Under the pieces are notes generated by a model. That model did no database searches. It worked only from the letters and a program-made list of their open reading frames with translations, and was not told the DNA's origin. A stretch of 64,000 nucleotides of DNA from Natronobacterium haloterrestre (lineage in GTDB: Archaea; Halobacteriota; Halobacteria; Halobacteriales; Natrialbaceae), in contig NZ_FOKW01000010.1 in assembly GCF_900112205.1 (NCBI RefSeq), forward strand, positions 62,001-126,000, given 5' to 3'. How positions within the stretch are numbered: the first letter of the stretch is position 1; every line of letters starts with the position of its first letter. Position numbers and translations under genes: made by a program. Below, in pieces: positions 1 to 64,000 of this stretch.

Positions 1-903
1 ACGATCTGGATGGACGGGGAGTTCGTCGACTGGGACGACGCGCAGGTCCACGTGCTCACCCACGGACTCCACTACGGCAGCGGCATCTTCGAGGGTGCAC
101 GCTGTTACGACACCGCCGAGGGGCCGGCCGTCTTCCGCTGGGAGGAACACCTCGAGCGGTTCTTCCAGTCGGCCAAGCCATACGAGATGGACATCGGCTT
201 CACGAAGGAGGAACTCACCGAGGCAACGCTCGAACTCATTCGCCGCCAAGATCTGGCCTCCTGTTACATCCGACCGATCGCTTTCTACGGCTACGAGTCG
301 CTCGGCGTCAGCCCGGGCGACTGTCCGACGAAGACCGCCATCGCCGTCTGGCCCTGGGGCACCTACCTCGGCGAGGATGCCCTCGAGAACGGGATCGACG
401 TGATGGTCTCCTCCTGGCGGAAACACGCCTCGAGCCAGATCCCGACCAACGCCAAGACGACGGGGCTGTACGTCAACAGCATGCTCGCGGGCGAGGAGGC
501 CCGCCGGAACGGCTACGCGGAGGCGATCGTTCTCAACAAGGAAGGCGACGTCGCCGAAGGTCCCGGCGAGAACATTTTCCTGGTTCGTGACGGCGAGATC
601 TACACGCCCGGGCTCTCGGAGTCGATCCTCGACGGCATCACCCGCGACACCGTCATCGAGATCGCGGAGGACCTGGGGTATACCGTCCACGACGACGTCT
701 CGATCTCGCGTGGCGAACTCAACACGGCCGACGAACTGTTCTTCACCGGGTCGGCGGCCGAGGTCACCCCAATCCGGAAGGTCGACAACGTCGTCGTCGG
801 CGACGGCTCGCGCGGCCCCGTGACCGAGGAGATCCAGTCGCGGTTCTTCGAGGTCGTCGAGCGCGAGACCGACGCCTACGACGAGTGGTTCCAGTACGTC
901 TGA
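1..903 (+). CDS. ilvE: Branched-chain amino acid aminotransferase, 5' end cut by the window
   Basis: PLP-dependent fold-type IV transaminase that interconverts Leu/Ile/Val and their 2-oxo acids, the last step of branched-chain amino acid synthesis. The frame is open from base 1 (T-I-W before the first visible Met at 10), and haloarchaeal homologues carry a few more residues, so the true start lies upstream. Visible marks are HGLHYGSGIFEGAR near the N-terminus, the PLP-lysine segment NAKTTGLYVNS near residue 150, and the fold-IV signature EGPGENIF followed by YTPGLSESILDGITRD. The length is otherwise normal for the family. Haloarchaeal codon use, nothing odd. Confidence 0.94.
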   Translation, partial: TIWMDGEFVDWDDAQVHVLTHGLHYGSGIFEGARCYDTAEGPAVFRWEEHLERFFQSAKPYEMDIGFTKEELTEATLELIRRQDLASCYIRPIAFYGYESLGVSPGDCPTKTAIAVWPWGTYLGEDALENGIDVMVSSWRKHASSQIPTNAKTTGLYVNSMLAGEEARRNGYAEAIVLNKEGDVAEGPGENIFLVRDGEIYTPGLSESILDGITRDTVIEIAEDLGYTVHDDVSISRGELNTADELFFTGSAAEVTPIRKVDNVVVGDGSRGPVTEEIQSRFFEVVERETDAYDEWFQYV

Positions 904-964
904 GTTGGGCGTTTCCGTCTTCTCGAGCGGTATCCTTATCCTGTCAACCCGGCAATCGTAGCGT

Positions 965-1129
965 ATGGAGATTCCAGTCGATCGTCTCGGCGTCCTCGGT
1001 ATCCTCGGCGTCGTCGGAGTCTGGACGAACGAGCCCGCCCTCTACGCGCTGTTCGCGCTGTTCGTGTTGTTCGCGAGCGACCGGACCATCACGCTCCCGG
1101 TCGGTGACCGGGAGGGGCTCTCGGAGTGA
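965..1129 (+). CDS. Small hydrophobic protein, 54 aa
   Basis: ATG at 965 opens a 54-codon frame beginning MEIPVDRLGVLGILGVVG and ending with a charged tail (DREGLSE). It has one or two short membrane segments (residues 8-20 and about 25-37), so it is probably an inner-membrane micro-protein. A run of pyrimidines with an AT-rich stretch (atccttatcc) lies about 25 bases upstream. It sits between ilvE and the convergent DUF418 gene with 13 bases to spare. Function unknown. Reality is inferred from its membrane-protein composition and the upstream element; no family is recognised. Confidence 0.55.
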   Translation: MEIPVDRLGVLGILGVVGVWTNEPALYALFALFVLFASDRTITLPVGDREGLSE

Positions 1130-1142
1130 TCGAGTCCCGCCG

Positions 1143-2441
1143 TCACTCGAGTCGCAGCGGCTGTCGCTCCCCGTAGGTGAGTGTCCGCCAGACCCACTCG
1201 ACGGGTCCGAACCGGAACCGGTTCAGCCAGACGACCGACAGCGGTATCTGGATCGCCCAGATCGCCACGACGACGCCCAGCAACTCGAGCCTGCTCAACT
1301 GGGCGAACAGCCCCAGCCCGTGGCCGTAGAAGATCGTCGTCGCGAGGACGGTCTGGAGCAGGTAGTTCGAGAACGCAGTCCGGCCGACGGCCGACAGCGC
1401 CGTGGTCGCGACCCCGTCTGCCGCGGCTCGACAGAGCAGCATGATCCCCGACACGTACGCCAGTGCCAGCAGCACCGACCCCCAGTAGTTGAACTGATGG
1501 GCGAACAGGAGCACCCGTACGGTGTCCCAGCCGATCAGCCCACGGTAGCCGACGCCGGCGAGGATCAGCGCCAGTCCGAGGGTGCCGCCACCGACGAACA
1601 GCCGCCGGTAGAACCGCGTGCTCCGCTGGTTCGAGAGGACGCCCCACTTGTAGAGGGCCATCCCGACGATCATCAGGCCGCTGTAGATCCACAGCGACTC
1701 GAAGAGGAACCCGTCCGTCTGCAACGAGACGGCGGTCGGAACCCGGTGGTCCATCTGCTCGAGCCAGCCGCCGCGGTAGGCGGCGATCTCCTCGTCGACA
1801 GTGCCCTCGGCCCCGAACCCGGCGAGCATTCCCTGTTCGATCTCGGCCTGTGTCGCCGGATCCGCCGTCACGTACGCGGCGCCGCTCGCCAGGTACAGCA
1901 GCGACGGGATCGAGAACAGGACCAATCCGAGGAGGAGCAGCCGCGTCGGCCGCCAGTTGCGCACGAACACGACCAGCAGGCCACACACCGCGTACGCGAC
2001 GAGGACGTCGCCGTACCACAGCAAGTAGGCGTGGCCGAGCCCGATCGCGAGCAGCCAGAAAACCCGACGGAAGTGCAGCCGACGCGCCGGCTGGCCCTTC
2101 CGCTCTTTCGACTCGGTAAAGAGGACGACGCCGGCCCCGAAGAGGAGGGTAAACAGCGTGACGAACTTCCGCTCGAAGAAAACGTGACTGACGAACCAGG
2201 CCGCGTAGTTCCCGCCGGAGAGATCGCCGTAGAGCGTTGGGTTGACAGTTCCGATAACCGGCAGGGCAAAGAGCCAGATGTTGACCGCGAGGATGCCCAG
2301 CAGGGCGAACCCCCTGAGGACGTCGAGACTCAGGATGCGGTCGTCGGGGTCGGTCGGTCCGCGGTCCCCGGTTCGGTCCTCGTCATCGGCCTTCGGAGGG
2401 GCGCTACTCGAGTTCGTGGTGGGTGGATCGGCGGCAGACAT
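1143..2441 (-). CDS. DUF418 family polytopic membrane protein
   Basis: 432-residue integral membrane protein of the YeiB/DUF418 family. A hydrophilic Ser/Asp-rich N-tail (about 34 residues) is followed by the family entry motif DVLRGFALLGILAVN, then many hydrophobic helices and the C-terminal DUF418 half, ending near EWVWRTLTYGERQPL as in family members. The biochemical role of DUF418 proteins is not established; they are usually discussed as small-solute transport or acyl-transfer-related membrane proteins. It is a single gene, convergent with the small gene before it, with its own TATA element upstream of the start. Confidence 0.88.
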   Translation of the reverse strand: MSAADPPTTNSSSAPPKADDEDRTGDRGPTDPDDRILSLDVLRGFALLGILAVNIWLFALPVIGTVNPTLYGDLSGGNYAAWFVSHVFFERKFVTLFTLLFGAGVVLFTESKERKGQPARRLHFRRVFWLLAIGLGHAYLLWYGDVLVAYAVCGLLVVFVRNWRPTRLLLLGLVLFSIPSLLYLASGAAYVTADPATQAEIEQGMLAGFGAEGTVDEEIAAYRGGWLEQMDHRVPTAVSLQTDGFLFESLWIYSGLMIVGMALYKWGVLSNQRSTRFYRRLFVGGGTLGLALILAGVGYRGLIGWDTVRVLLFAHQFNYWGSVLLALAYVSGIMLLCRAAADGVATTALSAVGRTAFSNYLLQTVLATTIFYGHGLGLFAQLSRLELLGVVVAIWAIQIPLSVVWLNRFRFGPVEWVWRTLTYGERQPLRLE

Positions 2442-2473
2442 GTCGGTCCGATGACTACACTCGTTAGAGGACG

Positions 2474-2481
2474 AATATATA
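2474..2481 (-). promoter_or_regulatory. TATA box for the DUF418 gene
   Basis: The sequence AATATATA (plus strand) reads TATATATT toward the DUF418 start at 2441. Spacing of about 33 bases predicts transcription starting a few bases before the ATG, that is, a near-leaderless mRNA. Confidence 0.6.
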
Positions 2482-2511
2482 GGTTACCGAACCGATCGAG
2501 GACGTCGGGAG

Positions 2512-3189
2512 CTAATCGTCGTCGTCAGTTCCCTTCGCCGTTCGCTCGTCGACGACGTCGATCGGGACGCCGGCGTCCATGCCGCGTCGGTCCGCGTCGC
2601 CGAATCCTGCGCTCAGCACGCGCGTCAGCGCGTCCTCGACGTCCTCGTCGAGTTCGGTGAACCGGTCGGGGTGGACTTCGACGACAAAGCCCGTCGTGAT
2701 GTTCGGCGAGGTCGGCAGGAACAGGATGTGTCTGCCGTCCTCGGTCGTCTTCCCGGTCTTGAACGCGGTCATGCGGAGGCCGTCCCATACCTCGAGTTTG
2801 ACCGGTTTCTGGAGCGATTCCTGTTCCCCGAGTGCCGTTTCGGCGGCCATCTTGGACGCGTTGTAGATCACCCGCATGACGGGGACCCGGTTGACGACGT
2901 TGTCGACGAGGCGTTCGACGAGGCCGCCGATGGTCGTCCGCATGAGATAGCCGACCGAGAAGGTGAGGATCGTCACGACGGTCAGTACGACGAGCACCCG
3001 GAGCAACTGGGCGAGTTCCTCGCGGGTCTGCTGGCTCTCGATGAGTGGATAGAGCGAATCGGCCTCGAGAATGAGGCCGGGCGTAACCCCGGCCACGAGT
3101 CCGTAGAGCCAGTAGATGACGTAGAGGGTCACGAGGATCGGGCCGAGAACGATCAACCCGCTCGCGAAGTCCCGCTTCCACGAAGCCAT
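2512..3189 (-). CDS. DUF502 family membrane protein
   Basis: 225 residues. The N-terminus carries the DUF502 hallmark (FASGLIVLGPILVTLYV, residues 9-25) as a first membrane helix; a second helix lies near residues 64-85 (VVLTVVTILTFSVGYL). The remainder is a soluble domain with the typical VFLPTSPNITTGFVV-like stretch (here ILFLPTSPNITTGF). The Asp-rich tail is a haloarchaeal adaptation. Members are widespread in bacteria and archaea with no proven function. It lies 45 bases downstream of the proline dehydrogenase gene on the same strand, so co-transcription is possible. Confidence 0.87.
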   Translation of the reverse strand: MASWKRDFASGLIVLGPILVTLYVIYWLYGLVAGVTPGLILEADSLYPLIESQQTREELAQLLRVLVVLTVVTILTFSVGYLMRTTIGGLVERLVDNVVNRVPVMRVIYNASKMAAETALGEQESLQKPVKLEVWDGLRMTAFKTGKTTEDGRHILFLPTSPNITTGFVVEVHPDRFTELDEDVEDALTRVLSAGFGDADRRGMDAGVPIDVVDERTAKGTDDDD

Positions 3190-3234
3190 GTAGGAGTCCT
3201 CTCACCAGGGGATAAAGAGCCCTTTCCTTTGCTT

Positions 3235-4071
3235 TCAACTCCCGAAGACGGCCCGGAGCGCGAACCGGATGTTCCCCTTCCGTTCCATCATGCGCCGGTA
3301 GAAGTACGACAGCCACCGGCCGCCGTAGGGGACGTACTGGTAGACGTCGTACTCCTCGGCGAGGTCGAACTGGGCGTCGGTCCGGACCCCCATGAGCATC
3401 TGAATCTCGAAGTCCGTGCCGTGTTCCTCGTGGAGGTCGATCGCGTGCTCGATGATCGCCGGATCGTGGCTGCCGACCCCGATGCCGCCGTCGAAGTGTT
3501 CGAACGCGTACTCGAGCAGGGCCTTCATTTCCCGGTCGACGCGTTCGGCGTCGGTGTAGGCGACGTCCGCGGGTTCGTCGTAGGCCCCCTTGACGAACCG
3601 GACCTTGCCGGGGACGTCGGCGAGTCGTTCGACGTCCTCGCGGGTGCGCTCGAGGTTGGCCTGGACGCAGACGCCGACGCCGCCGTCGTGTTCGCGGGCG
3701 AGGTCCTCGTAAGCGTCCAGCGTTGCGTCGGTCGTCGTGTGATCCTCCATGTCGATCCAGACGAAGACGCCGTGGTCCCGGGCGGCGTCGACGATCGACT
3801 CGAATTCCTCGCGGAAGACGTCTTCCCCGATGTCGAGACCCAGTTGGGATGGTTTGACCGAGATGCAGGCATCGAGGTCCGAACGGGCGATGTCGGCGAC
3901 GAGCGAGCGATACTCCGCCGCGTCCGACCGGACCGGCGGGCGTTCGTCGTAGTGTTCGCCCAGCAGGTTGACGATCGCTCCGACGTCTCGCCCGTTGATC
4001 GACCGGACGTGGTCGAGCGCCTCCGCGGCGGACTCCCCGGCGACGAACCGGCTTGCGATCGGCGGGATCAT
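3235..4071 (-). CDS. putA: Proline dehydrogenase (PRODH domain)
   Basis: 278-residue FAD-dependent TIM-barrel enzyme that oxidises proline to pyrroline-5-carboxylate and passes electrons to the membrane quinone pool. It is a stand-alone PRODH domain, not the long bifunctional PutA. Motifs seen: SVKPSQLG (71-78), RFVKGAYDEP (158-167), FEIQMLMGVR (221-230) and the proline-binding C-terminal helix YVPYGGRW...YRRMMERKGN (246-267) with the paired arginines. The ATG at 4071 is 22 bases from a TATA box, which supports a leaderless start. No P5C dehydrogenase gene is visible nearby. Confidence 0.9.
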   Translation of the reverse strand: MIPPIASRFVAGESAAEALDHVRSINGRDVGAIVNLLGEHYDERPPVRSDAAEYRSLVADIARSDLDACISVKPSQLGLDIGEDVFREEFESIVDAARDHGVFVWIDMEDHTTTDATLDAYEDLAREHDGGVGVCVQANLERTREDVERLADVPGKVRFVKGAYDEPADVAYTDAERVDREMKALLEYAFEHFDGGIGVGSHDPAIIEHAIDLHEEHGTDFEIQMLMGVRTDAQFDLAEEYDVYQYVPYGGRWLSYFYRRMMERKGNIRFALRAVFGS

Positions 4072-4092
4072 ACCGGATACGTCGGTCGCCAG

Positions 4093-4098
4093 TTATAT
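4093..4098 (-). promoter_or_regulatory. TATA box for proline dehydrogenase
   Basis: TTATAT on the plus strand reads ATATAA toward the gene start at 4071, 22-27 bases away. That is the spacing expected for a leaderless archaeal transcript. Confidence 0.55.
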
Positions 4099-4291
4099 GG
4101 AATTTGGTATAGCGGCGTCGTGCGTCGACGGACGGACCCGCGTGTTCACGGCCTGCTCCGCGCTCGAGTGACGGCGGTCGTGACTGTCGCTGGCGGGGAC
4201 AGGTGGGGCGGTTTCGGGCGTGCTCGACCGTAGGGGAACCGGCCGGACGCGACCGGTAAGCCAAAGCCTCGTCAGGCGACACCGCCACTAC

Positions 4292-5272
4292 ATGGACAGC
4301 GATCCGGACGTCGTCGTCCTCCGCGAGGGGACCGAGGGACTGTCGATGGACGCCTACGCCGAACGGCTGCGTGAACGATTGCCCGGCAGCGACGTCGCGC
4401 TCGCGCGGACGCCCCGCGAGGAGCGCGAACTCGTCGCCGAGGCCCCCGTCGTCACCGGGATCGGGATCGACGAGGACCTGCTCGAGGCCGCCGGCGAACT
4501 CGAACTGTTCGCCGCCACCTCGGCGGGGACCGAGCACCTCCCCAAGGACGCGCTTGCGGCCCGCGGTGTCACCGTCACCAACGCGGGCGGGATCCACGCG
4601 CCGGGACTCGCCGAACAGGCGCTCGGCAATATGCTGGTCTTCGCCCGCCGGCTCCACGAGGGCTGGCGACGCAAACGAAACGGCGAGTGGCGACACTTCC
4701 AGTCGGGTGAGTTCACCGGCAGCACCGTCACGATCCTCGGCCTGGGCTCGATCGGCCAGGCGCTCGTCCAGCGCCTCGAGGGATTCGAAGTCGAGACGAT
4801 CGGGGTCCGCTACACCCCCGAGAAGGGCGGCCCGACCGACGAGGTCGTCGGCTTCGACGAGGACGCGATCCACGACGCCTTCGCCCGCAGCGAGTACGTC
4901 GTCGTCGCCTGTCCGCTGACCGACACCACCCGCGGGCTGATCGGCGAGGCCGAACTCGCGACGCTGCCACCCGAGGCCGTCCTCGTCAACGTCGCCCGCG
5001 GGGGGATCGTCGACACCGACGCCCTGGTCGCGGCCCTACAGAAGAACAAGATCCGCGGGGCCGCGCTCGACGTCACCGACCCCGAGCCGCTGCCCAACGA
5101 TCACCCGCTGTGGGACCTCGAGAACTGTCTCATCACGCCCCACACGGGCGGCCACACGCCGAAACACTGGGACCGGATGGCCGACATCGTCGCGTACAAC
5201 GTCGACGCGCTGGAGGCGGGCGACGGAATCGAGGAGTTCCGGAACGTCGTCGTCGCACCCGACTCGGGGTAA
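4292..5272 (+). CDS. NAD(P)-dependent D-2-hydroxyacid dehydrogenase
   Basis: 326-residue two-domain oxidoreductase of the D-isomer-specific 2-hydroxyacid dehydrogenase family, interconverting 2-oxo acids and D-2-hydroxy acids in the cytosol. Dinucleotide motif GLGSIG is at 150-155. The signature NVARGGIVD is at 233-241 with catalytic Arg 236, Glu 265 lies in DPEPLP, and His 284 in the PHTGGH motif. The frame is open 24 codons further upstream, but those residues are Arg-rich and unlike the family, so the ATG at 4292 is preferred. The exact substrate (pyruvate, 2-ketoisocaproate or others) cannot be read from sequence. Confidence 0.9.
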   Translation: MDSDPDVVVLREGTEGLSMDAYAERLRERLPGSDVALARTPREERELVAEAPVVTGIGIDEDLLEAAGELELFAATSAGTEHLPKDALAARGVTVTNAGGIHAPGLAEQALGNMLVFARRLHEGWRRKRNGEWRHFQSGEFTGSTVTILGLGSIGQALVQRLEGFEVETIGVRYTPEKGGPTDEVVGFDEDAIHDAFARSEYVVVACPLTDTTRGLIGEAELATLPPEAVLVNVARGGIVDTDALVAALQKNKIRGAALDVTDPEPLPNDHPLWDLENCLITPHTGGHTPKHWDRMADIVAYNVDALEAGDGIEEFRNVVVAPDSG

Positions 5273-5339
5273 AGGGTCGTACCCGGACCTCGAACCCGAA
5301 TCACCGCAGATTAAGACCCGCCGGTTCGTCCCGGCGGAT

Positions 5340-5885
5340 GTGACACTACTCGAGACTGTCGTTATCGCGTTCTGGGCGATGTTGCCCGCCTACGTACCGA
5401 ACAACGCTGCCGTTCTCGCCGGCGGCGGCCGTCCCATCGACGGCGGACGAACGTGGGGCGACGAGCGCGTCCTCGGCGACGGGAAGACCTGGCGCGGCAC
5501 CGCGGCGGGGATCACGGCCGGCCTGGCGCTCGCGGCCGTCCTGACGCTGCTTGCCGACGACGTCGGCGCGGCGCTCGGGTTCGCGGTGCCGGCGTTCGAA
5601 CCGCTCGCCGCGCTGGGGCTGGCCGCCGGGGCGATGCTCGGCGACATCCTCGCTTCGTTCCTCAAGCGCCGTACGGGTCGCGAGCGCGGGGCGATGTTCC
5701 CCGGGTTCGACCAGCTGGACTTCGTCGTCGTCTCGCTGCCGCTGACGGCGCTTCTGGCGACCGAGTGGTTCCTCGAGTGGTTCACCTGGGACGTGATCCT
5801 CGTGATCGTGGTCCTCACGCCCGTGTTGCACGTGACGACGAACGTAGTCGCCTACAAGTTCGGTCTGAAAGACGAGCCCTGGTAG
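5340..5885 (+). CDS. carS: CDP-archaeol synthase
   Basis: 181-residue membrane enzyme that transfers CMP from CTP to 2,3-bis-O-geranylgeranyl-sn-glycerol phosphate, committing the archaeal core lipid to polar head-group attachment. The start is GTG at 5340; an overlapping ATG at 5338 is followed at once by a stop. Marks: N-terminal helix with AMLPAYVPNNAAVL, the DGK-TWRG motif (GDGKTWRGT near residue 45), and a cytosolic loop with GDILASFLKRRTGRERG before the FPGFDQLDF segment. Five or so membrane segments. Downstream of the dehydrogenase by 67 bases, possibly its own unit. Confidence 0.93.
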   Translation: MTLLETVVIAFWAMLPAYVPNNAAVLAGGGRPIDGGRTWGDERVLGDGKTWRGTAAGITAGLALAAVLTLLADDVGAALGFAVPAFEPLAALGLAAGAMLGDILASFLKRRTGRERGAMFPGFDQLDFVVVSLPLTALLATEWFLEWFTWDVILVIVVLTPVLHVTTNVVAYKFGLKDEPW

Positions 5886-5930
5886 TCCGGTCCCCGAACC
5901 GCGGTCTTCTCCTCTTCCTCGTTTTCCCGA

Positions 5931-6890
5931 CTACTCGAGTGCGTCCCGGAGATCCGCCACGGCGTCGTCGTAGGCCTCGTGGGCGCGCTCGAGGTCGATC
6001 GGGCCGCCGACCATCGAGAAGAACCCGTGGACGACGTCGTCGTAGTGGTGGTGTGCGACCGGGACGCCCGCCTCCTCGAGGCGGTCGGCGTAGGCCCCGC
6101 CGTCGTCACGCAGGGGGTCGAACCCCGCGGTGACGACCGTCGCGGGCGGCAGGTCCGACAGGTCGTGGGCGCGACGGGGTAGCGCGTAGACGTTCCCCCG
6201 GTCGACCTCGTCGGCGAAGTACTGCTGGCCGAACCAGTCGACCTCGTCGGCGGTCAGGAAGTACCCCTCGGCGTTTTCCTCGTAGGCCGCGGTTGCAGTG
6301 ACGTCGCCCGTGCTCGGGTAGATCAGCAACTGATAGGCCGGCTCGGGACCGCCGTGGTCGCGCGCGAAAAGCGCCGTCGCGGCCGCGAGGTTCCCGCCCG
6401 CGCTGTCGCCCGCGAGGACGATCCGGTCCGGGTCGGCCTCGAGGTCGGGCGCGGCCTCGGTTGCCCACTCGAGGGCGGCGTAGCAGTCCCGTAGCGCCGC
6501 GGGGAAGGGGTGTTCGGGCGCGAGCCGGTAGTCGACGCTGACGACGGGGTAACCCGACTCGGCGGCGAGTTTCCGGCAGGTCACGTCGTGGGTCTCGAGG
6601 CCCCCGATCACCCAGCCGCCGCCGTGGAGGTAGAGGACGAGCGGTTCGTCCGCGGGCGCTGCTCGCGGCTCGTAGTACCGGATCGGCAGGTCGCCGTCCG
6701 GGCCGTCGATGGTCCGGTCCTCGACGGCCTCGAGGCCGATCTCCGCCCCGGCTCCGACCTGGAGCTGTTCGAACAGTTCGCGAGCCTCCGCGGGCGGGAC
6801 CTCCTCGAAGTCGGGGACGTCGACCGACTCGTACATGCGGAGAAACGACTGCACGTCCGGGTGGGGTTCGTCGGCGCGCGGGAGTGTCAT
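5931..6890 (-). CDS. Alpha/beta hydrolase, HSL/lipase family esterase
   Basis: 319-residue carboxylesterase-like enzyme. Oxyanion-hole motif HGGGW is at 89-93, and the nucleophile elbow GDSAGG at 161-166 puts catalytic Ser at 163. GFDPLRDDG with the acid residue and the C-terminal VVHGF with the His follow. This is the hormone-sensitive-lipase (class IV esterase) layout. The open frame continues 43 codons upstream, but that part is unlike the family and overlaps the pyrE promoter, so the ATG at 6890 is used. It diverges from pyrE. Physiological substrate unknown. Confidence 0.87.
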
Positions 6891-6962
6891 CGAACGAATG
6901 GTTCCGCCGCCGGCGCAAAAAGGTAGGGTTGCCGGCAGCGGCGGTCGGGCCGTTCCACACCG

Positions 6963-6969
6963 CTTATTT
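6963..6969 (+). promoter_or_regulatory. TATA box for pyrE
   Basis: CTTATTT, 25-31 bases before the pyrE ATG at 6994, fits an archaeal TATA element driving a leaderless transcript. Confidence 0.55.
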
Positions 6970-6993
6970 CGGTGGCGCGCGCCCCTTCGAGCG

Positions 6994-7539
6994 ATGACGA
7001 CCCAGGACACCCAGGACACTCAGGACCTCATCGACGCGCTCCGGAACGCCGACGCCGTCCAGTTCGGCGAGTTCGAACTCTCCCACGGCGGCACGAGCGA
7101 GTACTACGTCGACAAGTACCTCTTCGAGACGGACCCGACCTGTCTCGAGGCCATCGCCGGGGCCTTCGCCGACCGCGTCGGCGACGACGACAAACTCGCC
7201 GGCGTCGCGCTGGGTGCGGTTCCGCTCGCGGCGGCGACGAGCGTCGCGGCCGACGTCCCCTACGTCATCGCGCGCAAGCAGCGCAAGGAGTACGGCACCG
7301 GAAACCTGATCGAGGGTCGACTCGAGGAGGGCGAGGAGGTCGTCGTCCTCGAGGACATCGTGACGACGGGGACGAGTCTGGTCGAGGCCATCGAGGCGCT
7401 GCGCGAGGCCGGTGCGACGGTAAACCGCGCGCTCGTCGTCGTCGACCGGGAGGAGGGCGGCCGCGAGAACGTCGAGGACGCCGACGTCGAGATGGAGTCG
7501 CTGGTGACCGCGAGCGAGTTGCTGGCCGATCGGGACTGA
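6994..7539 (+). CDS. pyrE: Orotate phosphoribosyltransferase
   Basis: 181-residue type I phosphoribosyltransferase converting orotate and PRPP to OMP, step five of de novo pyrimidine synthesis. Seen: [16 protein letters not shown] near the N-terminus, the [16 protein letters not shown] flexible-loop segment, and the PRPP-binding motif [13 protein letters not shown] (117-129). The N-terminus has an odd direct repeat TQDTQDTQD. The start at 6994 is chosen by TATA spacing and family length. The frame extends upstream but overlaps the divergent esterase start. Confidence 0.93.
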
Positions 7540-7552
7540 TCGCCGCCAGCGG

Positions 7553-7891
7553 TCACTGCCGGGCCCTGTACCGGCGGTAGACGGCCACCGAGAGCACGAG
7601 CGCCAGAACCCCGCCAGCGGTCAGCGTTCCGCCGACGATCCACTGGCCCCGGAAGCCGATCAGCATCGGGCCGAGGGCCACGGCGAACACCCCGGCGTGG
7701 ACGAGGACCCCGACGGTGACGAACGCGAGCAGGGTCGCCCGATCGATCGACGACATCGCCGCCTCGAGGTCGTCGTCGGCGCCCGGGTCTTCGTTTCCGG
7801 ACCCGTCGAACGGATCCTCGAGCGGGTCGCCGGCGAAGGGGTCCTCGAAGGGGTCTTCGAACGGATCGTCGTCCGATGGGTCCAGGGGCAC
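7553..7891 (-). CDS. Small haloarchaeal membrane protein with DPFEDPF repeats
   Basis: 112 residues. The N-terminal third is a low-complexity acidic tail made of DPFEDPFEDPF-like and DPLEDPF units. It is followed by two membrane helices (about residues 53-75 and 82-103) and a short basic C-end (YRRYRARQ). The topology suggests a cytosolic acidic arm attached to a hairpin in the membrane. It resembles unnamed haloarchaeal two-helix proteins. Convergent with pyrE (13 bases between stops). No function can be assigned. Confidence 0.72.
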   Translation of the reverse strand: MPLDPSDDDPFEDPFEDPFAGDPLEDPFDGSGNEDPGADDDLEAAMSSIDRATLLAFVTVGVLVHAGVFAVALGPMLIGFRGQWIVGGTLTAGGVLALVLSVAVYRRYRARQ

Positions 7892-7969
7892 GGTGGAGTT
7901 TCTCGCCCGGTGGAGAAATCCGTTGGGCCAACAGGCCCGGGCCGTCGCGACCGCGTCCCATCACAACGC

Positions 7970-7976
7970 TTTTATC
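7970..7976 (+). promoter_or_regulatory. Promoter of the thrS leader
   Basis: The AT-rich element tttatc within ACGCTTTTATCC resembles an archaeal TATA box. Normal spacing puts the transcription start near 7999, about 155 bases before thrS, so thrS would have a long leader, unlike most genes here. Confidence 0.5.
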
Positions 7977-7998
7977 CCGCTCGAGACTACGCGTAGCC

Positions 7999-8154
7999 AC
8001 GATGGTAGGTGTCCGCTTTACAGGGGCTTTCGCCCGCTTCTAACCACTCACACCTACCGCTCGCTGTGTTTGCGATCGCGACCGCACACAGCGCGGCGGC
8101 GAGCGCGGACGCCCGACCGAACTTCTCACCGAAGTTCCCAACCTAGCTACAGCA
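7999..8154 (+). ncRNA. Structured 5' leader upstream of thrS (three predicted hairpins)
   Basis: The non-coding stretch between a TATA-like element and thrS holds three perfect inverted repeats in tandem. Hairpin 1 pairs GGTAGGTGT (8004-8012) with ACACCTACC (8050-8058) and encloses GGGC-TTTC-GCCC (8024-8035). Hairpin 2 pairs CGCTC plus GCTGTGT (8058-8069) with ACACAGC (8086-8092) and GAGCG (8101-8105). Hairpin 3 pairs GAACTTC (8119-8125) with GAAGTTC (8131-8137). Such a leader is unusual in a leaderless-rich genome. It is inferred, not known, to control ThrRS synthesis; it could also be a separate small RNA. Confidence 0.5.
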
Positions 8155-10119
8155 ATGTCAGAACCAGAACCAGAAGCAAACTCACAGGAACGAATCGCAG
8201 TAGTACTGCCCGACGGCTCCGAACTCGAGGTCGACGCCGACGCAACCGTCGAGGACTGCGCCTACGAGATCGGCCCCGGTCTCGGCAGCGACACCGTCGC
8301 CGGCAAACTCGACGGCGACCTCGTCGCCAAGGAGGAACCCGTCTACGACAGTGCGGAACTCGAGATCATCACCGACGACGGCGGCGAGGAGTACCTCCGC
8401 GTGATGCGCCACTCCGCCTCGCACTGTCTCGCCCAGGCCGTCGAGCGGCTGTACGACGCCGAGGAGGTCAAACTCGCGATCGGTCCGCCGACGGACGAGG
8501 GCTTCTACTACGACTTCGACAACCTGGACGTCGACGAGGACGACCTCGAGGAGATCGAGGCCGAGATGGAGGAGATCGTCGAGGCCGACTACGAGATCGA
8601 ACGCGAGGACGTCTCGATCGAGGAAGCCGAAGAGCGCCTCGAGGACGAACCCTACAAACTCGAACTGCTCTCCGAGTTCGCCGACGAGAACGACCAGGTC
8701 TCGTTCTACAGGCAAGGGGAGTGGGAGGACCTCTGTGCCGGTCCGCACGTCGACTCGACGGGCGAGATCGGCGCGGTGAAACTGCTCGAGATCGCTGGCG
8801 CGTACTGGCGCGGCGACGAGGAAAACGAGATGCAGACCCGCATCTACGGCACCGCGTTCGAGGACGAGAGCGACTTAGAGGAGTTCCTCGAGCGGAAACG
8901 CGAGGCCGAGAAACGGGATCACCGGCGGATCGGCAACGACATGAACCTCTTCTCGATCCAGGACGTCACCGGACCCGGCCTCCCGCTGTATCACCCGCCG
9001 GGCAAGACCGTCCTCAAGGAACTCGAGGACTTCGTCGAGGATCTCAACCAGGACGCCGGCTACGACTACGTCGAAACGCCTCACGTCTTCAAGACGGACC
9101 TCTGGCACCGCTCGGGCCACTACGAGAACTACGCCGACGACATGTTCATCTTCGACGTCGGCGACGACGAGTTCGGTCTGAAGCCGATGAACTGTCCGGG
9201 CCACGCCGCCATCTTCCAGGACCAGTCCTGGAGCTACCGCGACCTCCCGATCCGGTACGCCGAGAACGGGAAGGTGTATCGGAAAGAACAGCGCGGCGAA
9301 CTATCGGGGCTCTCCCGGGTCTGGGCCTTCACCATCGACGACGGCCACCTGTTCGTCCGCCCCGACCAGATCGAACAGGAGGTCGAGGAGATCATGGGGA
9401 TGATCACGGACGTTCTCGAGACGTTCGACCTCGAGTACGAGATGGCGCTGGCCACCCGCCCCGAGAAGTCCGTCGGGAGCGACGAGATCTGGGAGAGAGC
9501 GGAGGATCAGCTCCGGAGCGTCCTCGAGGACCACGGCCACGAGTACGAGATCGAGGAGGGCGACGGGGCCTTCTACGGCCCGAAGATCGACTTCGCGTTC
9601 GAGGACGCCATCGGCCGCTCGTGGGACGGCCCGACGGTCCAACTGGACTTCAACATGCCCGAGCGGTTCGACCTCTCCTACGTGGGCGAGGACAACGAGG
9701 AACACCGCCCCGTGATGATCCACCGCGCGCTGTATGGCAGCTACGAGCGGTTCTTCATGATGCTCATCGAGCACTTCGAAGGGAAGTTCCCGCTCTGGCT
9801 CGCGCCCGAACAGGTCCGCGTGCTACCGATCTCCGACGAGAACCTCGAGTACGCCCGCGAGATCGCGGCGGAGTTCGACGACTTCCGCGTCGAGGTCGAC
9901 GACCGCGACTCCACCTTGGAGCGCAAGATCCGCGCGGCTCACGACGATCGGGTCCCCTACCAGATCATCGTCGGCGACAACGAGGAGGAGGCCGGCAACA
10001 TCTCGGTGCGCGACCGCTTCGAGGACCAGGAGTACGACGTCGAGATCGAGGCGTTCAAGGAGCATCTCGAGGACGAACGCGACGAGCAGCGGCCCCAGCC
10101 CGACTTCCTGCAGGACTGA
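8155..10119 (+). CDS. thrS: Threonyl-tRNA synthetase, bacterial type
   Basis: 654-residue class II synthetase charging tRNA-Thr. Order: TGS domain (about 10-75), N2 editing domain with HSASH (86-90) and the partner motif [10 protein letters not shown] near residue 200, catalytic core with the zinc Cys in MNCPGH and motif 2 ([18 protein letters not shown]), and a C-terminal anticodon-binding domain. It carries the bacterial-type editing domain, not the DTD-like domain of most archaeal ThrRS, a known haloarchaeal trait that points to ancient transfer. Preceded by a structured leader. Very acidic surface composition. Confidence 0.96.
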
Positions 10120-10218
10120 CGACGGGATCGAGCCGGCCCGGTTTCGAACCACGTTCGTGGATACCAAACCACGTCCGGTGATCGAAATACCCATAGTTGC
10201 GGAATCGTGCATACCTAT

Positions 10219-10929
10219 ATGAACCGCGCCGAGAAGGCCGCCCTCCAGTTGCGGGCGGTCGACGTGTTGCGAATGCTCAAAGAGACCCGGACGTACGAGG
10301 AACTCGCCGAGACGACGGGGCTCCCCGCGGGCGACCTCAACCGCTACGTCAACGGCCACGTCCTCCCGGGCACGGATCGTGCCCGCGAGGTGGTCGAGGA
10401 ACTCGGCCGCGAGGCATTGGCCGGCGAACTCGACGCCCGCATCCGGGTCGACGACGAGGGGTACGTCGACAACTCCGAGACCGTCTTCGACCAGTCCTTC
10501 CTCGATCTAGTCGCGCCGGTCGTCGCCAACGGCTTCGATTTCGGCCGCCCCGACGTCGTGCTCACCGCGGCGACCGACGGAATCACGCTCGCCGCTTCGC
10601 TGGCCAGTTACTACGGGACTCGCTGTGCCTACGCGAAGAAGAGCAAGGAGACCGCCGTCGAGGAGTTCATCGAGGCCCGCGAACGGCTCCAGTCGGGGAT
10701 CGAACTCACTTACTACCTCCCAGCGGGAGCCATCGACGCCGGTGAATCCGTCCTCGTCGTCGACGACCTCATCCGCTCGGGGGAGACGCAGGAACTCCTG
10801 CTCGATATCGTCGACGCCGCCGACGCCGAGGTCGCCGGCGTGTTCGCGCTCATCGCCGCCGGCGACGACGGAATCGAACGCGCCCGTGAACAGACCGACG
10901 CGCCGGTCGGCTCGCTGACGAGCGTCTGA
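10219..10929 (+). CDS. HTH-phosphoribosyltransferase fusion, likely purine/sugar-responsive regulator
   Basis: 236 residues. Residues 1-65 form a helix-turn-helix (LKETRTYEELAETTGLPAGDLNRYVNG). Residues 75-236 are a type I phosphoribosyltransferase fold with the PRPP loop VLVVDDLIRSGET (178-190). The layout matches PurR- and GfcR-type regulators, in which a PRTase domain senses PRPP and no longer acts as an enzyme. It is not close to the GfcR sequence I remember, so no symbol is given. The ATG at 10219 is preferred to the GTG at 10207 since the family begins MNRAEKAALQL. It lies 99 bases after thrS with an AT-rich element (aaataccca) upstream. Confidence 0.82.
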   Translation: MNRAEKAALQLRAVDVLRMLKETRTYEELAETTGLPAGDLNRYVNGHVLPGTDRAREVVEELGREALAGELDARIRVDDEGYVDNSETVFDQSFLDLVAPVVANGFDFGRPDVVLTAATDGITLAASLASYYGTRCAYAKKSKETAVEEFIEARERLQSGIELTYYLPAGAIDAGESVLVVDDLIRSGETQELLLDIVDAADAEVAGVFALIAAGDDGIERAREQTDAPVGSLTSV

Positions 10930-11001
10930 ACCCACGATCGACGTTTCGACACCCGTCTTCTCCCCGATCGAACCGTCCCGTTTCGACCGTCTCAGCAGCA
11001 G

Positions 11002-11454
11002 TCACCCCTCGCGTTCGGCTTCGACCGTCCCGTCCGACTCGAGTTCGTCGAACAGCGCCGACACTCGCTCGCGTACCTCCTCGCGGATCTCCCGGACGCG
11101 CTCGAGGTCTTCTTCACCTGGGTCCGGGAGGTCCCAGTCCCGAACGTCCACCCCGGCGTCGAGTTCCAGCGTCGAACACCCCATCGTTGCGACGCGATCG
11201 CAGGTCTCGAGCGTCTCGGTCGAGACCTCCTGTGGCGTGCGGTCCGAGAGATCGAACCCCTCTTCGGCCATCGCCTCCGCGACTACCTCGTGTACGTCGT
11301 CGACCGGGTGGGTTCCGCCGGTGACGATCTCGAGGTCCTCGAGGCCGCGATCCGCCTTCTCGCGCTCGGCGTAAGCAGTTGCCATCTGGCTTCGTCCCGC
11401 GTTCCGGACGCAAACGAAGGCGATTCGACGGCCGGAGTTCGGTTCGGAATCCAT
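11002..11454 (-). CDS. Low-molecular-weight phosphatase / ArsC-like protein
   Basis: 150-residue member of the LMW protein tyrosine phosphatase / thioredoxin-type arsenate reductase family. The active-site P-loop C-V-R-N-A-G-R-S (Cys 15, Arg 21) matches CX5R(S/T). The general-acid loop DWDLPDP is in the expected place near residue 115. A Cys in TMGCS (about residue 92) could act as a resolving cysteine as in ArsC, but a second C-terminal Cys pair is not obvious. Function may be arsenate reduction or protein dephosphorylation; no ars genes are adjacent. Confidence 0.84.
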   Translation of the reverse strand: MDSEPNSGRRIAFVCVRNAGRSQMATAYAEREKADRGLEDLEIVTGGTHPVDDVHEVVAEAMAEEGFDLSDRTPQEVSTETLETCDRVATMGCSTLELDAGVDVRDWDLPDPGEEDLERVREIREEVRERVSALFDELESDGTVEAEREG

Positions 11455-11590
11455 GCGGAAGAGGACGGCGGGCGCTTACCTAACGGTTCGTATGTGTGTT
11501 CCTGTGGGATACGTTCGCACGGGTATCGCACGGGTATCGAGTTCGGACGGAAAGTAGTTCGAGGCCCGAAGAAACGACCGAAAACGGTAG

Positions 11591-12025
11591 TTACCGGACG
11601 ATCGTCACCGGCACCGGCGAGCGACGGGCGACCGTCTCCGCGACGCTCCCGAGCAGGATCCGACTCGCACCCGTCCGGCCGTGGCTCCCGACCACGATGT
11701 GGTCGACGTCGTGGGCCCCGGCGTAGTCGACGATCGACTGGGAGACGCCGCCGACGACCTGGTCGGTTTCGATCTCCCGGCCGTACTCCTCGGCCTCCCG
11801 GCGGGCCTGCTCGAGGATGTTGTCGGCCTGGGTCTCGTGGTGTTTGCGGATCTCGTCGTAGTTGGCCATGGCACCGCCCTCGATCCCGGTCGCCGCGTAG
11901 AAGTCGCCGGGGTCGAGGACGTGGATCGCGGTGATGTCGGCGTCGGGATACTCCGTGCAGGCGAACTCGAGTGCCTGAGTCGACCGTTCCGATTCGTCGA
12001 CGGGGACGAGAACGTGATCCGTCAT
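11591..12025 (-). CDS. Universal stress protein (UspA family)
   Basis: 144-residue single-domain Usp with an N-terminal strand VLVPVDESERST and the C-terminal ATP-binding signature GSHGRTGASRILLGSVAETV (G-2x-G-9x-G-S), so it is of the ATP-binding type. Haloarchaeal genomes carry dozens of these and individual roles are mostly unknown. A TTAAGTAT element at 12051-12058 stands 26 bases from the ATG, suggesting a leaderless transcript. Tail-to-tail context is absent; the ArsC-like gene follows on the same strand after 136 bases. Confidence 0.92.
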   Translation of the reverse strand: MTDHVLVPVDESERSTQALEFACTEYPDADITAIHVLDPGDFYAATGIEGGAMANYDEIRKHHETQADNILEQARREAEEYGREIETDQVVGGVSQSIVDYAGAHDVDHIVVGSHGRTGASRILLGSVAETVARRSPVPVTIVR

Positions 12026-12126
12026 ATCCGGGCGTACGCGACGTTCCCGCTTAAGTATGGGTGTAGCTACCGGTCGGCGGGAATTCCGATAAAAAACGCG
12101 ATATCAGCGACGCCGGTGAGCCGACG

Positions 12127-12717
12127 TTACTTCGCTCGACCCTGACCGCCCGTGTTGGACGGTCGGACCTTCTCGGCGCCCTTGCCACGGTTGTTGAGGC
12201 CGCGGTTGTCCTTGCCCGCGTTGGTCAGCCCGCGGAAGGCGCGGTTCCGGTGGGCGTCGTCGCAGATCCAGTTGAGGTCGTCGTCGTTCTCGATCGCCGG
12301 GTGGTTCGGATCCACGAGGATCACTTCGAACCACTTCTGGGAGCCGTCTTCGCCGACCCAGTAGCTGTTGAGCACCCGCAGGTTGGGGTACTTCCGGGAG
12401 ACGCGCTCCTCGCCGATGCGCTGGATGTTCTTCCGGCGACCGATGCGGTTGACGCCCTGGCGCTTCGACCGGCGACCGGCCGTAAAGCGCTGCTTTCGGG
12501 CGGTACCCTTGCGGACCGAGACCCGAGCGACGACGATGCCCTGCTTGGCCTTGTAGCCGAGTTCGCGGGCCTTGTCGAGTCGCGTCGGGCGTTCGATCCG
12601 CTCGATCGCGCCCTGGTCGCGCCATTCCTGTTTTCGCTGCCACTGCAGTTCCCCGAGCTTGCCCTCGTCGGGGTCCTTCCAGGCTTCCTTGATGTGAGAG
12701 TAGAAGCTTTTTGCCAT
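12127..12717 (-). CDS. rpl15e: 50S ribosomal protein L15e
   Basis: 196-residue archaeal/eukaryal large-subunit protein. Start MAKSFYSHIKEAW at 12717 matches the family; three more codons upstream (MIT) are not used. The basic core (VRKGTARKQRFTAGRRSKRQG, in parts) binds 23S rRNA. The C-terminal half has the conserved LNSYWVGEDG and WICDDAHRNRAFRGLTNAGK segments. Unlike its neighbours it is strongly basic. A long leader of about 110 bases lies upstream (see the separate entry), atypical for haloarchaea but frequent for ribosomal protein genes. Confidence 0.97.
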   Translation of the reverse strand: MAKSFYSHIKEAWKDPDEGKLGELQWQRKQEWRDQGAIERIERPTRLDKARELGYKAKQGIVVARVSVRKGTARKQRFTAGRRSKRQGVNRIGRRKNIQRIGEERVSRKYPNLRVLNSYWVGEDGSQKWFEVILVDPNHPAIENDDDLNWICDDAHRNRAFRGLTNAGKDNRGLNNRGKGAEKVRPSNTGGQGRAK

Positions 12718-13205
12718 GGTTATCACCCGCGGGCGTTTCCTGGTTCAATCCCGAACGGGGATCACATCCCGACCTGTGGCGGCGTCGATGCCGAACAGGT
12801 GCCCGCTGGCGCCCGCGACCCAGCGAGTCGTCGAAACGTACCCAGCGGCGGTGTATAAGCGCTTCGAACCGCCCTGACCCTGTCTCGCCCTCTCGAGCGG
12901 CCGGCGAGCGCCTCCGGGTCGAGCCGTCTCGGTTCCCTCCATCGACCCACTACTCGAGTCTCGGTCCGAGCGCACGGCGTTCGTTCTCGATCCGGTGATT
13001 CAATCGGGATACGAAGCCGAAAACCACTGTTTCGGTCCCCGATCGGAGCAGACTCCAACCGCGAATTTAGTATAGCTACATATAGTTTATAGTGTCGATT
13101 GACGCTCCCCGAATACGGACCACTGCTGGAGAGTATCGCACGGAGTGGACGTCTCTCCGCCGAAATCCCGCCGAGCGAGAGATCAGGTCCGAAGAAATCG
13201 GTCGG
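12718..13205 (-). promoter_or_regulatory. rpl15e promoter and leader, then gene-free DNA
   Basis: Reading toward rpl15e, GCTTATAC at 12853-12860 is a good TATA box that predicts a start near 12828 and a leader of about 110 bases. In the leader, the segment ATCCC at 12758-12762 can pair either with GGGAT at 12766-12770 or with GGGAT at 12748-12752 (minus-strand reading), so the two hairpins exclude each other. The rest, up to 13205, has no convincing gene. An AT-rich island at 13064-13095 (tagtatagctacatatag) looks like a promoter or terminator region without an assigned gene. Confidence 0.45.
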
Positions 13206-13691
13206 CTAACAGTCGGCTGCCTGGTCCGCGTGGGCCTCGATATTGGTCCAGACCTCCTCCATGAGTTCGCCCGTCTTGGCGACGAGTTCGTCGACCTCGC
13301 CATCGGCGTCCGCGGGCGCACACCCGAGGTCACGGATCGCCTTCGTCGCCGAGACGTGATAGACGTGTACCTCGTCGTCGGCGTCGGTCTCGTAAACCGC
13401 GGTCGTACAGGGGAGCATACCGGCCAGGGACTGGTCGATCGCGATCGCGTCGCGGGCGATCTCCGGATGACACATCACGAGCAGGGCCGTCCGTTCCACC
13501 TCCTCGCCGAGCATTCCCTCGATCATCCGGTCCAGATGCGTCACCTGCACCGTCTCGAAATCGGCCAGTTCGTGTTCCAGCTGGACGAACGGCACCGCGT
13601 CCTCGAAGTCCATCTCCAGCGTGGTGTGCAGGGCCTCTTCCGCGGTCGGTGCAGGCAGGCGATTCGCCCCGGAGTCCGTCGCGTCGCTCAT
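13206..13691 (-). CDS. DUF302 family protein
   Basis: 161 residues from ATG 13691 (MSDATDSGANRL). The sequence has the DUF302 pattern: an early strand with a Phe/Asp stretch (TTLEMDFEDAVPFVQLEHELADF), the core VMCHPEIARDAIAIDQSLAGMLPCTTAVYE, and a helical acidic C-end. DUF302 proteins share the TT1751-like fold and may bind small ligands or metals; their role is unknown. The open frame extends 27 codons upstream, into sequence unlike the family. 102 bases downstream of rio2 on the same strand. Confidence 0.8.
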   Translation of the reverse strand: MSDATDSGANRLPAPTAEEALHTTLEMDFEDAVPFVQLEHELADFETVQVTHLDRMIEGMLGEEVERTALLVMCHPEIARDAIAIDQSLAGMLPCTTAVYETDADDEVHVYHVSATKAIRDLGCAPADADGEVDELVAKTGELMEEVWTNIEAHADQAADC

Positions 13692-13793
13692 GAGGTATCG
13701 TCCGCTCCGGGGATGCAAAAACGTGCGGGCGTCGGGGGTCTCCCCGTCGAGTCGGCGCCCTGCCTCGATCACGACGGACCCGAACGACGGTCG

Positions 13794-14708
13794 TTACGCG
13801 AACTCCTCGACGGTCTCGAACGCCCCTGAGGCGATCGCGTCGGCGACCTCGTCGCTCGAGAGGTCCTCGGCGCTCGGCACCTCCTGGGGGTACTTCCGGC
13901 GGAAGTAGCCGATCGCGTTGTCGACGTCGCGGGCGAGGAACTCGTCGGCGTTCTCGTGGTCCGTCGGGACGGCCTGGGGCCAGTCGAAGACCGTCACGCC
14001 CGATTCGTCGACGAAGACGTTGTACTCGCTCATGTCCGCGTGAACGTAGCCGCCCTCGTAGGCACGTGCGATCTCGGAAAGGAGCAGATCGAGGACGTCT
14101 AACACCTGCTCTGACTCGAGTTTCGTCCGTGAGAGCTCGACGCCGTCCATCTTCTCCATGACGATGGCGTGGCGGTTCTGGTCGATCGGCCGCGGGACCG
14201 AGACGTCGGGGTACAGCTCCTCTAGGATCTCGTACTCGCGTTCGGCAGCCTTCCGGGCGGTGTACATCCAGGAGACGTGTTCCTTGTCCGACGCGTAATC
14301 GCGCTCCTTGTGGACCTCCCGGAAGTTCGTATAGCCCTCGCGGTGATACTTCAGCGCCAGCGGTTTGTAGGAGCGAACCTCGTAGACGTCGCTTTCCTTG
14401 CCAACGCCCAGCGGCGAGCCGAACTCGCCGATCGTATCGCGCTGGACCAGCGCTCGCAGCGCCAGGGCGTCGTACCCCTCGAACTGGAGGGTATAGCCCT
14501 CGTACTGGATCGTTTTCTTCTCGACGAGCCCGCGCTTGAGACAGCGCTCGAGCCGGTACTCGACCTCTTCGTCCGTCATATCGGCGAATTTCGGGAGCTT
14601 CTCCCGTTGCACCCACTCGGAGAACCGCATCCCCTGTTCGACCCCCGAAAGGAGATAGAAGTCGGCTTCCTCGAGTTCGGGGAGAAGCTCGGCGACGTTC
14701 CGCACCAT
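13794..14708 (-). CDS. rio2: Rio2 serine/threonine protein kinase
   Basis: 304-residue atypical kinase needed for late 40S/30S subunit maturation. It has an N-terminal winged helix (1-85) followed by the RIO kinase domain. Glycine-rich loop GVGKESDVY is at 101-109, ATP lysine 120, catalytic loop HADMSEYN at 223-230 (Asp 225) and metal-binding DWPQ at 242-245, the signature that separates Rio2 from Rio1. Family length and start (MVRNVAELLPELE) are normal. Cytosolic. Confidence 0.96.
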   Translation of the reverse strand: MVRNVAELLPELEEADFYLLSGVEQGMRFSEWVQREKLPKFADMTDEEVEYRLERCLKRGLVEKKTIQYEGYTLQFEGYDALALRALVQRDTIGEFGSPLGVGKESDVYEVRSYKPLALKYHREGYTNFREVHKERDYASDKEHVSWMYTARKAAEREYEILEELYPDVSVPRPIDQNRHAIVMEKMDGVELSRTKLESEQVLDVLDLLLSEIARAYEGGYVHADMSEYNVFVDESGVTVFDWPQAVPTDHENADEFLARDVDNAIGYFRRKYPQEVPSAEDLSSDEVADAIASGAFETVEEFA

Positions 14709-14795
14709 GGCTCGGAGTAGCCGTCCGGTACGTAAAAACGTCGTGACCCACGGAGGGTCTCGAGCGACCCCCCGACCTCGCTCCCGAGACGGCGA

Positions 14796-16022
14796 TCATC
14801 CCTCGAAAACCTCCGCCAGTTGCTCTCGCATGAATTCCCGGCGGTACTGGCGGCGTTCCTCCTCCGAGAGGTAGTTCTTCATGACGACCGAGGAGTCGGA
14901 ACTCCCCTGTTCGGCGGCGATCACGTCCAGGTTCTCCCGGAGGTTCTTCATCGCCTGGTTGTAGGTGGTGTACCAGAACCGCCGTCCCATCTTCGAGGTC
15001 GGCAAGTCACCCTGTACGCGGACGCCGGCGTCCTCGGCGAGTCGCTGGAACCGTGCCTGGACCGTCTCGCCCGTGATGTGGCCGCTCGCGGAGCGACTCG
15101 AGGGGAACAGGTATCCCGACCACCCGGAGTCTTCGTCGAGTCTATCGATCCGGGCGGCTAGCTTCGACGTGCCGTAGATCAACGCGACGGTTCCCGGCCC
15201 GTTCTTTCGCTCGTCCCCGAACGCGATGTGGGGGTCTTCGCCCTCGAGGACCAGTTGCGAGGTGTGTAACGCGGCGACCTCGTTTCGGCGCAACCCCCAG
15301 GCACAGAGCGCGAGGACGACCAGTTCCTCGCTCTGGGAGTCGGCCGCGTCGTACAGCCGACCGACCTGCCGGCCCGTGAGGGCGGCGTTGTCCGGCTCCT
15401 CGCGGGACCAGTTGTACTCCTCGTCGATGCGTTCGACGGGGTTGAACGCGGCCTTGGCCCGCCGTTCGAGGTGCTCGTAGAACTGGCTCACGTCGCTGAG
15501 ATACCGGAGTTTCGAGGCGTCGGTCCCCAGTTCGTAGTTGAGTTCGTCGAAGACGACCAGCGCACGCCGGATCTCGTCGCTCTCGTTGGACGCGTCGGCG
15601 GCCCGGTCGACGAGGTCCGCCTCCCCGTGGACCTCCCGGTAGATCCGGGCGTAGGTCGCGAGCCGGGACTGTTTGGTCTGGACCGTCGACGTCGCGAGTT
15701 GTCGCCGTCGCTCGAGCGTTTCCAGGTACGACTCGAGTTCGGCGATGGTGGTTTCGTCGTCGATCCCCCACCGGTAGGACGCCGACGATCCGGGTTCCTC
15801 GTAGCCGACGGTCGCGAGGAAGTCCGTCAGCGACATGTCGTGGTGCTCCCGCAGGGCGTAGGCGATCCCGGAGTAACCGGCGTCGGCGACCTGACGATAG
15901 GAGGGCCGCTCCGTGAGGTCGACCCCGGAACGCTCGAGGTCGGGTTCGATCTCCTCGGTCCAGAACGACTGGAGCTCTTCCAGGGACATCCGCGACCAGC
16001 GGATCGTTTGGCCGCCGCTCAT
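14796..16022 (-). CDS. Tyrosine recombinase / integrase-like protein
   Basis: 408 residues. An N-terminal SAM-like core-binding region (about 85-190) precedes a tyrosine recombinase catalytic domain (about 210-400). The first catalytic Arg is in GLRRNEVAAL (Arg 245, Glu 248), the second in KMGRRF (Arg 347 or 348) and the nucleophile is Tyr 384 in KNYLSEEER. The box-II His (normally HxLRH) is replaced by Ser/Lys, a variation seen in several archaeal members. The start codon overlaps the stop of a 68-residue gene (ATGA). Could be a mobile-element integrase or a resident recombinase. No attachment-site pair was found. Confidence 0.85.
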   Translation of the reverse strand: MSGGQTIRWSRMSLEELQSFWTEEIEPDLERSGVDLTERPSYRQVADAGYSGIAYALREHHDMSLTDFLATVGYEEPGSSASYRWGIDDETTIAELESYLETLERRRQLATSTVQTKQSRLATYARIYREVHGEADLVDRAADASNESDEIRRALVVFDELNYELGTDASKLRYLSDVSQFYEHLERRAKAAFNPVERIDEEYNWSREEPDNAALTGRQVGRLYDAADSQSEELVVLALCAWGLRRNEVAALHTSQLVLEGEDPHIAFGDERKNGPGTVALIYGTSKLAARIDRLDEDSGWSGYLFPSSRSASGHITGETVQARFQRLAEDAGVRVQGDLPTSKMGRRFWYTTYNQAMKNLRENLDVIAAEQGSSDSSVVMKNYLSEEERRQYRREFMREQLAEVFEG

Positions 16023-16225
16023 CGGTGCCCCTCGCTGACGGGGGTCTCGAGAAGTTTGCTGGTCGGTGCTCGCTCTCTCGTGAGGGTGGCCCGATCCGCC
16101 GTGAATCCCGGCCGCCGGACCGAGAATGAATGCCCGTTTTCACCGGTTCGACCCCAGGGGTCGTGTTCGTATTCGGCGTCTCCTGAGGACGGTCCGTCGA
16201 CACCGGCTGACTCACTGGTCGTCAT
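16019..16225 (-). CDS. Small protein translationally coupled to the recombinase, 68 aa
   Basis: The frame starts with ATG at 16225 (MTTSESAGVDGPSSGDAEY) and stops inside the recombinase start codon (ATGA overlap at 16019-16022), which strongly suggests translation in one operon. Hydrophilic, no membrane segment, rich in Ser/Gly/Arg; no family recognised. An AT-rich stretch upstream (ttaagcagtagttttac, minus strand, about 16250-16275) could be the promoter. It may be a recombination directionality factor or regulator by position alone. Confidence 0.45.
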   Translation of the reverse strand: MTTSESAGVDGPSSGDAEYEHDPWGRTGENGHSFSVRRPGFTADRATLTRERAPTSKLLETPVSEGHR

Positions 16226-17666
16226 CTCCTACCGCCACGTACCGATGACAGTCACGTAAAACTACTGCTTAATCGGTTGTCGTGTAGTGGACAAACGACT
16301 CAAGTAACAGTTCTGGGCTGAGGGCGAAATACGTCCAATGGGGCCTGTAAGCCCCAATTTCTGGAGTATTGGGGGTTGGTGATACTGAGTCGAGTGACGG
16401 GTCGGCGGGCTATCCTTCGTCACTTGCAGTCAGTGGTGCCGGTCGTCACGGGTGGTCGAGAACGCGAGCGACAGAGGTACTCCGGCAGCGATCCAATTTG
16501 CTGGGAACCGAACGGTCGCCACCACCGATATCGGCACCGGCACGCGGGTTACCCGAGGTCGGTCGGGAATCGCCTCGAGCAAGCGCGGTGTCCGCGAGGC
16601 CCGGGAACGCGTGGACAATCGATGAGGTGCCGACGGAAAGGGAGACTACAGTCGCCCCCTAACGGCAGGGGTCGGACGTGCTGGTACGAACTGTGCTAAC
16701 GCGTGGTATCGGCCGGAACGCTTCGAGAAACGGCTCGAGATCGTTGCGGACCGATACCTCGGGGGAGGTTCGGAGACGTCGAAGCCACTGGCGGATCGGC
16801 AACGGCTCGTTGCGAAAGCGTGCGTAGGTCGGTCCACGAAGTGGTCGTCGAGACCGGCCGGTCGACGGTGGATAGGCCGGGAATCGTCGCTTTCCGTCGG
16901 ACGTCCGCCCGGGTCGTCGGAGTAGCCAAAGCACGGTTTCGTCTCGAGCGACTACTCGAACCGGTAGCGCCGTCCATCGGTACGGCCGAACGGAGACGCG
17001 GTCGAGATAGACCGCTCGAGATTCCGTCCATCGTCGACGATCCTCACGTCGTCGGAGTGGTCCAGGGACTTTCGGTGCTTGTTCGTCGATCACAGGAGCC
17101 TCCGATCGGCCGAATCACTCCCAAAGAGGATCGCACAGACTGGAGTACCCGCCGCAAGGTGGGGAACGTTGCCTCCGGGGAACCGCCATTGCCGAAATCC
17201 CCTGGGGGAATCCCACTCCTGGGCTGGGAGGAGCTCAAGGTGCCGCTCGAGGCTGGACCGATGCTCGCCCCGAGACGAGAGCGTCCCGGGAGACCGTGGT
17301 ACACGACCGGTGGATAGTCCGGGGAACGGGTCCTGGGATTGGGGGACTCCGTTTGCTCCGTGAAGGGTCCGGCGCTTGCTTTCGACGATCCTTCTCGAGT
17401 CCCTTGGCTATCTCCCTCTCGAGTGCTGTGTTTCGAGCGTCCGTCGGGAACTCGCTTCGACGGTCAGGAAACGCATAAACTGATTAGTGCTATATCTTTT
17501 CGTGACCCTCGTTGAGCACTCGTTTTGCGAGGAAACTACCCGGAGAGTACTTCCGGAGCGGAATTACTCCAGACCAGTATCAACCGACCGCGTGCGGGGA
17601 CCGAGCGCCGTATACGCAACCGTTGGCGTGTTCGGCGTGCGGACGACTGGGAAGCCACGAAGTCGT
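16226..17666. other. Gene-poor stretch of about 1.4 kb beside the recombinase
   Basis: No frame here has haloarchaeal protein character (acidic, no Arg/Ser-rich low complexity); all open frames look like chance reading of GC-rich DNA. It holds the inverted repeat at 16339-16356, some short CCCC/GGGG self-complementary pieces near 17198-17220, and an AT-rich element (gctatatctttt, about 17487-17498) that resembles a promoter without a clear gene. It may be a decayed insertion. Nothing else was recognised. Confidence 0.5.
16339..16356. repeat. Inverted repeat TGGGGC-6-GCCCCA upstream of the recombinase operon
   Basis: TGGGGC (16339-16344) and GCCCCA (16351-16356) are separated by CTGTAA, about 115 bases from the start of the 68-residue gene. 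It could be an operator or a recombinase arm site. It is a short signal in GC-rich DNA, so chance is possible. Confidence 0.4.
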
Positions 17667-17990
17667 TCATTCCGCCATGCACTCGTCCCACCGACACTCT
17701 TCGACGGGCATCGTCAACTCGAACACCGTCCGCGATCGCCCACCCGGAGCCTCCACGACCACTGCGACGTCGTCCCCCGGGGACGCAGATCGAACGCTGA
17801 CACTATTCGCATTCCCATCGTCCGTGATCGGGAATTCAACCTCGCCGGTCCCGTCGCCCGTCGCCCAGATCACCTCCTTTTCGCCGTTCACGAGCACACT
17901 CCCGTCAAGAACCGTCACCGTTGTGAACTGACGAACTGTACGAAAGGGAGTCAACTCCTCGAGAACCGGGACGTCGGATCGACCGGTCAC
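17667..17990 (-). CDS. Hypothetical protein or gene fragment, 107 aa
   Basis: The frame is open from GTG 17990. Its central part has a beta-rich, acidic haloarchaeal look (VTVLDGSVLVNGEKEVIW, ATGDGTGEVEFPITDD, SPGDDVAVVVEAPGG) and ends in VEECRWDECMAE. The first 20 residues are less convincing and no ATG exists before the last residues, so the real start may be the internal GTG (VTVLDG) or the gene may have lost its 5' end. The style recalls secreted or pilin-like beta domains, but no family was recognised. It neighbours the gene-poor stretch. Confidence 0.45.
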   Translation of the reverse strand: MTGRSDVPVLEELTPFRTVRQFTTVTVLDGSVLVNGEKEVIWATGDGTGEVEFPITDDGNANSVSVRSASPGDDVAVVVEAPGGRSRTVFELTMPVEECRWDECMAE

Positions 17991-18113
17991 ACGACGTGAA
18001 CACGGAGAACTCCCGAGGGCGGAGTCCAGCCGCCTTCGACCGTCCGCAGATTGGAGTTACGGGGCCGGGACCCCATCGGAATCGATTTCCACGTTGCTCG
18101 CATGAGGTCGACC

Positions 18114-18971
18114 ATGACGGAACTCGCCGAACGCGAGTGGCGACTGATACGGGACGACCCTCGAGACGGGGCCACCCAGATGGCGCTCGAGGAGATCGCC
18201 GCCGAGCGCGCCCTCGAGGACGACGTCCGGACGGTCCGGGTCTACTCCTGGGAGCCGAGTACGCTCTCGCTCGGCTACCGCCAGGACGCCGCCTCGATCG
18301 ACTGGGAGTACTGCGAGCGCGAGGGGATCGACGTCACCCGGCGACAGACCGGCGGCGGCGGCATCTACCACGACCGGTACGCCGACATCTCCTATACGAT
18401 CGTCGCGCCCGCGGACGAGGTGCCCGGCGACCTGATGGACTGTTACGCGCTGTTTTGCGAACCGATCCTCGAGGCGTTCGACCGGATGGGCGTCGATGCG
18501 GACTTCGCGGGGGCCGAACAGGAGTCGATCTACTATCCGTCGTGCTATCTGCGGGACATCAACCCGGCTCACGACGTCGTCGCGCCGGCAAGCGCGGAAG
18601 GCGAGACGGGCGAGGCGGGCAAGATCAGCGGCAATGCCCAGTACCGCCAGCGCGACGTCGTCATCCAGCACGGATCGTTGAGCTACGACCTCGAGCCCGA
18701 ACGCCACGTCGGCGTCTTCGACCCCGAAGACGCGATCGAGCCGGAGACCTTCCTCGACCGCGTCACGAGCATCAGCGAGCAGGCCGGGATCGACCGGGAG
18801 GAGGCGGTCGAGGTCCTCGGGGACGCGCTGGCCGACTGGTGTAACGCCCACGAGGGCGAGTGGCGCGCGGACGAACTCGAGCGAGCGGCCGACCTCGCGG
18901 CGCGCAAGTACGGGAGCGACGCGTGGGTTCGTGACCGCGAGGCCCTCGAGGCGGACGGCGGGGAACGGTAG
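18114..18971 (+). CDS. Lipoate/biotin-protein ligase family (LplA type)
   Basis: 285-residue ligase of the BPL/LPL superfamily that would attach lipoate (or a related cofactor) to a lysine of E2 or GcvH proteins. The substrate motif RRQTGGGGIYHD is at 76-87, and GKISGNAQYRQRD carries the family lysine near residue 165. A helical extension of about 60 residues follows the catalytic domain. The ATG at 18114 (MTELAEREW) is preferred over the frame's earlier start. No 2-oxo-acid dehydrogenase genes are adjacent. LplA versus octanoyltransferase activity cannot be separated here. Confidence 0.85.
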   Translation: MTELAEREWRLIRDDPRDGATQMALEEIAAERALEDDVRTVRVYSWEPSTLSLGYRQDAASIDWEYCEREGIDVTRRQTGGGGIYHDRYADISYTIVAPADEVPGDLMDCYALFCEPILEAFDRMGVDADFAGAEQESIYYPSCYLRDINPAHDVVAPASAEGETGEAGKISGNAQYRQRDVVIQHGSLSYDLEPERHVGVFDPEDAIEPETFLDRVTSISEQAGIDREEAVEVLGDALADWCNAHEGEWRADELERAADLAARKYGSDAWVRDREALEADGGER

Positions 18972-18988
18972 CGTCCCCGCAGCCAGCG

Positions 18989-20149
18989 TTAGAGCGTCGG
19001 CTCGCGAACGCCGATGCGCTCGAGTTCGAACGGCTTCGCCGCGAGCGTGACGTCGATCTCCTCCCGGTCTCCGTCCCGGAGCACCTCGAGCCCCACGGTG
19101 TCGTCGGGGCGGGTCTCGTGAAAGAGGACGTTCCGGAGGTCGTCGAGGTCGCTCACGTCGACATCGTCGACGCCCACGACGGCGTCTCCGCCGATCGGAA
19201 CGCCGGTCTCGCGGTCTATCGCGGTGCTGCCCTGCAGGTGCTCGTCGGCGGGGAACCCGTCGACGGTCCGTTCGACGTAGACGCCGTCGGCCCGTTCGTC
19301 GAAGCCGTTGAGCCGCGAGACGGTCGGCGAGAGCGTGATTCCCTGGATGCCGAGATAGGGATACCTGAAGGCGCCGAACTCCTCGATCTCGGGGACGATC
19401 CGTTCGATCATCGACGCGGCGACGGCGAAGTTGACGCTTTCGGCGAGCAACGGGGGCGTGCCCGCGAAGTTGACGCCGACGACGTCGCCAGCGCAGTCGA
19501 CGAGCGGCCCGCCGCTGTTGCCCGGGTTGATCGCCGCGTCGGTCTGGATCGTGCTGGGGACGGTGTAGGCGAACTGTTCGAACTGGACCGTCGTCGACCG
19601 GCCGACGCCGCTTACGGTCCCAGTCGTGATGGTTTCCTCGAGGCCGAGCGGCGCGCCGAAGGCGGCCACTCGATCGCCCGGATCCGGCGGCTCCTCGGCG
19701 AGCGATAGCGCCTCGACGTTTTCCGGGACGTCCTCGACTCGGAGGATGGCGAGATCGCTGAACGGGTCGAAGCCGAGCGGCGCGTCGACGGCGCGCCAGT
19801 CGCCGCCGCTGAACCGGACGTCGGCGCCGACCCCAAGGAAGACGACGTGCCAGTTGGTCAGGACGGTAGCGCCGCCGTTCTCGCGGTCGTACACCCAGCC
19901 GGATCCCTGGACGATTTCGGCCTCCTCTCGGTCGAAGACCCGAACCGTGACGACCGAGTCGATGACGTCCTCGAAGACCCGCCCGTAGTCGCAGCCAGCA
20001 GCGGATCCGTCGTCCTCGTCCGACTGCTCCTGGATTCCTGTCTCTCGATTCCCGCCGACGACCCCGGAATCCGACCCGACCGCGACGAGGCCCGCCAGCC
20101 CCTCGAGGGCGGTCCGTCTGGTGATCGTACTCGCCGGTGTTCCCGACAT
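18989..20149 (-). CDS. HtrA/DegP-like exported serine protease with PDZ domain
   Basis: 386 residues. The N-terminus carries twin arginines before a hydrophobic stretch (TITRRTALEGLAGLVAVG), a likely Tat signal. The chymotrypsin-fold protease domain has catalytic His 101 (TNWHVV), Asp 132 (FSDLAIL) and Ser 212 (NPGNSGGPL). One PDZ domain follows (about 275-380) with YLGIQGI and GDAVVGVDDVDVSDLDDL. Expected to act outside the membrane in protein quality control. Acidic linker after the signal. Convergent with the LplA-type gene, 17 bases between stops. Confidence 0.93.
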   Translation of the reverse strand: MSGTPASTITRRTALEGLAGLVAVGSDSGVVGGNRETGIQEQSDEDDGSAAGCDYGRVFEDVIDSVVTVRVFDREEAEIVQGSGWVYDRENGGATVLTNWHVVFLGVGADVRFSGGDWRAVDAPLGFDPFSDLAILRVEDVPENVEALSLAEEPPDPGDRVAAFGAPLGLEETITTGTVSGVGRSTTVQFEQFAYTVPSTIQTDAAINPGNSGGPLVDCAGDVVGVNFAGTPPLLAESVNFAVAASMIERIVPEIEEFGAFRYPYLGIQGITLSPTVSRLNGFDERADGVYVERTVDGFPADEHLQGSTAIDRETGVPIGGDAVVGVDDVDVSDLDDLRNVLFHETRPDDTVGLEVLRDGDREEIDVTLAAKPFELERIGVREPTL

Positions 20150-20318
20150 ACGTTACCACACCTCGATCGAACTACGGACGAGAGGTTGTTAAAATCGGAG
20201 GGCGACTCGCGCGGGTCGGCATGGACGGGCCGAAGGCGGGCGGGCGTGTACGGGCGTTCGAGGGGAGCGATCCGCCGGCTTCGAAGTACCTTTCATCGCT
20301 CGGTACTGATACCGGGCC

Positions 20319-21191
20319 ATGAAAGTCGGAGCACACGTCTCGATCTCCGGGTCGCGCGTCTCTTCGGACGACGAAACGCCGCCGTACGACGACATCCGCA
20401 ACGCGGTCCACCGCCAGCGGGCCTTCGGCGGCAACTGCGGACAGATCTTTACCACCTCGCCGCAGGTCTGGGCACAGCCCGATATCGGCGAGGAGGCCGC
20501 CGACGGGTTCCGCGAGGAGAGCGACGAGTTGCTCGAGGGGCCGTGGGTGATCCACTCCTCGTACCTGGTCAACCTCTGTACGCCGAAGGAGGATCTCCGC
20601 CGGAAGTCGAAAGAGAGCATGCAGGCGGAACTCGACGCCGCCGACAAACTCGGTATCCCCTACGTGAACGTCCACCTGGGCGCACACACGGGCGCGGGCG
20701 TCGAGGGCGGACTCGACAACGCCGCGGGCGTCATCGACGACCTCGACGTGCCGGAGGGCGTCCAGATCCTCATCGAGTCCGACGCCGGGAGCGGCACGAA
20801 ACTCGGCGGCGAGTTCGAACACCTCGCGGGGATCATCGACCGTACCGAGACCGACATCGGGATCTGTATCGACACGGCCCACACGCTCGTCGCGGGTAAC
20901 GACCTGACGACGCCCGAGGCAGTCGACGAGACCGTCGGGCGGTTCGACGACGAGGTCGGACTGGAGTACCTCGAGTACATCCACCTCAACGACTCGAAAC
21001 ACGACGTCGGCACGCACAAGGACGAACACGCCCACATCGGCGAGGGCTACATCGGCGAGGACGGCATGCGGGCGATCGTCAACCACCCCGACCTTCGTGA
21101 CCTCCCGTTCGCGCTCGAGACGCCGACCGAGGACGGCCGCGGCTTCGCCTGGAACATCGAGAAGGTCAAAGAACTGCGCGACGACGCCTGA
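20319..21191 (+). CDS. nfo: Deoxyribonuclease IV (endonuclease IV, AP endonuclease)
   Basis: 290-residue TIM-barrel metalloenzyme that cleaves 5' to abasic sites in base excision repair. Start [12 protein letters not shown] is typical. Metal-ligand motifs are visible: [19 protein letters not shown] (Glu), [31 protein letters not shown] (in parts) and the final ALETPTEDG. An insert with [11 protein letters not shown] near residue 15 is a haloarchaeal feature. Monocistronic by spacing. Confidence 0.95.
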
Positions 21192-21206
21192 TCGACTCGG
21201 CGGACA

Positions 21207-21947
21207 CTAGACCGGTCGAGCGCGGACACAGAGGGTATCGGGCCGGGTCATCGCCTGCTCGTACCGGTCCGGCTGGTGGGCTTCGTACTCCTCCTGCGGT
21301 CGTGCCTCCCGGAACTCGGAGACGGCGAACCCGCTTTCGGCGAGGGCGTTGACGACCTCTCCCACGGGGCGGTAGTAGGACTCGATGCGGGCGTCGGTCG
21401 ATCCCCACTCGACGACGTACCCCTCCGTTTCGTAGTAACTCTCGAGGTCCGCCCGGTGGTTCAGGTAGCGCCGGAGCGGATGGACGGTGCTGAATACCAG
21501 TATTCCGTCGGGCCGCAGCACCCGTTCAAATTCCGAGAAGACCGGCCGCCACTCCTCGACGTGATCGAGGACGAGGTTGCTGAAGACGAGGTCGACGCTC
21601 CCGTCTGCCGCGAACTCGAGTCGCTCCGTCAGGTCTCCCCGATGGAACGTCACCTCGTCTCCACAGCGTTCCCGGGCGGCCTCGAGGGCCTCGGTGCTCG
21701 CGTCGACCCCGACGACCGACGCGCCGCGTTCGGCGAACCACGCCGCGTAGTGGCCGACGCCACAGCCCGCGTCGAGGACCGTTCGACCGTCGACGTCCGG
21801 CAGCAGCGGTCGGACGGCGGGCCAGACGTAGTGTCGCTGGTAGTGGCTGTCCGCCCACGGACTCTCCCACTGCTCGAGTCCGTCGGCGTTGGCCGCGAGT
21901 TGCTCGTATCCCGCCTCCGTGATCCTGCCGTCCGCGTCGTCGGTCAT
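21207..21947 (-). CDS. Class I SAM-dependent methyltransferase
   Basis: 246 residues from ATG 21947 (MTDDADGRITEAGYEQL). Motif I VLDAGCGVGHYAAWF and post-I VVGVDAST are clear, with DLVFSNLVLDHVEEW as motif IV and LRPDGILVFSTVHP as motif V. The type is Methyltransf_11/ubiquinone-methyltransferase-like. The C-end DTLCVRARPV resembles small-molecule methyltransferases. Substrate unknown. Convergent with nfo. The frame runs far upstream but that part is a shadow of the divergent gene region. Confidence 0.88.
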   Translation of the reverse strand: MTDDADGRITEAGYEQLAANADGLEQWESPWADSHYQRHYVWPAVRPLLPDVDGRTVLDAGCGVGHYAAWFAERGASVVGVDASTEALEAARERCGDEVTFHRGDLTERLEFAADGSVDLVFSNLVLDHVEEWRPVFSEFERVLRPDGILVFSTVHPLRRYLNHRADLESYYETEGYVVEWGSTDARIESYYRPVGEVVNALAESGFAVSEFREARPQEEYEAHQPDRYEQAMTRPDTLCVRARPV

Positions 21948-22045
21948 TCCGAGCGAACTACGTCGTCGCAACGACGGATCGACCCATATAGTTTCTGTGT
22001 AGGGCTGGAGTTCCGGCTGTTCGCGGCGCGGCGACACGTCGCGTT

Positions 22046-22069
22046 CGTGCTCGTGCTCGTGCTCGTGCT
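22046..22069. repeat. Hexanucleotide tandem repeat (CGTGCT)x4
   Basis: Four perfect copies of CGTGCT in the gap between the two divergent methyltransferase genes. Likely slippage-prone. It sits about 100 bases from either start, so length changes could alter promoter spacing, though no effect is known. Confidence 0.7.
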
Positions 22070-22147
22070 CGCACTCGAGGGCCGCGACGACCGGCACGAA
22101 GGCGAAGAACCGACCCGTTTTTACTCGAGACCGTCCAACGACACCGT

Positions 22148-22948
22148 GTGCGCGAGTTCTCGGAAGACTACCTCCGGCGGACCCGCCGGGGGATGTGGGA
22201 CGACTCCCGCGAGGCCCTCGAGTCGCTCGAACTCGAGTCCCGCGACCGGATCCTCGACGTCGGCTGTGGCACCGGCGAGTTGAGCCGCGTGCTCGACGCC
22301 GAGTGCCCGGGCGACGCCGAGGTGATCGGTTGTGACGCCGATCCGGCCCTGCTCGAGGTCGCCGGCGAGCGGGTTCCCGCCGTCGCCGGCGACGCCTACC
22401 AGTTGCCGTTCCCCGACGACGCCTTCGACCTGGTGGTCTGTCAGGCACTGTTGATCAACCTGCCCGAGCCCGCGGCGGCGATCACGGAGTTTTCGCGGGT
22501 CTCCGCGGACCTCGTCGCGGCCGTCGAACCCGACAACGCCGCCGTCTCGATCGACTCGAGCGTCGACGCCGAGGGCGCCCTCGAGCGGCGGGCCCGTCGG
22601 GCCTACCTGGACGGCGTCGAGACCGACGTCACGCTCGGGGCCGACGCCCGCGACGCCTTCGAGGCCGCCGGACTCGAGGTCCTCGAGACCCGTCGCTACG
22701 ACCACGTTCGGCGGGTTGAACCGCCATACGACGAGGGGGCGGTCGTCGCCGCGCGGCGGAAGGCGACGGGAGCCGGGTTGGCCGACGACCGGAAGACGAT
22801 GCTCTCCGGGGGACTGACCGAACGCGAGTACGACCAACTCCGGAGCGAGTGGCGCCGGATGGGCCGAAACGTCGTCGCCCAGATGGAGGCCCGCGAGTAC
22901 GAACGCGAGGAGACCGTTCCGTTCTTCGTCACCGTCGGCCGCATCTAG
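22148..22948 (+). CDS. Class I SAM-dependent methyltransferase (second)
   Basis: 266 residues from GTG 22148 (MREFSEDYLRRTRRGMW). Motif I ILDVGCGTGELSRVL, motif IV DLVVCQALLINL and the following VEPDNAAVSIDSS are seen. The C-terminal third (RRKATGAGLADDRKTML, LTEREYDQLRSEWR) is characteristic of haloarchaeal proteins of this group. The substrate is not predictable. No earlier in-frame ATG fits. Its stop overlaps that of the convergent small membrane protein gene by four bases. Confidence 0.86.
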   Translation: MREFSEDYLRRTRRGMWDDSREALESLELESRDRILDVGCGTGELSRVLDAECPGDAEVIGCDADPALLEVAGERVPAVAGDAYQLPFPDDAFDLVVCQALLINLPEPAAAITEFSRVSADLVAAVEPDNAAVSIDSSVDAEGALERRARRAYLDGVETDVTLGADARDAFEAAGLEVLETRRYDHVRRVEPPYDEGAVVAARRKATGAGLADDRKTMLSGGLTEREYDQLRSEWRRMGRNVVAQMEAREYEREETVPFFVTVGRI

Positions 22949-23214
22949 TCCGCCGAGCCGCTTCGGCCGGGTTCATCGTCGTCGCCGTTATCGGTATCGT
23001 CGCCGCTACCATCCTCCGCGTCCTTCCCGAGCAGGGAGACGTAGATCCCGATCAGGCCGGCGGTGACGACGATCAGGCCCGTCACGAGATCCAGGGAGCC
23101 GGCGAGTGCGAGCGCCGATCCGGTCATCACCAGCGCGACGTTCGCGAGCAGCGCGATCCGGGGCGAACGGAGTCGCTCGAGGATGGCCGCAGTGGATATC
23201 GTCAGCAGTGGCAT
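22945..23214 (-). CDS. Small membrane protein, 89 aa
   Basis: Two hydrophobic segments (ALLANVALVMTGSALALAG and VTGLIVVTAGLIGIYVSLLG) are followed by a very acidic cytosolic or external tail (EDGSGDDTDNGDDDEPGRS). The ATG at 23214 (MPLLTISTAAIL) is chosen; nine more codons are open upstream. Haloarchaeal, function unknown. Confidence 0.68.
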   Translation of the reverse strand: MPLLTISTAAILERLRSPRIALLANVALVMTGSALALAGSLDLVTGLIVVTAGLIGIYVSLLGKDAEDGSGDDTDNGDDDEPGRSGSAD

Positions 23215-23299
23215 ACCGACACGCATCGACGGCGGGACCAAAGTTCTTCGTATCCGTCGGCACGGGAGTCGCGAGCCACCTCCCGTTCGAACGGCCGAT

Positions 23300-23947
23300 C
23301 TAGTCCGAGTCGGCCAGCAGCGTGTTTTCGATCAGCGTCGACGCGCCGCGGCGAAACCGTTCCGAGGCGGCGTTCGACGAGATCCCCAGTTCTTCGCCGA
23401 GTTCCGCGAGCGTACACGCACGCGGAACGTCCAGATAGCCGGTCTCGACGGCTGCCTCGAGCAGTTCGCGCTGGCGCTCCGTCGTGCCGTACTCGGAGCG
23501 AGTGGTCCCCTCGCGTCGCTCGTACAGTCGCTCGAGTTCGATCTCGATGTCCCGTCGCGCACAGAACGTCCGGAACTCCTCGAGCGCGTCGTACTCCGGG
23601 AAAGAGACCCGGAAACTCCATCCGTCCCGGTTTGCGGTCACCCGTTCCAGGACGATCCCCCGATCGACGACGATCGGGTAGACGCTCGAGCGGTGACCCG
23701 ATTCCGTTAGCTCGATCCGGTAGAGACGCCGCCGGTCCAGCGACGTCATCCGGGACGTCCCCGTCACGGTCGGATCGTTCTCGAGCCGCGTCTCGAGTGA
23801 TTCGAAGTCGTCCGTCTCGATCCAGACGAGCATCTGGTGGGAGCCGTCCTCCGTGAGATCGGACTGGACCCACTCGAGGTCGGCCGGCGACTCTGCTAGC
23901 GTCTCCTGCAGGATCGGATAATCGATCACGAAGGTGGCGAGCAACAC
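23300..23947 (-). CDS. HTH_10 (bacterio-opsin activator-like) transcription regulator
   Basis: 215 residues from GTG 23947. The N-terminal 150 residues form a sensor-like alpha/beta region common to haloarchaeal Bat-type regulators. The C-terminal HTH_10 domain is clear: TTERQRELLEAAVETGYLDVPR and CTLAELGEELGISSNAASERFRRG, then a last helix with LIENTL. Such proteins are presumed one-component regulators of the archaeal promoter. Targets unknown. The AT-rich element at 24013-24020 may serve this gene and the divergent one. Confidence 0.9.
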   Translation of the reverse strand: MLLATFVIDYPILQETLAESPADLEWVQSDLTEDGSHQMLVWIETDDFESLETRLENDPTVTGTSRMTSLDRRRLYRIELTESGHRSSVYPIVVDRGIVLERVTANRDGWSFRVSFPEYDALEEFRTFCARRDIEIELERLYERREGTTRSEYGTTERQRELLEAAVETGYLDVPRACTLAELGEELGISSNAASERFRRGASTLIENTLLADSD

Positions 23948-24012
23948 GGTAACTCCCTGTCGGCAGTACGACAGGTGAACCTACGCATCTTGTGGCCGCA
24001 GTCGCCGAGGGG

Positions 24013-24020
24013 ATATAAAT
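24013..24020 (+). promoter_or_regulatory. TATA element in the 23.95-24.07 kb divergent promoter
   Basis: ATATAAAT lies 52-59 bases before the winged-helix gene at 24072 and about 66 bases from the HTH_10 start on the other strand. Read in either direction it is TATA-like, so it may drive one or both genes. Confidence 0.45.
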
Positions 24021-24071
24021 GCGTGAATATCGAGGCCGTCGTGCTATTCGTTTGACTCTTCACCATTCGAT

Positions 24072-24518
24072 ATGGGGTATCCAAACGATACGGGTGGGTC
24101 GGACACGATCGGTCGACGGCTGGACTTGCTCGCGGATCGTCGCCGACGGGAGCTCTGCCGGTACCTGCACACGACCGACCGATCGGAGTTTACCCCCTCT
24201 GAACTGGCCGAGCAGCTCGCGCCGGAGGAGGACGTGGGGAGCGGTGGGGTCGAAGGGAACGAGCGGAACGAACGGAACGAACGGAACGGAGGGGAGCCAC
24301 ACCCGGACGGCATCGCGACCCTCGAGCGGAACCTGCGACACGTTCACCTGCCGAAATTCGACGACGCAGGCGTCATCGAATACGACCCTAGGGCGGGACG
24401 ACTCGTCACGAACGACCGCCGGGTCGCATCCCTGTTCGACGTCCTCGAGACCGTGACCGAACGCGTCGAGGACGCGGCTTCCGACGCCGGATCCGACGCC
24501 GGGACCGCGGCCGAGTGA
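24072..24518 (+). CDS. Haloarchaeal winged-helix protein (DUF7344-like)
   Basis: 148 residues. RRLDLLADRRRRELCRYLHTTDRSEFTPSELAEQL and, later, LERNLRHVHLPKFDDAGVIEYDPRAGRLV (each seen in parts) give the typical haloarchaeal wHTH, in which a helix pair precedes a wing ending at D-x-R-x-x-x-V. Between the halves is a low-complexity insert with three ERN units from a 10-base-periodic repeat. Presumed DNA-binding regulator; neighbouring HTH_10 gene is divergent. Confidence 0.78.
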   Translation: MGYPNDTGGSDTIGRRLDLLADRRRRELCRYLHTTDRSEFTPSELAEQLAPEEDVGSGGVEGNERNERNERNGGEPHPDGIATLERNLRHVHLPKFDDAGVIEYDPRAGRLVTNDRRVASLFDVLETVTERVEDAASDAGSDAGTAAE

Positions 24519-24526
24519 GGGCGCGA

Positions 24527-25228
24527 CTACACTACGTCGCCCCGCACCGTCACGCCCTCCTGATTCTCGCGCCAGGCGTGGAGTTCCTGGGCCGCTTCGG
24601 TCGCCTCGTCTTCCTCCATACCGAGCATCTCGAGGGCCGCGGACAGCGTCGGGAGCGCGAGTTCGCTCTCCCGGAGTTTGCGGAACGCCTCGTCGCTGCG
24701 GACGCCGTCGGCCCAGAGACAGACGCCGCGGGGATCGAGCAGTTGGGTGTAGTCGTCCCGCAGTTGTGCACCGCGCAGGCGCTGGGTGACGTTGTCCTCG
24801 AAGGAGGCGTTGCAGACCTCGAGGTGGATCGGGTCGGACTCGTCGTCCTCGAGCAGGTGGGCGGCCAGGCACCGCTCGGGGGCGGCGTGGCCGGCCGCGT
24901 TGGCCCGGAGGTACTCGGGGTACTCCTCGGCCCAGTCGGCCCGGACGGACTTGCCGACGCCCTCGATTCCGTGGGAGGTTCGGAAGCGTGTTTCGGGGTC
25001 TTCTTCGTCGCCGTCTGCCCCCGCGGTTCCCGCCGGTCCCGGGCTGTCGTCCCGCATCAGGATGTCCTTGGTCAGGTAGACGTCCAGTCGCTCTACCGGA
25101 TCGAGCCCCAGCGCGACGTCCCCGAAGGCCCACACCTCCCGGACCGGAACCGGCATACGGTCGCGTTCGACGGTGTCGACCAGCTCCTCGAGCCGGTCGA
25201 CCGCCTCTGCGCGGTCGAATCCATTCAT
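24527..25228 (-). CDS. Conserved haloarchaeal protein (DUF7095-like)
   Basis: 233 residues from ATG 25228 (MNGFDRAEAVDRLEELVDTVERDRMPVP). A segment VREVWAFGDVALGLDPVERLDVYLTKD resembles the start of a nucleotidyltransferase-like fold. The middle has a conserved block with HAAPERCLAAHLLEDD and VCNASFEDNVTQRLRGAQLRDDY. The C-end is helical. I remember this as a widespread haloarchaeal family without known function. The start upstream (25300) would add residues unlike the family. Confidence 0.72.
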   Translation of the reverse strand: MNGFDRAEAVDRLEELVDTVERDRMPVPVREVWAFGDVALGLDPVERLDVYLTKDILMRDDSPGPAGTAGADGDEEDPETRFRTSHGIEGVGKSVRADWAEEYPEYLRANAAGHAAPERCLAAHLLEDDESDPIHLEVCNASFEDNVTQRLRGAQLRDDYTQLLDPRGVCLWADGVRSDEAFRKLRESELALPTLSAALEMLGMEEDEATEAAQELHAWRENQEGVTVRGDVV

Positions 25229-25320
25229 TGCCGGGAGTGGGGTCTCGAGGCGCAAAACGGTTTCTTCGTTCGGAACTCGCCGACTCGTGGGCGGCGTCAC
25301 TCGGCGAGCGGGGCAACGGC

Positions 25321-25794
25321 TCAGACCGCTTTCTCCCGATCCGTCGTCACGTAAACGGTCTTTCGCACCGTCGCGTGGACCGTCCCCTCGTCGTCGACGA
25401 GGTCGACGGTGAAGTGGCGGTCGATCGCGTCGGTCCCGTCGGCCGCCAGTTCCGCCCGGATCGCGTCGATCTCCTCGTCGGTGAGCCGGAAGGTCGCGTA
25501 CAGCGTGTCCCTGCCGGGCTTCTTGAACCGGATCTCGGCCTCCTTGTCCCAGACGACGTAACCGTCGCCGAGCGTCTTCAGCACCATCATCATGTAGAAG
25601 GGGTCGACCGCGGCGTACATGCTGCCGCCGAAGGTCGTCCCCACGTAGTTCCGCGTCCGCCAGGAGTGAGGGAGTTCGATCCGAATCTCCTGCCAGTCGG
25701 GCGCGATGTACGTGACGCGGCCTCCGGTCCCCCGGTAGGCGGGAAAGAGGTTGAATCCGAGCCGATAGAGCCGCGAACGCAGCGCATCGAGCAT
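25321..25794 (-). CDS. DUF4442 hotdog-fold protein, thioesterase-like
   Basis: 157 residues. DUF4442 marks: RLGFNLFPAYRGTGGRVTYI, LPHSWRTRNYVGTTFGGSMYAAVDPFYMMM (in parts), and WDKEAEIRFKKPGRDTLYATF. This is a PaaI-type hotdog fold, expected to bind acyl-CoA-like esters, but true catalytic activity of DUF4442 is not established. Clean start at 25794. Confidence 0.84.
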   Translation of the reverse strand: MLDALRSRLYRLGFNLFPAYRGTGGRVTYIAPDWQEIRIELPHSWRTRNYVGTTFGGSMYAAVDPFYMMMVLKTLGDGYVVWDKEAEIRFKKPGRDTLYATFRLTDEEIDAIRAELAADGTDAIDRHFTVDLVDDEGTVHATVRKTVYVTTDREKAV

Positions 25795-25931
25795 GCCCCG
25801 AGTCGCGCTCGGACAGTGAAAACGGTTACCAAACGCCGGGTCCGTGGTCGGTCGTTTGCCGTCCTCGGTCCGGGCGTGTCACTACCTGTCAAGAGAGCAG
25901 GTTTTTGTCGGTTCCCGTCGAACATCGGCGT

Positions 25932-26651
25932 ATGAGACACCGCGTCTTCAACGAGGACGGCGACGAGGAACTCGTCTTCGTCATGGGCTGGGGGAACCGC
26001 TGGACCCACGAGAACGTCGGCTGGCTCATCGACCACCTCACCGACGCCGGCTACCGGGTCCACGCCTTCGAACTCCCGACGAACGTCGCGGACTTCAAGG
26101 CCGACTGGCTCGAGCCGATCGCCGAGTACGTCCTCGATATAGACGAGTACCAGTTGCTCGCCCACAGCGCGGGCGCGCTCGTCGCCCAGGCGCTCGACGG
26201 CGCGGACAACCACGTCTACCTGAGCCCCTGGTGGGGGTACGGCGACGACTACCCCGACCTCCTCCTCGAGGCCGTCTCGCAACTCCCGACGGCGTTCCCG
26301 TTCCTCCCGGTCGCCGAGATGGGGCGGGAGGCACTGGGAAAGCGTGCGACCGACCACCAGCTCTCGACGCTCCCCCGATGGGTCTCCCCCGCGTTCGTCC
26401 GCGAGACTCGCCACGCCCAGGAGGACCTGCTGACGATCGACCACGACGCGGTCGTCTTCTGTTCGCTCCGGGACCCCGTCATCGACCTGGCGCCGATCGG
26501 CGAGCGGGTCCCCGCCGAGCACGTCGTCCTCTACGATGGCGGGCACGAACTGTTCTCCTCGATGACCCGCGAGCGGTACGTCGACCTCCTGCTCGAGGCG
26601 CTCGAGGAGGGCGCGCCGGCCGTCGAGGACCGGCCACGGGTGCCCGCCTGA
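25932..26651 (+). CDS. Alpha/beta hydrolase
   Basis: 239 residues from ATG 25932 (MRHRVFNEDGDEELVFVMGWGNRW). Oxyanion segment MGWGNRW, nucleophile AHSAGALVAQAL (Ser near residue 77), and a late GGHELF with the probable catalytic His. Soluble. The substrate is unknown. Divergent from the DUF4442 gene with about 137 bases between. Confidence 0.82.
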   Translation: MRHRVFNEDGDEELVFVMGWGNRWTHENVGWLIDHLTDAGYRVHAFELPTNVADFKADWLEPIAEYVLDIDEYQLLAHSAGALVAQALDGADNHVYLSPWWGYGDDYPDLLLEAVSQLPTAFPFLPVAEMGREALGKRATDHQLSTLPRWVSPAFVRETRHAQEDLLTIDHDAVVFCSLRDPVIDLAPIGERVPAEHVVLYDGGHELFSSMTRERYVDLLLEALEEGAPAVEDRPRVPA

Positions 26652-26709
26652 TTCCGCCGCTGGAACCCAGACGAAACCGTGATGGGTGCCCGTCGACAAC
26701 GACCCGGTG

Positions 26710-27669
26710 ATGGATTGTAACCGGTGTGACGAGGAGGCGGTCATGCACGCCGCCTACTCGGGACAGCACCTCTGTGCGGATCACTTCCGCGAGTCGGTCG
26801 AGAAGCGGGTACGCCGTCGGATCCGCCGCGACGACCTCGTCCCGCAGGACGCGACTCCCGAGGACCCGGAGACGTGGGTGATCGGGCTCTCCGGCGGCAA
26901 GGACAGCGTCGTTCTCACGAAAATTCTCCACGACACGTTCGCCGAGGACCCCCGCATCGAACTCGTCGGGCTGACGATCCACGAGGGGATCGAGGGCTAC
27001 CGCGACAAGTCGGTCGACGCCTGCGTCGATCTCTCCGCGGACCTCGACATCCGTCACGAACTCGTCTCCTACGCCGAGGAGTTCGGCATCGAGATGGACG
27101 ACGTCGTCGAGGACGACCCCGAGAACATGGCCGCCTGCGCCTACTGCGGCGTCTTCCGGCGGGACGTCCTCTCCCGGTACGCCGACGACCTCGAGGCCGA
27201 TCTCCTGTTGACGGGCCACAACCTGGACGACGAGGCCCAGACCGCCCTGATGAACTTCCTCGAGGGCGACGTCGAACAGATCGCCAAACACTTCGACGCG
27301 AGCCTCGGGCCCCTCTCCGAGCGCGAGGACCAGGAGGAGTTCGTCCCGCGGGCGAAGCCGCTGCGGGACGTCCCCGAGAAGGAGGTCGCCCTCTACGCTC
27401 ACCTCGAGGACCTCCCTGCACACATCACCGAGTGTCCCCACTCGAGCGAGGCCTACCGGGCCGAGATCCAGCAACTCCTGTACGACCTCGAGGAGAACCA
27501 TCCCGGAACGCGACACTCGATCCTCTCGGGGTACGAGGAACTGGCAGGCATCGCTGCCGAGCGCTACGGCGGGGACGACGGCGCGGACCTCCGGGAGTGT
27601 TCCGAGTGCGGGTCGACGACGACCCGCGAGGTCTGCCGGAAGTGCTCGCTGCTCGAGTCGCTGGCCTGA
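26710..27669 (+). CDS. ncsA: tRNA 2-thiolation protein NcsA (TtuA/Ncs6 family)
   Basis: 319-residue PP-loop ATPase that adenylates U34 of tRNA-Lys/Glu/Gln for 2-thiolation, with SAMP proteins as sulfur carriers in haloarchaea. Zinc knuckle MDCNRCDEEAVMHAAYSG with C22 and H25; PP-loop SGGKDS at 61-66; CAYCGVFRRD; a C-terminal CSECGS...CRKC ribbon. The ATG at 26710 is preferred to the GTG at 26686 because the family begins at the first zinc Cys. Single gene. Confidence 0.93.
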   Translation: MDCNRCDEEAVMHAAYSGQHLCADHFRESVEKRVRRRIRRDDLVPQDATPEDPETWVIGLSGGKDSVVLTKILHDTFAEDPRIELVGLTIHEGIEGYRDKSVDACVDLSADLDIRHELVSYAEEFGIEMDDVVEDDPENMAACAYCGVFRRDVLSRYADDLEADLLLTGHNLDDEAQTALMNFLEGDVEQIAKHFDASLGPLSEREDQEEFVPRAKPLRDVPEKEVALYAHLEDLPAHITECPHSSEAYRAEIQQLLYDLEENHPGTRHSILSGYEELAGIAAERYGGDDGADLRECSECGSTTTREVCRKCSLLESLA

Positions 27670-27758
27670 CCGCATCCGAGTTCGTCTACCCGATCTTCCC
27701 TTCGTCTTCCCGGTGCGACAGCGTGTGCGCCGTGTCATACACAGACCCTTCCGACGTC

Positions 27759-28571
27759 CTACTCGCCCCCTAATCGCCGTCGCGCCGCCTCGAGGTCGGC
27801 CGGCGTGTTGACGTTCAGGTGCCACCCCTCGAGTTCGATGCCGACGTACCGCCGTCGGTCGACCAGCGACTCGAGTGCGTCGGCGAGTTCGTACTCGTCG
27901 CCGTCGCTGTCGGCCCGGGTGACGGCGAGACACGCCGAAAGCAGCGCCGCGGTGTCGTGGGTCTGGACGCCCGCGGCGACGGAGGCCGCGTCATCGCTCC
28001 CCGCCGAACCGCCGACCGACGCATCGATCGAGCGCACGGTGCCGTCGCTCGTGAGGTCGCAGTAAGCCGTCGCCTCGGCTTCGTTCCTCGAGACGCGATC
28101 GAGCAGAAGGACGCCGTCGACGCCCGACTCGCGGTGGCGGTCGACGAGCCTCGAGAGATCGCAGTCGTCGGCGAAGACGTTGTCGCCGTTGACGAGGACG
28201 ACGTCTTCGGGAACGGACGGCGGAAGCGAAGTCGCGTCGGGGTCGCTCCCCCACCCGGCTCCCATCGGGGGCAGCGTCGCGTCGTACCCGTCGACGATCG
28301 CCCGGCGAACCGCGTGGGCGAGACCCTGCCGTTCGTGTTGCACCGCGTACGTGATCGGCACGCCTGCGATCGACTCGCCGACGCGATCGACGATCGCCTC
28401 GCGTCGGTATCCCACCACCAGGACGAACCGGTCGACGCCAGCGTCGACGAGTCGCCGAAGCGACCGCTCGAGGATCGGCTCGCCGCCCACCTCGAGCAGC
28501 GGCTTCGGCGTCTCGTCCGTATACGGCCGTAAACGAGTTCCGCGACCGGCTGCGAAGACGAACGCGTGCAT
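27759..28571 (-). CDS. Sugar-phosphate nucleotidyltransferase
   Basis: 270-residue NTP_transferase fold. N-terminal FAAGRGTRLRPYTDETPKPLLEVGG is the NTP-binding signature; VNGDNVFADD gives the metal-binding Asp. The C-end (LEGWHLNVNTPADLEAARRRL) is typical of glucose-1-P-thymidylyl/GlmU-N-like proteins. No hexapeptide acyltransferase domain, so it is a pure nucleotidyltransferase for a sugar-1-phosphate (glycan or compatible-solute synthesis); the exact sugar cannot be stated. Confidence 0.88.
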   Translation of the reverse strand: MHAFVFAAGRGTRLRPYTDETPKPLLEVGGEPILERSLRRLVDAGVDRFVLVVGYRREAIVDRVGESIAGVPITYAVQHERQGLAHAVRRAIVDGYDATLPPMGAGWGSDPDATSLPPSVPEDVVLVNGDNVFADDCDLSRLVDRHRESGVDGVLLLDRVSRNEAEATAYCDLTSDGTVRSIDASVGGSAGSDDAASVAAGVQTHDTAALLSACLAVTRADSDGDEYELADALESLVDRRRYVGIELEGWHLNVNTPADLEAARRRLGGE

Positions 28572-28680
28572 TCTCGAGTCCGAGTGAAAGACCGGTCTCC
28601 GCGGTTACGAACGTTCGGATCGAACTCGCTTCGAGAATCGGAACACGGATCGAACGCAGAAAGCGCCGACCGCGATTTGG

Positions 28681-29949
28681 TTACCGGATCACGTCGACGC
28701 CGTTTTGCTGTTCGATCTCCTCGCGACCACCGTCGCTCTGGGCACCGAAGCCGGTCTTCGAACTCGAGCGGGATCGGGATCGGGAGCGAGAGCCGGAGCC
28801 GGACCGCGAACTCGAGCCCGCGGAACCGCCGGTCGAGCCGACTTCTTCGACGTTGTTGCTGGCGTCGAAGTCGGCCTCGTCGAGCCCTTCGATGCTCGCA
28901 CGGGACTTGTCGGCCTGTTTCTGGGTCGTGGGACCCAGAACCTGCGCCGACTGGACGCCGGTCATGATCGCCATCACGCGGACCTTACCCTTGTAGTCCT
29001 CCTGGATGCGCGCGCCCCAGATGACGTTCGCCGAGGCCTCGAGGCGCTCGGTGATGTTGTCGGCGATACCCTCGGCCTCCTTCAGCGTGAGGTCGGGGCC
29101 GCCCGTGATGTGAACCAGTCCACCGGACGCGCCGCGGTAGTCGACGTCCAGCAGCGGGTGGTTCATCGCGTCCTTGACGACCTCGTCCGTCTTGTTCTTG
29201 TCCTGGGTCTCGCCGACCAGCATGACGGCGACGCCGCCCTGGTTCATGATCGTGGACATGTCGGCGTAGTCCAGGTTGATCAGGGACGGCTGGGTGATCG
29301 TCTCCGAGATGCCCTTGACGGTCTCGGCGATGATCTGGTCCATCACCGAGAACGCCTTCCCGATCGGCAGGTTCGGGACGTAGTCGAGCAGCCGGTTGTT
29401 GTCCAGGACGATGATCGAGTCGGCCTGTTCGCGAAGCTTCTCCAGGCCCTCCTCTGCCTTTACCGTGCGGGCACGCTCGACGTTGAACGGCGTCGAGACC
29501 ATCCCCACGACGATCGCGCCCTGTTCCTTGGCGATCTCCGACACGACGGGAGCGGCACCCGTCCCGGTACCGCCACCCATGCCGGCGGTGACGAACACGA
29601 GGTCCGCATCCCCCAGCACTTCCTTGATCGTTCCCTGGGCCATCTCGGTGGCGCGCTCGCCCATCGACGGGTCGCCCCCGGCGCCGAGCCCGTTTGTCAG
29701 GGACTTGCCGACGAGGATCTTCGTGTCGGCCTCGATCATCTTCAGGTGCTGTTTGTCCGTGTTGATCGCGACCGTGTCCGCACCGTCGACGCCGATGTTG
29801 TACAGCCGGTTGATGGTGTTGTTGCCCGCACCGCCGCAGCCGACGATGACGATCCGCGGATCGCCGAACTCGTCGTCGTCGAGATCGACGTCCATATCGC
29901 GGGCCTCCTGTTCGGCGTTGTCGAGGGCGTCCTGAACGATATCCTGCAT
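28681..29949 (-). CDS. ftsZ2: Cell division protein FtsZ2
   Basis: 422-residue tubulin-fold GTPase of the constriction machinery; haloarchaea have FtsZ1 and FtsZ2, and FtsZ2 drives constriction. N-terminal extension of 31 acidic residues, then [13 protein letters not shown], the GTP signature GGGTGTG (125-131), and the T7 loop region [16 protein letters not shown]-terminal tail ends NGVDVIR, the FtsZ2-type ending. Before it is an unusual Ser/Arg alternating linker. The gene is two bases from the stop of the ribbon-helix-helix gene cdrS upstream, so they are one operon. Confidence 0.97.
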
Positions 29950-29951
29950 CG

Positions 29952-30131
29952 TTACACCTTCGCCCAGTTGCGTTTGCGGGCTTGATCGGTCTGCCCGTCG
30001 TACTCCTCGTTAATCATTTCGCGCACGGCCGACCGGATCGCCTCGCTCCGGTTCGGGAACTCTCCCGAGTCGACCAGTTGCTCGACCTCTTCGATCTGCT
30101 GTTTCGGAATTCGCAGTGTCACACGCTCCAT
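29952..30131 (-). CDS. cdrS: Ribbon-helix-helix regulator CdrS
   Basis: 59 residues: [20 protein letters not shown], then [19 protein letters not shown], then a basic tail RKRNWAKV. This is a textbook MetJ/Arc-type fold: a strand with VTLRIP and two helices. In Halobacterium and Haloferax the gene directly upstream of ftsZ2 is cdrS, a regulator of ftsZ2 and division genes. Here the TAA stop (29952-29954) lies two bases before the ftsZ2 ATG, so they are co-transcribed. A cluster of GTCTTAC sites precedes it. Confidence 0.93.
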
Positions 30132-30150
30132 GGTTGTATTCCCCGTTGAG

Positions 30151-30321
30151 GTAAGACGGCGGCGCGACCCTGTCTGACGCGCGTGTCTTACACCGGAAAC
30201 GCCCGCGAGCGGGCGAATTTCTCCGTTTCGTGTCCGCTGTAAGACGACCGTCTTACGCGAATAAAGCGATAACTGCCCAACGTAATAAAAGTTCCGGCGA
30301 TCCGAACGGTCAGTGTCTTAC
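30151..30321 (-). promoter_or_regulatory. cdrS-ftsZ2 promoter with five GTCTTAC/GTAAGAC sites
   Basis: Heptamers GTAAGAC or GTCTTAC occur at 30151, 30185, 30239, 30250 and 30315. The two at 30239-30256 form a perfect palindrome (GTAAGACG-AC-CGTCTTAC). The 30185 site extends to GTGTCTTACAC. Candidate TATA elements on the minus strand are CTTTATT (about 30258-30265) and TTTATTAC (about 30284-30293). The palindrome would lie next to or just upstream of the transcription start. Inference: these are operator sites for CdrL, CdrS or both. Confidence 0.6.
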
Positions 30322-30339
30322 GACTGTTCGGATGTATGA

Positions 30340-31071
30340 CTAGCCGGACTCGAGGACGTCCGCGGACGGCGTCCGACGGCCACAGCTCGGGCAGAACGCC
30401 CAGTCCGATCGGAGTTCGTCGCCGCAGTCGCAGAACAGCCGGCGGGACGCTTTCTCCCCGCAATTGGGACAGTAAACGTGGTCGTCGTCGACGGATTCTC
30501 CACACTGTCCACAGGTCGTGCCGGCGTCGTCCCGACTACGGTTCGGGTCGCGACCGTGCGTTCGGTTCTCGTCGCCGTCCCGGCCCGGATTCGGTTCCGA
30601 TTCCGGTTCTGGAACCGGATCGGCCCGATCCTCGGACGAGCCGACCTCCGCACGGACGCCATCCCCATCCCCCTCGAGCGAGATGGTGACGTTGACGTCG
30701 CGAGCGTTCGGTTCCGGCGCCGGAGCCCTCGAGCGGTGCGGCGTGGCGCGTTCTCCGTCCCAACCGCTGGGGCGAACACCAAACTGCGGGCCCCGACCGT
30801 GTGGGACCGGCTCGCGGTCCCGTTCCCCGGGCGGTGTAAGACGCTCGAACCGCTCGGCCAGAACCTCGTCTACGCGCTCGCGCACGAGGTCGTCTATCGC
30901 CGCCGCGGCGGGTTCCGCGCTCTCCGAGGCGTCCGAGACGTCCGAGTCACTCGAGTCACTGGAGTCGAGGTACGACCGGAGCGCCTCCCGCATCGCTTCG
31001 CTCTTGGAGAGTTCGAGGTCCTCGAGCTCGTCGACGAGCTCGTCCTCGGCGCGGAACGTGATCTTGCTCAT
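30340..31071 (-). CDS. cdrL: Ribbon-helix-helix / zinc-ribbon regulator CdrL
   Basis: 243 residues from ATG 31071. Residues 1-35 (MSKITFRAEDELVDELEDL, ELSKSEAMREALRSYL) are a ribbon-helix-helix. The middle is Ser/Asp/Glu-rich disordered sequence. The C-terminal 50 residues hold two zinc-ribbon knuckles (CGQCGE, YCPNCGEK, CDCGDEL, CPSCGRR). This layout and its position upstream of cdrS-ftsZ2 match CdrL, the longer division regulator described next to this operon in Halobacterium. The frame extends 14 codons upstream, but the TATA spacing favours 31071. Confidence 0.85.
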   Translation of the reverse strand: MSKITFRAEDELVDELEDLELSKSEAMREALRSYLDSSDSSDSDVSDASESAEPAAAAIDDLVRERVDEVLAERFERLTPPGERDREPVPHGRGPQFGVRPSGWDGERATPHRSRAPAPEPNARDVNVTISLEGDGDGVRAEVGSSEDRADPVPEPESEPNPGRDGDENRTHGRDPNRSRDDAGTTCGQCGESVDDDHVYCPNCGEKASRRLFCDCGDELRSDWAFCPSCGRRTPSADVLESG

Positions 31072-31077
31072 TCCCGT

Positions 31078-31108
31078 ATGGTACCATGTTGACACTCCCC
31101 CTATATCA
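31078..31108 (-). promoter_or_regulatory. cdrL promoter with a 10-bp palindrome
   Basis: CTATATCA (31101-31108, plus) reads TGATATAG toward cdrL, 30 bases from the ATG. Between them sits ATGGTACCAT (31078-31087), a perfect palindrome at the expected transcription start, a possible operator. Confidence 0.5.
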
Positions 31109-31162
31109 ATCATGCTGATAGTCGGCCGGATGGCGGGCCGGCGGTCGATTCGAATGATAACC

Positions 31163-31170
31163 CTTATATT
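31163..31170 (+). promoter_or_regulatory. tRNA-Tyr promoter
   Basis: CTTATATT lies 28-35 bases before the tRNA 5' end, the usual archaeal spacing. It is shared by position with the divergent cdrL region. Confidence 0.6.
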
Positions 31171-31197
31171 GTCCTCGGCGGTTACGTGTGAGTGCGA

Positions 31198-31271
31198 CCG
31201 CCCTTAGCTCAGACTGGTAGAGCAGTCGACTGTAGATCGACTTGTCCCCCGTTCAAATCGGGGAGGGCGGA
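31198..31271 (+). tRNA. tRNA-Tyr (anticodon GTA)
   Basis: A full cloverleaf can be drawn. Acceptor CCGCCCT (31198-31204) pairs with AGGGCGG (31264-31270), discriminator A 31271. The D arm is GCTC...GAGC. The anticodon stem GTCGA/TCGAC frames the loop CTGTAGA with GTA at 31232-31234, and the T stem CCCCG/CGGGG has loop TTCAAAT. No intron, CCA not encoded. The pair C1-G72 is the archaeal tRNA-Tyr identity element. Confidence 0.96.
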
Positions 31272-31532
31272 CTTCCTTCCTCGTCGAACTGTGGCTGAAT
31301 CGGAAAGCGACTTCTGAGTACCGCTTAGCAGTTCTACTGCCGGAATTGGGTTTCAGAAGTCGGACTCGTTTCAACCGTTTCGTGTCGAACAGACGCTCGG
31401 CGGCAGTGCTCGAGCACGACGCGTCTTACACGTTTCCGACGAAACTGCGTGTCCGGTTCTCTCCAGCACGGATCGATATAGTACATTCACTTCGAGAGCG
31501 AGAGGAGCAGGTCCCGATCCTCGAGAACCCGA

Positions 31533-31898
31533 TTACCACGTTTCGACGACGTACGGCCCGTCGACCACCTCGAGCCGATCGACGGCGCGGGCGCGACCGC
31601 TATCGGTCTCGCGAGCAGCGGAGAGGCGTTCTCGAACGCGACTCCCGAATCCTTCCTCTTTTTCCTCCCCGAGCGATTCGTCGAGGTGGAGCGTCAGCCG
31701 ACAGTCGACGACGACTGCCAATCCTTCGTCGCCGGCGTCGACCTCACCCAGTTCGAGCACGTCGGCGAAGCGAACGATATCGATCGACTCGAGCGCGTCC
31801 GCCGCGCCGACGGCCAGTTCGTCGCCGCGGTCGACGGGGACGTCGACGCACAGTGTTCCTTCGACGTGGAGTTCGGTGACGGTGTCGCGGCCGGACAT
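31533..31898 (-). CDS. Hypothetical haloarchaeal protein, 121 aa
   Basis: From ATG 31898 (MSGRDTVTELHVEGTLCVDVPVDRG). Strongly acidic and beta-rich at first (DELAVGAADALESIDIVRFADVLELGEVDAGDEGLAVVVDCRLTL, seen in parts), then a helical segment (VRERLSAAR) and a strand pair ending GPYVVETW. The amino-acid profile is much more protein-like than the opposite strand. No family was recognised. It follows the TenA pair on the same strand by 96 bases. Confidence 0.6.
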   Translation of the reverse strand: MSGRDTVTELHVEGTLCVDVPVDRGDELAVGAADALESIDIVRFADVLELGEVDAGDEGLAVVVDCRLTLHLDESLGEEKEEGFGSRVRERLSAARETDSGRARAVDRLEVVDGPYVVETW

Positions 31899-31994
31899 GG
31901 ACGACCGCACGCGCACGGGGGCCTTGAGTTGAGGTGGGGGATCGGCGTCGCAGGTCCGACCTTCCGTCGAGTCGCCGATCGGATCTCGGACGCG

Positions 31995-32795
31995 TTATCC
32001 GCTCGGCGATGCGTCCGCGTTTTCCGCAGCGCCGTGTTCGTACGCTTCGTCGAAGAACGCGACCTCGAGGGCGACGGTCCGACGGAACAGTCGCTCGACG
32101 CGACGCTGTCGGCGCGGCGAGAGGCTGGGGCCGACAGCGTCGAGTTCGCCCCGGAGCCAGTCGACGAACTCTCGGAACCCCTCGACGGCGTGGAGGTCGA
32201 TCCACTCGGCGTAGTAGAACGGCAGATCGGCTCCCGCGCTCGGCGGCTCACTTTCGGGGTCGCCGTAGGTCGTGGCGACGGTCGTCGCCCACTCCTCGTA
32301 GATCCACTCGGCGGGGACGAGCACCGCGAGCGTCTCCGCGTAGCCGCCCTCGCGGGCCGCACGGCCGAGCAGGTCGACGAAGGCGGCCGTCGTCTCGGTA
32401 CGCTCGGGGTCGGTCCACTCCAAGTCGGGAACCTCGAGCGCGTCGAACGACCGCCGGAAGTAGTCGTCCTCGTCGTCCGTGATCGTGTCGAGGAACTCGA
32501 TCAGTGGCCGTTTCGATGCCATGTCGGGAGCCTGTCCGACGGCGTGGCCGAACGCCCCGACGAGTTCGTCGACGAACGCGTAGTCCTGGACGAGGTAGGC
32601 AGCGTAGGCGTCCTCGGAGAGGGTCCCCGCGCCGAGTTCGTCGGTGAACGGATGCTCGACGGCGGCGGACCAGGTCGGTTCCGCACGGTCGCACAGCCAG
32701 TCGGTGAACCGCGGGTCGTCGGTATCGGCGTGGGTAGCGTACTCCTCGTACGCGCTGGGGACGTCCGTCTTCTCGGCCGTTTCGTCCGTCGTCAC
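31995..32795 (-). CDS. TenA family protein lacking the catalytic Cys
   Basis: 266 residues from GTG 32795, which overlaps the stop of the upstream tenA by GTGA. Helical TenA/PqqC fold (heme-oxygenase-like): DYAFVDELVGAFGHAV and ETLAVLVPAEWIYEEWA. Where the partner has P-C-M-Q-G-Y, this has P-A-E-W-I-Y (Ala 162), so it is of the TenA_E type. Such proteins act in thiamine-fragment salvage with a different chemistry. Extended N-terminus and an Ala/Glu-rich C-tail. Linked function with the neighbour is inferred from the overlap. Confidence 0.84.
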   Translation of the reverse strand: MTTDETAEKTDVPSAYEEYATHADTDDPRFTDWLCDRAEPTWSAAVEHPFTDELGAGTLSEDAYAAYLVQDYAFVDELVGAFGHAVGQAPDMASKRPLIEFLDTITDDEDDYFRRSFDALEVPDLEWTDPERTETTAAFVDLLGRAAREGGYAETLAVLVPAEWIYEEWATTVATTYGDPESEPPSAGADLPFYYAEWIDLHAVEGFREFVDWLRGELDAVGPSLSPRRQRRVERLFRRTVALEVAFFDEAYEHGAAENADASPSG

Positions 32796-33457
32796 AGCTC
32801 CCACCCCTCGAGCGTGTAGGCCATCTCCCAGAACCGGTACTCGAGTTTGGCGCTTGCGAGAAACGCCTCCCGCATCGCGTCGTGCTCGCCGGGGAACCGC
32901 GCTCCACAGTCGTCGACGAACTCGCGGCACCACGCCGTCGCCTCGCGGAACTCCTCGCTCGTATACATCTCGATGAAGGGGGCGTACGGGTTCCCCTCGA
33001 GGTCGTCGGCGAGGTCGGTCATGTGTTCGGCGACGTCGAGATACCCCTGCATACAGGGATAGAGCGCGGCGGCGATCTCCGCGAGCGAGCCCTCGTAGGC
33101 CGTCCGCACGAGGAAGTTCGTGTAGGCGACACAGGTCGGAGCTTTCTCGACGGACTCGAGTTCCTCGCGGCTGATCCCGTAGTCGGCGGCGAACTCGCGG
33201 TGCAGATCCATCTCGTGATCCAGCACCTCGTGGGCGACGCCCAGCAGGTGGGTCATCGTCTCCTCGTCGCGGGCTTTCGTCCCCGCGATCGAGAACAGCC
33301 GCGCGTAGTCGAGCAAGTACCGGTAGTCCTGTTTCACCCAGTGTTCGAACGCCGCCTCGTCGAGGGTGCCGGCGGCGAGTTCTCGGACGAACGGGTGATC
33401 CTTCTGTGCCTTCCAGACGTGTTCGCCCTCCTCGAGGAGTCGATCACTAAACGCCAT
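32792..33457 (-). CDS. tenA: TenA family aminopyrimidine aminohydrolase (thiaminase II type)
   Basis: 221 residues from ATG 33457 (MAFSDRLLEEGEHVWKAQ). Asp 44 (VKQDY) and Cys 135 (ALYPCMQGY) sit at the same positions as the catalytic residues of Bacillus TenA, so it should hydrolyse the 5-aminomethyl pyrimidine from degraded thiamine to HMP, or cleave thiamine. C-end FWEMAYTLEGW fits. Open frame continues upstream without family similarity. Two AT-rich elements (gcttatacc, gttataata, minus strand near 33485-33505) give the promoter. No TPP-riboswitch-like structure was seen in the short leader. Confidence 0.92.
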   Translation of the reverse strand: MAFSDRLLEEGEHVWKAQKDHPFVRELAAGTLDEAAFEHWVKQDYRYLLDYARLFSIAGTKARDEETMTHLLGVAHEVLDHEMDLHREFAADYGISREELESVEKAPTCVAYTNFLVRTAYEGSLAEIAAALYPCMQGYLDVAEHMTDLADDLEGNPYAPFIEMYTSEEFREATAWCREFVDDCGARFPGEHDAMREAFLASAKLEYRFWEMAYTLEGWEL

Positions 33458-33575
33458 CTGTACTCGCACGGACGGCCCGCTCCGTATTATAACTGGATGG
33501 TATAAGCCCATTTTAGAAACGAGCCAGCGTAGCGTCGAAAGTGGCGTTTTTGTTCGCTCGCGATAACAGTTCACC

Positions 33576-34394
33576 GTGTCGACTTCCGAAATCGCGGTCG
33601 TCGTCGGCGTCGCGCTGCTTGCAGGGTGTGCCACGGGAATCGGCGCGATTCCCACGCTGTACGCGGAACGCGTGAGTCACCGCGTCTACGACAGCGCGGT
33701 CGGCTTCGCCGCCGGGATCATGATCGGCGCGGCGGTGTTCGCCCTGATCGTCCCTGGCCTCGAGTACGGGTCGCCGATAGAGATCGTCGTCGGACTCGCG
33801 CTGGGAACCCTTTTCCTGCTCGTCGTCAACGCGTGGCTCCCGCATCTGCATCTCGACGATCCCGACGAGCCGAATCAGCCGCTCGAGGGGACGGGACTGC
33901 TCCGGACCGACGGCGTGAACGGGCAACGGCTCGCGGTAGAGGACGATATGCGGCGGGCACTGCTCGTGGGGAGCGCGGTCACGATCCACAACGTCCCCGA
34001 GGGACTGGCCGTCGGCATCGCCTTCGGGAGCGGCGAGGCCGGACTGGGGTTCGCCATCGCGACCGCGATCGCGGTCCAGAACGTCCCCGACGGGTTCGCG
34101 ATGGCCGTTCCGGCCTCCCGTGCGGGCATCTCCGACGCGAAGACGCTCCTCTACACGACCCTCTCGGGCGGCGTCCCGGAACCGATCGCCGCGGCCATCG
34201 GGTTCTCGCTGGTCGCGATCGTCACCGGGCTCTTCCCCGTCGCGGCCGGCTTTGCCGCGGGTGCGATGATCGCCGTCGTCTTCCGCGAGTTGATCCCTTC
34301 GAGCCACGGGCACGGCTACGCCGACACGGCGACGGCGACGTTCGTCGCCGGTTTCGCGGTAATGCTCGTGGTGGATACGGTGCTCGCGGTCTGA
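33576..34394 (+). CDS. ZIP family metal transporter
   Basis: 272-residue membrane protein with about eight helices, importing divalent metals (zinc and others). Metal-site motifs HNVPEG (138-143, helix 4) and QNVPDG (168-173, helix 5, with the usual His/Asn replaced by Gln) are seen. A His-containing loop (PHLHLDDPDEP, 89-99) lies between helices 3 and 4. Start GTG at 33576. It diverges from the tenA pair with a 118-base AT-rich gap. No metal regulator is adjacent. Confidence 0.9.
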   Translation: MSTSEIAVVVGVALLAGCATGIGAIPTLYAERVSHRVYDSAVGFAAGIMIGAAVFALIVPGLEYGSPIEIVVGLALGTLFLLVVNAWLPHLHLDDPDEPNQPLEGTGLLRTDGVNGQRLAVEDDMRRALLVGSAVTIHNVPEGLAVGIAFGSGEAGLGFAIATAIAVQNVPDGFAMAVPASRAGISDAKTLLYTTLSGGVPEPIAAAIGFSLVAIVTGLFPVAAGFAAGAMIAVVFRELIPSSHGHGYADTATATFVAGFAVMLVVDTVLAV

Positions 34395-34472
34395 GTGTTC
34401 AGTGGCGGACGATCGGTTCGCAGCCGGGGCCGTCGCGGTGGCTTTTTCCCGGAGATCGGGCAACGCTCGAGC

Positions 34473-35243
34473 ATGACCGTCGTCACTGACCTCCGGGACC
34501 GCGAGCCGATCGTCGGTACCTGGCTCACGCTGTCCGATCCCGCCGTCGCCGAGGCCAGCGCCCGCCTCGAGTTCGACATCGCCGTGATCGACCGCGAGCA
34601 CACCGCGCTCTCGCTCGAGACGGTGACCGAGATGGCCCGCGCGATAGACGCCGCCGGAACCGACACCGAGGCGCTCGTCCGGGTCTCCGAGAACGATCCG
34701 ACCGAAATCAAGCGCGTCCTCGACGCGGGCGTCGCCGGCGTGATGGCACCGATGATCGATACCGCCGAGCAAGCCCGGGAACTCGTCGCCGCGACGCGAT
34801 ACCCGCCCGAGGGCGTCCGCGGCGTCGGCATCGCTCGGGGGACGGGCTACGGCGACACGTTGTCGGACGCGGTCGCGAACGCGAACGACGAGGTCGCCAC
34901 CATCGCCCAGATCGAGACCCGCGACGGCCTCGCAAACGTCGAGGAAATCGCGGCGGTCGACGGCCTCGACGCGCTGTTCGTCGGCCCCGCCGATCTGTCG
35001 GCCGCGCTCGGGAACTTCGGGGAGTTCGAGGACGAGGCGTTCCGCGAGGCCGTCGACCGCGTCCTCGAGGCCGGCCACGCGGTCGACAAACCCGTGGCGA
35101 CGATCGCGCTCGAGCAAGCGGACGTACAGCGGTGGCTCGAGCGCGGGTTCGACGCCGTGGTAGCCGGGGTCGACGTCGACTACGTGCTCTCCGGGGGTCG
35201 AGACGCGAAGAACGCGTTCGAGGAGGCGGTCGAACCGCGGTAG
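34473..35243 (+). CDS. HpcH/HpaI aldolase family protein
   Basis: 256 residues from ATG 34473 (MTVVTDLRDREPIVGTWLTLSDP). Class II metal-dependent pyruvate aldolase fold: VIDREHTALS, GVAGVMAPMIDTAEQA, IAQIETRDGLANVEEI (metal Glu) and DALFVGPADLSAALG (metal Asp). It would cleave or form 4-hydroxy-2-oxo acids such as HKHD or 2-keto-3-deoxy compounds. No aromatic-degradation genes are near, so the substrate is open. Its stop touches that of the convergent subtilase gene. Confidence 0.89.
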   Translation: MTVVTDLRDREPIVGTWLTLSDPAVAEASARLEFDIAVIDREHTALSLETVTEMARAIDAAGTDTEALVRVSENDPTEIKRVLDAGVAGVMAPMIDTAEQARELVAATRYPPEGVRGVGIARGTGYGDTLSDAVANANDEVATIAQIETRDGLANVEEIAAVDGLDALFVGPADLSAALGNFGEFEDEAFREAVDRVLEAGHAVDKPVATIALEQADVQRWLERGFDAVVAGVDVDYVLSGGRDAKNAFEEAVEPR

Positions 35244-36533
35244 CTACTCGAGGTCTTCGACCGTGTTCGCCGCGTTGATCCGTCCAGCGCCGAGTTCCGC
35301 GTCGCTCTGGCCGTCGGCGTACTCCGCACCCGCCTTGATCGCGGTTTCGACCTGTTGAGCGGTCGTTTCGGGCTCGAGTTCACGTACGAGCGCGGCGAGT
35401 CCGGCGACCTGCGGCGCGGCCATCGACGTGCCGGCGAAGTAGGCGTACTGGGTCCCGTACACGTCTTCGGGGACGGACGAGAGTACGAGGTTCGTCGGGT
35501 ACGGCCACTCGGTGTCCTCGGCCAGGGTCTTTTCGAGCGTCTCGTACCCGCCGCCGGGTGCGCCAACGTCGACCTGTCCAGTACCGTAGTTCGAGTAGAA
35601 GACCAGTTCGTCGTTCGGTCCGGTCGCGCTGATACTCATCGTCCCCGGGATGCCGTTGGGCGTCGAGAAGTGACCGCCCTGGAGGTCGTACGCGTCGTTA
35701 CCGGCGCTGGCGCTGATCACCGTCCCCTGGGCGACGGCGTTCTGGTAGACCGGCGTCAGCACGCCGCGGTAGCCGCCCGCGTTGTACTGGGGCGGTAGCG
35801 GCGGCGTCCCGAGGCTCATGTTCGCCACGTCAGCGTCGATCGCCGCGGCGTATGCGACCGCGTTCAGGATGTCTTCGGTCGTCGTCGTCAGCACGGGGTC
35901 CTCGTCCGGATCCTCGGGTTCGACGAAGTAGAACACCTGCAGGGAGACGAGGTCGGCGTCCGGTGCCGTGCCGATGATCCCTCCTCCAGTTCCTGCAGCG
36001 ATTCCGGCGACGTGGGTTCCGTGGCCGTGGGGGTCGCCCTCGTGTTCGAGCACCTCTCCCTGCATGAACTTCGCGCTCCTGTCGGTGTCGACGTTCCCGA
36101 GGTCCGGGTGCCCGTCGTCGATCCCGGTGTCGATGACTGCGATCGTCTGCCCTTCGCCGGTCGCGTACTCGTGGGCCGGCAGGACGTCCGTGACCTGCTT
36201 GTCCCACTGGAGGTCGTAGAACTCCGGCCGATCCGTCTCGACTTCGGTCTCGACGAGTTCGGGTTCCTCGAGTTCGATTCTGGCGTTCGGAACCGCCTGT
36301 GTGACCCCCTCGATCTCCTCGAGGTCGGCGGCGTCCGTCGCTCCGCGTACCGAATAGAGTCGACCGTCGACGATCTCGGTTTTGATTTCGTACCCCGATC
36401 CCTCCAGCCGGCTCCGGACGTCGCTCTCGCTTGCGACGAGGTGTAACCCGTCGTCCGTCGCCGAAACCGTGCTCATCGCCCCCAGTGCTAGCGTTCCCGC
36501 AGCGGCCTGTCGGATGAACGTTCTTCGTTCCAT
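35244..36533 (-). CDS. Secreted subtilisin-like protease (S8 family)
   Basis: 429 residues from ATG 36533. Tat signal MERRTFIRQAAAG; an I9-like propeptide (about 30-95); then a subtilase domain with Asp 135 (IDTGIDDGHPDL), His 171 (HGHGTHVAG), Asn 279 (SAGNDAYD) and Ser 370 (GTSMAAP). Halolysin-like but without the C-terminal extension. Folds before export, as usual for haloarchaeal Tat proteases. Promoter carries a 24-bp perfect palindrome and an AT-rich TATA box (36593-36605). Confidence 0.95.
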   Translation of the reverse strand: MERRTFIRQAAAGTLALGAMSTVSATDDGLHLVASESDVRSRLEGSGYEIKTEIVDGRLYSVRGATDAADLEEIEGVTQAVPNARIELEEPELVETEVETDRPEFYDLQWDKQVTDVLPAHEYATGEGQTIAVIDTGIDDGHPDLGNVDTDRSAKFMQGEVLEHEGDPHGHGTHVAGIAAGTGGGIIGTAPDADLVSLQVFYFVEPEDPDEDPVLTTTTEDILNAVAYAAAIDADVANMSLGTPPLPPQYNAGGYRGVLTPVYQNAVAQGTVISASAGNDAYDLQGGHFSTPNGIPGTMSISATGPNDELVFYSNYGTGQVDVGAPGGGYETLEKTLAEDTEWPYPTNLVLSSVPEDVYGTQYAYFAGTSMAAPQVAGLAALVRELEPETTAQQVETAIKAGAEYADGQSDAELGAGRINAANTVEDLE

Positions 36534-36547
36534 CATATGTGACATTC

Positions 36548-36571
36548 TGCGTGATGGTATACCATCACGCA
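36548..36571. promoter_or_regulatory. 24-bp perfect palindrome at the subtilase promoter
   Basis: TGCGTGATGGTA (36548-36559) is followed at once by its exact reverse complement (36560-36571). It lies 15-38 bases before the subtilase ATG and about 22 bases past the TATA element ATTATTAAATAAT on the minus strand, that is, around the likely transcription start. Probably an operator; alternatively a hairpin at the mRNA 5' end. Confidence 0.65.
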
Positions 36572-36592
36572 ATACCGATTAGCCAACAATCC

Positions 36593-36605
36593 ATTATTTA
36601 ATAAT
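36593..36605 (-). promoter_or_regulatory. TATA box of the subtilase gene
   Basis: ATTATTAAATAAT on the minus strand is the strongest AT block in the region. Standard spacing predicts transcription starting near 36570, at the edge of the palindrome. Confidence 0.55.
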
Positions 36606-36721
36606 TACGGAACAGTCTCGCGAGTCTAACGGTGGCAACTCGAGGAAAGAAATCGCCCGACCGGACGCTGGCGGCGCTCGTCGATGAGGTCGTGAGAAAC
36701 GGCCGACCGGCTCGAAACCAC

Positions 36722-38398
36722 TCAGAGTCGCTTGCTCACGTACGGCCCGTCCTGGTGGTAGCCCAACTTCTCGCGGTAGTACTCGCGGGCGCCGATGCCC
36801 GAGATGACGCTCAACTTGTCGTAGCCGGCGTCGGCGGCGATCTCCTCGGCTCGCTCCATCAGGCGCCGGCCGTACCCCTTGTGCTGGTGCTGGCCGGAGC
36901 CGGGTTCGCCGTCGTCCACCGCGACCTCGCTCCCGTACACGTGGAGTTCCCGGACGAGCGCGGCGTTCTCGAGTTCCGGGCGGACCGGATCCGACGGGAA
37001 CCGGAGCCGACAGAAACCGATCAGGAGGTCCTGATCGAAGTCCTCGAAGGAGATGAAGTGTTCCGTGCCGCCACAGGAGTCGTAGGTCATCACGTCGAGT
37101 TCCACGTCTTCGGGCTCCTCGTCGTTCATTCCGGCCTCGCGACAGCGGATACAGTCACAGGACCAGCCGTGGTCTTCCATCCGCTGTCGGGCGAGTTGCC
37201 GGAGGTTCGACTTCCAGACGCCCGCGTCGATGAAGTCCGCGGGGATGTCCCGCTGGACGCGCTGGAGCCGGGTGTACCGGGGGATCATGTCCTTGATCTC
37301 GGCGATCAGCTCCGCGGCCTCCTCGTTGCCCAGCGGTTCGAACTCGCCTTTGTGCCACCAGTCGTAGGTCGCCGTGCCCCGGACGATCAGCGTCGGATAG
37401 ATCTTCAGGTAGTCGGGCTTCCACTGCTCCTCCTCGAACAGCCGGCGGAAGTCCTCGAGACACATCTCCTTGGACATCCCGGGCTGGCCGGGCATCATGT
37501 GGAAGCCGACCTTGAACGCGGCGTCGCGCAGCCGCCAGTTGGCCTCGATGGAGGCCTGAACGCCGTGTCCGCGGTGCATCTCGCGGTTGATCCGCTCGTA
37601 GGTGGTCTGGACGCCGACCTCGACTTTCGTCCCGCCCAGATCGAGCATCCGGTCGATCTGTTCCGGATCGCACCAGTCGGGCTTGGTCTCGAACGTGGTG
37701 CCGATGTTGCGGACGTCCGCGGTCTCGTTTTCCGCGATCACGTCCTCGAGGTATTTGAACTCGTACTCCTCGGGGTCCTGCGCGAAGCTTTCGCCCTCGG
37801 CGGGTTCGGGTTCCTTGTCGACGTCGTAGTCGTTCATCGCCTCGAGGGCGCGCTTGACGAACCACTCCTGGTAGTCGTGGCTGCGGGCGGTCATCGTCCC
37901 GCCCATCAGGATCAGTTCGACCTTGTCGACGGGGTGGCCGATCTCGCGCAGTTGCTCGAGTCGCAGGGTGACCTGCCCGTAGGGGTCGTAATCGTTCTGG
38001 ACCCCGCGGGCGGCCGCCGGCTCCTCGCCGGTGTAGCTCTGCGAGGAGGAGAATTCGGAGTCGGGTCCGCCGGGACAGTACAGACACTTCCCGTGGGGAC
38101 ACCGTTCGGGGGAGGTCATGATCGCGACCGGGGAGACGCCCGAGGCGGTGCGGACGGGTTTGCGCTGGAGCACCGCCTCGAGGTCCTCGCGGTGCTCTTT
38201 GGGCGCGTAGTCGAGCAGCTCGGAGTTTTTCGGCACCTTGGGTGCCGAGTGTTCCGAGCAGGCCTCGAGTTTGGCTTTCTCGACCTCGTCGCGCTCGATC
38301 TCGCCCGCGAGGATCCGGTCGACTAACGTCTCACAGACCTGCTGAAACGCTTCGGTTTCCGTCGGGTCGGTGTCGGATTCGGGCGTCTCGGTGCTCAC
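36722..38398 (-). CDS. elp3: Elongator protein 3 (tRNA U34 acetyl/carboxymethyl transferase)
   Basis: 558 residues from GTG 38398 (VSTETPESDTDP). A radical-SAM domain with CPHGKCLYCPGG and EVGVQTTYERIN, then a GNAT acetyltransferase domain with LVRELHVYGSEVAV and HKGYGRRLMERAEEIA. Elp3 alone makes cm5U34 in archaeal tRNAs. A long zinc-ligand region (CDCIRCREAG) is kept. The open frame continues upstream but lacks family similarity. Length is normal for archaeal Elp3. Confidence 0.94.
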   Translation of the reverse strand: MSTETPESDTDPTETEAFQQVCETLVDRILAGEIERDEVEKAKLEACSEHSAPKVPKNSELLDYAPKEHREDLEAVLQRKPVRTASGVSPVAIMTSPERCPHGKCLYCPGGPDSEFSSSQSYTGEEPAAARGVQNDYDPYGQVTLRLEQLREIGHPVDKVELILMGGTMTARSHDYQEWFVKRALEAMNDYDVDKEPEPAEGESFAQDPEEYEFKYLEDVIAENETADVRNIGTTFETKPDWCDPEQIDRMLDLGGTKVEVGVQTTYERINREMHRGHGVQASIEANWRLRDAAFKVGFHMMPGQPGMSKEMCLEDFRRLFEEEQWKPDYLKIYPTLIVRGTATYDWWHKGEFEPLGNEEAAELIAEIKDMIPRYTRLQRVQRDIPADFIDAGVWKSNLRQLARQRMEDHGWSCDCIRCREAGMNDEEPEDVELDVMTYDSCGGTEHFISFEDFDQDLLIGFCRLRFPSDPVRPELENAALVRELHVYGSEVAVDDGEPGSGQHQHKGYGRRLMERAEEIAADAGYDKLSVISGIGAREYYREKLGYHQDGPYVSKRL

Positions 38399-38504
38399 TA
38401 CAGGATTCTGGTCGCCCGCGGCGAATAAGCGTGTCGGACGCGCTGCGTACGCCCATCGTCCGACGGTCGTATGAACCGTGGTGACGGCGAGACTCCGGTC
38501 GGCC

Positions 38505-39062
38505 TCAGACGGCGACGAACTCGGACAACTCGCCGGAGTCGGACTCCGCGTCCTCGAACGCGTAGACCGCCAGCGACTCGTCGTCCGGCGGCCCCATGCC
38601 CGGCGCGTGCCGTGGCATACCGGGAATCGCGATCCCGGCGACGGCCGGCTCCGCCGCGAACAGCGCCTCGATCGCCTGGAGCGGGACGTGTCCCTCCACG
38701 AGGTAGTCGCCGAACTCGACGGTGTGACAGCTCCGGGCCTCCGCGGGGACCGAGAGGTCGGTCTTGACCGCTCCGAGTTCGTCGGTCGTCTCGACGTGGA
38801 CGTCGAACCCGTTGTCCTCGAGGTAGGCGGCGTACCTGGAGCAACAGCCACAGGAGGGGTCGTGGTGCTGGACGACCTCGTCGACCGGGACCGATCCGTC
38901 CCACGACCAGTCGTCGCCGACCGGAGCGGCCGAGACGGGTCCGGGTTCGTCGTCGTCACTGTCGCCGTTACCGTTTCCGCCGCCGATACAGCCGCTCGCC
39001 CCGACGAGCGCGGCCGCCGCGCCGAGCGAGCACAGCCGACGACGCGTCAGTGAGCCGTCCAT
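38505..39062 (-). CDS. DUF411 metal-binding lipoprotein
   Basis: 185 residues from ATG 39062. Twin-arginine signal with lipobox: SLTRRRLCSLGAAAALVGASGC, so it is anchored by a lipid at the Cys; a Gly/Asn/Asp spacer follows. The DUF411 core has HHDPSCGCCSRYAAYLEDNGF and SCHTVEFGDYLVEGHVP, ending with VAGIAIPGMPRHAPGMG. DUF411 proteins are linked to copper or other heavy-metal handling. Metal ligands Cys-x-Cys-Cys, His and Met are present. No copper ATPase is adjacent. Confidence 0.88.
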   Translation of the reverse strand: MDGSLTRRRLCSLGAAAALVGASGCIGGGNGNGDSDDDEPGPVSAAPVGDDWSWDGSVPVDEVVQHHDPSCGCCSRYAAYLEDNGFDVHVETTDELGAVKTDLSVPAEARSCHTVEFGDYLVEGHVPLQAIEALFAAEPAVAGIAIPGMPRHAPGMGPPDDESLAVYAFEDAESDSGELSEFVAV

Positions 39063-39209
39063 GGACGGACGTAGCGACCGGCGACACATAACCGTTCCCG
39101 GACCGCTCGCTCGAGCGACGTCGATCGGGGGACGGCGGCGGGCCAGCGACGCGCGGCTTGAAAGCTCTCCTACAAGAGTTAAATCACGCCCGTGTGTAGG
39201 AAAAAAGAC

Positions 39210-41612
39210 GTGACACCGGAGTCGTCGATCGTCCTCGCGGCCGTCGTGTTGCCGTTCCTAGTCGCGGGGCTGACGCCCCTGTTGTACCGAGCTCTCGGCG
39301 AACGCGTCGGGTACGCGGGCGCCGCGGTCGCGGCCCTCTGTTTCGGTCTGCTGGCCACGCAGTACGGAACCGAGGGGGTCGTCGAAGTCGCCTGGATCCC
39401 GTCGCTCGAGATCGCCTTGCAGTTCTACGTCGACGGCTGGGGACTGCTGTTCGCCTCGCTGGCGTCCGGCATCGGGACGCTGATCTTCCTCTACTCCCCG
39501 TCGTACATGCACGGCGAGACGGGCCTGGCCCGGTTCTACACCGCGTTGCTCGCTTTCATGGGATCGATCGTCGGCGTCGCCCTGGCGGCGAACCTGATCG
39601 CGATCTTCGTCTTCTGGGAACTCACCAGCCTCTGTTCGTTCGTGCTGATCGGCCACCACACCGGGGACGCGGACTCCCAGTACGCCGCCCGGATGGCCAT
39701 GTTCGTCACCGTCGGCGGCGGCCTCTTCCTGCTGGTCGGCTTCCTCCTGCTGTCGATCGTCGCCGGGGACGTCCTGGGCCCGGCGGCCGCGTTCGACCTG
39801 ACCGCGATGCTCGAGAACACGGACGCGATGGAGTCGGGGCTGCGCGAGCGGGGGTACTTCCTGCCGGTGCTGGGCCTGCTGGCTATCGGCGCGGGCACCA
39901 AGTCCGCCCAGGTGCCGGTCCACTTCTGGCTGCCGAACGCGATGGCCGCGCCGACGCCCGTCTCCGCGTTCCTCCACTCGGCGACGATGGTGAAAGTCGG
40001 CGTCTACTTCCTCGGTCGCGTCCGGCCGCTGCTGGTCGGCGTCGAGTGGCTCCTCCTGTTCGCGACGGTCGGGCTGGCGACGATGACCGTCTGTGCGCTG
40101 CTCGCGGTCGCCGCGACCGACATCAAGGAACTGCTCGCGTACTCGACGGCGAGTCACCTCGGCCTGATGGTCGCCGGGTTCGGCTTCACCTCGATCTACG
40201 GCGCCGAGACGGGCGTCTTTCACCTGCTGAACCACGCGCTGTTCAAGGCCGCGCTCTTCCTGATCGCCGGGATCGTCGCCCACGAGGCCGGCTCCCGGAA
40301 ACTCTCGGAACTGGGCGGGCTCCGGCGGGACCTGCCGATCACCGCGGCGATGACCGTCGTCGTCGCGCTCTCGATGGGCGGGATTCCGCCGTTCAACGGC
40401 TTCTACTCGAAGGAGCTCCTGTTCGAGGCCGCCCTCGAGGCGAGCCACTACCACGACATCGGTGCGCTCGGCTGGATCTACCCGGCCGTCGCGGTCTTCG
40501 GGAGCATCTTCACCGTGCTGTACTCGCTGCGATTCCTCTCGCTGTTCTTCGGCGAGCGGCCCGACGAACTCGGCGAGGTACACCGGCCCGCGATCCCCCT
40601 TGTGGCGGCGCCGGCCGTCCTGACGGTGCTCGCGGCCGTCGTCAGCGTCGACCCCGAACTCGCGGTTCGGGCCGCCGTCCAGTCGGGCGTCGACGCGACC
40701 GCGGTCGATCCCCACGAGATGCACGTCGGCCTCCCGACCGAGTACTCGACGCCCGTCGGGATGAGCGCCGTCGCGATCGTCGGCGGCCTGGTCGCGTACC
40801 CCTTCTACGACCGGCTCCACGCGGGGATTCGTGCGGTCCCGCGCGGGCTCCCGCCCTCGAGCCCGTCCTGGTGGTACGGGTCGCTCGTCGACGTCCTGCC
40901 ACGGGCCGGCGCGGGGCTCGCCGCGCGCGTCCACAACGGACTGTTGCGGACCTACGCGACGTGGACGCTCGCCGCCACCGCCGCGTTCGCGCTGGCCGGG
41001 TTCGCCGCGACGGGAATGATCTCGGCGACCGGACTGGGGATCGAGATCCCCATCGCGGTCGCGCTCGTACTGGTCGTCGCGGTCGCCGCGGGCCTTGCGG
41101 TCGCGCTCTCGGAGACCCACGTCGCCGGGGTGCTCACCCTCTCGATCCTGGGCTTTATGGTCGCGATCTTCTACATCCTCGCGAGCGCGCCCGACCTCGC
41201 GTTGACGCAACTTGTCGTCGAGACGCTCGTCCTGCTGATCTTCCTGCTCGTCATCGAGGAGATCCCCGAGTTCGACGAGAGCCTCGGCAGGACCGCCCGC
41301 GACGCCGTCCTCTCGGTCGCCGTCGGCGCAACCGTCTTCGTCACGGTGCTGGTCGCGACCGACTCGAGGCCCGGCGCCACCACCGACGTCGCACGGTACT
41401 ACGCCACGCGGGCCGTCCCCGAGGGCGGCGGGACCAACATCGTCAACGTCACGCTCGTCGACTTCCGGGGGTTCGACACGCTCGGCGAACTGGCGGTAGT
41501 CGCGCTTGCTGCCATCTCGATCCTGACGCTGATCGTCATGCGATCCGGTCACGGAGCCGACCCGGGGACCGAATCCGGGACCGAAGCCACCGACGGAGGT
41601 GACGACGAATGA
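39210..41612 (+). CDS. mnhA: Mrp/Mnh cation:proton antiporter subunit A
   Basis: 800 residues from GTG 39210. Large NuoL/ND5-like membrane subunit with about 20 helices. Lys and Glu residues of the proton path lie in FVFWELTSLCSF, GAGTKSAQVPVHFWLPNAMAAPTPVSAF (seen in parts) and NHALFKAALFL. A C-terminal MbhD/E-like part (ILASAPDLALTQLVVETL) and an acidic tail follow. First gene of a seven-subunit operon for sodium/proton exchange. The 18-base upstream GTG (39192) is possible but disfavoured by the position of the gttaaa element near 39177. Confidence 0.95.
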   Translation: MTPESSIVLAAVVLPFLVAGLTPLLYRALGERVGYAGAAVAALCFGLLATQYGTEGVVEVAWIPSLEIALQFYVDGWGLLFASLASGIGTLIFLYSPSYMHGETGLARFYTALLAFMGSIVGVALAANLIAIFVFWELTSLCSFVLIGHHTGDADSQYAARMAMFVTVGGGLFLLVGFLLLSIVAGDVLGPAAAFDLTAMLENTDAMESGLRERGYFLPVLGLLAIGAGTKSAQVPVHFWLPNAMAAPTPVSAFLHSATMVKVGVYFLGRVRPLLVGVEWLLLFATVGLATMTVCALLAVAATDIKELLAYSTASHLGLMVAGFGFTSIYGAETGVFHLLNHALFKAALFLIAGIVAHEAGSRKLSELGGLRRDLPITAAMTVVVALSMGGIPPFNGFYSKELLFEAALEASHYHDIGALGWIYPAVAVFGSIFTVLYSLRFLSLFFGERPDELGEVHRPAIPLVAAPAVLTVLAAVVSVDPELAVRAAVQSGVDATAVDPHEMHVGLPTEYSTPVGMSAVAIVGGLVAYPFYDRLHAGIRAVPRGLPPSSPSWWYGSLVDVLPRAGAGLAARVHNGLLRTYATWTLAATAAFALAGFAATGMISATGLGIEIPIAVALVLVVAVAAGLAVALSETHVAGVLTLSILGFMVAIFYILASAPDLALTQLVVETLVLLIFLLVIEEIPEFDESLGRTARDAVLSVAVGATVFVTVLVATDSRPGATTDVARYYATRAVPEGGGTNIVNVTLVDFRGFDTLGELAVVALAAISILTLIVMRSGHGADPGTESGTEATDGGDDE

Positions 41613-41743
41613 GCCGCTATCGACGCCACGCACACACGTTTACGCTCGTATCGACGCGAAGGAGACGGATCCGGACGCCGCTCGCTCGAGTCCGCGTCCC
41701 GACCATACTCGAGGGAACGAGAACGCGAGGTGAGCCCCGATGA
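41609..41743 (+). CDS. 44-codon frame bridging mnhA and mnhB
   Basis: ATG 41609 overlaps the mnhA stop (ATGA), and its own stop TGA 41741-41743 overlaps the mnhB start (ATGA). The product is MSRYRRHAHTFTLVSTRRR followed by a basic, Arg-rich tail. It is unlike the acidic proteins around it, so it may be a coupling device (leader-like translation carrying ribosomes across the gap), a remnant, or chance. Both overlaps together argue for translation. Confidence 0.4.
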   Translation: MSRYRRHAHTFTLVSTRRRRIRTPLARVRVPTILEGTRTRGEPR

Positions 41744-42204
41744 CCACGGTCATCATGCGCACGACCGCGCGCGTGATCGTTCCGATCATCCTCGTGGTCG
41801 CCGTCACGCTGTTCGTGGAGGGACACAACCTCCCCGGCGGCGGGTTCATCGGCGGCGTGCTCACGACGACGGCCTTCGCCGTCATCTATCTCGCCTTCGG
41901 GCTGGACTTCCTCGAGCGGGGCGTCCTCGGACGCGACGTCGAACCCGGCAAGGAACCCTCGCGGGACCGCGTCGTCGTTGCCTACCGCCGGCTGTTCGAG
42001 TACGGCCTCGCGATCGCCGTCCTCAGCGGCCTCGTGCCGCTGCTGTTCGATCGGCCCTTCCTCACGCAGACGTTCGTCGAACTCGAGGGGGTCCCGATCT
42101 ACGACCACGTCGAACTGGCGAGCGCGGTCGCGTTCGATTTGGGGGTCTACTGCGTCGTCGTCGGCGGCCTGCTGACGATCCTCTCGGTGGTGGGAGCCGA
42201 ATGA
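41740..42204 (+). CDS. mnhB: Mrp antiporter subunit B
   Basis: 154 residues, MnhB domain: IVPIILVVAVTLFVEGHNLPGGGFIGGVL and GLDFLERGVLGRD (parts), with about four helices and the conserved GGFxGG motif. Required with A, C and D for a working Mrp complex. Stop overlaps mnhC start (ATGA). Confidence 0.94.
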   Translation: MTTVIMRTTARVIVPIILVVAVTLFVEGHNLPGGGFIGGVLTTTAFAVIYLAFGLDFLERGVLGRDVEPGKEPSRDRVVVAYRRLFEYGLAIAVLSGLVPLLFDRPFLTQTFVELEGVPIYDHVELASAVAFDLGVYCVVVGGLLTILSVVGAE

Positions 42205-42563
42205 CGGGCGTCATCCTCGCCGGGGTGATCGGCGCGCTGTTCGCCCTCGGGACGTTCCTGCTCCTGCGCCGGGACCTGATCCGGGTCGTCTGGGGGCTGG
42301 CGATCATCAGCCAGGCGGCAAACGTCTACCTGCTCGCGATGGGCGGGATCGCCGAGGGGACCGCCGAGACGGTCCCCGTGCTCGAGGGCCACGGCCACGA
42401 GATCCACGTGCCGATGGCCGTGGCCGATCCGCTCGTCCAGGCGCTCGTGTTGACCGCCATCGTCATCGGGTTCGGGATGACCGCGTTCGCGCTCGTACTC
42501 TCCTACCGGGTGTACGAGGAACACGGCACGCTTGACGTCTCGAAACTGGGTGATCGGGAATGA
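42201..42563 (+). CDS. mnhC: Mrp antiporter subunit C (NuoK-like)
   Basis: 120 residues, three helices, NuoK-like: FLLLRRDLIRVVWGLAIIS, then ADPLVQALVLTAIVIGFGMTAFALVL, the conserved DPLPQALVLTAIVI-type motif of MnhC. A His-containing loop (EGHGHEIHVP) is between helices 2 and 3. ATGA overlaps at both ends. Confidence 0.95.
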   Translation: MTGVILAGVIGALFALGTFLLLRRDLIRVVWGLAIISQAANVYLLAMGGIAEGTAETVPVLEGHGHEIHVPMAVADPLVQALVLTAIVIGFGMTAFALVLSYRVYEEHGTLDVSKLGDRE

Positions 42564-44260
42564 TCGGCTCGGTGCCCGCGACGGCGCTTGCGGCGTCGCC
42601 GCCCGTCGCCGAATCCCAACTCGTGATCGCACCGCTTTTGATCGTCCTCGTGGCGGCCGTCGGGAGCCTGCTGTTCGGGCGCTGGACGCGCGCACGGATC
42701 GGCGTCAGCCTGCTCGGCGGCGCGGCCTACGCGGTCGCCGTCGCCGCGATCGACTGGTACATCGTCCTCGCGCCGTCGGCGCCGGGGGCCGCGACCTACC
42801 AGGTCGGTGGCTGGCCGGCTCCCTTCGGCATCACGCTCGTCGCGGACGGCCTGTCGGCGTTCATGCTGACGATGGTCGCCATCCTGGGAGTCGCGTCGCT
42901 CGTCTTCTCGACGCGTGTGCTGCCCGAAATCGACCGGCGTAGCTACTATTTCCCGCTCTTTCATTTCCTGGCGCTCGGCGTTACCGGGGCCTTTCTCACC
43001 GGCGACCTGTTCAACCTGTTCGTCTGGTTCGAGGTAATGTTGATGGCGAGTTACATCTTCGTGGCCTACTACGGCGGCCCCCAGCACACCCGCGCTGCGT
43101 TCTGGTACGTCGCGCTCAACCTGCTCGCCAGTGCGGTCTTCCTGCTCGCCGTCGGCGGGATCTACGCGACGACGGGCACGCTCAACATGGCCGACCTCTC
43201 GAGGCGGCTGGCCGACCCCGCAGCCTATGGGATCGATCCCCGCTCGGTGCTCGGCCTCTACGGGCTGCTCCTGTCGGTGTTCGCGATCAAGGCCGGACTC
43301 GTCCCCTTCCAGTTCTGGATCCCGACGGCCTACCGTGCCGCGCCGCCCCAGATCACCGCGCTGCTGGCCGGCGCGACGAAGAAGGTCGGGATCTACGCGA
43401 TCATCCGGCTCTCCTTTACCGTCTTCGCGGACGCACCGGTCGCCGTCGATCTCACGGTGCCGGGGACGGGCCTCGCCGTCGCCGGGAACTCCCCGCTCCC
43501 GTTCGTCGGGGCCGTGCTGTTCGTCATGGCCGCCGCGAGCATCCTCGTGGGCGGCCTCGGCGCGGTCGGCCGGGAGTCGATCGAGGGCGTGCTCGCGTAC
43601 TCGAGTATCGGCCAGGTCGGCTTCATCGCCGTCCCGGTCGCCATCGCCGCGACGACGACCAGCCCCGAGTTGCGCCAGTTCGGGATCGTCGCCGCGCTCG
43701 TGTACGCGCTCAACCACACGCTCGCGAAGGGGCTGCTCTTCCTGGCGGTCGGCGCGGTCAGGACCGCGACCGGGACGAGCAGTCTGTCCGACCTCGGCGG
43801 CCTCGCGGGGCGGTCGCCCCCGCTGGCGATCTCGTTTTTCGTCGGCGCGCTCGCGCTCGTCGGTATCCCACCGCTGTCGGGCTTTTTCGGCAAGTTCCTC
43901 GTCTTCGACGTGGCCGCCCGCGCCGAGGCCCCGTCCGTCCTCGCGCTCCTGCTTGCCGGCTCGCTTCTGACGATCGCGTACGCGACCCGGACCTGGAACC
44001 GGAGCTTCTGGGGCGCTCGCACGGCCGCCGTCGAAGAGGCGACGACCGACAGTGTCCAGCTGGCAGTTCTGGGCGTCCTCGCGGCCGCTATCATCGCGGT
44101 CGGGGTCGGCTTCGAGCCGGTCTACGAGTTCGCCGACGCCGCCGCGGAGGCCGCACTGGACGCCGACGCCTACGTCGACGCCGTCGATCCGGCCGACGCG
44201 AGCGACGTCGACCTCGAGGCTGGGGGCGAAGGCGGCGAGACCGGGGGTGAACACGAATGA
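42560..44260 (+). CDS. mnhD: Mrp antiporter subunit D (NuoN/M-like)
   Basis: 566 residues, about 14 helices, proton-conducting subunit related to NuoM/N. Lys and His path residues lie in WFEVMLMASYIFVAYYGG, LVPFQFWIPTAYRAAPPQI, GATKKVGIYAIIR, YSSIGQVGFIA and NHTLAKGLLFLAVGA. The C-tail is rich in Asp/Ala/Gly/Glu. Overlaps mnhC and mnhE by four bases each. Confidence 0.95.
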   Translation: MIGSVPATALAASPPVAESQLVIAPLLIVLVAAVGSLLFGRWTRARIGVSLLGGAAYAVAVAAIDWYIVLAPSAPGAATYQVGGWPAPFGITLVADGLSAFMLTMVAILGVASLVFSTRVLPEIDRRSYYFPLFHFLALGVTGAFLTGDLFNLFVWFEVMLMASYIFVAYYGGPQHTRAAFWYVALNLLASAVFLLAVGGIYATTGTLNMADLSRRLADPAAYGIDPRSVLGLYGLLLSVFAIKAGLVPFQFWIPTAYRAAPPQITALLAGATKKVGIYAIIRLSFTVFADAPVAVDLTVPGTGLAVAGNSPLPFVGAVLFVMAAASILVGGLGAVGRESIEGVLAYSSIGQVGFIAVPVAIAATTTSPELRQFGIVAALVYALNHTLAKGLLFLAVGAVRTATGTSSLSDLGGLAGRSPPLAISFFVGALALVGIPPLSGFFGKFLVFDVAARAEAPSVLALLLAGSLLTIAYATRTWNRSFWGARTAAVEEATTDSVQLAVLGVLAAAIIAVGVGFEPVYEFADAAAEAALDADAYVDAVDPADASDVDLEAGGEGGETGGEHE

Positions 44261-44859
44261 AGGTCCGAACCTGGCCCGTCGCCGGCGTCGTCTTCGCCGT
44301 CCTGTGGATCTTCGTCCGCGGGATCGAACTCGAGTCGATGACGCTGTTCGGCCAGTTCCTCGAGGGGCTCGCCGTCGGGTTGCCGATCGCGTTCGTCTTC
44401 CGCCGGCTCTACGCGAAGCGGATCACCGTCTCGCGGGGACGCCGCGTGAAACCCGCCCTGCTCTACCTGCTTGCCTTCGTGTGGGAACTCCTGCGGGCGA
44501 ACGTCGACATGGTCTATCGGGTGGTCGCACCCAGTATGCCGATCGAGCCCGAGGTCGTCCTCGTCCCGCTGCGGGCCGAGACCGACCTCGCGATCACGCT
44601 GCTTGCAAACAGCGTCACGCTCACGCCCGGCACCGTCGCGCTGGATTACGACGAAGACGTCAACGCCCTGTACGTCCACGCGGTCGACGGCCGCGATCCC
44701 GCGGCGATCGTCGCCCCGATCCGCCGGTGGGAGGACTACGCCCTCGAGATCTTCGACGAGGACGCCGCGCCCGAAGATCCGGCCCGGCAGTTCGTCGTCT
44801 CGGGCGGGGAAAGGGACAAACCGGAGCCGGACGAACGCGCAGGTGGGTACGATGACTGA
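44257..44859 (+). CDS. mnhE: Mrp antiporter subunit E
   Basis: 200 residues. Two or three helices at the start (WPVAGVVFAVLWIFVRGI) and a soluble C-half with LRAETDLAITLLANSVTLTPGTVALDYD, the MnhE signature (LTPGTxxx). Cytosolic tail acidic. The mnhF ATG starts eight bases before its stop. Confidence 0.94.
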   Translation: MKVRTWPVAGVVFAVLWIFVRGIELESMTLFGQFLEGLAVGLPIAFVFRRLYAKRITVSRGRRVKPALLYLLAFVWELLRANVDMVYRVVAPSMPIEPEVVLVPLRAETDLAITLLANSVTLTPGTVALDYDEDVNALYVHAVDGRDPAAIVAPIRRWEDYALEIFDEDAAPEDPARQFVVSGGERDKPEPDERAGGYDD

Positions 44860-45145
44860 GGCCACCGATCCGGCCGTCCTCGAGACGACGATCCGGGCCG
44901 CGATCGTCGTCGTCAGTGCCCTCTGTGTCTTCTGTAGCTACCGGGTGATCCGCGGGCCGACGGATCCGGATCGGGTGGTCGCGCTCGATGCCATCGCGAC
45001 GAACGTGGTCGCGATCGCGGTGCTGTTCGCGATCCAGACCGACCGTGGACTCTTCCTCACCGTGAGCCTGGTGCTCGCGATCATCGCCTTCATCGCGACC
45101 GTGGCCGTCGCCAAGTTCGTCACGGAAGGGGAGGTGATCGAATGA
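44852..45145 (+). CDS. mnhF: Mrp antiporter subunit F
   Basis: 97 residues from ATG 44852 (MTEATDPAVLETTIRA). Three helices and the motif YRVIRGPTDPDRVVALDAIATN typical of MnhF/MrpF. Overlaps mnhE by eight bases and mnhG by four. Confidence 0.94.
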   Translation: MTEATDPAVLETTIRAAIVVVSALCVFCSYRVIRGPTDPDRVVALDAIATNVVAIAVLFAIQTDRGLFLTVSLVLAIIAFIATVAVAKFVTEGEVIE

Positions 45146-45570
45146 TCCGAGCCACCCTCGTGATCGCGCTCGTCCTCGTCGGAGTCTTCTTCCTGACGGT
45201 CGGCACGATCGGCCTGCTCCGGCTGCCGAACGTCTACAACCGGATGCACGCCACGAGCAAGCCCACGACGCTGGGGACTGCCGCGATCTTCCTCGCGGCG
45301 TTCGTCCAGTTCGGCCCCGGGGGCGAGGGACTGACGGCGCTTGTCGGTGCCGTCTTCCTGTTTCTGACCGTGCCCACCGGCGCACACATGATCGCCCGCG
45401 CGGCCGAGCGGATCGGGGTGCCGTTCCTGGGAAGCGTCACCTGGCCCGACGCCTCGCAGCTGGCACGCGAGGAGGAACCGCGAGCGGACGCGGAACGCGG
45501 TGCCGAGAGAGACGCCGAACGCCAGCCCGGAACGGGTCCCGGCCCCGATCCGGCCGCCGACGAGGACTGA
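45142..45570 (+). CDS. mnhG: Mrp antiporter subunit G
   Basis: 142 residues; helices plus the MnhG motif GLLRLPNVYNRMHATSKPTTLGTAAIFLA (parts). A long acidic, Arg/Glu/Pro-rich tail (from about residue 105) extends beyond the family core. Last gene of the mnhABCDEFG operon, which appears complete and in the canonical order. Confidence 0.94.
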   Translation: MIRATLVIALVLVGVFFLTVGTIGLLRLPNVYNRMHATSKPTTLGTAAIFLAAFVQFGPGGEGLTALVGAVFLFLTVPTGAHMIARAAERIGVPFLGSVTWPDASQLAREEEPRADAERGAERDAERQPGTGPGPDPAADED

Positions 45571-45619
45571 CGTACCGCTCGAGAACGAGGTTCTTCGACG
45601 CTTCGATACCGACTCGTGG

Positions 45620-46150
45620 TTACTCCGTCTCGAGTTCCCGGTCGGTTCGCTCCCGCTCGCCGTCGCGGTCGGGGTCGGGGTCGGGGTCGCGATTGTGATT
45701 GTGGTCGCGAGCCCACGCCTGCGCGTCCTCGAGCGTCTCCGTCTCCAGCAGCCGCTCGAGTTTGCGCTCGAACCCCTCGTCGGTCAACTCGCCGGCCGCA
45801 TAGCGTTCCCGGAGGGTTTCCAGCGCCTCTCGAGAATCGGCTTCGAACCCGGATGTGGCGTCCCCCGACCGGGAGCGGTCGCGTTGCCGCTCGGACTCGC
45901 CCTGGCGTTCACCGCTCGTCCAGTCGTCGACCCACTCCTCCCGGTCGGATTCGTCGCCAAAGAGGATCGCAACCATCGGCACGACGACGATGTAGCCGAC
46001 GAGCAAGGCGGCGAGCCACCAGCCCCGTCCCGTGAACATGGCGCCCAGCCACAGGCCGGTCACGAGCATCGATGCGATTCCCGTCGCGTTTTCGCGGAGG
46101 TCGGCCATCCGGCCGTCGTCGCGCCTGTCGGTTCCCTCGCCGAGTCCCAT
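45620..46150 (-). CDS. SHOCT-domain membrane protein
   Basis: 176 residues. Two helices (ASMLVTGLWLGAMFTG and WLAALLVGYIVVVPMVAILFG), a charged linker, then a SHOCT domain ALETLRERYAAGELTDEGFERKLERLLE (seen in parts), a short motif that binds other proteins or nucleic acid. The Asp/Pro/His repeat tail NHNRDPDPDPDRDGERER is unusual. The TATA-like ctatatt on the minus strand is about 25 bases from the ATG at 46150, which supports that start. Confidence 0.85.
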   Translation of the reverse strand: MGLGEGTDRRDDGRMADLRENATGIASMLVTGLWLGAMFTGRGWWLAALLVGYIVVVPMVAILFGDESDREEWVDDWTSGERQGESERQRDRSRSGDATSGFEADSREALETLRERYAAGELTDEGFERKLERLLETETLEDAQAWARDHNHNRDPDPDPDRDGERERTDRELETE

Positions 46151-46280
46151 ACCGATCGTGTCGGTACGTAAATCAATATAGCTTGTCGCCGCCGAGCGGT
46201 CGGCGGATCGCTACGGCGGGTGCTGTGTGGCGGTGGGGGAGCAGGTGGCCAGGTGGGCAGGTGGCGGAGAAGTGCGCGTC

Positions 46281-48494
46281 TTACGCGAGCGTCGACTCGA
46301 GTGCCTCGAGCGCAGCCTCGCGGACGGCCTCCCGTTCGCCGGGGAGGAACTCGATGTGACCGTCCTGACCGCCGACGACGCGGACGCCGGCGTCGGTCGC
46401 CGCGTCGGCGATGGCGTCGCCGAACTCGCGGACGTCGATCGAGTCGATGGGCCGGACGTGCAGTTCGTCGTCGGCCAGACCGAAGACGGCGAACGGCTCC
46501 TCGGCGTCGCGACGGCGGTACAGCGCGTCCAGCAGCAGCGTCGTCGTCGGGAAGTCGAAGCGGTGGGTAAACGCCGTCGTGTCGAGTACGGCGACGGTGA
46601 CGTCACCGACCCGTTCGGTCGTCAGGTTCTCCCGTGCGGTCTCGAGTTCCGTCTCGAGTTTCGCACGGAACTGCTCGGAGACGTGGGCCGCGAGGTCGCC
46701 GTCGGCGTCCCGGCCGTCGTCGCCCGCGGCGCCGTCGCCGAACAGCAGGTCGGCGACCAGTTCGCGCTTGTCCTTGTACGACTGGTAGTAGGCCTCGAGC
46801 GCGACGGCCTCGCGGCGCTCGGAGAGGCCGGTCTCGTCGAAGCCGGCGTCGGCGGCGAGGTCGAGGTAGTCCTCGGGTGCGTCCTCCCAGTAGCTGACCG
46901 CGGGGAGGTGCTCGAGGTCGGCCCGGACGTCGTCGTTGACGTGGGCGCCGACGTTGGCGGCGAGCGCCGTCGAGGTGAGATCGGTCACGTCCGCGCCGGC
47001 CAGCGACGGCGCGACGGCGACCGAGACGGCCTCGGCGACGGCTTCGTCCGCACGGCTGTCGTCGACGACGACCGCGTTGGCGTCGTACAGCGAGAGCAGT
47101 TCGTAGCCGTCGACCGACTCCTCGGTGGAACCGGCGTCGACGAGCACGATCAGCGGGAACTGCTCGCCGTGGCGCTCGCGGGCCTCGAGCATCGAGGTGA
47201 CGTCGTCGGTCGCGGCGTCCATGTCGTAGACGCGGCCGTCGAGCGGCCGGCGCTCGAAGTAGTGGTACTCGGCGTCCTCGCGGGTGTGTTTCTCGCGGAT
47301 CAGCGGGAGGACGGCGCGCTCGATGGCGGCGCCGGCGACGTAGCCGTCCGCGGTCGCGCTGTGGCGGACGACGATCGGTCGGGCCTCCATGACCGCACGC
47401 CGGATCGCGGTCGCGGCGTCGCCGAGTTCGTCCTCGACGGCGGCGACGGCGTCGTGATCGGCAAGCAGGTCGATCTCGGCGGGTCGAGCCTCGCGCTCGA
47501 TCGCGGTCTCGAGGCGGTCGACGACGGTCTCGCGGGCCTCGTCGGTGAGGACCTCGAGCGCCTCGGTCTCGATCTGGAGTTCGCCGTGGTGGCGTTCGAC
47601 CTCGCCCTCGAGGGCGACGACGTCGCCGACTTCGACGCTCGGGTAGGCGCGGACGCCGGCCTCCTCGAAGGCGGCACACTCGACGCTCCCGTTTTCGTCG
47701 CTCAGTTCGAAGACCGTCGGGCCGCTGGTCTGTCGGACGCCGGTGATCTCGCCCTCGAGTCGGACGACGGTGCCGACCTGGCCGTCGATCGCGTCGACGG
47801 TGGTCCGCTTGAGCGCGGCGTCGGTGTCGGTGGTCGGCTCGGCGTCGGCTGCGTCGTCGGTCGCCGCGGTCGAACCGCTCGGGCTCGCCTCGGCCGCGAC
47901 GGTACCGCCGGAGCCGGCGGCGACTGCGTCGGTCGTGCTCGCGCCGGAGGGGACCTCCTCGTCGCTCGGGCCGGTGTCGTCGGCCGCGGCCTGGAGTTCG
48001 CCGGCGGTGGGTTCGTCGGGTTCCGCCGCGTCGGCGGGTTCGGCTTCGGCTTCGGGTTCGGCTTCGCTCGCGTCAGCGTCCGCCTCGGCGTCGTCGCTTT
48101 CGTCGTCCTCGAACTCCTCCGGGCGCAACTCGTCGTCGCCCGTGTCGATCAACTTCCCGCGGAACTCGCGTTCGCGCTGGCGAATCGACCAGCCGAGGTC
48201 GACGTTGCCGTTGTCGCGGACGTCGAGCACCTGGACGAACACCTGGTCGCCGGGCTCCCACTCGAGGCTCTCGAGTCGTTGGTCGAGTTCGCTTCTGTGC
48301 AACAGGCCAGTGACGTGGTCGCCGACGTCGACGAAGACGCCGAAGTCGGCGTAGCCGTCGACGGTACCCCGGTAGTAGCGGCCGGGGGTGAGTTGCGAGG
48401 GGGACGTTCCGCGAAATTCGAAAACGGCGTCCTCCTCGTGACTCTCGCAGATTTCTCCGTCGACAGCTGTGCCACAGATGATACAGTTACCCAT
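46281..48494 (-). CDS. S1/OB-fold protein with a degenerate DHH (RecJ-like) domain
   Basis: 737 residues. N-terminal zinc knuckle (C4, C7, C16, H19); S1 RNA-binding domain (about 36-104: GRYYRGTVDGYADFGVFVDVGDHVTGLL); a disordered Ala/Glu/Asp-rich linker (about 118-235); OB-fold (243-310: GEITGVRQTSGPTVFELSDENGSVECAAF); and a DHH/RecJ-like domain from about 360. The signature motifs are altered (HSATADGYVAG, VVDDSRADEAV), so nuclease activity is doubtful. Haloarchaea have several such RecJ-like paralogues, some linked to the replisome. Function inferred only. Ends two bases from a chance GTCTTAC. Confidence 0.82.
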   Translation of the reverse strand: MGNCIICGTAVDGEICESHEEDAVFEFRGTSPSQLTPGRYYRGTVDGYADFGVFVDVGDHVTGLLHRSELDQRLESLEWEPGDQVFVQVLDVRDNGNVDLGWSIRQREREFRGKLIDTGDDELRPEEFEDDESDDAEADADASEAEPEAEAEPADAAEPDEPTAGELQAAADDTGPSDEEVPSGASTTDAVAAGSGGTVAAEASPSGSTAATDDAADAEPTTDTDAALKRTTVDAIDGQVGTVVRLEGEITGVRQTSGPTVFELSDENGSVECAAFEEAGVRAYPSVEVGDVVALEGEVERHHGELQIETEALEVLTDEARETVVDRLETAIEREARPAEIDLLADHDAVAAVEDELGDAATAIRRAVMEARPIVVRHSATADGYVAGAAIERAVLPLIREKHTREDAEYHYFERRPLDGRVYDMDAATDDVTSMLEARERHGEQFPLIVLVDAGSTEESVDGYELLSLYDANAVVVDDSRADEAVAEAVSVAVAPSLAGADVTDLTSTALAANVGAHVNDDVRADLEHLPAVSYWEDAPEDYLDLAADAGFDETGLSERREAVALEAYYQSYKDKRELVADLLFGDGAAGDDGRDADGDLAAHVSEQFRAKLETELETARENLTTERVGDVTVAVLDTTAFTHRFDFPTTTLLLDALYRRRDAEEPFAVFGLADDELHVRPIDSIDVREFGDAIADAATDAGVRVVGGQDGHIEFLPGEREAVREAALEALESTLA

Positions 48495-48575
48495 CTACTC
48501 GATTGAAGCAGTTTCGCCCTAAAACGGTTGTCGAAATGCGTTCGTCGTCTCGGCCCCGGCGGACCGACGCCGGAT

Positions 48576-48839
48576 TCAGTCGAACACCGACGACTCTTCC
48601 TCGAGTTCCTCGATGTCGTCGGTGAGTTTCCGGACGTCCTCGGGGAACAGCGAGACCTGGATCTCGTTGCCGTCGTCGTCCTCGAAGACGAGTTTGACTC
48701 GTTTGTCGCCGAACTCCCGGGCCTCGACGTCGTCGACGTCGAACAGCTTCGCGGTCGCGGATTTGTTCTTGGGGCCGACGTTCTTGATCGATCCGTCGTT
48801 GAGCTCGACCATGAAGTCCTCGAGGGTCAGTGCGAGCAT
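48576..48839 (-). CDS. Small conserved haloarchaeal protein, 87 aa
   Basis: From ATG 48839 (MLALTLEDFMVELNDGSIKNV). A strand-rich head with FEDDDGNEIQVSLFPEDVRKL and an acidic end (ELEEESSVFD). Homologues of this size occur across haloarchaea without known function (from memory). The TTTTTTATCCC block at about 48858-48868 stands 20-25 bases upstream, typical for a leaderless gene. It follows the RecJ-like gene only in the sense of being upstream of it by 81 bases on the same strand. Confidence 0.75.
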   Translation of the reverse strand: MLALTLEDFMVELNDGSIKNVGPKNKSATAKLFDVDDVEAREFGDKRVKLVFEDDDGNEIQVSLFPEDVRKLTDDIEELEEESSVFD

Positions 48840-49246
48840 AGTCGGAGTACGGACCCGGGATAAAAAACGGCACGGCATCGACGGCGCGCCGGATCGACCG
48901 CCCGACCGATGGGACGGGAGTCCGATACACCGCCCGGAGTCGGCGACCGTCGTCGTGCCGGAACGCCGAGCAAGCGACGCGACACCCTCGGGTCGGGGTG
49001 TCCGCGCCGACGTCTCGCCCTCGCTCGGCGCTATTCGATCGCGTTCGCGACCGGACCGCACGCGTGGTGTGTCAGGGCGCCTGCGGCCGGCTATCGATGT
49101 GAGCGGCGACCTGATAAGTGTTGGTGACCGTACATTCCGGGGACGGCGCCACGACGACCGCTGACGCGGCGTCCGAGGCGTTCGCGCCGGGGGCGGGAAG
49201 CGCTCGTATACATTTAAGGTATCTTCGAACCAACAGTTCGAACGCT
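48840..49246. other. Intergenic region of 407 bases
   Basis: No gene is supported. It holds two divergent promoter elements: the T-rich block near 48858 for the minus-strand 87-residue gene and CATTTAAGGT (49211-49220) for the plus-strand hydrolase at 49247. An acacttatc-like element on the minus strand near 49112-49121 has no gene after it. The rest is featureless GC-rich DNA. Confidence 0.5.
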
Positions 49247-49960
49247 ATGGAACTCACCTGGCACGGTCACTCGACGTGGCACGTTACGGTCGGCGACACG
49301 GACTTGCTGATCGACCCGTTCTTCGACAACCCGAAGACCGACCTCGAGCCGTCGGACGTCGAGACGCCCGACTACGTCCTGTTGACCCACGGGCACGCGG
49401 ACCACATCGCCCACGCCGGCGAGTTTTCCGACGCGACGCTGGTCGCGACGCCGGAACTGGTCTCGTACTGCGAGGAGGAGTTCGGCTTCGAGGACGCCGT
49501 CGGCGGCATGGGGATGAACCTCGGCGGCACCGTCGAGTGTGGCGACGCCTACGTCACTATGGTCCGGGCCGACCACACCAACGGGATCATGACCGAGTAC
49601 GACGCCGACGCCGGGATGCCCGCCGGGTTCGTCATCTCGGACGAACATCCCCACGACGCCGGTCCCGACGCCACGACCCTGTACAACGCGGGTGACACCG
49701 CGCTGATGAGCGAGATGCGCGACGTGATCGGCGACTACCTCGAGCCCGACGCGGCGATCGTCCCGATCGGCGATCACTTCACCATGGGCACCCAGCAGGC
49801 CGCGGTCGCGGTCGACTGGCTCGACGTCGACCACGCGCTCCCGCAGCACTACGACACGTTCCCGCCGATCGAGACCGACCCGGAGGAGTTCGCCGAGTAC
49901 GTCGACGACGCCGAGGTTCACGTCCTCGAGGGCGACGAGTCGATCGAACTCGAGGGTTGA
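49247..49960 (+). CDS. Metallo-beta-lactamase-fold hydrolase (UPF0173)
   Basis: 237 residues from ATG 49247 ([13 protein letters not shown]). Metal motif HGHADH at 48-53, Asp and His ligands later in [11 protein letters not shown] and [11 protein letters not shown]. This is the UPF0173 group, small single-domain MBL hydrolases of unknown substrate. The start fits the TATA element at 49211-49220, about 30 bases upstream. Confidence 0.92.
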
Positions 49961-50046
49961 GGCGACGTCGACGCGCTCCGGGCCGGAACGGATAGTCGCG
50001 AATCGTTTCTGAGCGTTTTCGAGACGAGTTCGTCTCGGGGGTGGAG

Positions 50047-50076
50047 CCGATGCGATCCGATCCGATGCGATCCGAT
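50047..50076. repeat. Tandem 15-bp repeat (x2) before osmC
   Basis: Two perfect 15-bp units CCGATGCGATCCGAT at 50047-50061 and 50062-50076, followed by a partial third. GATC-rich. Intergenic; could be slippage or a binding array for a regulator, without further evidence. Confidence 0.6.
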
Positions 50077-50233
50077 CTTGATCGGCGTCGAACCCCTCGA
50101 GGGTGATCCCGGGGAACCGCATCGACGATCGGGCCGCCCCGACGTAACGTCCGGTCGGTGTTTCTCAGCTAGCTGGACGGTATCCTCCGGGAGAACAACG
50201 TTTACACGGGCGGCCGTAGACGTCACGACTGCC

Positions 50234-50629
50234 ATGTCGAAAGACGTCACCACCGTCTCCGAGGAAGGCTACAGCGCGACGAACGAGATCCGCGACTTCG
50301 AGACGACCATCGACGCCAACGGCGAGGACGCGCCCGACACGCTCGAGGCACTGCTCGCGGCCTACGGCTCCTGTTACGTCCCCGCGCTCCGGGTCGGGGG
50401 CCAACAGCGCGGCGAGGAGGACCTCGGGAAGATCGAGATCGAGTCGACGGGCGAACTCAACGACGACGACAAACTCGAGTCGGTCCACTTCGACATCCGT
50501 GTCGAGGCCGACGTCGACGACGAGACGGGCGAGGAAATCATCGAGCGCGCGTTCGAACTCTGCAAGGTCCACGACGCGCTGAAAGAGAGCCTCCACGCGG
50601 AGACGACCTTCGAGGGCGACGCGTTTTAG
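50234..50629 (+). CDS. OsmC/Ohr family protein
   Basis: 131 residues from ATG 50234. The two redox cysteines Cys 47 (AAYGSCYVPAL) and Cys 110 (AFELCKVHDAL) are in the positions of OsmC/Ohr proteins, which reduce organic and lipid hydroperoxides. The N-terminus fits a swapped-dimer fold. Strongly acidic. Probably cytosolic peroxide defence. Confidence 0.89.
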   Translation: MSKDVTTVSEEGYSATNEIRDFETTIDANGEDAPDTLEALLAAYGSCYVPALRVGGQQRGEEDLGKIEIESTGELNDDDKLESVHFDIRVEADVDDETGEEIIERAFELCKVHDALKESLHAETTFEGDAF

Positions 50630-51197
50630 GGTCCCGGGGTTCGGTTCGACTCGTCGGTTCGTTTTGGTTCTCTCGTCGCGGCTCGAGTTCGCCCAGTTTT
50701 CGACTGTCCGTCGCCGGAAGCGGCGGCTCTCGGCTGTCGAAATACGATCGGTTCGGCCGTATCGCTCGATCCTGGCTCGCACAGTCGAAAGCCCGGGGGG
50801 AACCACGGGGCCGCGGAAGCCAGCCGACGGCGACCGGCGGCGACGGCCCGGCCGTCGGTCCCGTCGATCCCGCCGATTCCGCCGGTCGCCGTCGGCTCGC
50901 AGGGGCAACGGAAGGGGAGGGGGGAAGGAGGGTGGGGAGGGGTGGGGAGGGGAGGGGTGGGGTGGGTGGTGAGGGGGGAATGCCTCGGTCGCCGGCTGGG
51001 GGTGGGGTGGAGTGGGGTGAACTCAGCGGAAGGTGGTTCAGCGGAACGTCCGGCTGGGGATGAACCGAAACGCCCGCTGCATTCGTGTGTCCAACGGCTG
51101 CCATAATATCGGTGATGCCAAAATACGTTGGTGGGTTCGAGCGTGCGCCACGGGACCGAGAGCCAGGTTCAAGGGACTGCTCGAGACAGGACCTGAC
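50630..51197. other. Intergenic region with a long G-rich tract
   Basis: No gene found between osmC and the hexapeptide-repeat gene. From about 50900 to 51018 the plus strand is almost free of C, with many GGGG blocks separated by one to three bases, a strong G-quadruplex candidate, ending near GGTGAACTC. A small AT-rich element (cataatatcgg, near 51104) may serve the gene at 51198. Confidence 0.55.
50900..51018 (+). repeat. G-rich, C-poor tract with repeated GGGG/GGTGGGG blocks
   Basis: More than a dozen runs of three or more G lie within about 120 bases (ggggaggggggaagg, then gggtggggaggggtgggg, and so on). Complement is C-rich. Could form G-quadruplexes or triplex DNA. Confidence 0.7.
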
Positions 51198-51701
51198 ATG
51201 TTACGATCCTTCGAAGGTTCCGAGCCGGACGTCGCCGACTCCGCCCGCGTCGACGAGACGGCCGTCGTCATCGGCGACGTCGTCCTCGAGGCGGACGCGA
51301 GCGTCTGGCCCAACGCGACGCTCCGCGGTGATCACGGCCGGATCGTGGTCGGCGAGGGCGCGAACGTCCAGGACAACGCCGTGCTCCACGAGGACGCCGA
51401 ACTCGAGCCCTACGCCACGGTCGGACACAGCGCGATCGTCCACGACGCCACGGTCGGGGAACGCGCGCTCGTGGGCATGAACGCGGTCGTCCTCGACGGT
51501 GCCCGCGTCGGCGAGGGTGCGGTCGTCGCGGCCGGAAGCGTCGTCACCGAGGGGACCGAGGTGCCGCCGTCGACGCTGGTCGCCGGCTCGCCCGCCGAAC
51601 CGAAGACCGAGGTCGACGACCCGCGGCTCGAGGCGACCGCCGATCGATACGTCGAACTGGCGACGCGCCACGAGGAGGGGTCCGAACGGCTGGACGGGTA
51701 G
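51198..51701 (+). CDS. Gamma carbonic anhydrase-like hexapeptide protein
   Basis: 167-residue left-handed beta-helix of the gamma-CA/CaiE/YrdA family. Repeats such as ADASVWPNATLRGDHGRIVVGEGANVQDNAVLH (parts) are clear, with metal-ligand His in VLHEDAE and TVGHSAIVH. Start ATG 51198 (MLRSFEGSEPDVADSARVDE). Either a true carbonic anhydrase or a related acyl-CoA-binding protein; the active-site details cannot be settled by eye. Confidence 0.9.
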   Translation: MLRSFEGSEPDVADSARVDETAVVIGDVVLEADASVWPNATLRGDHGRIVVGEGANVQDNAVLHEDAELEPYATVGHSAIVHDATVGERALVGMNAVVLDGARVGEGAVVAAGSVVTEGTEVPPSTLVAGSPAEPKTEVDDPRLEATADRYVELATRHEEGSERLDG

Positions 51702-51817
51702 CCGCTCCGGGTGGGCCGGCGGGCTCGTGGCTTCGCGGTCCCCGCGAACTCGGGGATCGGTCGGAGACGAGTCGAGGATGGGAAACGCTGATACAGCGGC
51801 CGGCCGAATCGACGGTC

Positions 51818-52312
51818 ATGAGCGACAAGCCGTGGACCGACCGGATCGTCGGCGAGCGGATGACCGTCGATCAGGAGTTCTCCTCGCGGATTCGGGACTC
51901 GCGGTTCTCGAACCAGCAGTGGAGCCTGATCATGACGGCGACGGAGTTCGAGATCGAACGCGCCGACGACCCCGAAAACGCGCGACTCGTCGCGGACACC
52001 GAACAGGTCGAACAGATCATTCCGGAACTCGAGAACGTCCAGTCCGGGATGGGCGCGATGGGTGGCCCCGGGGGAGGTGGAGGCGGAGGCGCCGGCCCCG
52101 GATCGCGCGACTCCTCCGGCGGCCTCGTCGACTCGATCAAGGGCGCGCTCGGACTGGGCGGCGGTTCCGGACCCGGCTCCGGCGGCGATCACGACGAGAA
52201 ACTGGCGGCGGCAGAACGGCTCACCCAGGAGTACGCCGACGAACTCCAGTCCCACCTCGAGGACAACGGCCGCTGGGACTCCGTCCGCGAGGCCGCGGCG
52301 GAGAGCGAATAG
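51818..52312 (+). CDS. DUF5799 family haloarchaeal protein
   Basis: 164 residues: MSDKPWTDRIVGERMTVDQEF and RFSNQQWSLIMTATEFEIERADDPENARLVADT are typical of this haloarchaeal family (recognised from memory). A Gly-rich low-complexity segment (GGPGGGGGGGAGPG) breaks the chain, followed by a helical end with EYADELQSHLEDNGRWDSV. Function unknown. Confidence 0.78.
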   Translation: MSDKPWTDRIVGERMTVDQEFSSRIRDSRFSNQQWSLIMTATEFEIERADDPENARLVADTEQVEQIIPELENVQSGMGAMGGPGGGGGGGAGPGSRDSSGGLVDSIKGALGLGGGSGPGSGGDHDEKLAAAERLTQEYADELQSHLEDNGRWDSVREAAAESE

Positions 52313-52354
52313 CGGCCGCTGACGGCGCTCGGGTTCCCGTCGGCCGTAGCGACG

Positions 52355-52498
52355 TCAGTCGCCGGCCCGAAACAGGGTGTACTCGCTGGTCTCGTAGATG
52401 TTGATCAGTTCGTTGACCAGCTCGTCGTAGGACTCGTCCTCGACGCGCAGTGCGTCCAGCCGCTCGATGGTCTCCTCCTCGAGTTCGACGGTCGGCAT
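52355..52498 (-). CDS. Small RHH/antitoxin-like protein, 47 aa
   Basis: MPTVELEEETIERLDALRVED and ESYDELVNELINIYETSEYTLF: a strand, then two helices, much like the N-domain of a VapB/RHH antitoxin. No toxin gene is adjacent (neighbour is DUF5799 in the other direction). Such orphan RHH mini-proteins are common in haloarchaea. Start 52498 has a promoter-like element (gcttttgcc, minus strand) upstream. Confidence 0.72.
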   Translation of the reverse strand: MPTVELEEETIERLDALRVEDESYDELVNELINIYETSEYTLFRAGD

Positions 52499-52662
52499 AC
52501 GTGAGGGTTCGACGGCGACGGGCAAAAGCGCCACGGGGATTTCAGGGGGCGTCCCGACGGGCGGGGCGGTCGGGGACGAACACGACGCCGTCCGTGTCCG
52601 ACGGCTCGCCCTTACGACTGCAAGTCACAGCACCTTTAGGCACGGTTCCCGACCGTCAGTGT

Positions 52663-52947
52663 ATGACCGACGTAGACACGGTTACCGTTTCGATCGAAGC
52701 CGACGACTCCACTGACGAAGTCACCATCCCCGCCGGACTCCTCGACCTCGTCGCGGAGGGCGACCAGACCACCGCCGAGACGATCGGCGACGTCGCCCTG
52801 CTGTCGTTCGCCAGCCGCGCCCACCACGTCGTCCACCACGGCGAGGGCAGCGACGAGGAACTCGAGGCCCAGGAGGAACGCGTCATGGAGCTGTTCGAGG
52901 AGCGCTTCGGCGTGACGTTCGGCGAAGCGACCGGGCACCAGCACTGA
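52663..52947 (+). CDS. Small haloarchaeal protein, 94 aa (DUF7545-like)
   Basis: From ATG 52663 (MTDVDTVTVSIEADDSTDEVTIPAGLLDLVAEG). The centre has FASRAHHVVHHGEGSDEELEAQEERVMELFEERF with several His. This matches, from memory, a conserved small haloarchaeal family of unknown role. An AT-rich element (cctttagg) lies about 25 bases upstream. Its stop codon lies inside a 13-bp tandem repeat. Confidence 0.75.
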   Translation: MTDVDTVTVSIEADDSTDEVTIPAGLLDLVAEGDQTTAETIGDVALLSFASRAHHVVHHGEGSDEELEAQEERVMELFEERFGVTFGEATGHQH

Positions 52948-52978
52948 ACTGCCGGACTGAACTGCCGGACTGAACTGC
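52944..52978. repeat. 13-bp tandem repeat (CTGAACTGCCGGA) at the end of the small gene
   Basis: Two full copies and part of a third, starting on the last His codon/stop of the upstream gene. Suggests local duplication by slippage; it extends the 3' UTR only. Confidence 0.65.
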
Positions 52979-53030
52979 GCTGACGGGAGTTGCGGTTCGA
53001 CCCGATCCTTTTCGACTGACGGAGGGAGAG

Positions 53031-56000
53031 CTACGGTGCCGTGCCGGTCGATTCGTTCCCCGCGCCGGGGTCGTCTTCGATCTGTATTCCGTTTTCGTCG
53101 CCGACGAACTCGTTGCCGTCGGCACCGCCGTCACCGCCGCCATCGCCGTCACCGCCGACTCCTGCACCGATACCGTCCCCGTCAGTTCCGCCGCCGTCGT
53201 CCGTTCCGATCCCCGCGTCGCCCGTATCGGTCGGCGCCTCGAGCGTCACCGTCGTCTCGACCGTCTCGTTGGCCGTCGAGACCGTCGCCGTGTACGCACC
53301 CGGCTCCAGGTCCGCCGTCCCGGCGGTCAGCGACACCGTCGCCGCGTCGCCGGCCTCGAGTTCGAGCGGCGGCTCCGTCGCGTCGACGACGGTTCCGTCG
53401 AGGGCCAGTTCGACCGTCTGCGTGCCGGCTCGCTCGCCGACGTTTGCGACCGTCGCCTCGAACAGGAGCTCGTCCCCCTGTTCGACTGGCGCGTTCGTCG
53501 CGAGCGCTTCGAAAACGAACTGCTCCGGTTCCTCGTCGAAGTCGGCGATCTCCCCCGCGGGGTCGGTCTCGGCGACGAGCACCTCGTCGTAGTCGTAGAT
53601 GCCCATGTCGGCGGTCCAGACGAGTCGCTCCTCCTCGGTTTCGGGCGTCCACTCGACCGTGAACGTCCCCTCGCCGGGCGCGAGTTCCTCGAGAGGCTCG
53701 TCCTCGGTCGCGCCCTCGAGTTCGCTCCGGACGAGCACGGGCGCGTCGTTGGGGTTCTCGTAGCCGAAGGTCACGTCGATCGTGGGGGGCTCGTCGCCCT
53801 CGCCGTCGTCGACGACGGTCGTCTCCGCGACGAACGTCGACGGGAGTTCCGGGCGGGTCTCCTCGATACACTCCTCGCCCTCCGGATTGGGGTGGTCGAT
53901 CCCCGCGACCGGGAACGCTTCGGGCGAGGTGATGCCCGTGATGGTGGTCCCGTAACTGCCGTAGTCGCCGACGGCGACCGTCACCTCGTCGTCAGCGGTG
54001 CGTGTGATCCGGTCGTCGGCTTCCCCGTCGACCTCGAAGACGATCGTTCCCGTAAACGGTGCCTCGACGTCCTCGCCGACCGTCACGAAGTCCTCGGCGA
54101 TCGTGTTGCCGAACCCGCCTAAGGTGTAGAACCCGGTGCTGGCCGCGATGGAGTCGCCCTCCTCGAAAGAGTCGCTGACCTCGGCCCGGCGACAGTCGAC
54201 GAACTCGACTTCGAACCCCTCGTCGAGGGTGTACTCGAACGTCTCGTTGACGAGGACGTCGCCGTCGGCCGCGTCGATCACCGCCGCCTCGAGCGTCGCG
54301 TCTTCCTCGAGGGGGTCGTCGAGGTCGATCGTCTCGTTCTCGAGGGTTTCGTCGGCCGGGAACGGGTCGGTTTCGACGAGGGGGTCGTCGCCGGCGGCGT
54401 CCGCCTCGGCGACCGTGAGCGCGTAGTCGACGGTGGCGTTCGCGGCCGCTATCGTCACGGTCTCGCCGTCGCCGCGCTGATCGGTGACCGTGAGGTTCGC
54501 GTCCGGCGCGGGTTCCGGCGGTTCGGGCTCGGTGTCGTCTTCGACGGTGTACTCGATCGACTCCGTCGCGAGCGCCTCGTCGTCCGCGGCGTCGCGGACC
54601 GAGACGTCGACCGTCGCGTTCTCCTCGAGCGGCGGCTCGAGCGGTGGCTCGAGCGGTGGCTCGAGCGCGAGCGAGAGGTTCTCGACGGGTTCGCCGGCCG
54701 CGAAGACGTCGCTGTCGACCCGCTCGCCGTCGTACTCGGCGCTGACGAGGTAGTCGACGGTGGCGTTGGCCTCGTCGACGGTCAGCGTCTCGCCGTCGCC
54801 GGACTGGTCGGAGACGGAGAGCGTGGCTTCCGGCTCGGGTTCGGGCTCGGGTTCTGGTTCTGGTTCTGGTTCCTCGGGCCCCTCGACCGTCACGAACGCC
54901 CCGTCGAGGACCGGCCCGCCGCCGGCCGTAACGTACGGTTCGTCCTCCTCGCCGTCGCTCTCGACGTAGCGGAACGTCTCGTCGTCGGTCGTGTCGTGGT
55001 GGACGACGGCGACGAGCGGACGGCTCTCCTCGAGCGGTTCGTCGAACTCCACGGTCACGTTCTCGTGGCTGCCGGGCTCGAGGTACGCCGACGCGCCCAG
55101 CACCGCGTCGGGATCGGCGTCGACCGTAACCCCGTCGTAGACGGCGACGAAGCCGCCCTCGGAGAGTTCGACCGAGTCGATCACGACGCTGTCGCCGTCG
55201 GACTCCTGGTCGTCGAACGCGATCGTCGCCTCACCCTCGCGTTCGTCGATTCGCTCGATCCGCTGGACGACCTCGACCTCGACGTACTGGACGAGCACGG
55301 CCGGGTCGTCCGTTCCCTCGTCGACCGCGTAGGCGGTCGCGTCGGCCGCGGTCTCGGCCGTCACCCGCTGGAGTTGCGTGACGCTGATCCGCTGGGATTG
55401 CACCGCGCGGGCGGTCTCCTGGCTCGCGCTCGTCGCGGCGACCTGGATCTGTTCGACGGTCGCCTCCTGGTACCCCGAGAGCGCCCCGGTCGCGCTTCCG
55501 CTGGCGAGCCGCTGGACCTGTACGACGTCGACGACCTGTTTCTGGAGCACCGCGCCCTCGCCGGCGCCGGCCGCGGCGGCCTGGATCGCCTCGACCTCGA
55601 CGACCTGGTACTGGACCGCCGACTCGACGGCCCCTTTCGCTGCCCCCGTCGCGGCGGATTGGATCTGCGTGATCGACACCTCCTGGCGCTGGACGAGCGT
55701 CCCGCGGGCGCCCCCGTCGGCGGCGGCCTGGATCTGCTCGACCGTCGCCTCCTGGCGCTGGATCGCGCCCTTCGCCGCCCCGAACGACGCCTCCTGGATC
55801 GCGGTGATCGTGATCCGCTGGACCTGCTGGACGGTCACCGATCGGGCAGCCTTGGCGGCCCCTTTGCTCGCACCCCGGGCCGCGGACTGTGTCTGCTCGA
55901 CGGTCACCCGCTGGCGCTGGACGAGCGCTCCCTTCGACGCGCCTATCGCCGCCTTCTGGACCTGTTTGACGTCGATTCGCTGGTACTGCTCGGCTTCGAC

Positions 56001-56876
56001 GGCGAGCGTCTCGGTCGCCCCCTCGAGGACGCCGGCGCTCGCGCCCGCGGCCGCGTGCTGGACGTGTTCGAGGGTAACCCGCTGGCGCTGTTCGACCGTG
56101 ATCTTTCCGTACTGCGAGAGGACGCCATAAGCCGCGCCCTGGCCGGCCTCCCGGATCGTCGGCCCGTGCTCGACGCCGGACGTGGCGGCTCCGCTCGCCG
56201 CCCCGGCCGCCGCCCCGCGGGTCGCGACCTGGATCTGTTCGACGGTCACGCGCTGCTCCTGGGCGATCGCGCCGTGGGTCGCGCCCCAGGCCGCGCTCTG
56301 CATCTGGCTCGCCTCGACCCGCGTGTACTGGGCGAGCGCGCCGTCGACCGCCCCGCCGACGGCGTACTGGATCGCCGTGACGTTGACCTCCTGGCTCGCC
56401 ACCAGCGAGCCGTGGACCGCGCCCTTCGTCGCCTCTCGGACCTGCTCGTCGTCGGCGTCCTCGTACCGGGCCGCGAACTCGGCCGCGCCCTCGAGGGCCG
56501 CCTCGCGCTGTTCCTGGGTTACCTCGACGCCCTGGGCCTCGGCGAGTTCGACCCCCGCGTCGACGCCGGCCTCGACGACGTCCTCGCGGTCCTCCTGGAG
56601 TTGAGGCTGGGGCTGGCCCGCCGAGTTCGCGTCGTCGCCGTCTCCATCGCCGTCGGTCGCGGGCGACGGCATCGAGAGGGGTTCGCTGCCCACATCGGCT
56701 GTCGACCCCTCGGGCGTCGCCTCGAGGTCCGACGCGCCGTCGTCGACCGCACCCTCGTCGGCCTCGCCGTCGCCGATCGGCCCGAAGCCGACGCCGACGA
56801 ACGGTACGGCGAGGACGCTCGTCGTCGCGACGACGGCGAGGAGTACCGCGATCGCCGCCGCTGTTGCTCCTCTCAT
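53031..56876 (-). CDS. Large exported repeat protein with Gln/Ala/Gly repeats and a DUF7282 domain
   Basis: 1281 residues from ATG 56876. Sec-type signal (about 1-24), then an acidic linker. Residues about 163-540 hold some 13 copies of a ~23-residue unit: strand-like V-T-V-E-Q-I-Q, then A-A-x-G-A-A-x-G-A-L and Q-x-Q. A DUF7282-like domain follows (about 549-665), with two related modules after it (DQSGDGETLTV, DQRGDGETVTI) and linkers of repeated PEPE and LEPP. Near the C-end is a CARDB-like beta domain (VEQGDELLFEATVANVG) and a Gly/Asp tail. No PGF-CTERM, sortase motif or transmembrane anchor at the C-end, so it is probably released or bound noncovalently at the cell surface. Repeats likely form a solenoid; function unknown. 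Confidence 0.75.
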   Translation of the reverse strand: MRGATAAAIAVLLAVVATTSVLAVPFVGVGFGPIGDGEADEGAVDDGASDLEATPEGSTADVGSEPLSMPSPATDGDGDGDDANSAGQPQPQLQEDREDVVEAGVDAGVELAEAQGVEVTQEQREAALEGAAEFAARYEDADDEQVREATKGAVHGSLVASQEVNVTAIQYAVGGAVDGALAQYTRVEASQMQSAAWGATHGAIAQEQRVTVEQIQVATRGAAAGAASGAATSGVEHGPTIREAGQGAAYGVLSQYGKITVEQRQRVTLEHVQHAAAGASAGVLEGATETLAVEAEQYQRIDVKQVQKAAIGASKGALVQRQRVTVEQTQSAARGASKGAAKAARSVTVQQVQRITITAIQEASFGAAKGAIQRQEATVEQIQAAADGGARGTLVQRQEVSITQIQSAATGAAKGAVESAVQYQVVEVEAIQAAAAGAGEGAVLQKQVVDVVQVQRLASGSATGALSGYQEATVEQIQVAATSASQETARAVQSQRISVTQLQRVTAETAADATAYAVDEGTDDPAVLVQYVEVEVVQRIERIDEREGEATIAFDDQESDGDSVVIDSVELSEGGFVAVYDGVTVDADPDAVLGASAYLEPGSHENVTVEFDEPLEESRPLVAVVHHDTTDDETFRYVESDGEEDEPYVTAGGGPVLDGAFVTVEGPEEPEPEPEPEPEPEPEATLSVSDQSGDGETLTVDEANATVDYLVSAEYDGERVDSDVFAAGEPVENLSLALEPPLEPPLEPPLEENATVDVSVRDAADDEALATESIEYTVEDDTEPEPPEPAPDANLTVTDQRGDGETVTIAAANATVDYALTVAEADAAGDDPLVETDPFPADETLENETIDLDDPLEEDATLEAAVIDAADGDVLVNETFEYTLDEGFEVEFVDCRRAEVSDSFEEGDSIAASTGFYTLGGFGNTIAEDFVTVGEDVEAPFTGTIVFEVDGEADDRITRTADDEVTVAVGDYGSYGTTITGITSPEAFPVAGIDHPNPEGEECIEETRPELPSTFVAETTVVDDGEGDEPPTIDVTFGYENPNDAPVLVRSELEGATEDEPLEELAPGEGTFTVEWTPETEEERLVWTADMGIYDYDEVLVAETDPAGEIADFDEEPEQFVFEALATNAPVEQGDELLFEATVANVGERAGTQTVELALDGTVVDATEPPLELEAGDAATVSLTAGTADLEPGAYTATVSTANETVETTVTLEAPTDTGDAGIGTDDGGGTDGDGIGAGVGGDGDGGGDGGADGNEFVGDENGIQIEDDPGAGNESTGTAP

Positions 56877-57332
56877 CGCCGGTTGCCTCCCGGCTCGGCG
56901 AGTGCTCCGGACGGCCGCGTGCACCGATCACGGCCGCGCGCTCGAGCGCGCCGTTTCGATCCCGTTGTGACCGTTGTGACCCGTCGATACCCCCGCGGCT
57001 CGAACCGAACGTGAGACCGTTCGAAACCCATTCGTCTCCTTCGACCGGATCGAATCGGCGAATAAGCCCGCCGGTCGTTTCGCCACGCCGCGTGACACAA
57101 GAGTCGATTACCGCCCCGGAACGGTCGGGCCTGAGCGGCGCTCGAGTCCACAGGCGACCGCGATCGCTCCTGCCGGCACGCGTTCGGGACGACGTTCGTC
57201 CCGTCCGACAGGAAGCACCGGGTTTCGGCGGGACTCGTTCGGTCCGTGAGGGGGGCCAAGATCGGGCCGACGGCGAAGAACCCGGTCTCGGAAACCGAAG
57301 TTTTGAATTGGGTTTACGAGAGAGGGGCGAGC
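56877..57332. other. Divergent promoter region between the repeat protein and bioY
   Basis: No gene is supported in these 456 bases. It contains a repeated GTTGTGACC pair near 56960-56980, a minus-strand ggcttattcg (about 57060-57067) that may be the TATA box of the repeat-protein gene with a long leader, and gggtttacg (57310-57318) upstream of bioY. No clear biotin operator palindrome was seen. Confidence 0.45.
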
Positions 57333-57920
57333 ATGGCAACCGAACACGGTGCGGTAGAGCCGGTCCGAGACGAGATCGTACGCCAGTTCGCGCGGGCTGC
57401 ACTGCTCGCGGCACTGATCGGGGCCGTCGCTCCGGTCTCGATTCCGATCCCGTTCTCGCCGGCACCGATCACGCTACAGGTGTTGTTCGTCTTCCTGGCC
57501 GGACTCGTCCTCGGGCCGGTCTGGGGGACCGTCTCGCTGACGCTGTACCTGGCGGCGGGCGCGGTCGGGATTCCGGTTTTCGCCGGGTTCAGCGCCGGTC
57601 CTGGCGTCCTGTTCGGCCGGAGCGGCGGCTACCTCTGGGCGTACCCGGTCGCCGCCGGCCTGATCGGACTGCTCGTCCACCGGGGCACGGATCTCCGCGC
57701 TCCCGCCGACGTCTCGCTGCCGGTCCTCGTCGGCGCACTCGTGGCTGGGACCGCCGTCATCTACGGGATGGGCTCCGGCTACATGGCCTGGCTCCTGGAT
57801 ATGACCGTCGTGGAGGCGTTGATGGTCGGTGCGGTCCCGTTCGTCCCGGTCGAACTGCTCAAGCTGGTCGCGGCGATCGCGATCGTCAAGAGCGGTCGGC
57901 TGCAACCGGTCGGAACGTGA
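57333..57920 (+). CDS. bioY: Biotin transporter substrate-binding subunit BioY
   Basis: 195-residue S-component of an energy-coupling-factor transporter. Six helices with the family signature: VSIPIPFSPAPITLQVLFVFLAGLVLG (parts), GAVGIPVFAGFSAGPGVLFGRSGGYL and the C-terminal VPFVPVELLKLVAAIA. Start ATG 57333. First gene of a bioY-ecfA-ecfT set, so it should import biotin with its own ATPase and T-component. 52 bases separate it from ecfA. Confidence 0.94.
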   Translation: MATEHGAVEPVRDEIVRQFARAALLAALIGAVAPVSIPIPFSPAPITLQVLFVFLAGLVLGPVWGTVSLTLYLAAGAVGIPVFAGFSAGPGVLFGRSGGYLWAYPVAAGLIGLLVHRGTDLRAPADVSLPVLVGALVAGTAVIYGMGSGYMAWLLDMTVVEALMVGAVPFVPVELLKLVAAIAIVKSGRLQPVGT

Positions 57921-57972
57921 GACGAACGGCGACCGATCGATCGAGCACGCACGCCGTCGGCAACCGATACCG

Positions 57973-58677
57973 ATGATCGAGTTTCGCTCCGTCACCTACG
58001 CGTTCGACGACGTTCCCGTCCTCGAGGAGTGCTCCCTCGAGATCGACGACGGCGAGTTCGTCCTCTTTGCCGGCGCGAACGGCAGCGGGAAGACGACCCT
58101 GTTGCGTCACTGTAACGGGCTCCTGACTCCCGACTCCGGGGACGTGCTCGTCGACGGGACGTCCGTCGCCGAGAACCCGATCCGGGCACGCTCGCGGGTC
58201 GGCATGGTCTTCCAGAACCCGCGGGACCAGTTCGTCGCGGCGACGATCGGCGACGACGTCGCCTTCGGCCCCGAAAACCTGGGGCTCGACCGGTCGGAGA
58301 TCGACGAGCGCGTCGGGATCGCCCTCGAGGCGGTCAACCTCTCCGGTCGGGACGACGAACGGATCGCGGAACTCTCGGGCGGGGAACAGGCCCGCGTGGC
58401 CATCGCCGGCGCGCTGGCAATGGAGCCGACCCACCTCGTGCTCGACGAGCCGTTTACTGGGCTGGACGATCCGGCCCGGCGATCCGTCCTCGAGCGACTC
58501 GAGGCGCTGTCGGCCGACGGGACCGGCGTGTTGCTCGCGACCCACGACCTCCGGGACGTGCTCGAGTTGGCGGACCGGGTGATCGCCATGCACGACGGCG
58601 AGGTAGTCGTCGACGCGCCGCCGGAGCAGGCCGTCGAGGAACTCGAGGGGGTCGCCGTTCGGGTGCCGCGATGCTGA
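57973..58677 (+). CDS. ECF transporter ATPase (EcfA/CbiO/BioM type)
   Basis: 234-residue ABC ATPase from ATG 57973 (MIEFRSVTYAFDDVPVL). Walker A GANGSGKT (34-41), Q-loop Q81, LSGGE (134-138), Walker B LVLDEP (155-160) and a D-loop FTGLD. Drives uptake with BioY and the T-component. Single ATPase gene, so the complex may use a homodimer. Its stop overlaps the T-component start. Confidence 0.93.
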   Translation: MIEFRSVTYAFDDVPVLEECSLEIDDGEFVLFAGANGSGKTTLLRHCNGLLTPDSGDVLVDGTSVAENPIRARSRVGMVFQNPRDQFVAATIGDDVAFGPENLGLDRSEIDERVGIALEAVNLSGRDDERIAELSGGEQARVAIAGALAMEPTHLVLDEPFTGLDDPARRSVLERLEALSADGTGVLLATHDLRDVLELADRVIAMHDGEVVVDAPPEQAVEELEGVAVRVPRC

Positions 58678-59375
58678 GTTACGAACACGACGACACGATC
58701 GCCCACCGGCTCGACCCCCGGTCGAAGCTGGCGGTCCAGATCGCCTTCGCCGCGGCGGCGCTCTCGCACACGAGCGGCCGGGCACTGGTCGCGCTGACGG
58801 CCATCACGGCGCTCTTTCTGACCGTCGCGGGCGTCTCGATCCTCCGGACGCTGTCCGCCTACCGGTTCGCGCTGGTGATCATCGCCATCGCGCCGCTGGT
58901 CTCGGCCGCGACGCTCGGCCCGCCGTGGATCGACGTGGCCGACGGGCTCGAGTCCGCCCGGGCCGGCTACCGAGTGGTGCTCGTGTTGCTCGTCAGCGCC
59001 GCTTACGTCCGCTCGACGCGGATCCGGGATTCACGGGCGGCCGTCCAGCGGACGATCCCGGGCAAACCCGGCCAGTTGCTGGGTGTCGGCATCGCGCTCG
59101 TCTTCCGGTTCTTCCCGGTGTTGCAGGCGGACGTCCGGCGGATCCGCCAGGCGTCGGCCGCCCGGCTCGGGACCGAACGCGGCGCGATCGACCGCGCGAG
59201 CCACATCGGGCTCCTCGGGCTGACTCGCGCGTTCGACCGGGCCGATCGGCTCTCGCTCGCCCTGCGGGCTCGCTGTTTCGCCTGGAATCCGACGCTGCCG
59301 CGGCTGTCGTTTACCCGCCTCGACGCGCCCGCGTTCGCGGTCGCCGTTGCGCTAGGTGCGGGCACGTTCCTCTAG
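58671..59375 (+). CDS. ECF transporter T-component (EcfT/BioN type)
   Basis: 234 residues, five or six helices, with the cytosolic coupling motifs (Ala-Arg-x) as QASAARLGTERGA and LRARCF that contact the ATPase. Start ATG 58671 overlaps the ATPase gene by seven bases. Completes the biotin ECF transporter. Some 80 bases separate its stop from that of the convergent antiporter gene. Confidence 0.92.
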   Translation: MLSYEHDDTIAHRLDPRSKLAVQIAFAAAALSHTSGRALVALTAITALFLTVAGVSILRTLSAYRFALVIIAIAPLVSAATLGPPWIDVADGLESARAGYRVVLVLLVSAAYVRSTRIRDSRAAVQRTIPGKPGQLLGVGIALVFRFFPVLQADVRRIRQASAARLGTERGAIDRASHIGLLGLTRAFDRADRLSLALRARCFAWNPTLPRLSFTRLDAPAFAVAVALGAGTFL

Positions 59376-59455
59376 GGGAGTCGCTTTCAGTTTCGGTATT
59401 CGAAAGCTGAGGGGAGGAGGGAAAGGGACGAATCGCGTACCGCATTTCGAGGGAA

Positions 59456-61336
59456 TCAACTGGGATTGACGAACGCAATCCCCTCTTGAACGGCCTCAGG
59501 CCGGCCCAAGAGGGTAATATGGTCACCCCGCTCGACGACGGTGTCGGCGGTCGGAACCCTGGCCGAGTCGTCCTCGCCGTTACTGAGAAGCGCGATCAGG
59601 CAAGTATCAGGGAGCATCGGTCCGATTTCCTGGATCGTTTTTCCAACGAGTTCGTCGTTGGCGACCTCGACTTCCTGGATGTCGCCAGTCCGGCCGATAG
59701 TGGTCATCCATCGGGAGATCGCAGGCCGTTCGATCTGATTGTCGATCGCCCACGCGGTCGCCATCGCTCCGGAGATAGTGCGCACACCGAGTTCCCTGAA
59801 TGCATCGGCGTTATCCGCGTTGTTCGCCTTCGCGATGACGGTCTCGACGTCGAATTTCGCCTTCGAGAGCTGCGAGACGAGCAGATTCGCGTCGTCGTCG
59901 CCGGTCGCAGCGATGACGATTTTGGCGTTCTCTGCGCCGGCCTCACGCAACACGTCCGTATCGGTTCCGTCCCCGATAACGGTAGCGTAGCCGGCGTTGC
60001 GTACCTGTTCAACGACCGTTTTTTCTTCCTCGATGATGACAACGTTCTCGCCACGGTCCTCGAGGCGTTCGGCGAGCGCACGGCCCACCTGTCCGCCCCC
60101 TACGATGATGACTCTCATGGGTATCACGTCCAAGTATTGTGCGATATAGCGCGCCAGACCGCCCTCCACAAGGGCAGTAAGGAAGATGACCAGAAAAACC
60201 GTCCCGATCAACAGATCGGCCTGCTGGGCCAGCGCGGGGTCGCCCAGTTCCGTGGCGGCCGTCCGGAGTTCGACGGCAAAGAGCGTCGCGACCGACGCGG
60301 GAATGATTCCTCGCGGCCCGACGGCGCTAATAAACAGTCGCTCGGAGAGGGTAAACCGGTCACCGATCGTCGAGACGAACACCAAAAGCGGGCGGATCAC
60401 CAACGCGACGGCGATCACGACGCCAAGGCCGGCGAATCCGACGTCGAAAATCGCCTCCGGAGGCAACTGGGCGGCGAGCGCGATGAACACGAACGACAGT
60501 ACGAGCAGCGTGATGTCGCCCTTGAAATCGGTGATCTCCTCTTTGTAGGGAATGTCGGTATTCCCAAGGACAACGCCGGCGGTAGCGGCGGCGGCGACGC
60601 CGGCCTCGCTCGCTAGCTGGTTCGCGCCCGCGTAGGCGACCAGCGCTCCAGCGAGGACGAGCAACCGCGCGTTCCGCGGCGCAGCACCCGGCGAGAGGTC
60701 GACGTACCGCAACAGGTAGATCAGCAGGGCTGCAACGAGGATGCCCACGAGTAGCCCCTCGCCGAGACGGAGCGCGAATCCCTGGATCAATCCCTCGGCG
60801 GCGACGGTCGGATTCACTGCCTCGAAGAGGACGACCGCAGTGATCGCGGCAGTTACGTCGTTGACGATCCCTTCTGTTTCGAGGACCGCGGCGACCCGGT
60901 CACGGACCGGGACGACCGCGAGGATCGGGGAGATCACCGTCGGCCCGGTGGCGACAAGCAGTGCGCCGATCACGAACGACAGTTCCCAGGGTAACCCCTC
61001 GAGAACCCTGACGGCGACTGCGGTGCCGATCAGCGCGATGATCGCGCCGACAGTCACGAGTCGAACCGCAGCTCGCGGAGCCTCCCGAATACGATCGAAC
61101 TCCAGGTGGAACGCGCCCTCGAAAACGATGACTGCGACAGCGAGCCCGACGATCGCCGGCAAGGCCGTACCGAACGTTTCGCTAGTCACGAGCCCCAGAC
61201 CCGGTCGTCCGATGAGGACTCCCACGAGCAGAAAGAAGATGATGCTCGGAATCTGGAGCCGGGCTGCGAGGATTTGAGCGAGCACCCCAAGGCCGATGAT
61301 ACCTGCAACCAACGGAATCAGGAATTCACTCGCCAC
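59456..61336 (-). CDS. NhaP-type sodium:proton antiporter with TrkA domains
   Basis: 626 residues from GTG 61336. CPA1 antiporter core with about 12-13 helices; candidate acidic residues lie in the segment TEGIVNDVTAAI (Asn-Asp pair), and GPRGIIPAS is the family motif. A cytosolic TrkA-N/RCK domain (VIIVGGGQVGRALAERL, about 413 on) and a TrkA-C domain (ELVGKTIQEIGPMLPDTCLIALL) bind NAD(H) or nucleotides and gate activity. Promoter AT-rich agtttattattcg at 61371-61383. The leader has a CCCC-TTCG-GGGG hairpin (61353-61367). Confidence 0.92.
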   Translation of the reverse strand: MASEFLIPLVAGIIGLGVLAQILAARLQIPSIIFFLLVGVLIGRPGLGLVTSETFGTALPAIVGLAVAVIVFEGAFHLEFDRIREAPRAAVRLVTVGAIIALIGTAVAVRVLEGLPWELSFVIGALLVATGPTVISPILAVVPVRDRVAAVLETEGIVNDVTAAITAVVLFEAVNPTVAAEGLIQGFALRLGEGLLVGILVAALLIYLLRYVDLSPGAAPRNARLLVLAGALVAYAGANQLASEAGVAAAATAGVVLGNTDIPYKEEITDFKGDITLLVLSFVFIALAAQLPPEAIFDVGFAGLGVVIAVALVIRPLLVFVSTIGDRFTLSERLFISAVGPRGIIPASVATLFAVELRTAATELGDPALAQQADLLIGTVFLVIFLTALVEGGLARYIAQYLDVIPMRVIIVGGGQVGRALAERLEDRGENVVIIEEEKTVVEQVRNAGYATVIGDGTDTDVLREAGAENAKIVIAATGDDDANLLVSQLSKAKFDVETVIAKANNADNADAFRELGVRTISGAMATAWAIDNQIERPAISRWMTTIGRTGDIQEVEVANDELVGKTIQEIGPMLPDTCLIALLSNGEDDSARVPTADTVVERGDHITLLGRPEAVQEGIAFVNPS

Positions 61337-61565
61337 GTTTATCTTTCCGTGCAGTCCCCCGAAGGGGATGTCGAATAATAAACTACGTGGTTGAAGAACC
61401 CGCCGCTCGAACGGTTTTGATCGTCTTTCACGTCTTGGGGCACTCGGAGGGACGTGTCCGAGGGATCACGACTCCCGGCGCGTCTGCCCCACAGCGCACT
61501 CGAGCGGAAAGGGCAACGGCTCGTCTGAGGGGAGACTCCCGGACGCTACGGATCAGTTCGGATCG

Positions 61566-62318
61566 TTACAGAACATCGATTACCGGTTCGTCCTCGAGCA
61601 GTCGCGTCACGACCACCCGCGGCACCTCCCGGCGCTCGCGCAGTTCGCCCGCGATCTCGCGGGCCCTCGCCTCGAGTTCGGGGGTGTCGGCCATGTTGAG
61701 CAGCGGGACGACCGTCGCGCCGTCGGGAACGTCCTTCCAGCCCCCCGCGTCGCTCGCGAGGACGGTCGCGACGTCGGCTGCGGAGATACGGTCACCCGGC
61801 TCGAGGTCGGCGACGTTGGCGACCCGTTCGGGCCGGTGGACGTGCTCCTCGTCGAGTCGTTTGCCGACGACGCGGACGCTCGCGATCGGGACGACCACGT
61901 CCGTCCCTGCGGGCAACTGCGGTTCGTCCTCGTCGGGCGCCTTGAGCCAGCGGGTGCGCGCGCCGTCGGCCTTCACCAGCACGGTTTCCGGCCCCTCGAG
62001 GGCGTTCGCAAGCGCGTCGACGTCGGCCGTGTCGTAGCCGAGATACCGGTCGCCCTCGCGGGCCGCGGCGAGGCCCAGCGGCCGCGAGTCGGTTTCACGC
62101 GCCGCCGCGATCGGATCGTCGGCCACCGTCAGCGTCGCTACTCGGTCGTCGAACGGCGGGATACGGACCGTCGTCGTCACGATCGCTCGCTCGAGTCGCT
62201 CCGCGAGCGCGTACAGCGTCGATTTCTTCCCGCCGGCGCCGACGACGGCGAGGACGGTCGGTGACTCGGTGGCGGACGCGTGCTCGTCCAGCAGTGCCCG
62301 CTGGAGGGGGACCGTCAT
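61566..62318 (-). CDS. yqeC: YqeC-like putative selenium/molybdenum-hydroxylase accessory protein
   Basis: 250 residues from ATG 62318 (MTVPLQRALLDEH); a GTG 12 bases upstream is possible. P-loop-like VVGAGGKKSTLYALAERL, then RPLGLAAAREGDRYLGYDTADVDALANAL, and VKADGARTRWLKAPDEDEPQLPAGTDVVVPIASVRVVG, the YqeC hallmarks (parts). In bacteria yqeC sits with selenium-dependent molybdenum hydroxylase genes; none are here. Function in haloarchaea unknown. Confidence 0.83.
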   Translation of the reverse strand: MTVPLQRALLDEHASATESPTVLAVVGAGGKKSTLYALAERLERAIVTTTVRIPPFDDRVATLTVADDPIAAARETDSRPLGLAAAREGDRYLGYDTADVDALANALEGPETVLVKADGARTRWLKAPDEDEPQLPAGTDVVVPIASVRVVGKRLDEEHVHRPERVANVADLEPGDRISAADVATVLASDAGGWKDVPDGATVVPLLNMADTPELEARAREIAGELRERREVPRVVVTRLLEDEPVIDVL

Positions 62319-62464
62319 CCTCGAGGCCACCTCCGGGCCGGACGGGCGCTGCCGGTCGACGTCCCGGCTCGATACGTCGGGTCGTCGCTCATGCGTGCCG
62401 GTTCGCGGCGCTCGAAGAAAGGCCTACGGGCTCCGTTCGAACGTCGGCTCCTCGGGGACGATCT

Positions 62465-62773
62465 TCAATCGTCGTTGTACGCGCTCTGCCGGGAATCGTC
62501 GTTCGGTCCGCTGGCTCGCTCGTCCGGGGAACCGGTGCCCGTTCCCGTGTCCGTCTCGGTCAGCGTCACCTCACCAGTTCCGTCGACGCGAACCTCGTAC
62601 CCGTGATAGGCGAACGAGACTGTCGTGTCCGCGTCCCCCGACTCGACGAGCGCGTCGAGGGCGTCGGGATCGATCGTGCTGTACAGCGGCGGCTCGAGCG
62701 TCGCCGGCTCGACGTCGTCCGCCTCGGCGATTTTCGTCACGACGCGCTGGCTCGGCGGCGTCCCCCTACTCAT
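62465..62773 (-). CDS. HalOD1 output-domain protein
   Basis: 102 residues from ATG 62773 (MSRGTPPSQRVVTKIAEADDVEP). The HalOD1 fold is seen in PPLYSTIDPDALDALVESG and VSFAYHGYEVRVDGTGEVTL, then a Thr/Gly/Glu-rich tail. HalOD1 is an uncharacterised haloarchaeal output domain, often in signal transduction. The ctTATC element on the minus strand (about 62798-62805) fits a leaderless start. Confidence 0.82.
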   Translation of the reverse strand: MSRGTPPSQRVVTKIAEADDVEPATLEPPLYSTIDPDALDALVESGDADTTVSFAYHGYEVRVDGTGEVTLTETDTGTGTGSPDERASGPNDDSRQSAYNDD

Positions 62774-62881
62774 ATTGCCCAGTTCGAACACCTGATTGAT
62801 AAGCGCGGTGGCAGTTTCGGACCGGTGAGAGTCGACCGCCGGCCGACCCCAAAAGCTATAACCTATGGCAACACAGTACTA

Positions 62882-62945
62882 GTCGGTGGGCTCCCCCACC
62901 CTATCCCCACCGACGGCGCACGCGCCGTCACCCCCCTGTTCCCCC
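62882..62945 (+). ncRNA. Candidate structured small RNA between HalOD1 and the next gene
   Basis: A TATA element (gctata, 62855-62860) predicts transcription from about 62883. Just there starts GTCGGTGGG (62882-62890), pairing with CCCACCGAC (62906-62914) around a C-rich loop. Overlapping its 3' arm is GACGGCGC-AC-GCGCCGTC (62912-62929), a perfect 18-base palindrome. A C-rich tail (cccccctgttccccctc) follows. No gene reads through it (the frame at 62866 is five codons). Candidate trans-acting RNA or a transcription terminator; unproven. Confidence 0.4.
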
Positions 62946-63121
62946 TCTCCCCACTTCCCCACGGACTCGATCGTTGTGAGAAGTAGCGACTGCGGTAGAA
63001 CGCGATGCACGGATCGAAAACGTGCCGCTGCGGGCGGTTCGTACGGATCCCTGTACCGACGTACCGGCGCACCCGCCGCACGAGTCGCGGGTACGCCGGA
63101 ACCGACGGACGGTAACCCGTA

Positions 63122-63820
63122 TCAATCGAGCGTCAACTCGAGTTCGAGCAACCCGAGATACGAGGGGGCGTTGCCCCCACTGGTTCGGAACTCCGTCGGG
63201 GTCGAGTCGACGTACTGGTAGAACTCCGGCTGAGTCGAGGGGACCATCATCGTACCGTCTTCCCCGCGCAGGTAGGCGGGCGAGTCCGTCTCCTCGAGTC
63301 GGTCGGCGCGTTCCTGCCAGGCCTCGTCGTCGTAGAGGAAGATCCCGAACGAGAACCGTCCGCCGGCCAGCGCGTCCTCTTTGGTCTCGAACGCGTCGGC
63401 CTCGTCGACGCGGTACTCCTCGTCGGTCATCCAGGCCAGCGCCGACAGCCCCTGCGTACGCAGGAAGTAGAGGTCCCAGGACAGCGTCGCGTCGAAGATC
63501 GCCCAGGCGTTGCGCGGGCCGACCGCGTCGAGCTGGACGCTGAACGCGGGCCGGCCGCGCGAGCCCGTCGGTTCGTGGACGAACGTGGCGTCGTACGCGG
63601 GAACGCGGATGCCCCGATCGTGGTAGACGACGCCTTTCGACGGCGTCTCGATATCGCTCCGGGCGGTCAGCCCCTCGACGAAGTCCAGGATCGGGATGCC
63701 GCCGGTGTCCTCGAGGCGTTCGAAGAACGAGGAGACGTGGTGGACCTCCGACCAGGGGCGGGGTCGTTCGCCGTCGTCGGGGCCGGGGCCGGGACCGGGA
63801 CCGGGTCCGGGTCCGCTCAT
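63122..63820 (-). CDS. Hypothetical protein with a Gly-Pro N-terminus
   Basis: 232 residues from ATG 63820. It starts MSGPGPGPGPGPGPDDGERP, a run of six GP units, then VHHVSSFFERLEDTGGIPILDFVEG, VYHDRGIRVPAYDATFVHEPTGSRG, FSVQLDAVGPRNAWAIFDATLSWDLYFLRT (parts) and a strand-rich C-end YLGLLELELTLD. It looks like a globular protein of mixed alpha/beta kind. No family is recognised and no gene neighbours explain it. The last 180 bases of the window have no supported gene. Confidence 0.68.
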   Translation of the reverse strand: MSGPGPGPGPGPGPDDGERPRPWSEVHHVSSFFERLEDTGGIPILDFVEGLTARSDIETPSKGVVYHDRGIRVPAYDATFVHEPTGSRGRPAFSVQLDAVGPRNAWAIFDATLSWDLYFLRTQGLSALAWMTDEEYRVDEADAFETKEDALAGGRFSFGIFLYDDEAWQERADRLEETDSPAYLRGEDGTMMVPSTQPEFYQYVDSTPTEFRTSGGNAPSYLGLLELELTLD

Positions 63821-64000
63821 GGGTCGCGTCGCCCTCCGTGGCGGCTGTTCGAGTGGGTTCGGGGCCGGGACTCGAGGCGGCCAGTCGATGTCGGTATGGA
63901 TGTTCCGCGACGTGCGGTGCTGGTGCCGGTCTCCGTTCCGGTGTCGAAAGCGGATCCGGGGCCCGTGACGACGGTGTGCATATCCGTTCGAAACGGCCCG

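Follow-up and report, generated by a model that had tools for sequence, protein, structure and literature searches.

The promoter of cdrS and ftsZ2 in Natronobacterium haloterrestre carries five conserved copies of the heptamer GTAAGAC/GTCTTAC between positions 30151 and 30321 of the window (the whole stretch of 64,000 nucleotides analysed here, positions 62,001 to 126,000 of contig NZ_FOKW01000010.1), and these copies probably form a multi-site operator for the regulator CdrL. The earlier note on this DNA had proposed that the heptamer is the operator of this promoter, and such a role is now strongly supported by its recurrence in every one of the 98 cdrS promoters compared across haloarchaea and by a central palindrome that is essentially single-copy per genome. 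The conserved layout and the single-copy palindrome, together with a published CdrL binding peak found only here, also led us to infer that GTAAGAC/GTCTTAC is the word that CdrL reads exactly.

The locus is encoded on the minus strand in the order cdrL (31071-30340), intergenic region, cdrS (30131-29952) and ftsZ2 (29949-28681), with a tRNA-Tyr gene at 31198-31272 on the strand opposite to cdrL. CdrS is a 59-aa ribbon-helix-helix (RHH) protein (Pfam RHH_1, PF01402, E 4.6e-8), and FtsZ2 is recognized by the Pfam Tubulin and FtsZ_C domains. CdrL, the proposed heptamer binder, combines an RHH with a double zinc ribbon; its Pfam matches are DZR and CdrL_M above the cut-off and RHH_1 below it (17.8 of 20.5 bits). 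In the direction of cdrS, the intergenic region contains a distal heptamer (30315-30321, GTAAGAC in cdrS orientation), the TATA-like box TTTTATTA of the cdrS-ftsZ2 promoter (30283-30290, minus strand), an 18-bp palindrome as the core of the operator (30239-30256), and two leader heptamers, GTAAGAC at 30185-30191 and GTCTTAC at 30151-30157, the latter about 20 bp 5' of the cdrS ATG; this order is conserved. Across 98 aligned promoters an A/T-rich block occupies positions -33 to -26 relative to the palindrome, and because it lies 26-33 bp before the palindrome, the latter should cover roughly the first transcribed bases, with a predicted cdrS-ftsZ2 transcription start at about 30257-30260. The palindrome had previously been placed between a TATA-like box and the start; it does lie downstream of the box, at the predicted start rather than clearly before it.

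Eight exact copies of the heptamer occur in the window. The seven reported earlier within 30151-31429 (at 30151, 30185, 30239, 30250, 30315, 30836 and 31423) were each recovered by direct count, as were the 18-bp palindrome at 30239-30256 and the single stray copy at 46278. Dinucleotide shuffles of the window gave 4.0 heptamers (sd 2.1), so that the clustering is unusual and the window total is not. The genome-wide count proposed in the earlier note yielded 79 copies in 4,495,442 bases (31 contigs) with no comparable cluster elsewhere, the reversed heptamer used as a control being commoner (122 copies), and GTAAGAC-N4-GTCTTAC at 30239-30256 was the sole exact palindrome in the genome. At the rate of the other 72 genomic copies, 0.02 heptamers are expected in 1,279 bp; seven in such a span has P of about 3e-16, or about 1e-12 after correction for all such windows in the genome. 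The corresponding values for the conserved five, which span 171 bp, are an expectation of 0.003 and a chance of 1e-15.

The cluster of seven did not survive as a unit. Its five members at 30151-30321 are conserved, and the copies inside cdrL (30836-30842) and beyond the tRNA-Tyr gene (31423-31429), which have no counterpart in 80 mapped orthologous loci, were discarded as operator parts and probably lie outside it. Many Halorubrum-type loci have a heptamer about 410-490 bp 5' of cdrS, probably within the 3' coding region of cdrL. A second CdrL target in the window genome was also sought and rejected: the imperfect palindromes, the best with two mismatches (L002, G000 C10:49680) and the rest with three, are about as frequent as reversed controls (36 vs 34 per strand).

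Conservation was assessed through a search of GTDB genomes for CdrS, which gave 271 relatives; the best 80 were used and their orthologous loci mapped. Heptamers were present 5' of cdrS in 80 of these best 80, in a recurring layout. Together with the window and 17 further genomes (14 selected for missing a strict palindrome and 3 for an unusual one), they constitute a set of 98 promoters, falling into 34 groups at 70% identity over the upstream 240 bp; this set is not a random sample, and two of its rows possibly represent one species. The enrichment in orthologous cdrS-ftsZ2 promoters anticipated by the earlier note holds throughout: the 98 promoters contain 455 exact heptamers against 3.9 in shuffles, with at least two in every promoter and at least three in 97. 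The palindrome is exact in 91 of the 98, and the other seven have one imperfect arm. Among the 91, the spacer is 4 bp in 61 cases, 5 bp in 19, 2 bp in six, 6 bp in three and 3 bp in two. The leader carries GTAAGAC followed by GTCTTAC in 84 promoters, GTCTTAC alone in 12 and neither in two. An exact distal copy 5' of the TATA-like box was found in 81, its orientation depending on lineage: it lies at about -65 from the palindrome as GTAAGAC or at -52 as GTCTTAC. Loci of family f9 (L197-L200, L203, L204) have a 2-bp spacer and no distal copy, and those of genus g44 (L201, L205, L206) a 6-bp spacer, offering a natural series for dimer spacing.

The same picture emerged from 292 Halobacteria genomes drawn evenly and blind to the motif. 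The palindrome with a spacer of 3-5 bp occurred in 277 of them, against one genome for the reversed-pattern control, and was single-copy in 276 of the 277; the one genome with two palindromes is G240. Fifteen genomes lack this form. In 14 of them the cluster is present, its palindrome having a 2- or 6-bp spacer or one degenerate arm; the remaining genome (G230) yielded no orthologous cdrS. When 294 genomes of the phylum were scanned with spacers of 2-6 bp, the palindrome was found in 51 of 53 Halobacteria vs 3 of 241 others, the reversed control likewise giving scattered single matches among the non-Halobacteria.

Several observations point to CdrL as the protein bound to these sites. In Halobacterium salinarum, where the locus has the same gene order, ChIP-seq of CdrL-FLAG gave a single reproducible site, upstream of cdrS-ftsZ2 (PMC7439475, main text), and the palindrome, unique in the window genome, is restricted to the type of region bound there. 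CdrL is reported to occur across Halobacteria and to be absent from every other archaeal clade (PMC7439475, main text). In our sample of 120 genomes of the phylum, the CdrL_M domain was detected in 14 of 19 Halobacteria vs 0 of 101 others. Haloferax volcanii was the only one of 14 named control genomes to have it. A cdrL reading frame lies 5' of cdrS in all 98 haloarchaeal loci with heptamers, and all 20 outgroup cdrS promoters lack the heptamer. Because we found no haloarchaeon that lacks cdrL, the dependence of the heptamer on cdrL is one tested across the class boundary only. The earlier note had named both CdrL and CdrS as regulators of this operon. Binding of the heptamer by CdrL is probable in view of the ChIP-seq peak (PMC7439475, main text), and binding by CdrS probably does not occur, as the promoter is unlisted among CdrS sites (PMC8406309, main text) and CdrS appears to use a different dyad.

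That dyad became apparent at the targets of CdrS in Haloferax volcanii, for which ChIP-seq with a tagged protein supplied from a plasmid gave 18 sites, including ftsZ1, dacZ and psmB, and a symmetric RHH motif at ftsZ1, dacZ and other promoters; the table of these 18 sites does not include the cdrS-ftsZ2 promoter (PMC8406309, main text). The ftsZ1 promoters of 30 genomes contain GTCNGAC-N4-GTCNGAC within two mismatches in 29 cases (18 exact), 62-68 bp 5' of the ATG, against 1 of 30 for the reversed control at two mismatches, and from its location we infer that this dyad is the published CdrS motif. Its 7-4-7 layout and inner GAC...GTC match those of the palindrome, and its outer halves are different. 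The palindrome itself does not fit the CdrS-type pattern: in 91 of the 98 promoters the arms read GTAAGAC and GTCTTAC, and GTCNGAC on both sides occurs in none of the remaining seven. Conversely, the 30 ftsZ1 promoters contain two copies of GTAAGAC, both outside the dyad. The two sites also differ in number, the CdrS-type dyad occurring at 39 places within one mismatch in the window genome vs one place for the palindrome. At dacZ the dyad was found within two mismatches at one place in 16 of 30 promoters, and at psmB no consistent dyad was detected among 30 loci, so that psmB was dropped as a source of the motif; the CdrS code is to this extent provisional, which counts against the reading of the heptamers as a CdrL operator. 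Of the genes beside CdrS-type dyads in the window genome, dacZ, which had been located independently, is the only one used here.

Two other places in that genome carry related sites. At L265 (G000 C13:293875-293892) the mixed dyad GTCTGAC-N4-GTCGTAC lies beside the start of a gene resembling the replication initiator Orc1/Cdc6, a call made by eye from its ATPase loop. At L259 (G000 C15:412741-412780) four CdrS-type half-sites follow one another in 11-bp steps, flanked by open frames on both strands, one of which encodes a small zinc-ribbon membrane protein.

The history of the promoter was examined in relatives outside the class. Of the 120 phylum genomes, 86 had a CdrS match (19 Halobacteria and 67 others), and 20 outgroup promoters were obtained from the 30 non-Halobacteria, among the 67 matched, with E of 2.9e-10 or lower. 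All 20 cdrS-ftsZ2 promoters contain GTCNGAC (40 exact copies against 0.7 in shuffles), and none contains GTAAGAC or GTCTTAC. When one mismatch is allowed, 68 of 74 half-sites fall on a single 11-bp register per promoter; choosing the best register for each promoter inflates this count, but 2,000 random placements scored likewise averaged 28.8 and never exceeded 38. The other periods from 7 to 15 put only 20-27 of the 74 half-sites in register. Such phasing is what RHH dimers bound side by side on one face of the DNA would need. A repeat at about one helical turn, a trait of RHH-type operators, is present in both the outgroup arrays and the palindrome, whose half-sites are 11 or 12 bp apart in 80 of the 98 haloarchaeal promoters and 9-13 bp apart in 91. 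Every haloarchaeal heptamer is one base away from GTCTGAC or GTCAGAC, and its fourth base is fixed, whereas that of the CdrS-type site is free. The one-base difference between GTCTTAC and GTCTGAC, together with the relatives lacking cdrL, in which the GTCNGAC kind is the only one present, suggests that CdrL may have taken over a promoter once under CdrS self-control, through a one-base change of the half-site. The outgroup arrays also contain seven copies of GTCATAC or GTATGAC in the 20 promoters, mostly at array ends, a hint that the outer half may already have been tolerant there. The TAC half is not foreign to CdrS, which counts against the CdrL-operator reading. The spacer range of 2 to 6 bp is likewise rather loose for touching RHH dimers and weighs on the same side.

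The alternative closest to the CdrL operator is that CdrS itself occupies the heptamers, in a negative autoregulation through sites weaker than those at ftsZ1. This would be consistent with the place of cdrS as first gene of the operon, with the inner GAC...GTC common to the palindrome and the CdrS dyad, and with the CdrS-type arrays found at the same place in outgroup promoters without CdrL. It nevertheless seems unlikely, as within Halobacteria the ftsZ1 dyads keep outer GTC/GAC and the cdrS promoter GTA/TAC, the fourth base is fixed in one site and free in the other, and the promoter is missing from the 18 Haloferax CdrS sites despite the plasmid-supplied tagged protein (PMC8406309, main text). 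CdrS may still touch its own promoter at another point: GTCAGAC (GTCTGAC on the plus strand), read directly at 30172-30178 between the leader heptamers and 13 bp from one of them, is a possible residual CdrS half-site. A site of this kind occurs at a similar place in many haloarchaeal cdrS promoters, with 42 GTCNGAC copies 70-89 bp past the palindrome start across the 98.

The RHH domain is an obligate dimer, and the residues of its strand that read DNA are usually those at positions 3, 5 and 7. The N-terminus of CdrS is MERVTLRIP in 98 of 98 loci, and the matching stretch of CdrL is K-[IV]-[TP]-F-R across the same 98, with P in one, so that positions 3, 5 and 7 are R, T and R in CdrS and K, T and R in nearly all CdrL. 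With T5 and R7 in common, the two predicted reading strands differ at K3 versus R3, a small difference that also weighs against the CdrL-operator reading. Two related alternatives to a CdrL operator involve both proteins. In the first, which we regard as doubtful, an ancestral CdrS auto-operator was converted to GTAAGAC/GTCTTAC as CdrL arose in Halobacteria, and the heptamers became mixed sites for CdrS-CdrL heterodimers, with GTA for the CdrL chain and GAC for the CdrS chain; were this true, FtsZ2 supply would depend on the CdrL/CdrS ratio. The second takes the heptamer simply as a mixed site at which one chain of such a heterodimer reads GTA/TAC and the other GAC/GTC. The symmetry of GTCNGAC, as for a homodimer, of which GTAAGAC has one half together with a different one, is compatible with this, as are the K and R at strand position 3 and the GTCNGAC halves close to heptamers in many promoters. 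Asymmetric sites are, however, bound by other RHH homodimers too. Moreover, the cdrS-ftsZ2 promoter is absent from the CdrS ChIP-seq list (PMC8406309, main text) and an interaction between the two proteins was not found in the main texts on either (PMC7439475, PMC8406309), which makes heterodimer binding quite improbable. Finally, it is very improbable that the inverted repeats act in RNA, as hairpins in the 5'-terminal part of the leader that control stability or translation. The palindrome and the leader pair would be transcribed and could pair, the palindrome loop tolerates 2-6 bases and the ftsZ2 mRNA is processed (PMC8303175, main text), but 81 of the 98 promoters have a copy 5' of the TATA box, in either orientation, that would fall outside the transcript, the arms are invariant or altered on one side only with no two-sided compensatory change in 98, the five copies repeat one exact word, and the reported processing site is inside ftsZ2, not in the leader (PMC8303175, main text).

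In the CdrL operator that we favor, one RHH dimer of CdrL would bind each GTAAGAC/GTCTTAC. Two dimers would lie side by side on the palindrome, where transcription is predicted to begin, and the dimers on the leader and distal heptamers would add affinity or build a larger complex. With the start region covered, transcription would be blocked or gated, and CdrL would in this way set the amounts of CdrS and FtsZ2. Judged from position only, the effect of CdrL on cdrS-ftsZ2 is probably repression. In Halobacterium salinarum, cdrL and cdrS are co-expressed under metal stress and not in rapid growth, and the cdrL deletion strain has second-site mutations (PMC7439475, main text); given the co-expression, relief of repression by a signal is possible, perhaps through the zinc ribbons of CdrL, which could serve as a sensor.

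Dimers of RHH regulators such as NikR, Arc, MetJ, CopG and omega bind short repeated or inverted subsites; examples are the half-site GTATGA of NikR and the heptads of omega. In NikR, the nickel-responsive RHH regulator, the metal-binding tetramer dictates a wide spacing of the half-sites. It is also the nearest solved relative of CdrS (2bj1, E 0.0017). The present operator differs in its half-sites 9-13 bp apart, in the extra single copies spread over about 170 bp and in the zinc ribbons of CdrL. The main text on CdrL regulation in Halobacterium salinarum gives no binding sequence and does not contain the terms 'motif', 'palindrom' or 'GTCTTAC' (PMC7439475); the sequence of the operator, the arrangement of its sites and their conservation across the class were worked out in the present analysis. 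A CdrL operator was likewise not found in our search of open-access main texts.

Few archaeal cell-division switches have a known dedicated regulator, and CdrS-FtsZ2 is among them; the heptamer operator offers an exact target for mutation in it, single-copy and conserved across the class. The one-base contrast between GTCTTAC and GTCTGAC would separate control of division by CdrL from control by CdrS. These results further suggest that the self-control of a global regulator may have passed to a new regulator of the same fold, with both states represented in living archaea.

Follow-up and report, generated by a model that had tools for sequence, protein, structure and literature searches.

Locus, Gene and Protein

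The window, a stretch of 64,000 nucleotides from Natronobacterium haloterrestre, carries on its minus strand a gene for a protein of 1281 amino acids (Table 1). The initial annotation had described a giant exported protein with repeats, and the gene is genuine: purifying selection acts on it (dN/dS of about 0.17–0.36 overall, 0.18–0.29 in the repeat and 0.17–0.36 in the C-terminal part) and full-length relatives occur in dozens of genomes. Thus, it is neither a product of chance nor an artefact. The protein is probably exported, as its N terminus by eye resembles a signal sequence, in which the pattern TSxxALPxLgGg is kept among orthologues; no C-terminal membrane segment is present in the sequence, in agreement with the earlier description of a signal peptide without an anchor.

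Table 1. Features of the protein and their positions in the window.
Feature	Residues	Window positions	Strand	Basis
Open reading frame	1281 aa	53031-56876	(-)	ATG at 56876, stop 53031-53033
Sec-type signal sequence or N-terminal membrane segment, MRGATAAAIAVLLAVVATTSVLAV	1-24	56805..56876	(-)	sequence; orthologue pattern
Acidic linker, poorly conserved	25-94	56595..56804	(-)	conservation profile
Gln/Ala/Gly repeat domain	95-535	55272..56594	(-)	autocorrelation, alignments, conservation
Starts of the 16 units	118, 141, 164, 187, 210, 236, 267, 301, 324, 355, 377, 400, 426, 449, 472, 497			
Conserved non-repeat patch, units 2-6	H155, W197, H201, A205, E243, Q246, Y250	56127..56414	(-)	56 non-redundant relatives
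8-residue insert ITVEQRQR	259-266	56079..56102	(-)	unit spacing 31 = 23+8, recurrent across family
8-residue insert VTVQQVQR	347-354	55815..55838	(-)	unit spacings
DUF7282, predicted beta-rich	550-663	54888..55229	(-)	Pfam PF23951 E 9.6e-40; AlphaFold pLDDT mostly 79-95
PEPEPE linker	667-683	54828..54878	(-)	sequence
DUF7282-like module 1, with LEPPLEPPLEPP	684-779	54540..54827	(-)	sequence; DNA direct repeat with module 2
DUF7282-like module 2	793-886	54219..54500	(-)	sequence; DNA direct repeat with module 1
Two-cysteine domain	888-1010	53847..54215	(-)	matches to query 885-1010; conservation
CARDB-like domain	1126-1208	53253..53501	(-)	Pfam PF07705 E 2.6e-4, below cut-off
Gly/Asp-rich C-terminal tail, membrane anchor absent		53034..53228	(-)	sequence

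The composition of the repeat domain sets it apart, as had been noted before for both its Gln, normally a rare residue in halophiles, and its low acidity. Gln makes up 12.2% of the repeat vs. 0.9% of the rest of the protein and 2.2% of neighboring genes; Asp and Glu together account for 12.5% in the repeat and 27.4% in the rest, and the net charge is -22 over the 441 residues of the repeat vs. -170 over 671 residues of the rest. Behind the repeats, the initial annotation had placed DUF7282-like modules, PEPE/LEPP linkers and a CARDB-like domain. Of these, DUF7282 is clear (135.7 bits with the PF23951 profile, gathering cut-off 27) and CARDB is weak (21.6 bits against a PF07705 cut-off of 22.7), although the relative L103 scores 37.9 bits, above that cut-off. 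Modules 1 and 2 share DNA direct repeats of the families D13 and D15. The two-cysteine domain, which has no Pfam match, is also present in separate proteins of related genomes.

The neighborhood was compared among 27 named Natrialbaceae loci (Natrialba, Natronorubrum, Natrinema, Haloterrigena, Natronococcus and others). The genes bioY-ecfA-ecfT, whose products proved to be BioY, an ABC ATPase and a T component of the CbiQ type, adjoin the gene divergently in all 27, and DUF7545 lies on its other side in 25 of the 27, mostly followed by DUF5799. In the window, the small genes DUF5799 and DUF7545 (positions 51818-52947, plus strand) adjoin the gene, as they do in nearly all Natrialbaceae loci.

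Organization of the Repeat Array

A cap helix (residues 95–117) is followed by 16 units of about 23 residues that span residues 118–519 and have the pattern [VA]-[TSND]-[VI]-x-Q-[IV]-Q-x-A-A-x-G-A-A-x-G-A-L-x-Q-x-Q-x. About 13 repeats of this length, from residue 163 onward, had originally been counted. The period is well supported (residue autocorrelation at lag 23, z = 8.8 over shuffles), while the count rises to 16 units plus the cap helix and the array begins earlier, at residue 95. The period is broken by the two 8-residue inserts and by several units with three additional residues. Among successive unit spacings in the family, 447 are 23 residues, 81 are 26, 51 are 31 and 28 are 39, which corresponds to steps of +3 and +8.

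Length differences among orthologues (e.g., L047 and L033) cluster in copies of the octad VEVEQxQR between units 7 and 8 (columns 217–250 of alignment A1). In the short relative L109 (positions 4098-5141, minus strand), the tail consists of octads like SVDVSQSQ that lack the Ala/Gly half. Thus, the 8-residue element can stand alone. A second, truncated and near-identical copy of the repeat region, L097 (positions 3679-4485, plus strand), lies on the contig of L096 and is probably the remnant of a recent duplication.

A match of the repeat domain to a characterized family was looked for in Pfam, NCBIfam, PHROGs and PDB sequences. No significant one was found in any of them, consistent with the initial annotation, which knew no function for the architecture. 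A search of the available literature found no paper naming DUF7282 or the repeat.

Distribution and Architectures of the Relatives

The repeat domain was found in most Natrialbaceae, usually as one relative per genome, and haloarchaea of at least four further families carry it too. Some Natrialbaceae genera were without it in the genome samples. Of the 392 genomes in a class-wide sample, 110 carried the domain, including genomes of four other families of the order, and all the matches in a phylum-wide sample fell within the order. Plasmid copies were found only in records of Halobaculum marinum (Haloferacaceae) and Halomicrococcus, where they are annotated as hypothetical protein. A viral or phage origin was rejected, as no relative was found in the scan of IMG/VR or in INPHARED.

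In relatives from outside Natrialbaceae, the repeat domain likewise occupies the N-terminal part, and simple pattern counting gives 2–19 canonical units in each protein. It is followed by DUF7282 copies or by right-handed beta-helix/NosD, TSP3, CAP, CARDB and carboxypeptidase-regulatory-like domains. Several relatives end in a hydrophobic, anchor-like membrane segment with a basic tail and others in a stalk of Thr/Pro or Pro/Glu runs; twin-arginine-like signals are found in L102 and L109. In a frame of 2292 amino acids (L105, positions 4643-11518, plus strand), the repeat domain is combined with TSP3 repeats, numerous copies of an Ig-like module and a CAP domain, and the C-terminal end is hydrophobic and basic. 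Judged from sequence, such layouts suggest modular surface proteins.

Within Natrialbaceae, the stretch equivalent to residues 100–520 is 421–435 amino acids long in nearly all loci (one has 418 and one 447), and no other part of the protein is as well conserved as the repeat domain. In a set of 56 non-redundant relatives, most units vary on their exposed face, except for a patch of non-repeat residues: H201 is found in 56 and H155 in 50, an aromatic residue at position 197 in 55, E243 in 55 and Q246 in 56, and position 250 is Tyr or Phe in 56. These residues belong to every second unit (2, 4 and 6). We regard H155, W/Y/F197, H201, E243, Q246 and Y/F250 as a candidate binding site.

The same observations bear on whether the repeat could be a passive elongated spacer or matrix filler, which would provide length and stiffness and bind no specific ligand. 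The variation of repeat number outside Natrialbaceae, the free exchange of C-terminal partners and the variable residues at most exposed positions are all consistent with such a role. A passive spacer would not, however, be expected to be the best conserved part of the protein, to have an almost fixed length throughout Natrialbaceae or to keep non-repeat His, aromatic and Glu positions on its exposed face across families. We therefore consider this explanation unlikely.

Fold of the Repeat

Structure prediction for residues 92–672 with 28 orthologue sequences (AlphaFold run 1) placed helices in the cap, in the first units and in roughly the last seven, with pLDDT mostly of 60–90, while the middle was poorly predicted (residues ~232–377, pLDDT ~20–45; pTM 0.39). 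The predicted helix starts at about position 3 of the unit. Statistics over about 1000 distinct units revealed Thr, Ser, Asn or Asp at position 2 in 90% of them, as at a helix N-cap. Variability among the units has a helical period over positions 8–18 (p 0.03) and a period of 2 over positions 18–9 (p 0.003–0.006), where local covariation at a separation of 2 is also strong. Because of the latter two properties, an extended linker or short strand is likely at positions 20–2. Val and Ile are strongly preferred over Leu at positions 1 and 3.

Odd and even units differ systematically. Within a protein, units an even number of steps apart resemble each other more at positions 8, 11 and 15 together than units an odd number apart, a difference that none of 400 shuffles reached and that remains without the N-terminal block of units. 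Taken singly, positions 4 and 8 alternate strongly, position 15 with p 0.02 and position 11 with p 0.09, and no significant alternation was found at positions 2, 6, 10, 19, 21 and 23. Positions 4, 8, 11 and 15 line up as a single stripe along an alpha-helix, and the helix should therefore include the VEQIQ part. Duplication of two-unit modules was rejected as the cause of the odd/even similarity, because it would also affect positions 2, 6, 19, 21 and 23, where there was no significant effect.

In the covariation analysis, for which the effective sequence numbers were small (19–241), relatedness was partly removed and several tests drew on the same data, adjacent units covaried as antiparallel helices would (p 0.02–0.04) and not as parallel ones, while next-but-one units covaried as parallel helices (p below 0.001; about 0.01 when the diagonal is left out). 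The strongest covarying pair is position 17 with position 10 of the next unit, where Gly17 goes with Cys, Thr or Ser and Ala17 with Ala, which looks like size compensation.

Given the odd/even alternation, the antiparallel covariation of adjacent and parallel covariation of next-but-one units, the N-cap and the AlphaFold helices, we propose with moderate confidence that each unit forms one helix and that the helices would be arranged as a two-layer alpha/alpha solenoid with a true repeat of 46 residues. As they are in units 2, 4 and 6, the patch residues would lie on one side of the proposed fold.

Three other patterns were considered and set aside. An explanation of the Asn at position 2 by N-glycosylation was rejected, as Ser/Thr enrichment at position 4 is not significant (p 0.06). 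A charge difference between odd and even faces is not a general rule: even faces are more basic and aromatic in Natrialbaceae, and only His reproduces elsewhere. Alternating conservation of the exposed face over the first six units alone offered too few points.

The initial annotation had suggested V-T-V-E-Q-I-Q as the strand of a stacked beta/alpha solenoid with a Gln ladder. In such an LRR-like fold of equivalent, parallel units, a QxQxVxVEQIQ strand with inward-facing Gln would alternate with a short Gly/Ala helix, xAAxGAAxGAL. The period-2 variability and separation-2 covariation of the linker, the helical period over positions 8–18 and the preference for Val and Ile would all fit, and the 8-residue inserts preserve strand phase. 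The supposed strand is, however, included in the helical stripe 4-8-15 whose odd/even alternation equivalent units would not have. Position 2 has the N-cap pattern, the AlphaFold helix starts at about position 3, and supposed strand and helix are not separated by Gly, Pro or Asn turns. Adjacent units, which would have to covary in parallel, do so antiparallel. A fold of this type is thus rather improbable.

Curlin repeats (CsgA) are units of 22–23 residues with regularly spaced Gln and Gly, and the resemblance in unit length and Gln spacing raises the question of whether the domain is a two-strand beta-solenoid that polymerizes into an amyloid matrix fiber. Strands on either side of a Gly turn were indeed predicted for five stacked units from a mixed-register alignment (AlphaFold run 2), but with pLDDT of ~40 and below 50 throughout, and this run was discounted as evidence. 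Amyloid dyes are bound by biofilms of Haloferax volcanii, for which the responsible protein is not settled (PMC4180959), and nothing here links the repeat family to that observation. As the helical odd/even stripe also opposes a curli-like fold and no curlin repeat profile appears in the list of family matches down to E 5, we judge it very improbable.

Proposed Function and Significance

The reading that we favor, at a probability of roughly one half, is that of an exported modular surface or matrix protein in which a solenoid repeat domain with a conserved patch serves as an attachment module. Each 23-residue unit would be one helix (positions ~3–19) with its N-cap at position 2; the Gly/Ala faces (G12, G16, A9 and A13) would permit close packing of helices that are joined by the conserved extended QxQxV linker, and odd and even helices would lie on opposite sides, hence the 46-residue repeat. 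The solenoid may present the patch, for which a conserved partner on the cell surface or in the matrix is the probable ligand, and the acidic DUF7282 and CARDB beta-domains could be spacers and further contact modules. The attachment role is suggested by the architecture and the binding role by conservation of the patch. The biotin ECF transporter encoded next door (bioY-ecfA-ecfT) is most improbable as a functional partner, e.g., of a biotin-capturing surface protein, and this link was set aside, since it is based on synteny within Natrialbaceae, where conservation extends to the genes on the opposite flank, as plain synteny predicts, and such neighbors were not detected in the loci examined from other families.

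More tentatively, the domain might define a new haloarchaeal repeat-domain family, a Gly/Ala-packed solenoid of one helix per unit with alternating faces that would be shared as a recognition or attachment domain by many otherwise different exported proteins and whose conserved His/aromatic/Glu site would bind a conserved component of the envelope or matrix, be it a glycan, a metal or a protein. Its near-fixed length, identity mostly above 60% and maintenance at one locus through most of Natrialbaceae point to a possible envelope function not yet described, and the same domain recurs N-terminally in diverse exported proteins of four or more further haloarchaeal families. Knowledge of surface attachment and matrix proteins in haloarchaea is scant, and the proposed role can be tested with the help of the helical model and the near-invariant H201/W197/E243 patch.

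Comparison with Known Systems

The window protein shares one clear DUF7282 copy with the exported haloarchaeal proteins that contain this domain (PF23951), and relatives from other families have several; the repeat domain, however, lies outside DUF7282 and is found both with and without it. Curlin (CsgA) is matched in unit length and in the regular spacing of Gln and Gly, but the Ala/Gly half of the window repeat is helical in pattern and no curlin match was listed. With leucine-rich repeats and other beta/alpha solenoids, the domain has in common a short repeat, small conserved interior residues and the idea of a polar-residue ladder, while no Pfam LRR match was found and covariation and alternation oppose parallel equivalent units. 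The GxxxG helices are reminiscent of Gly-zipper proteins; nevertheless, the match to PF13441 (3 of 54 family members, best E 0.045) is not significant and the repeat is without the hydrophobicity of a membrane segment.

Foldseek gave no convincing fold match against PDB and viral models; its best PDB match was a designed helical repeat (TM 0.17), and TAL effectors were also among the best. Like HEAT, TPR, TAL-effector and designed helical repeats, the window repeat consists of tandem short helices for which antiparallel neighbors and parallel next-but-one helices are suggested. It differs from them in the absence of a sequence match and in the TM of about 0.17, in having a unit of one 23-residue helix instead of a two-helix unit of 34–40 residues, and in being a Gly/Ala-packed repeat with Gln-rich linkers in an exported halophilic protein.
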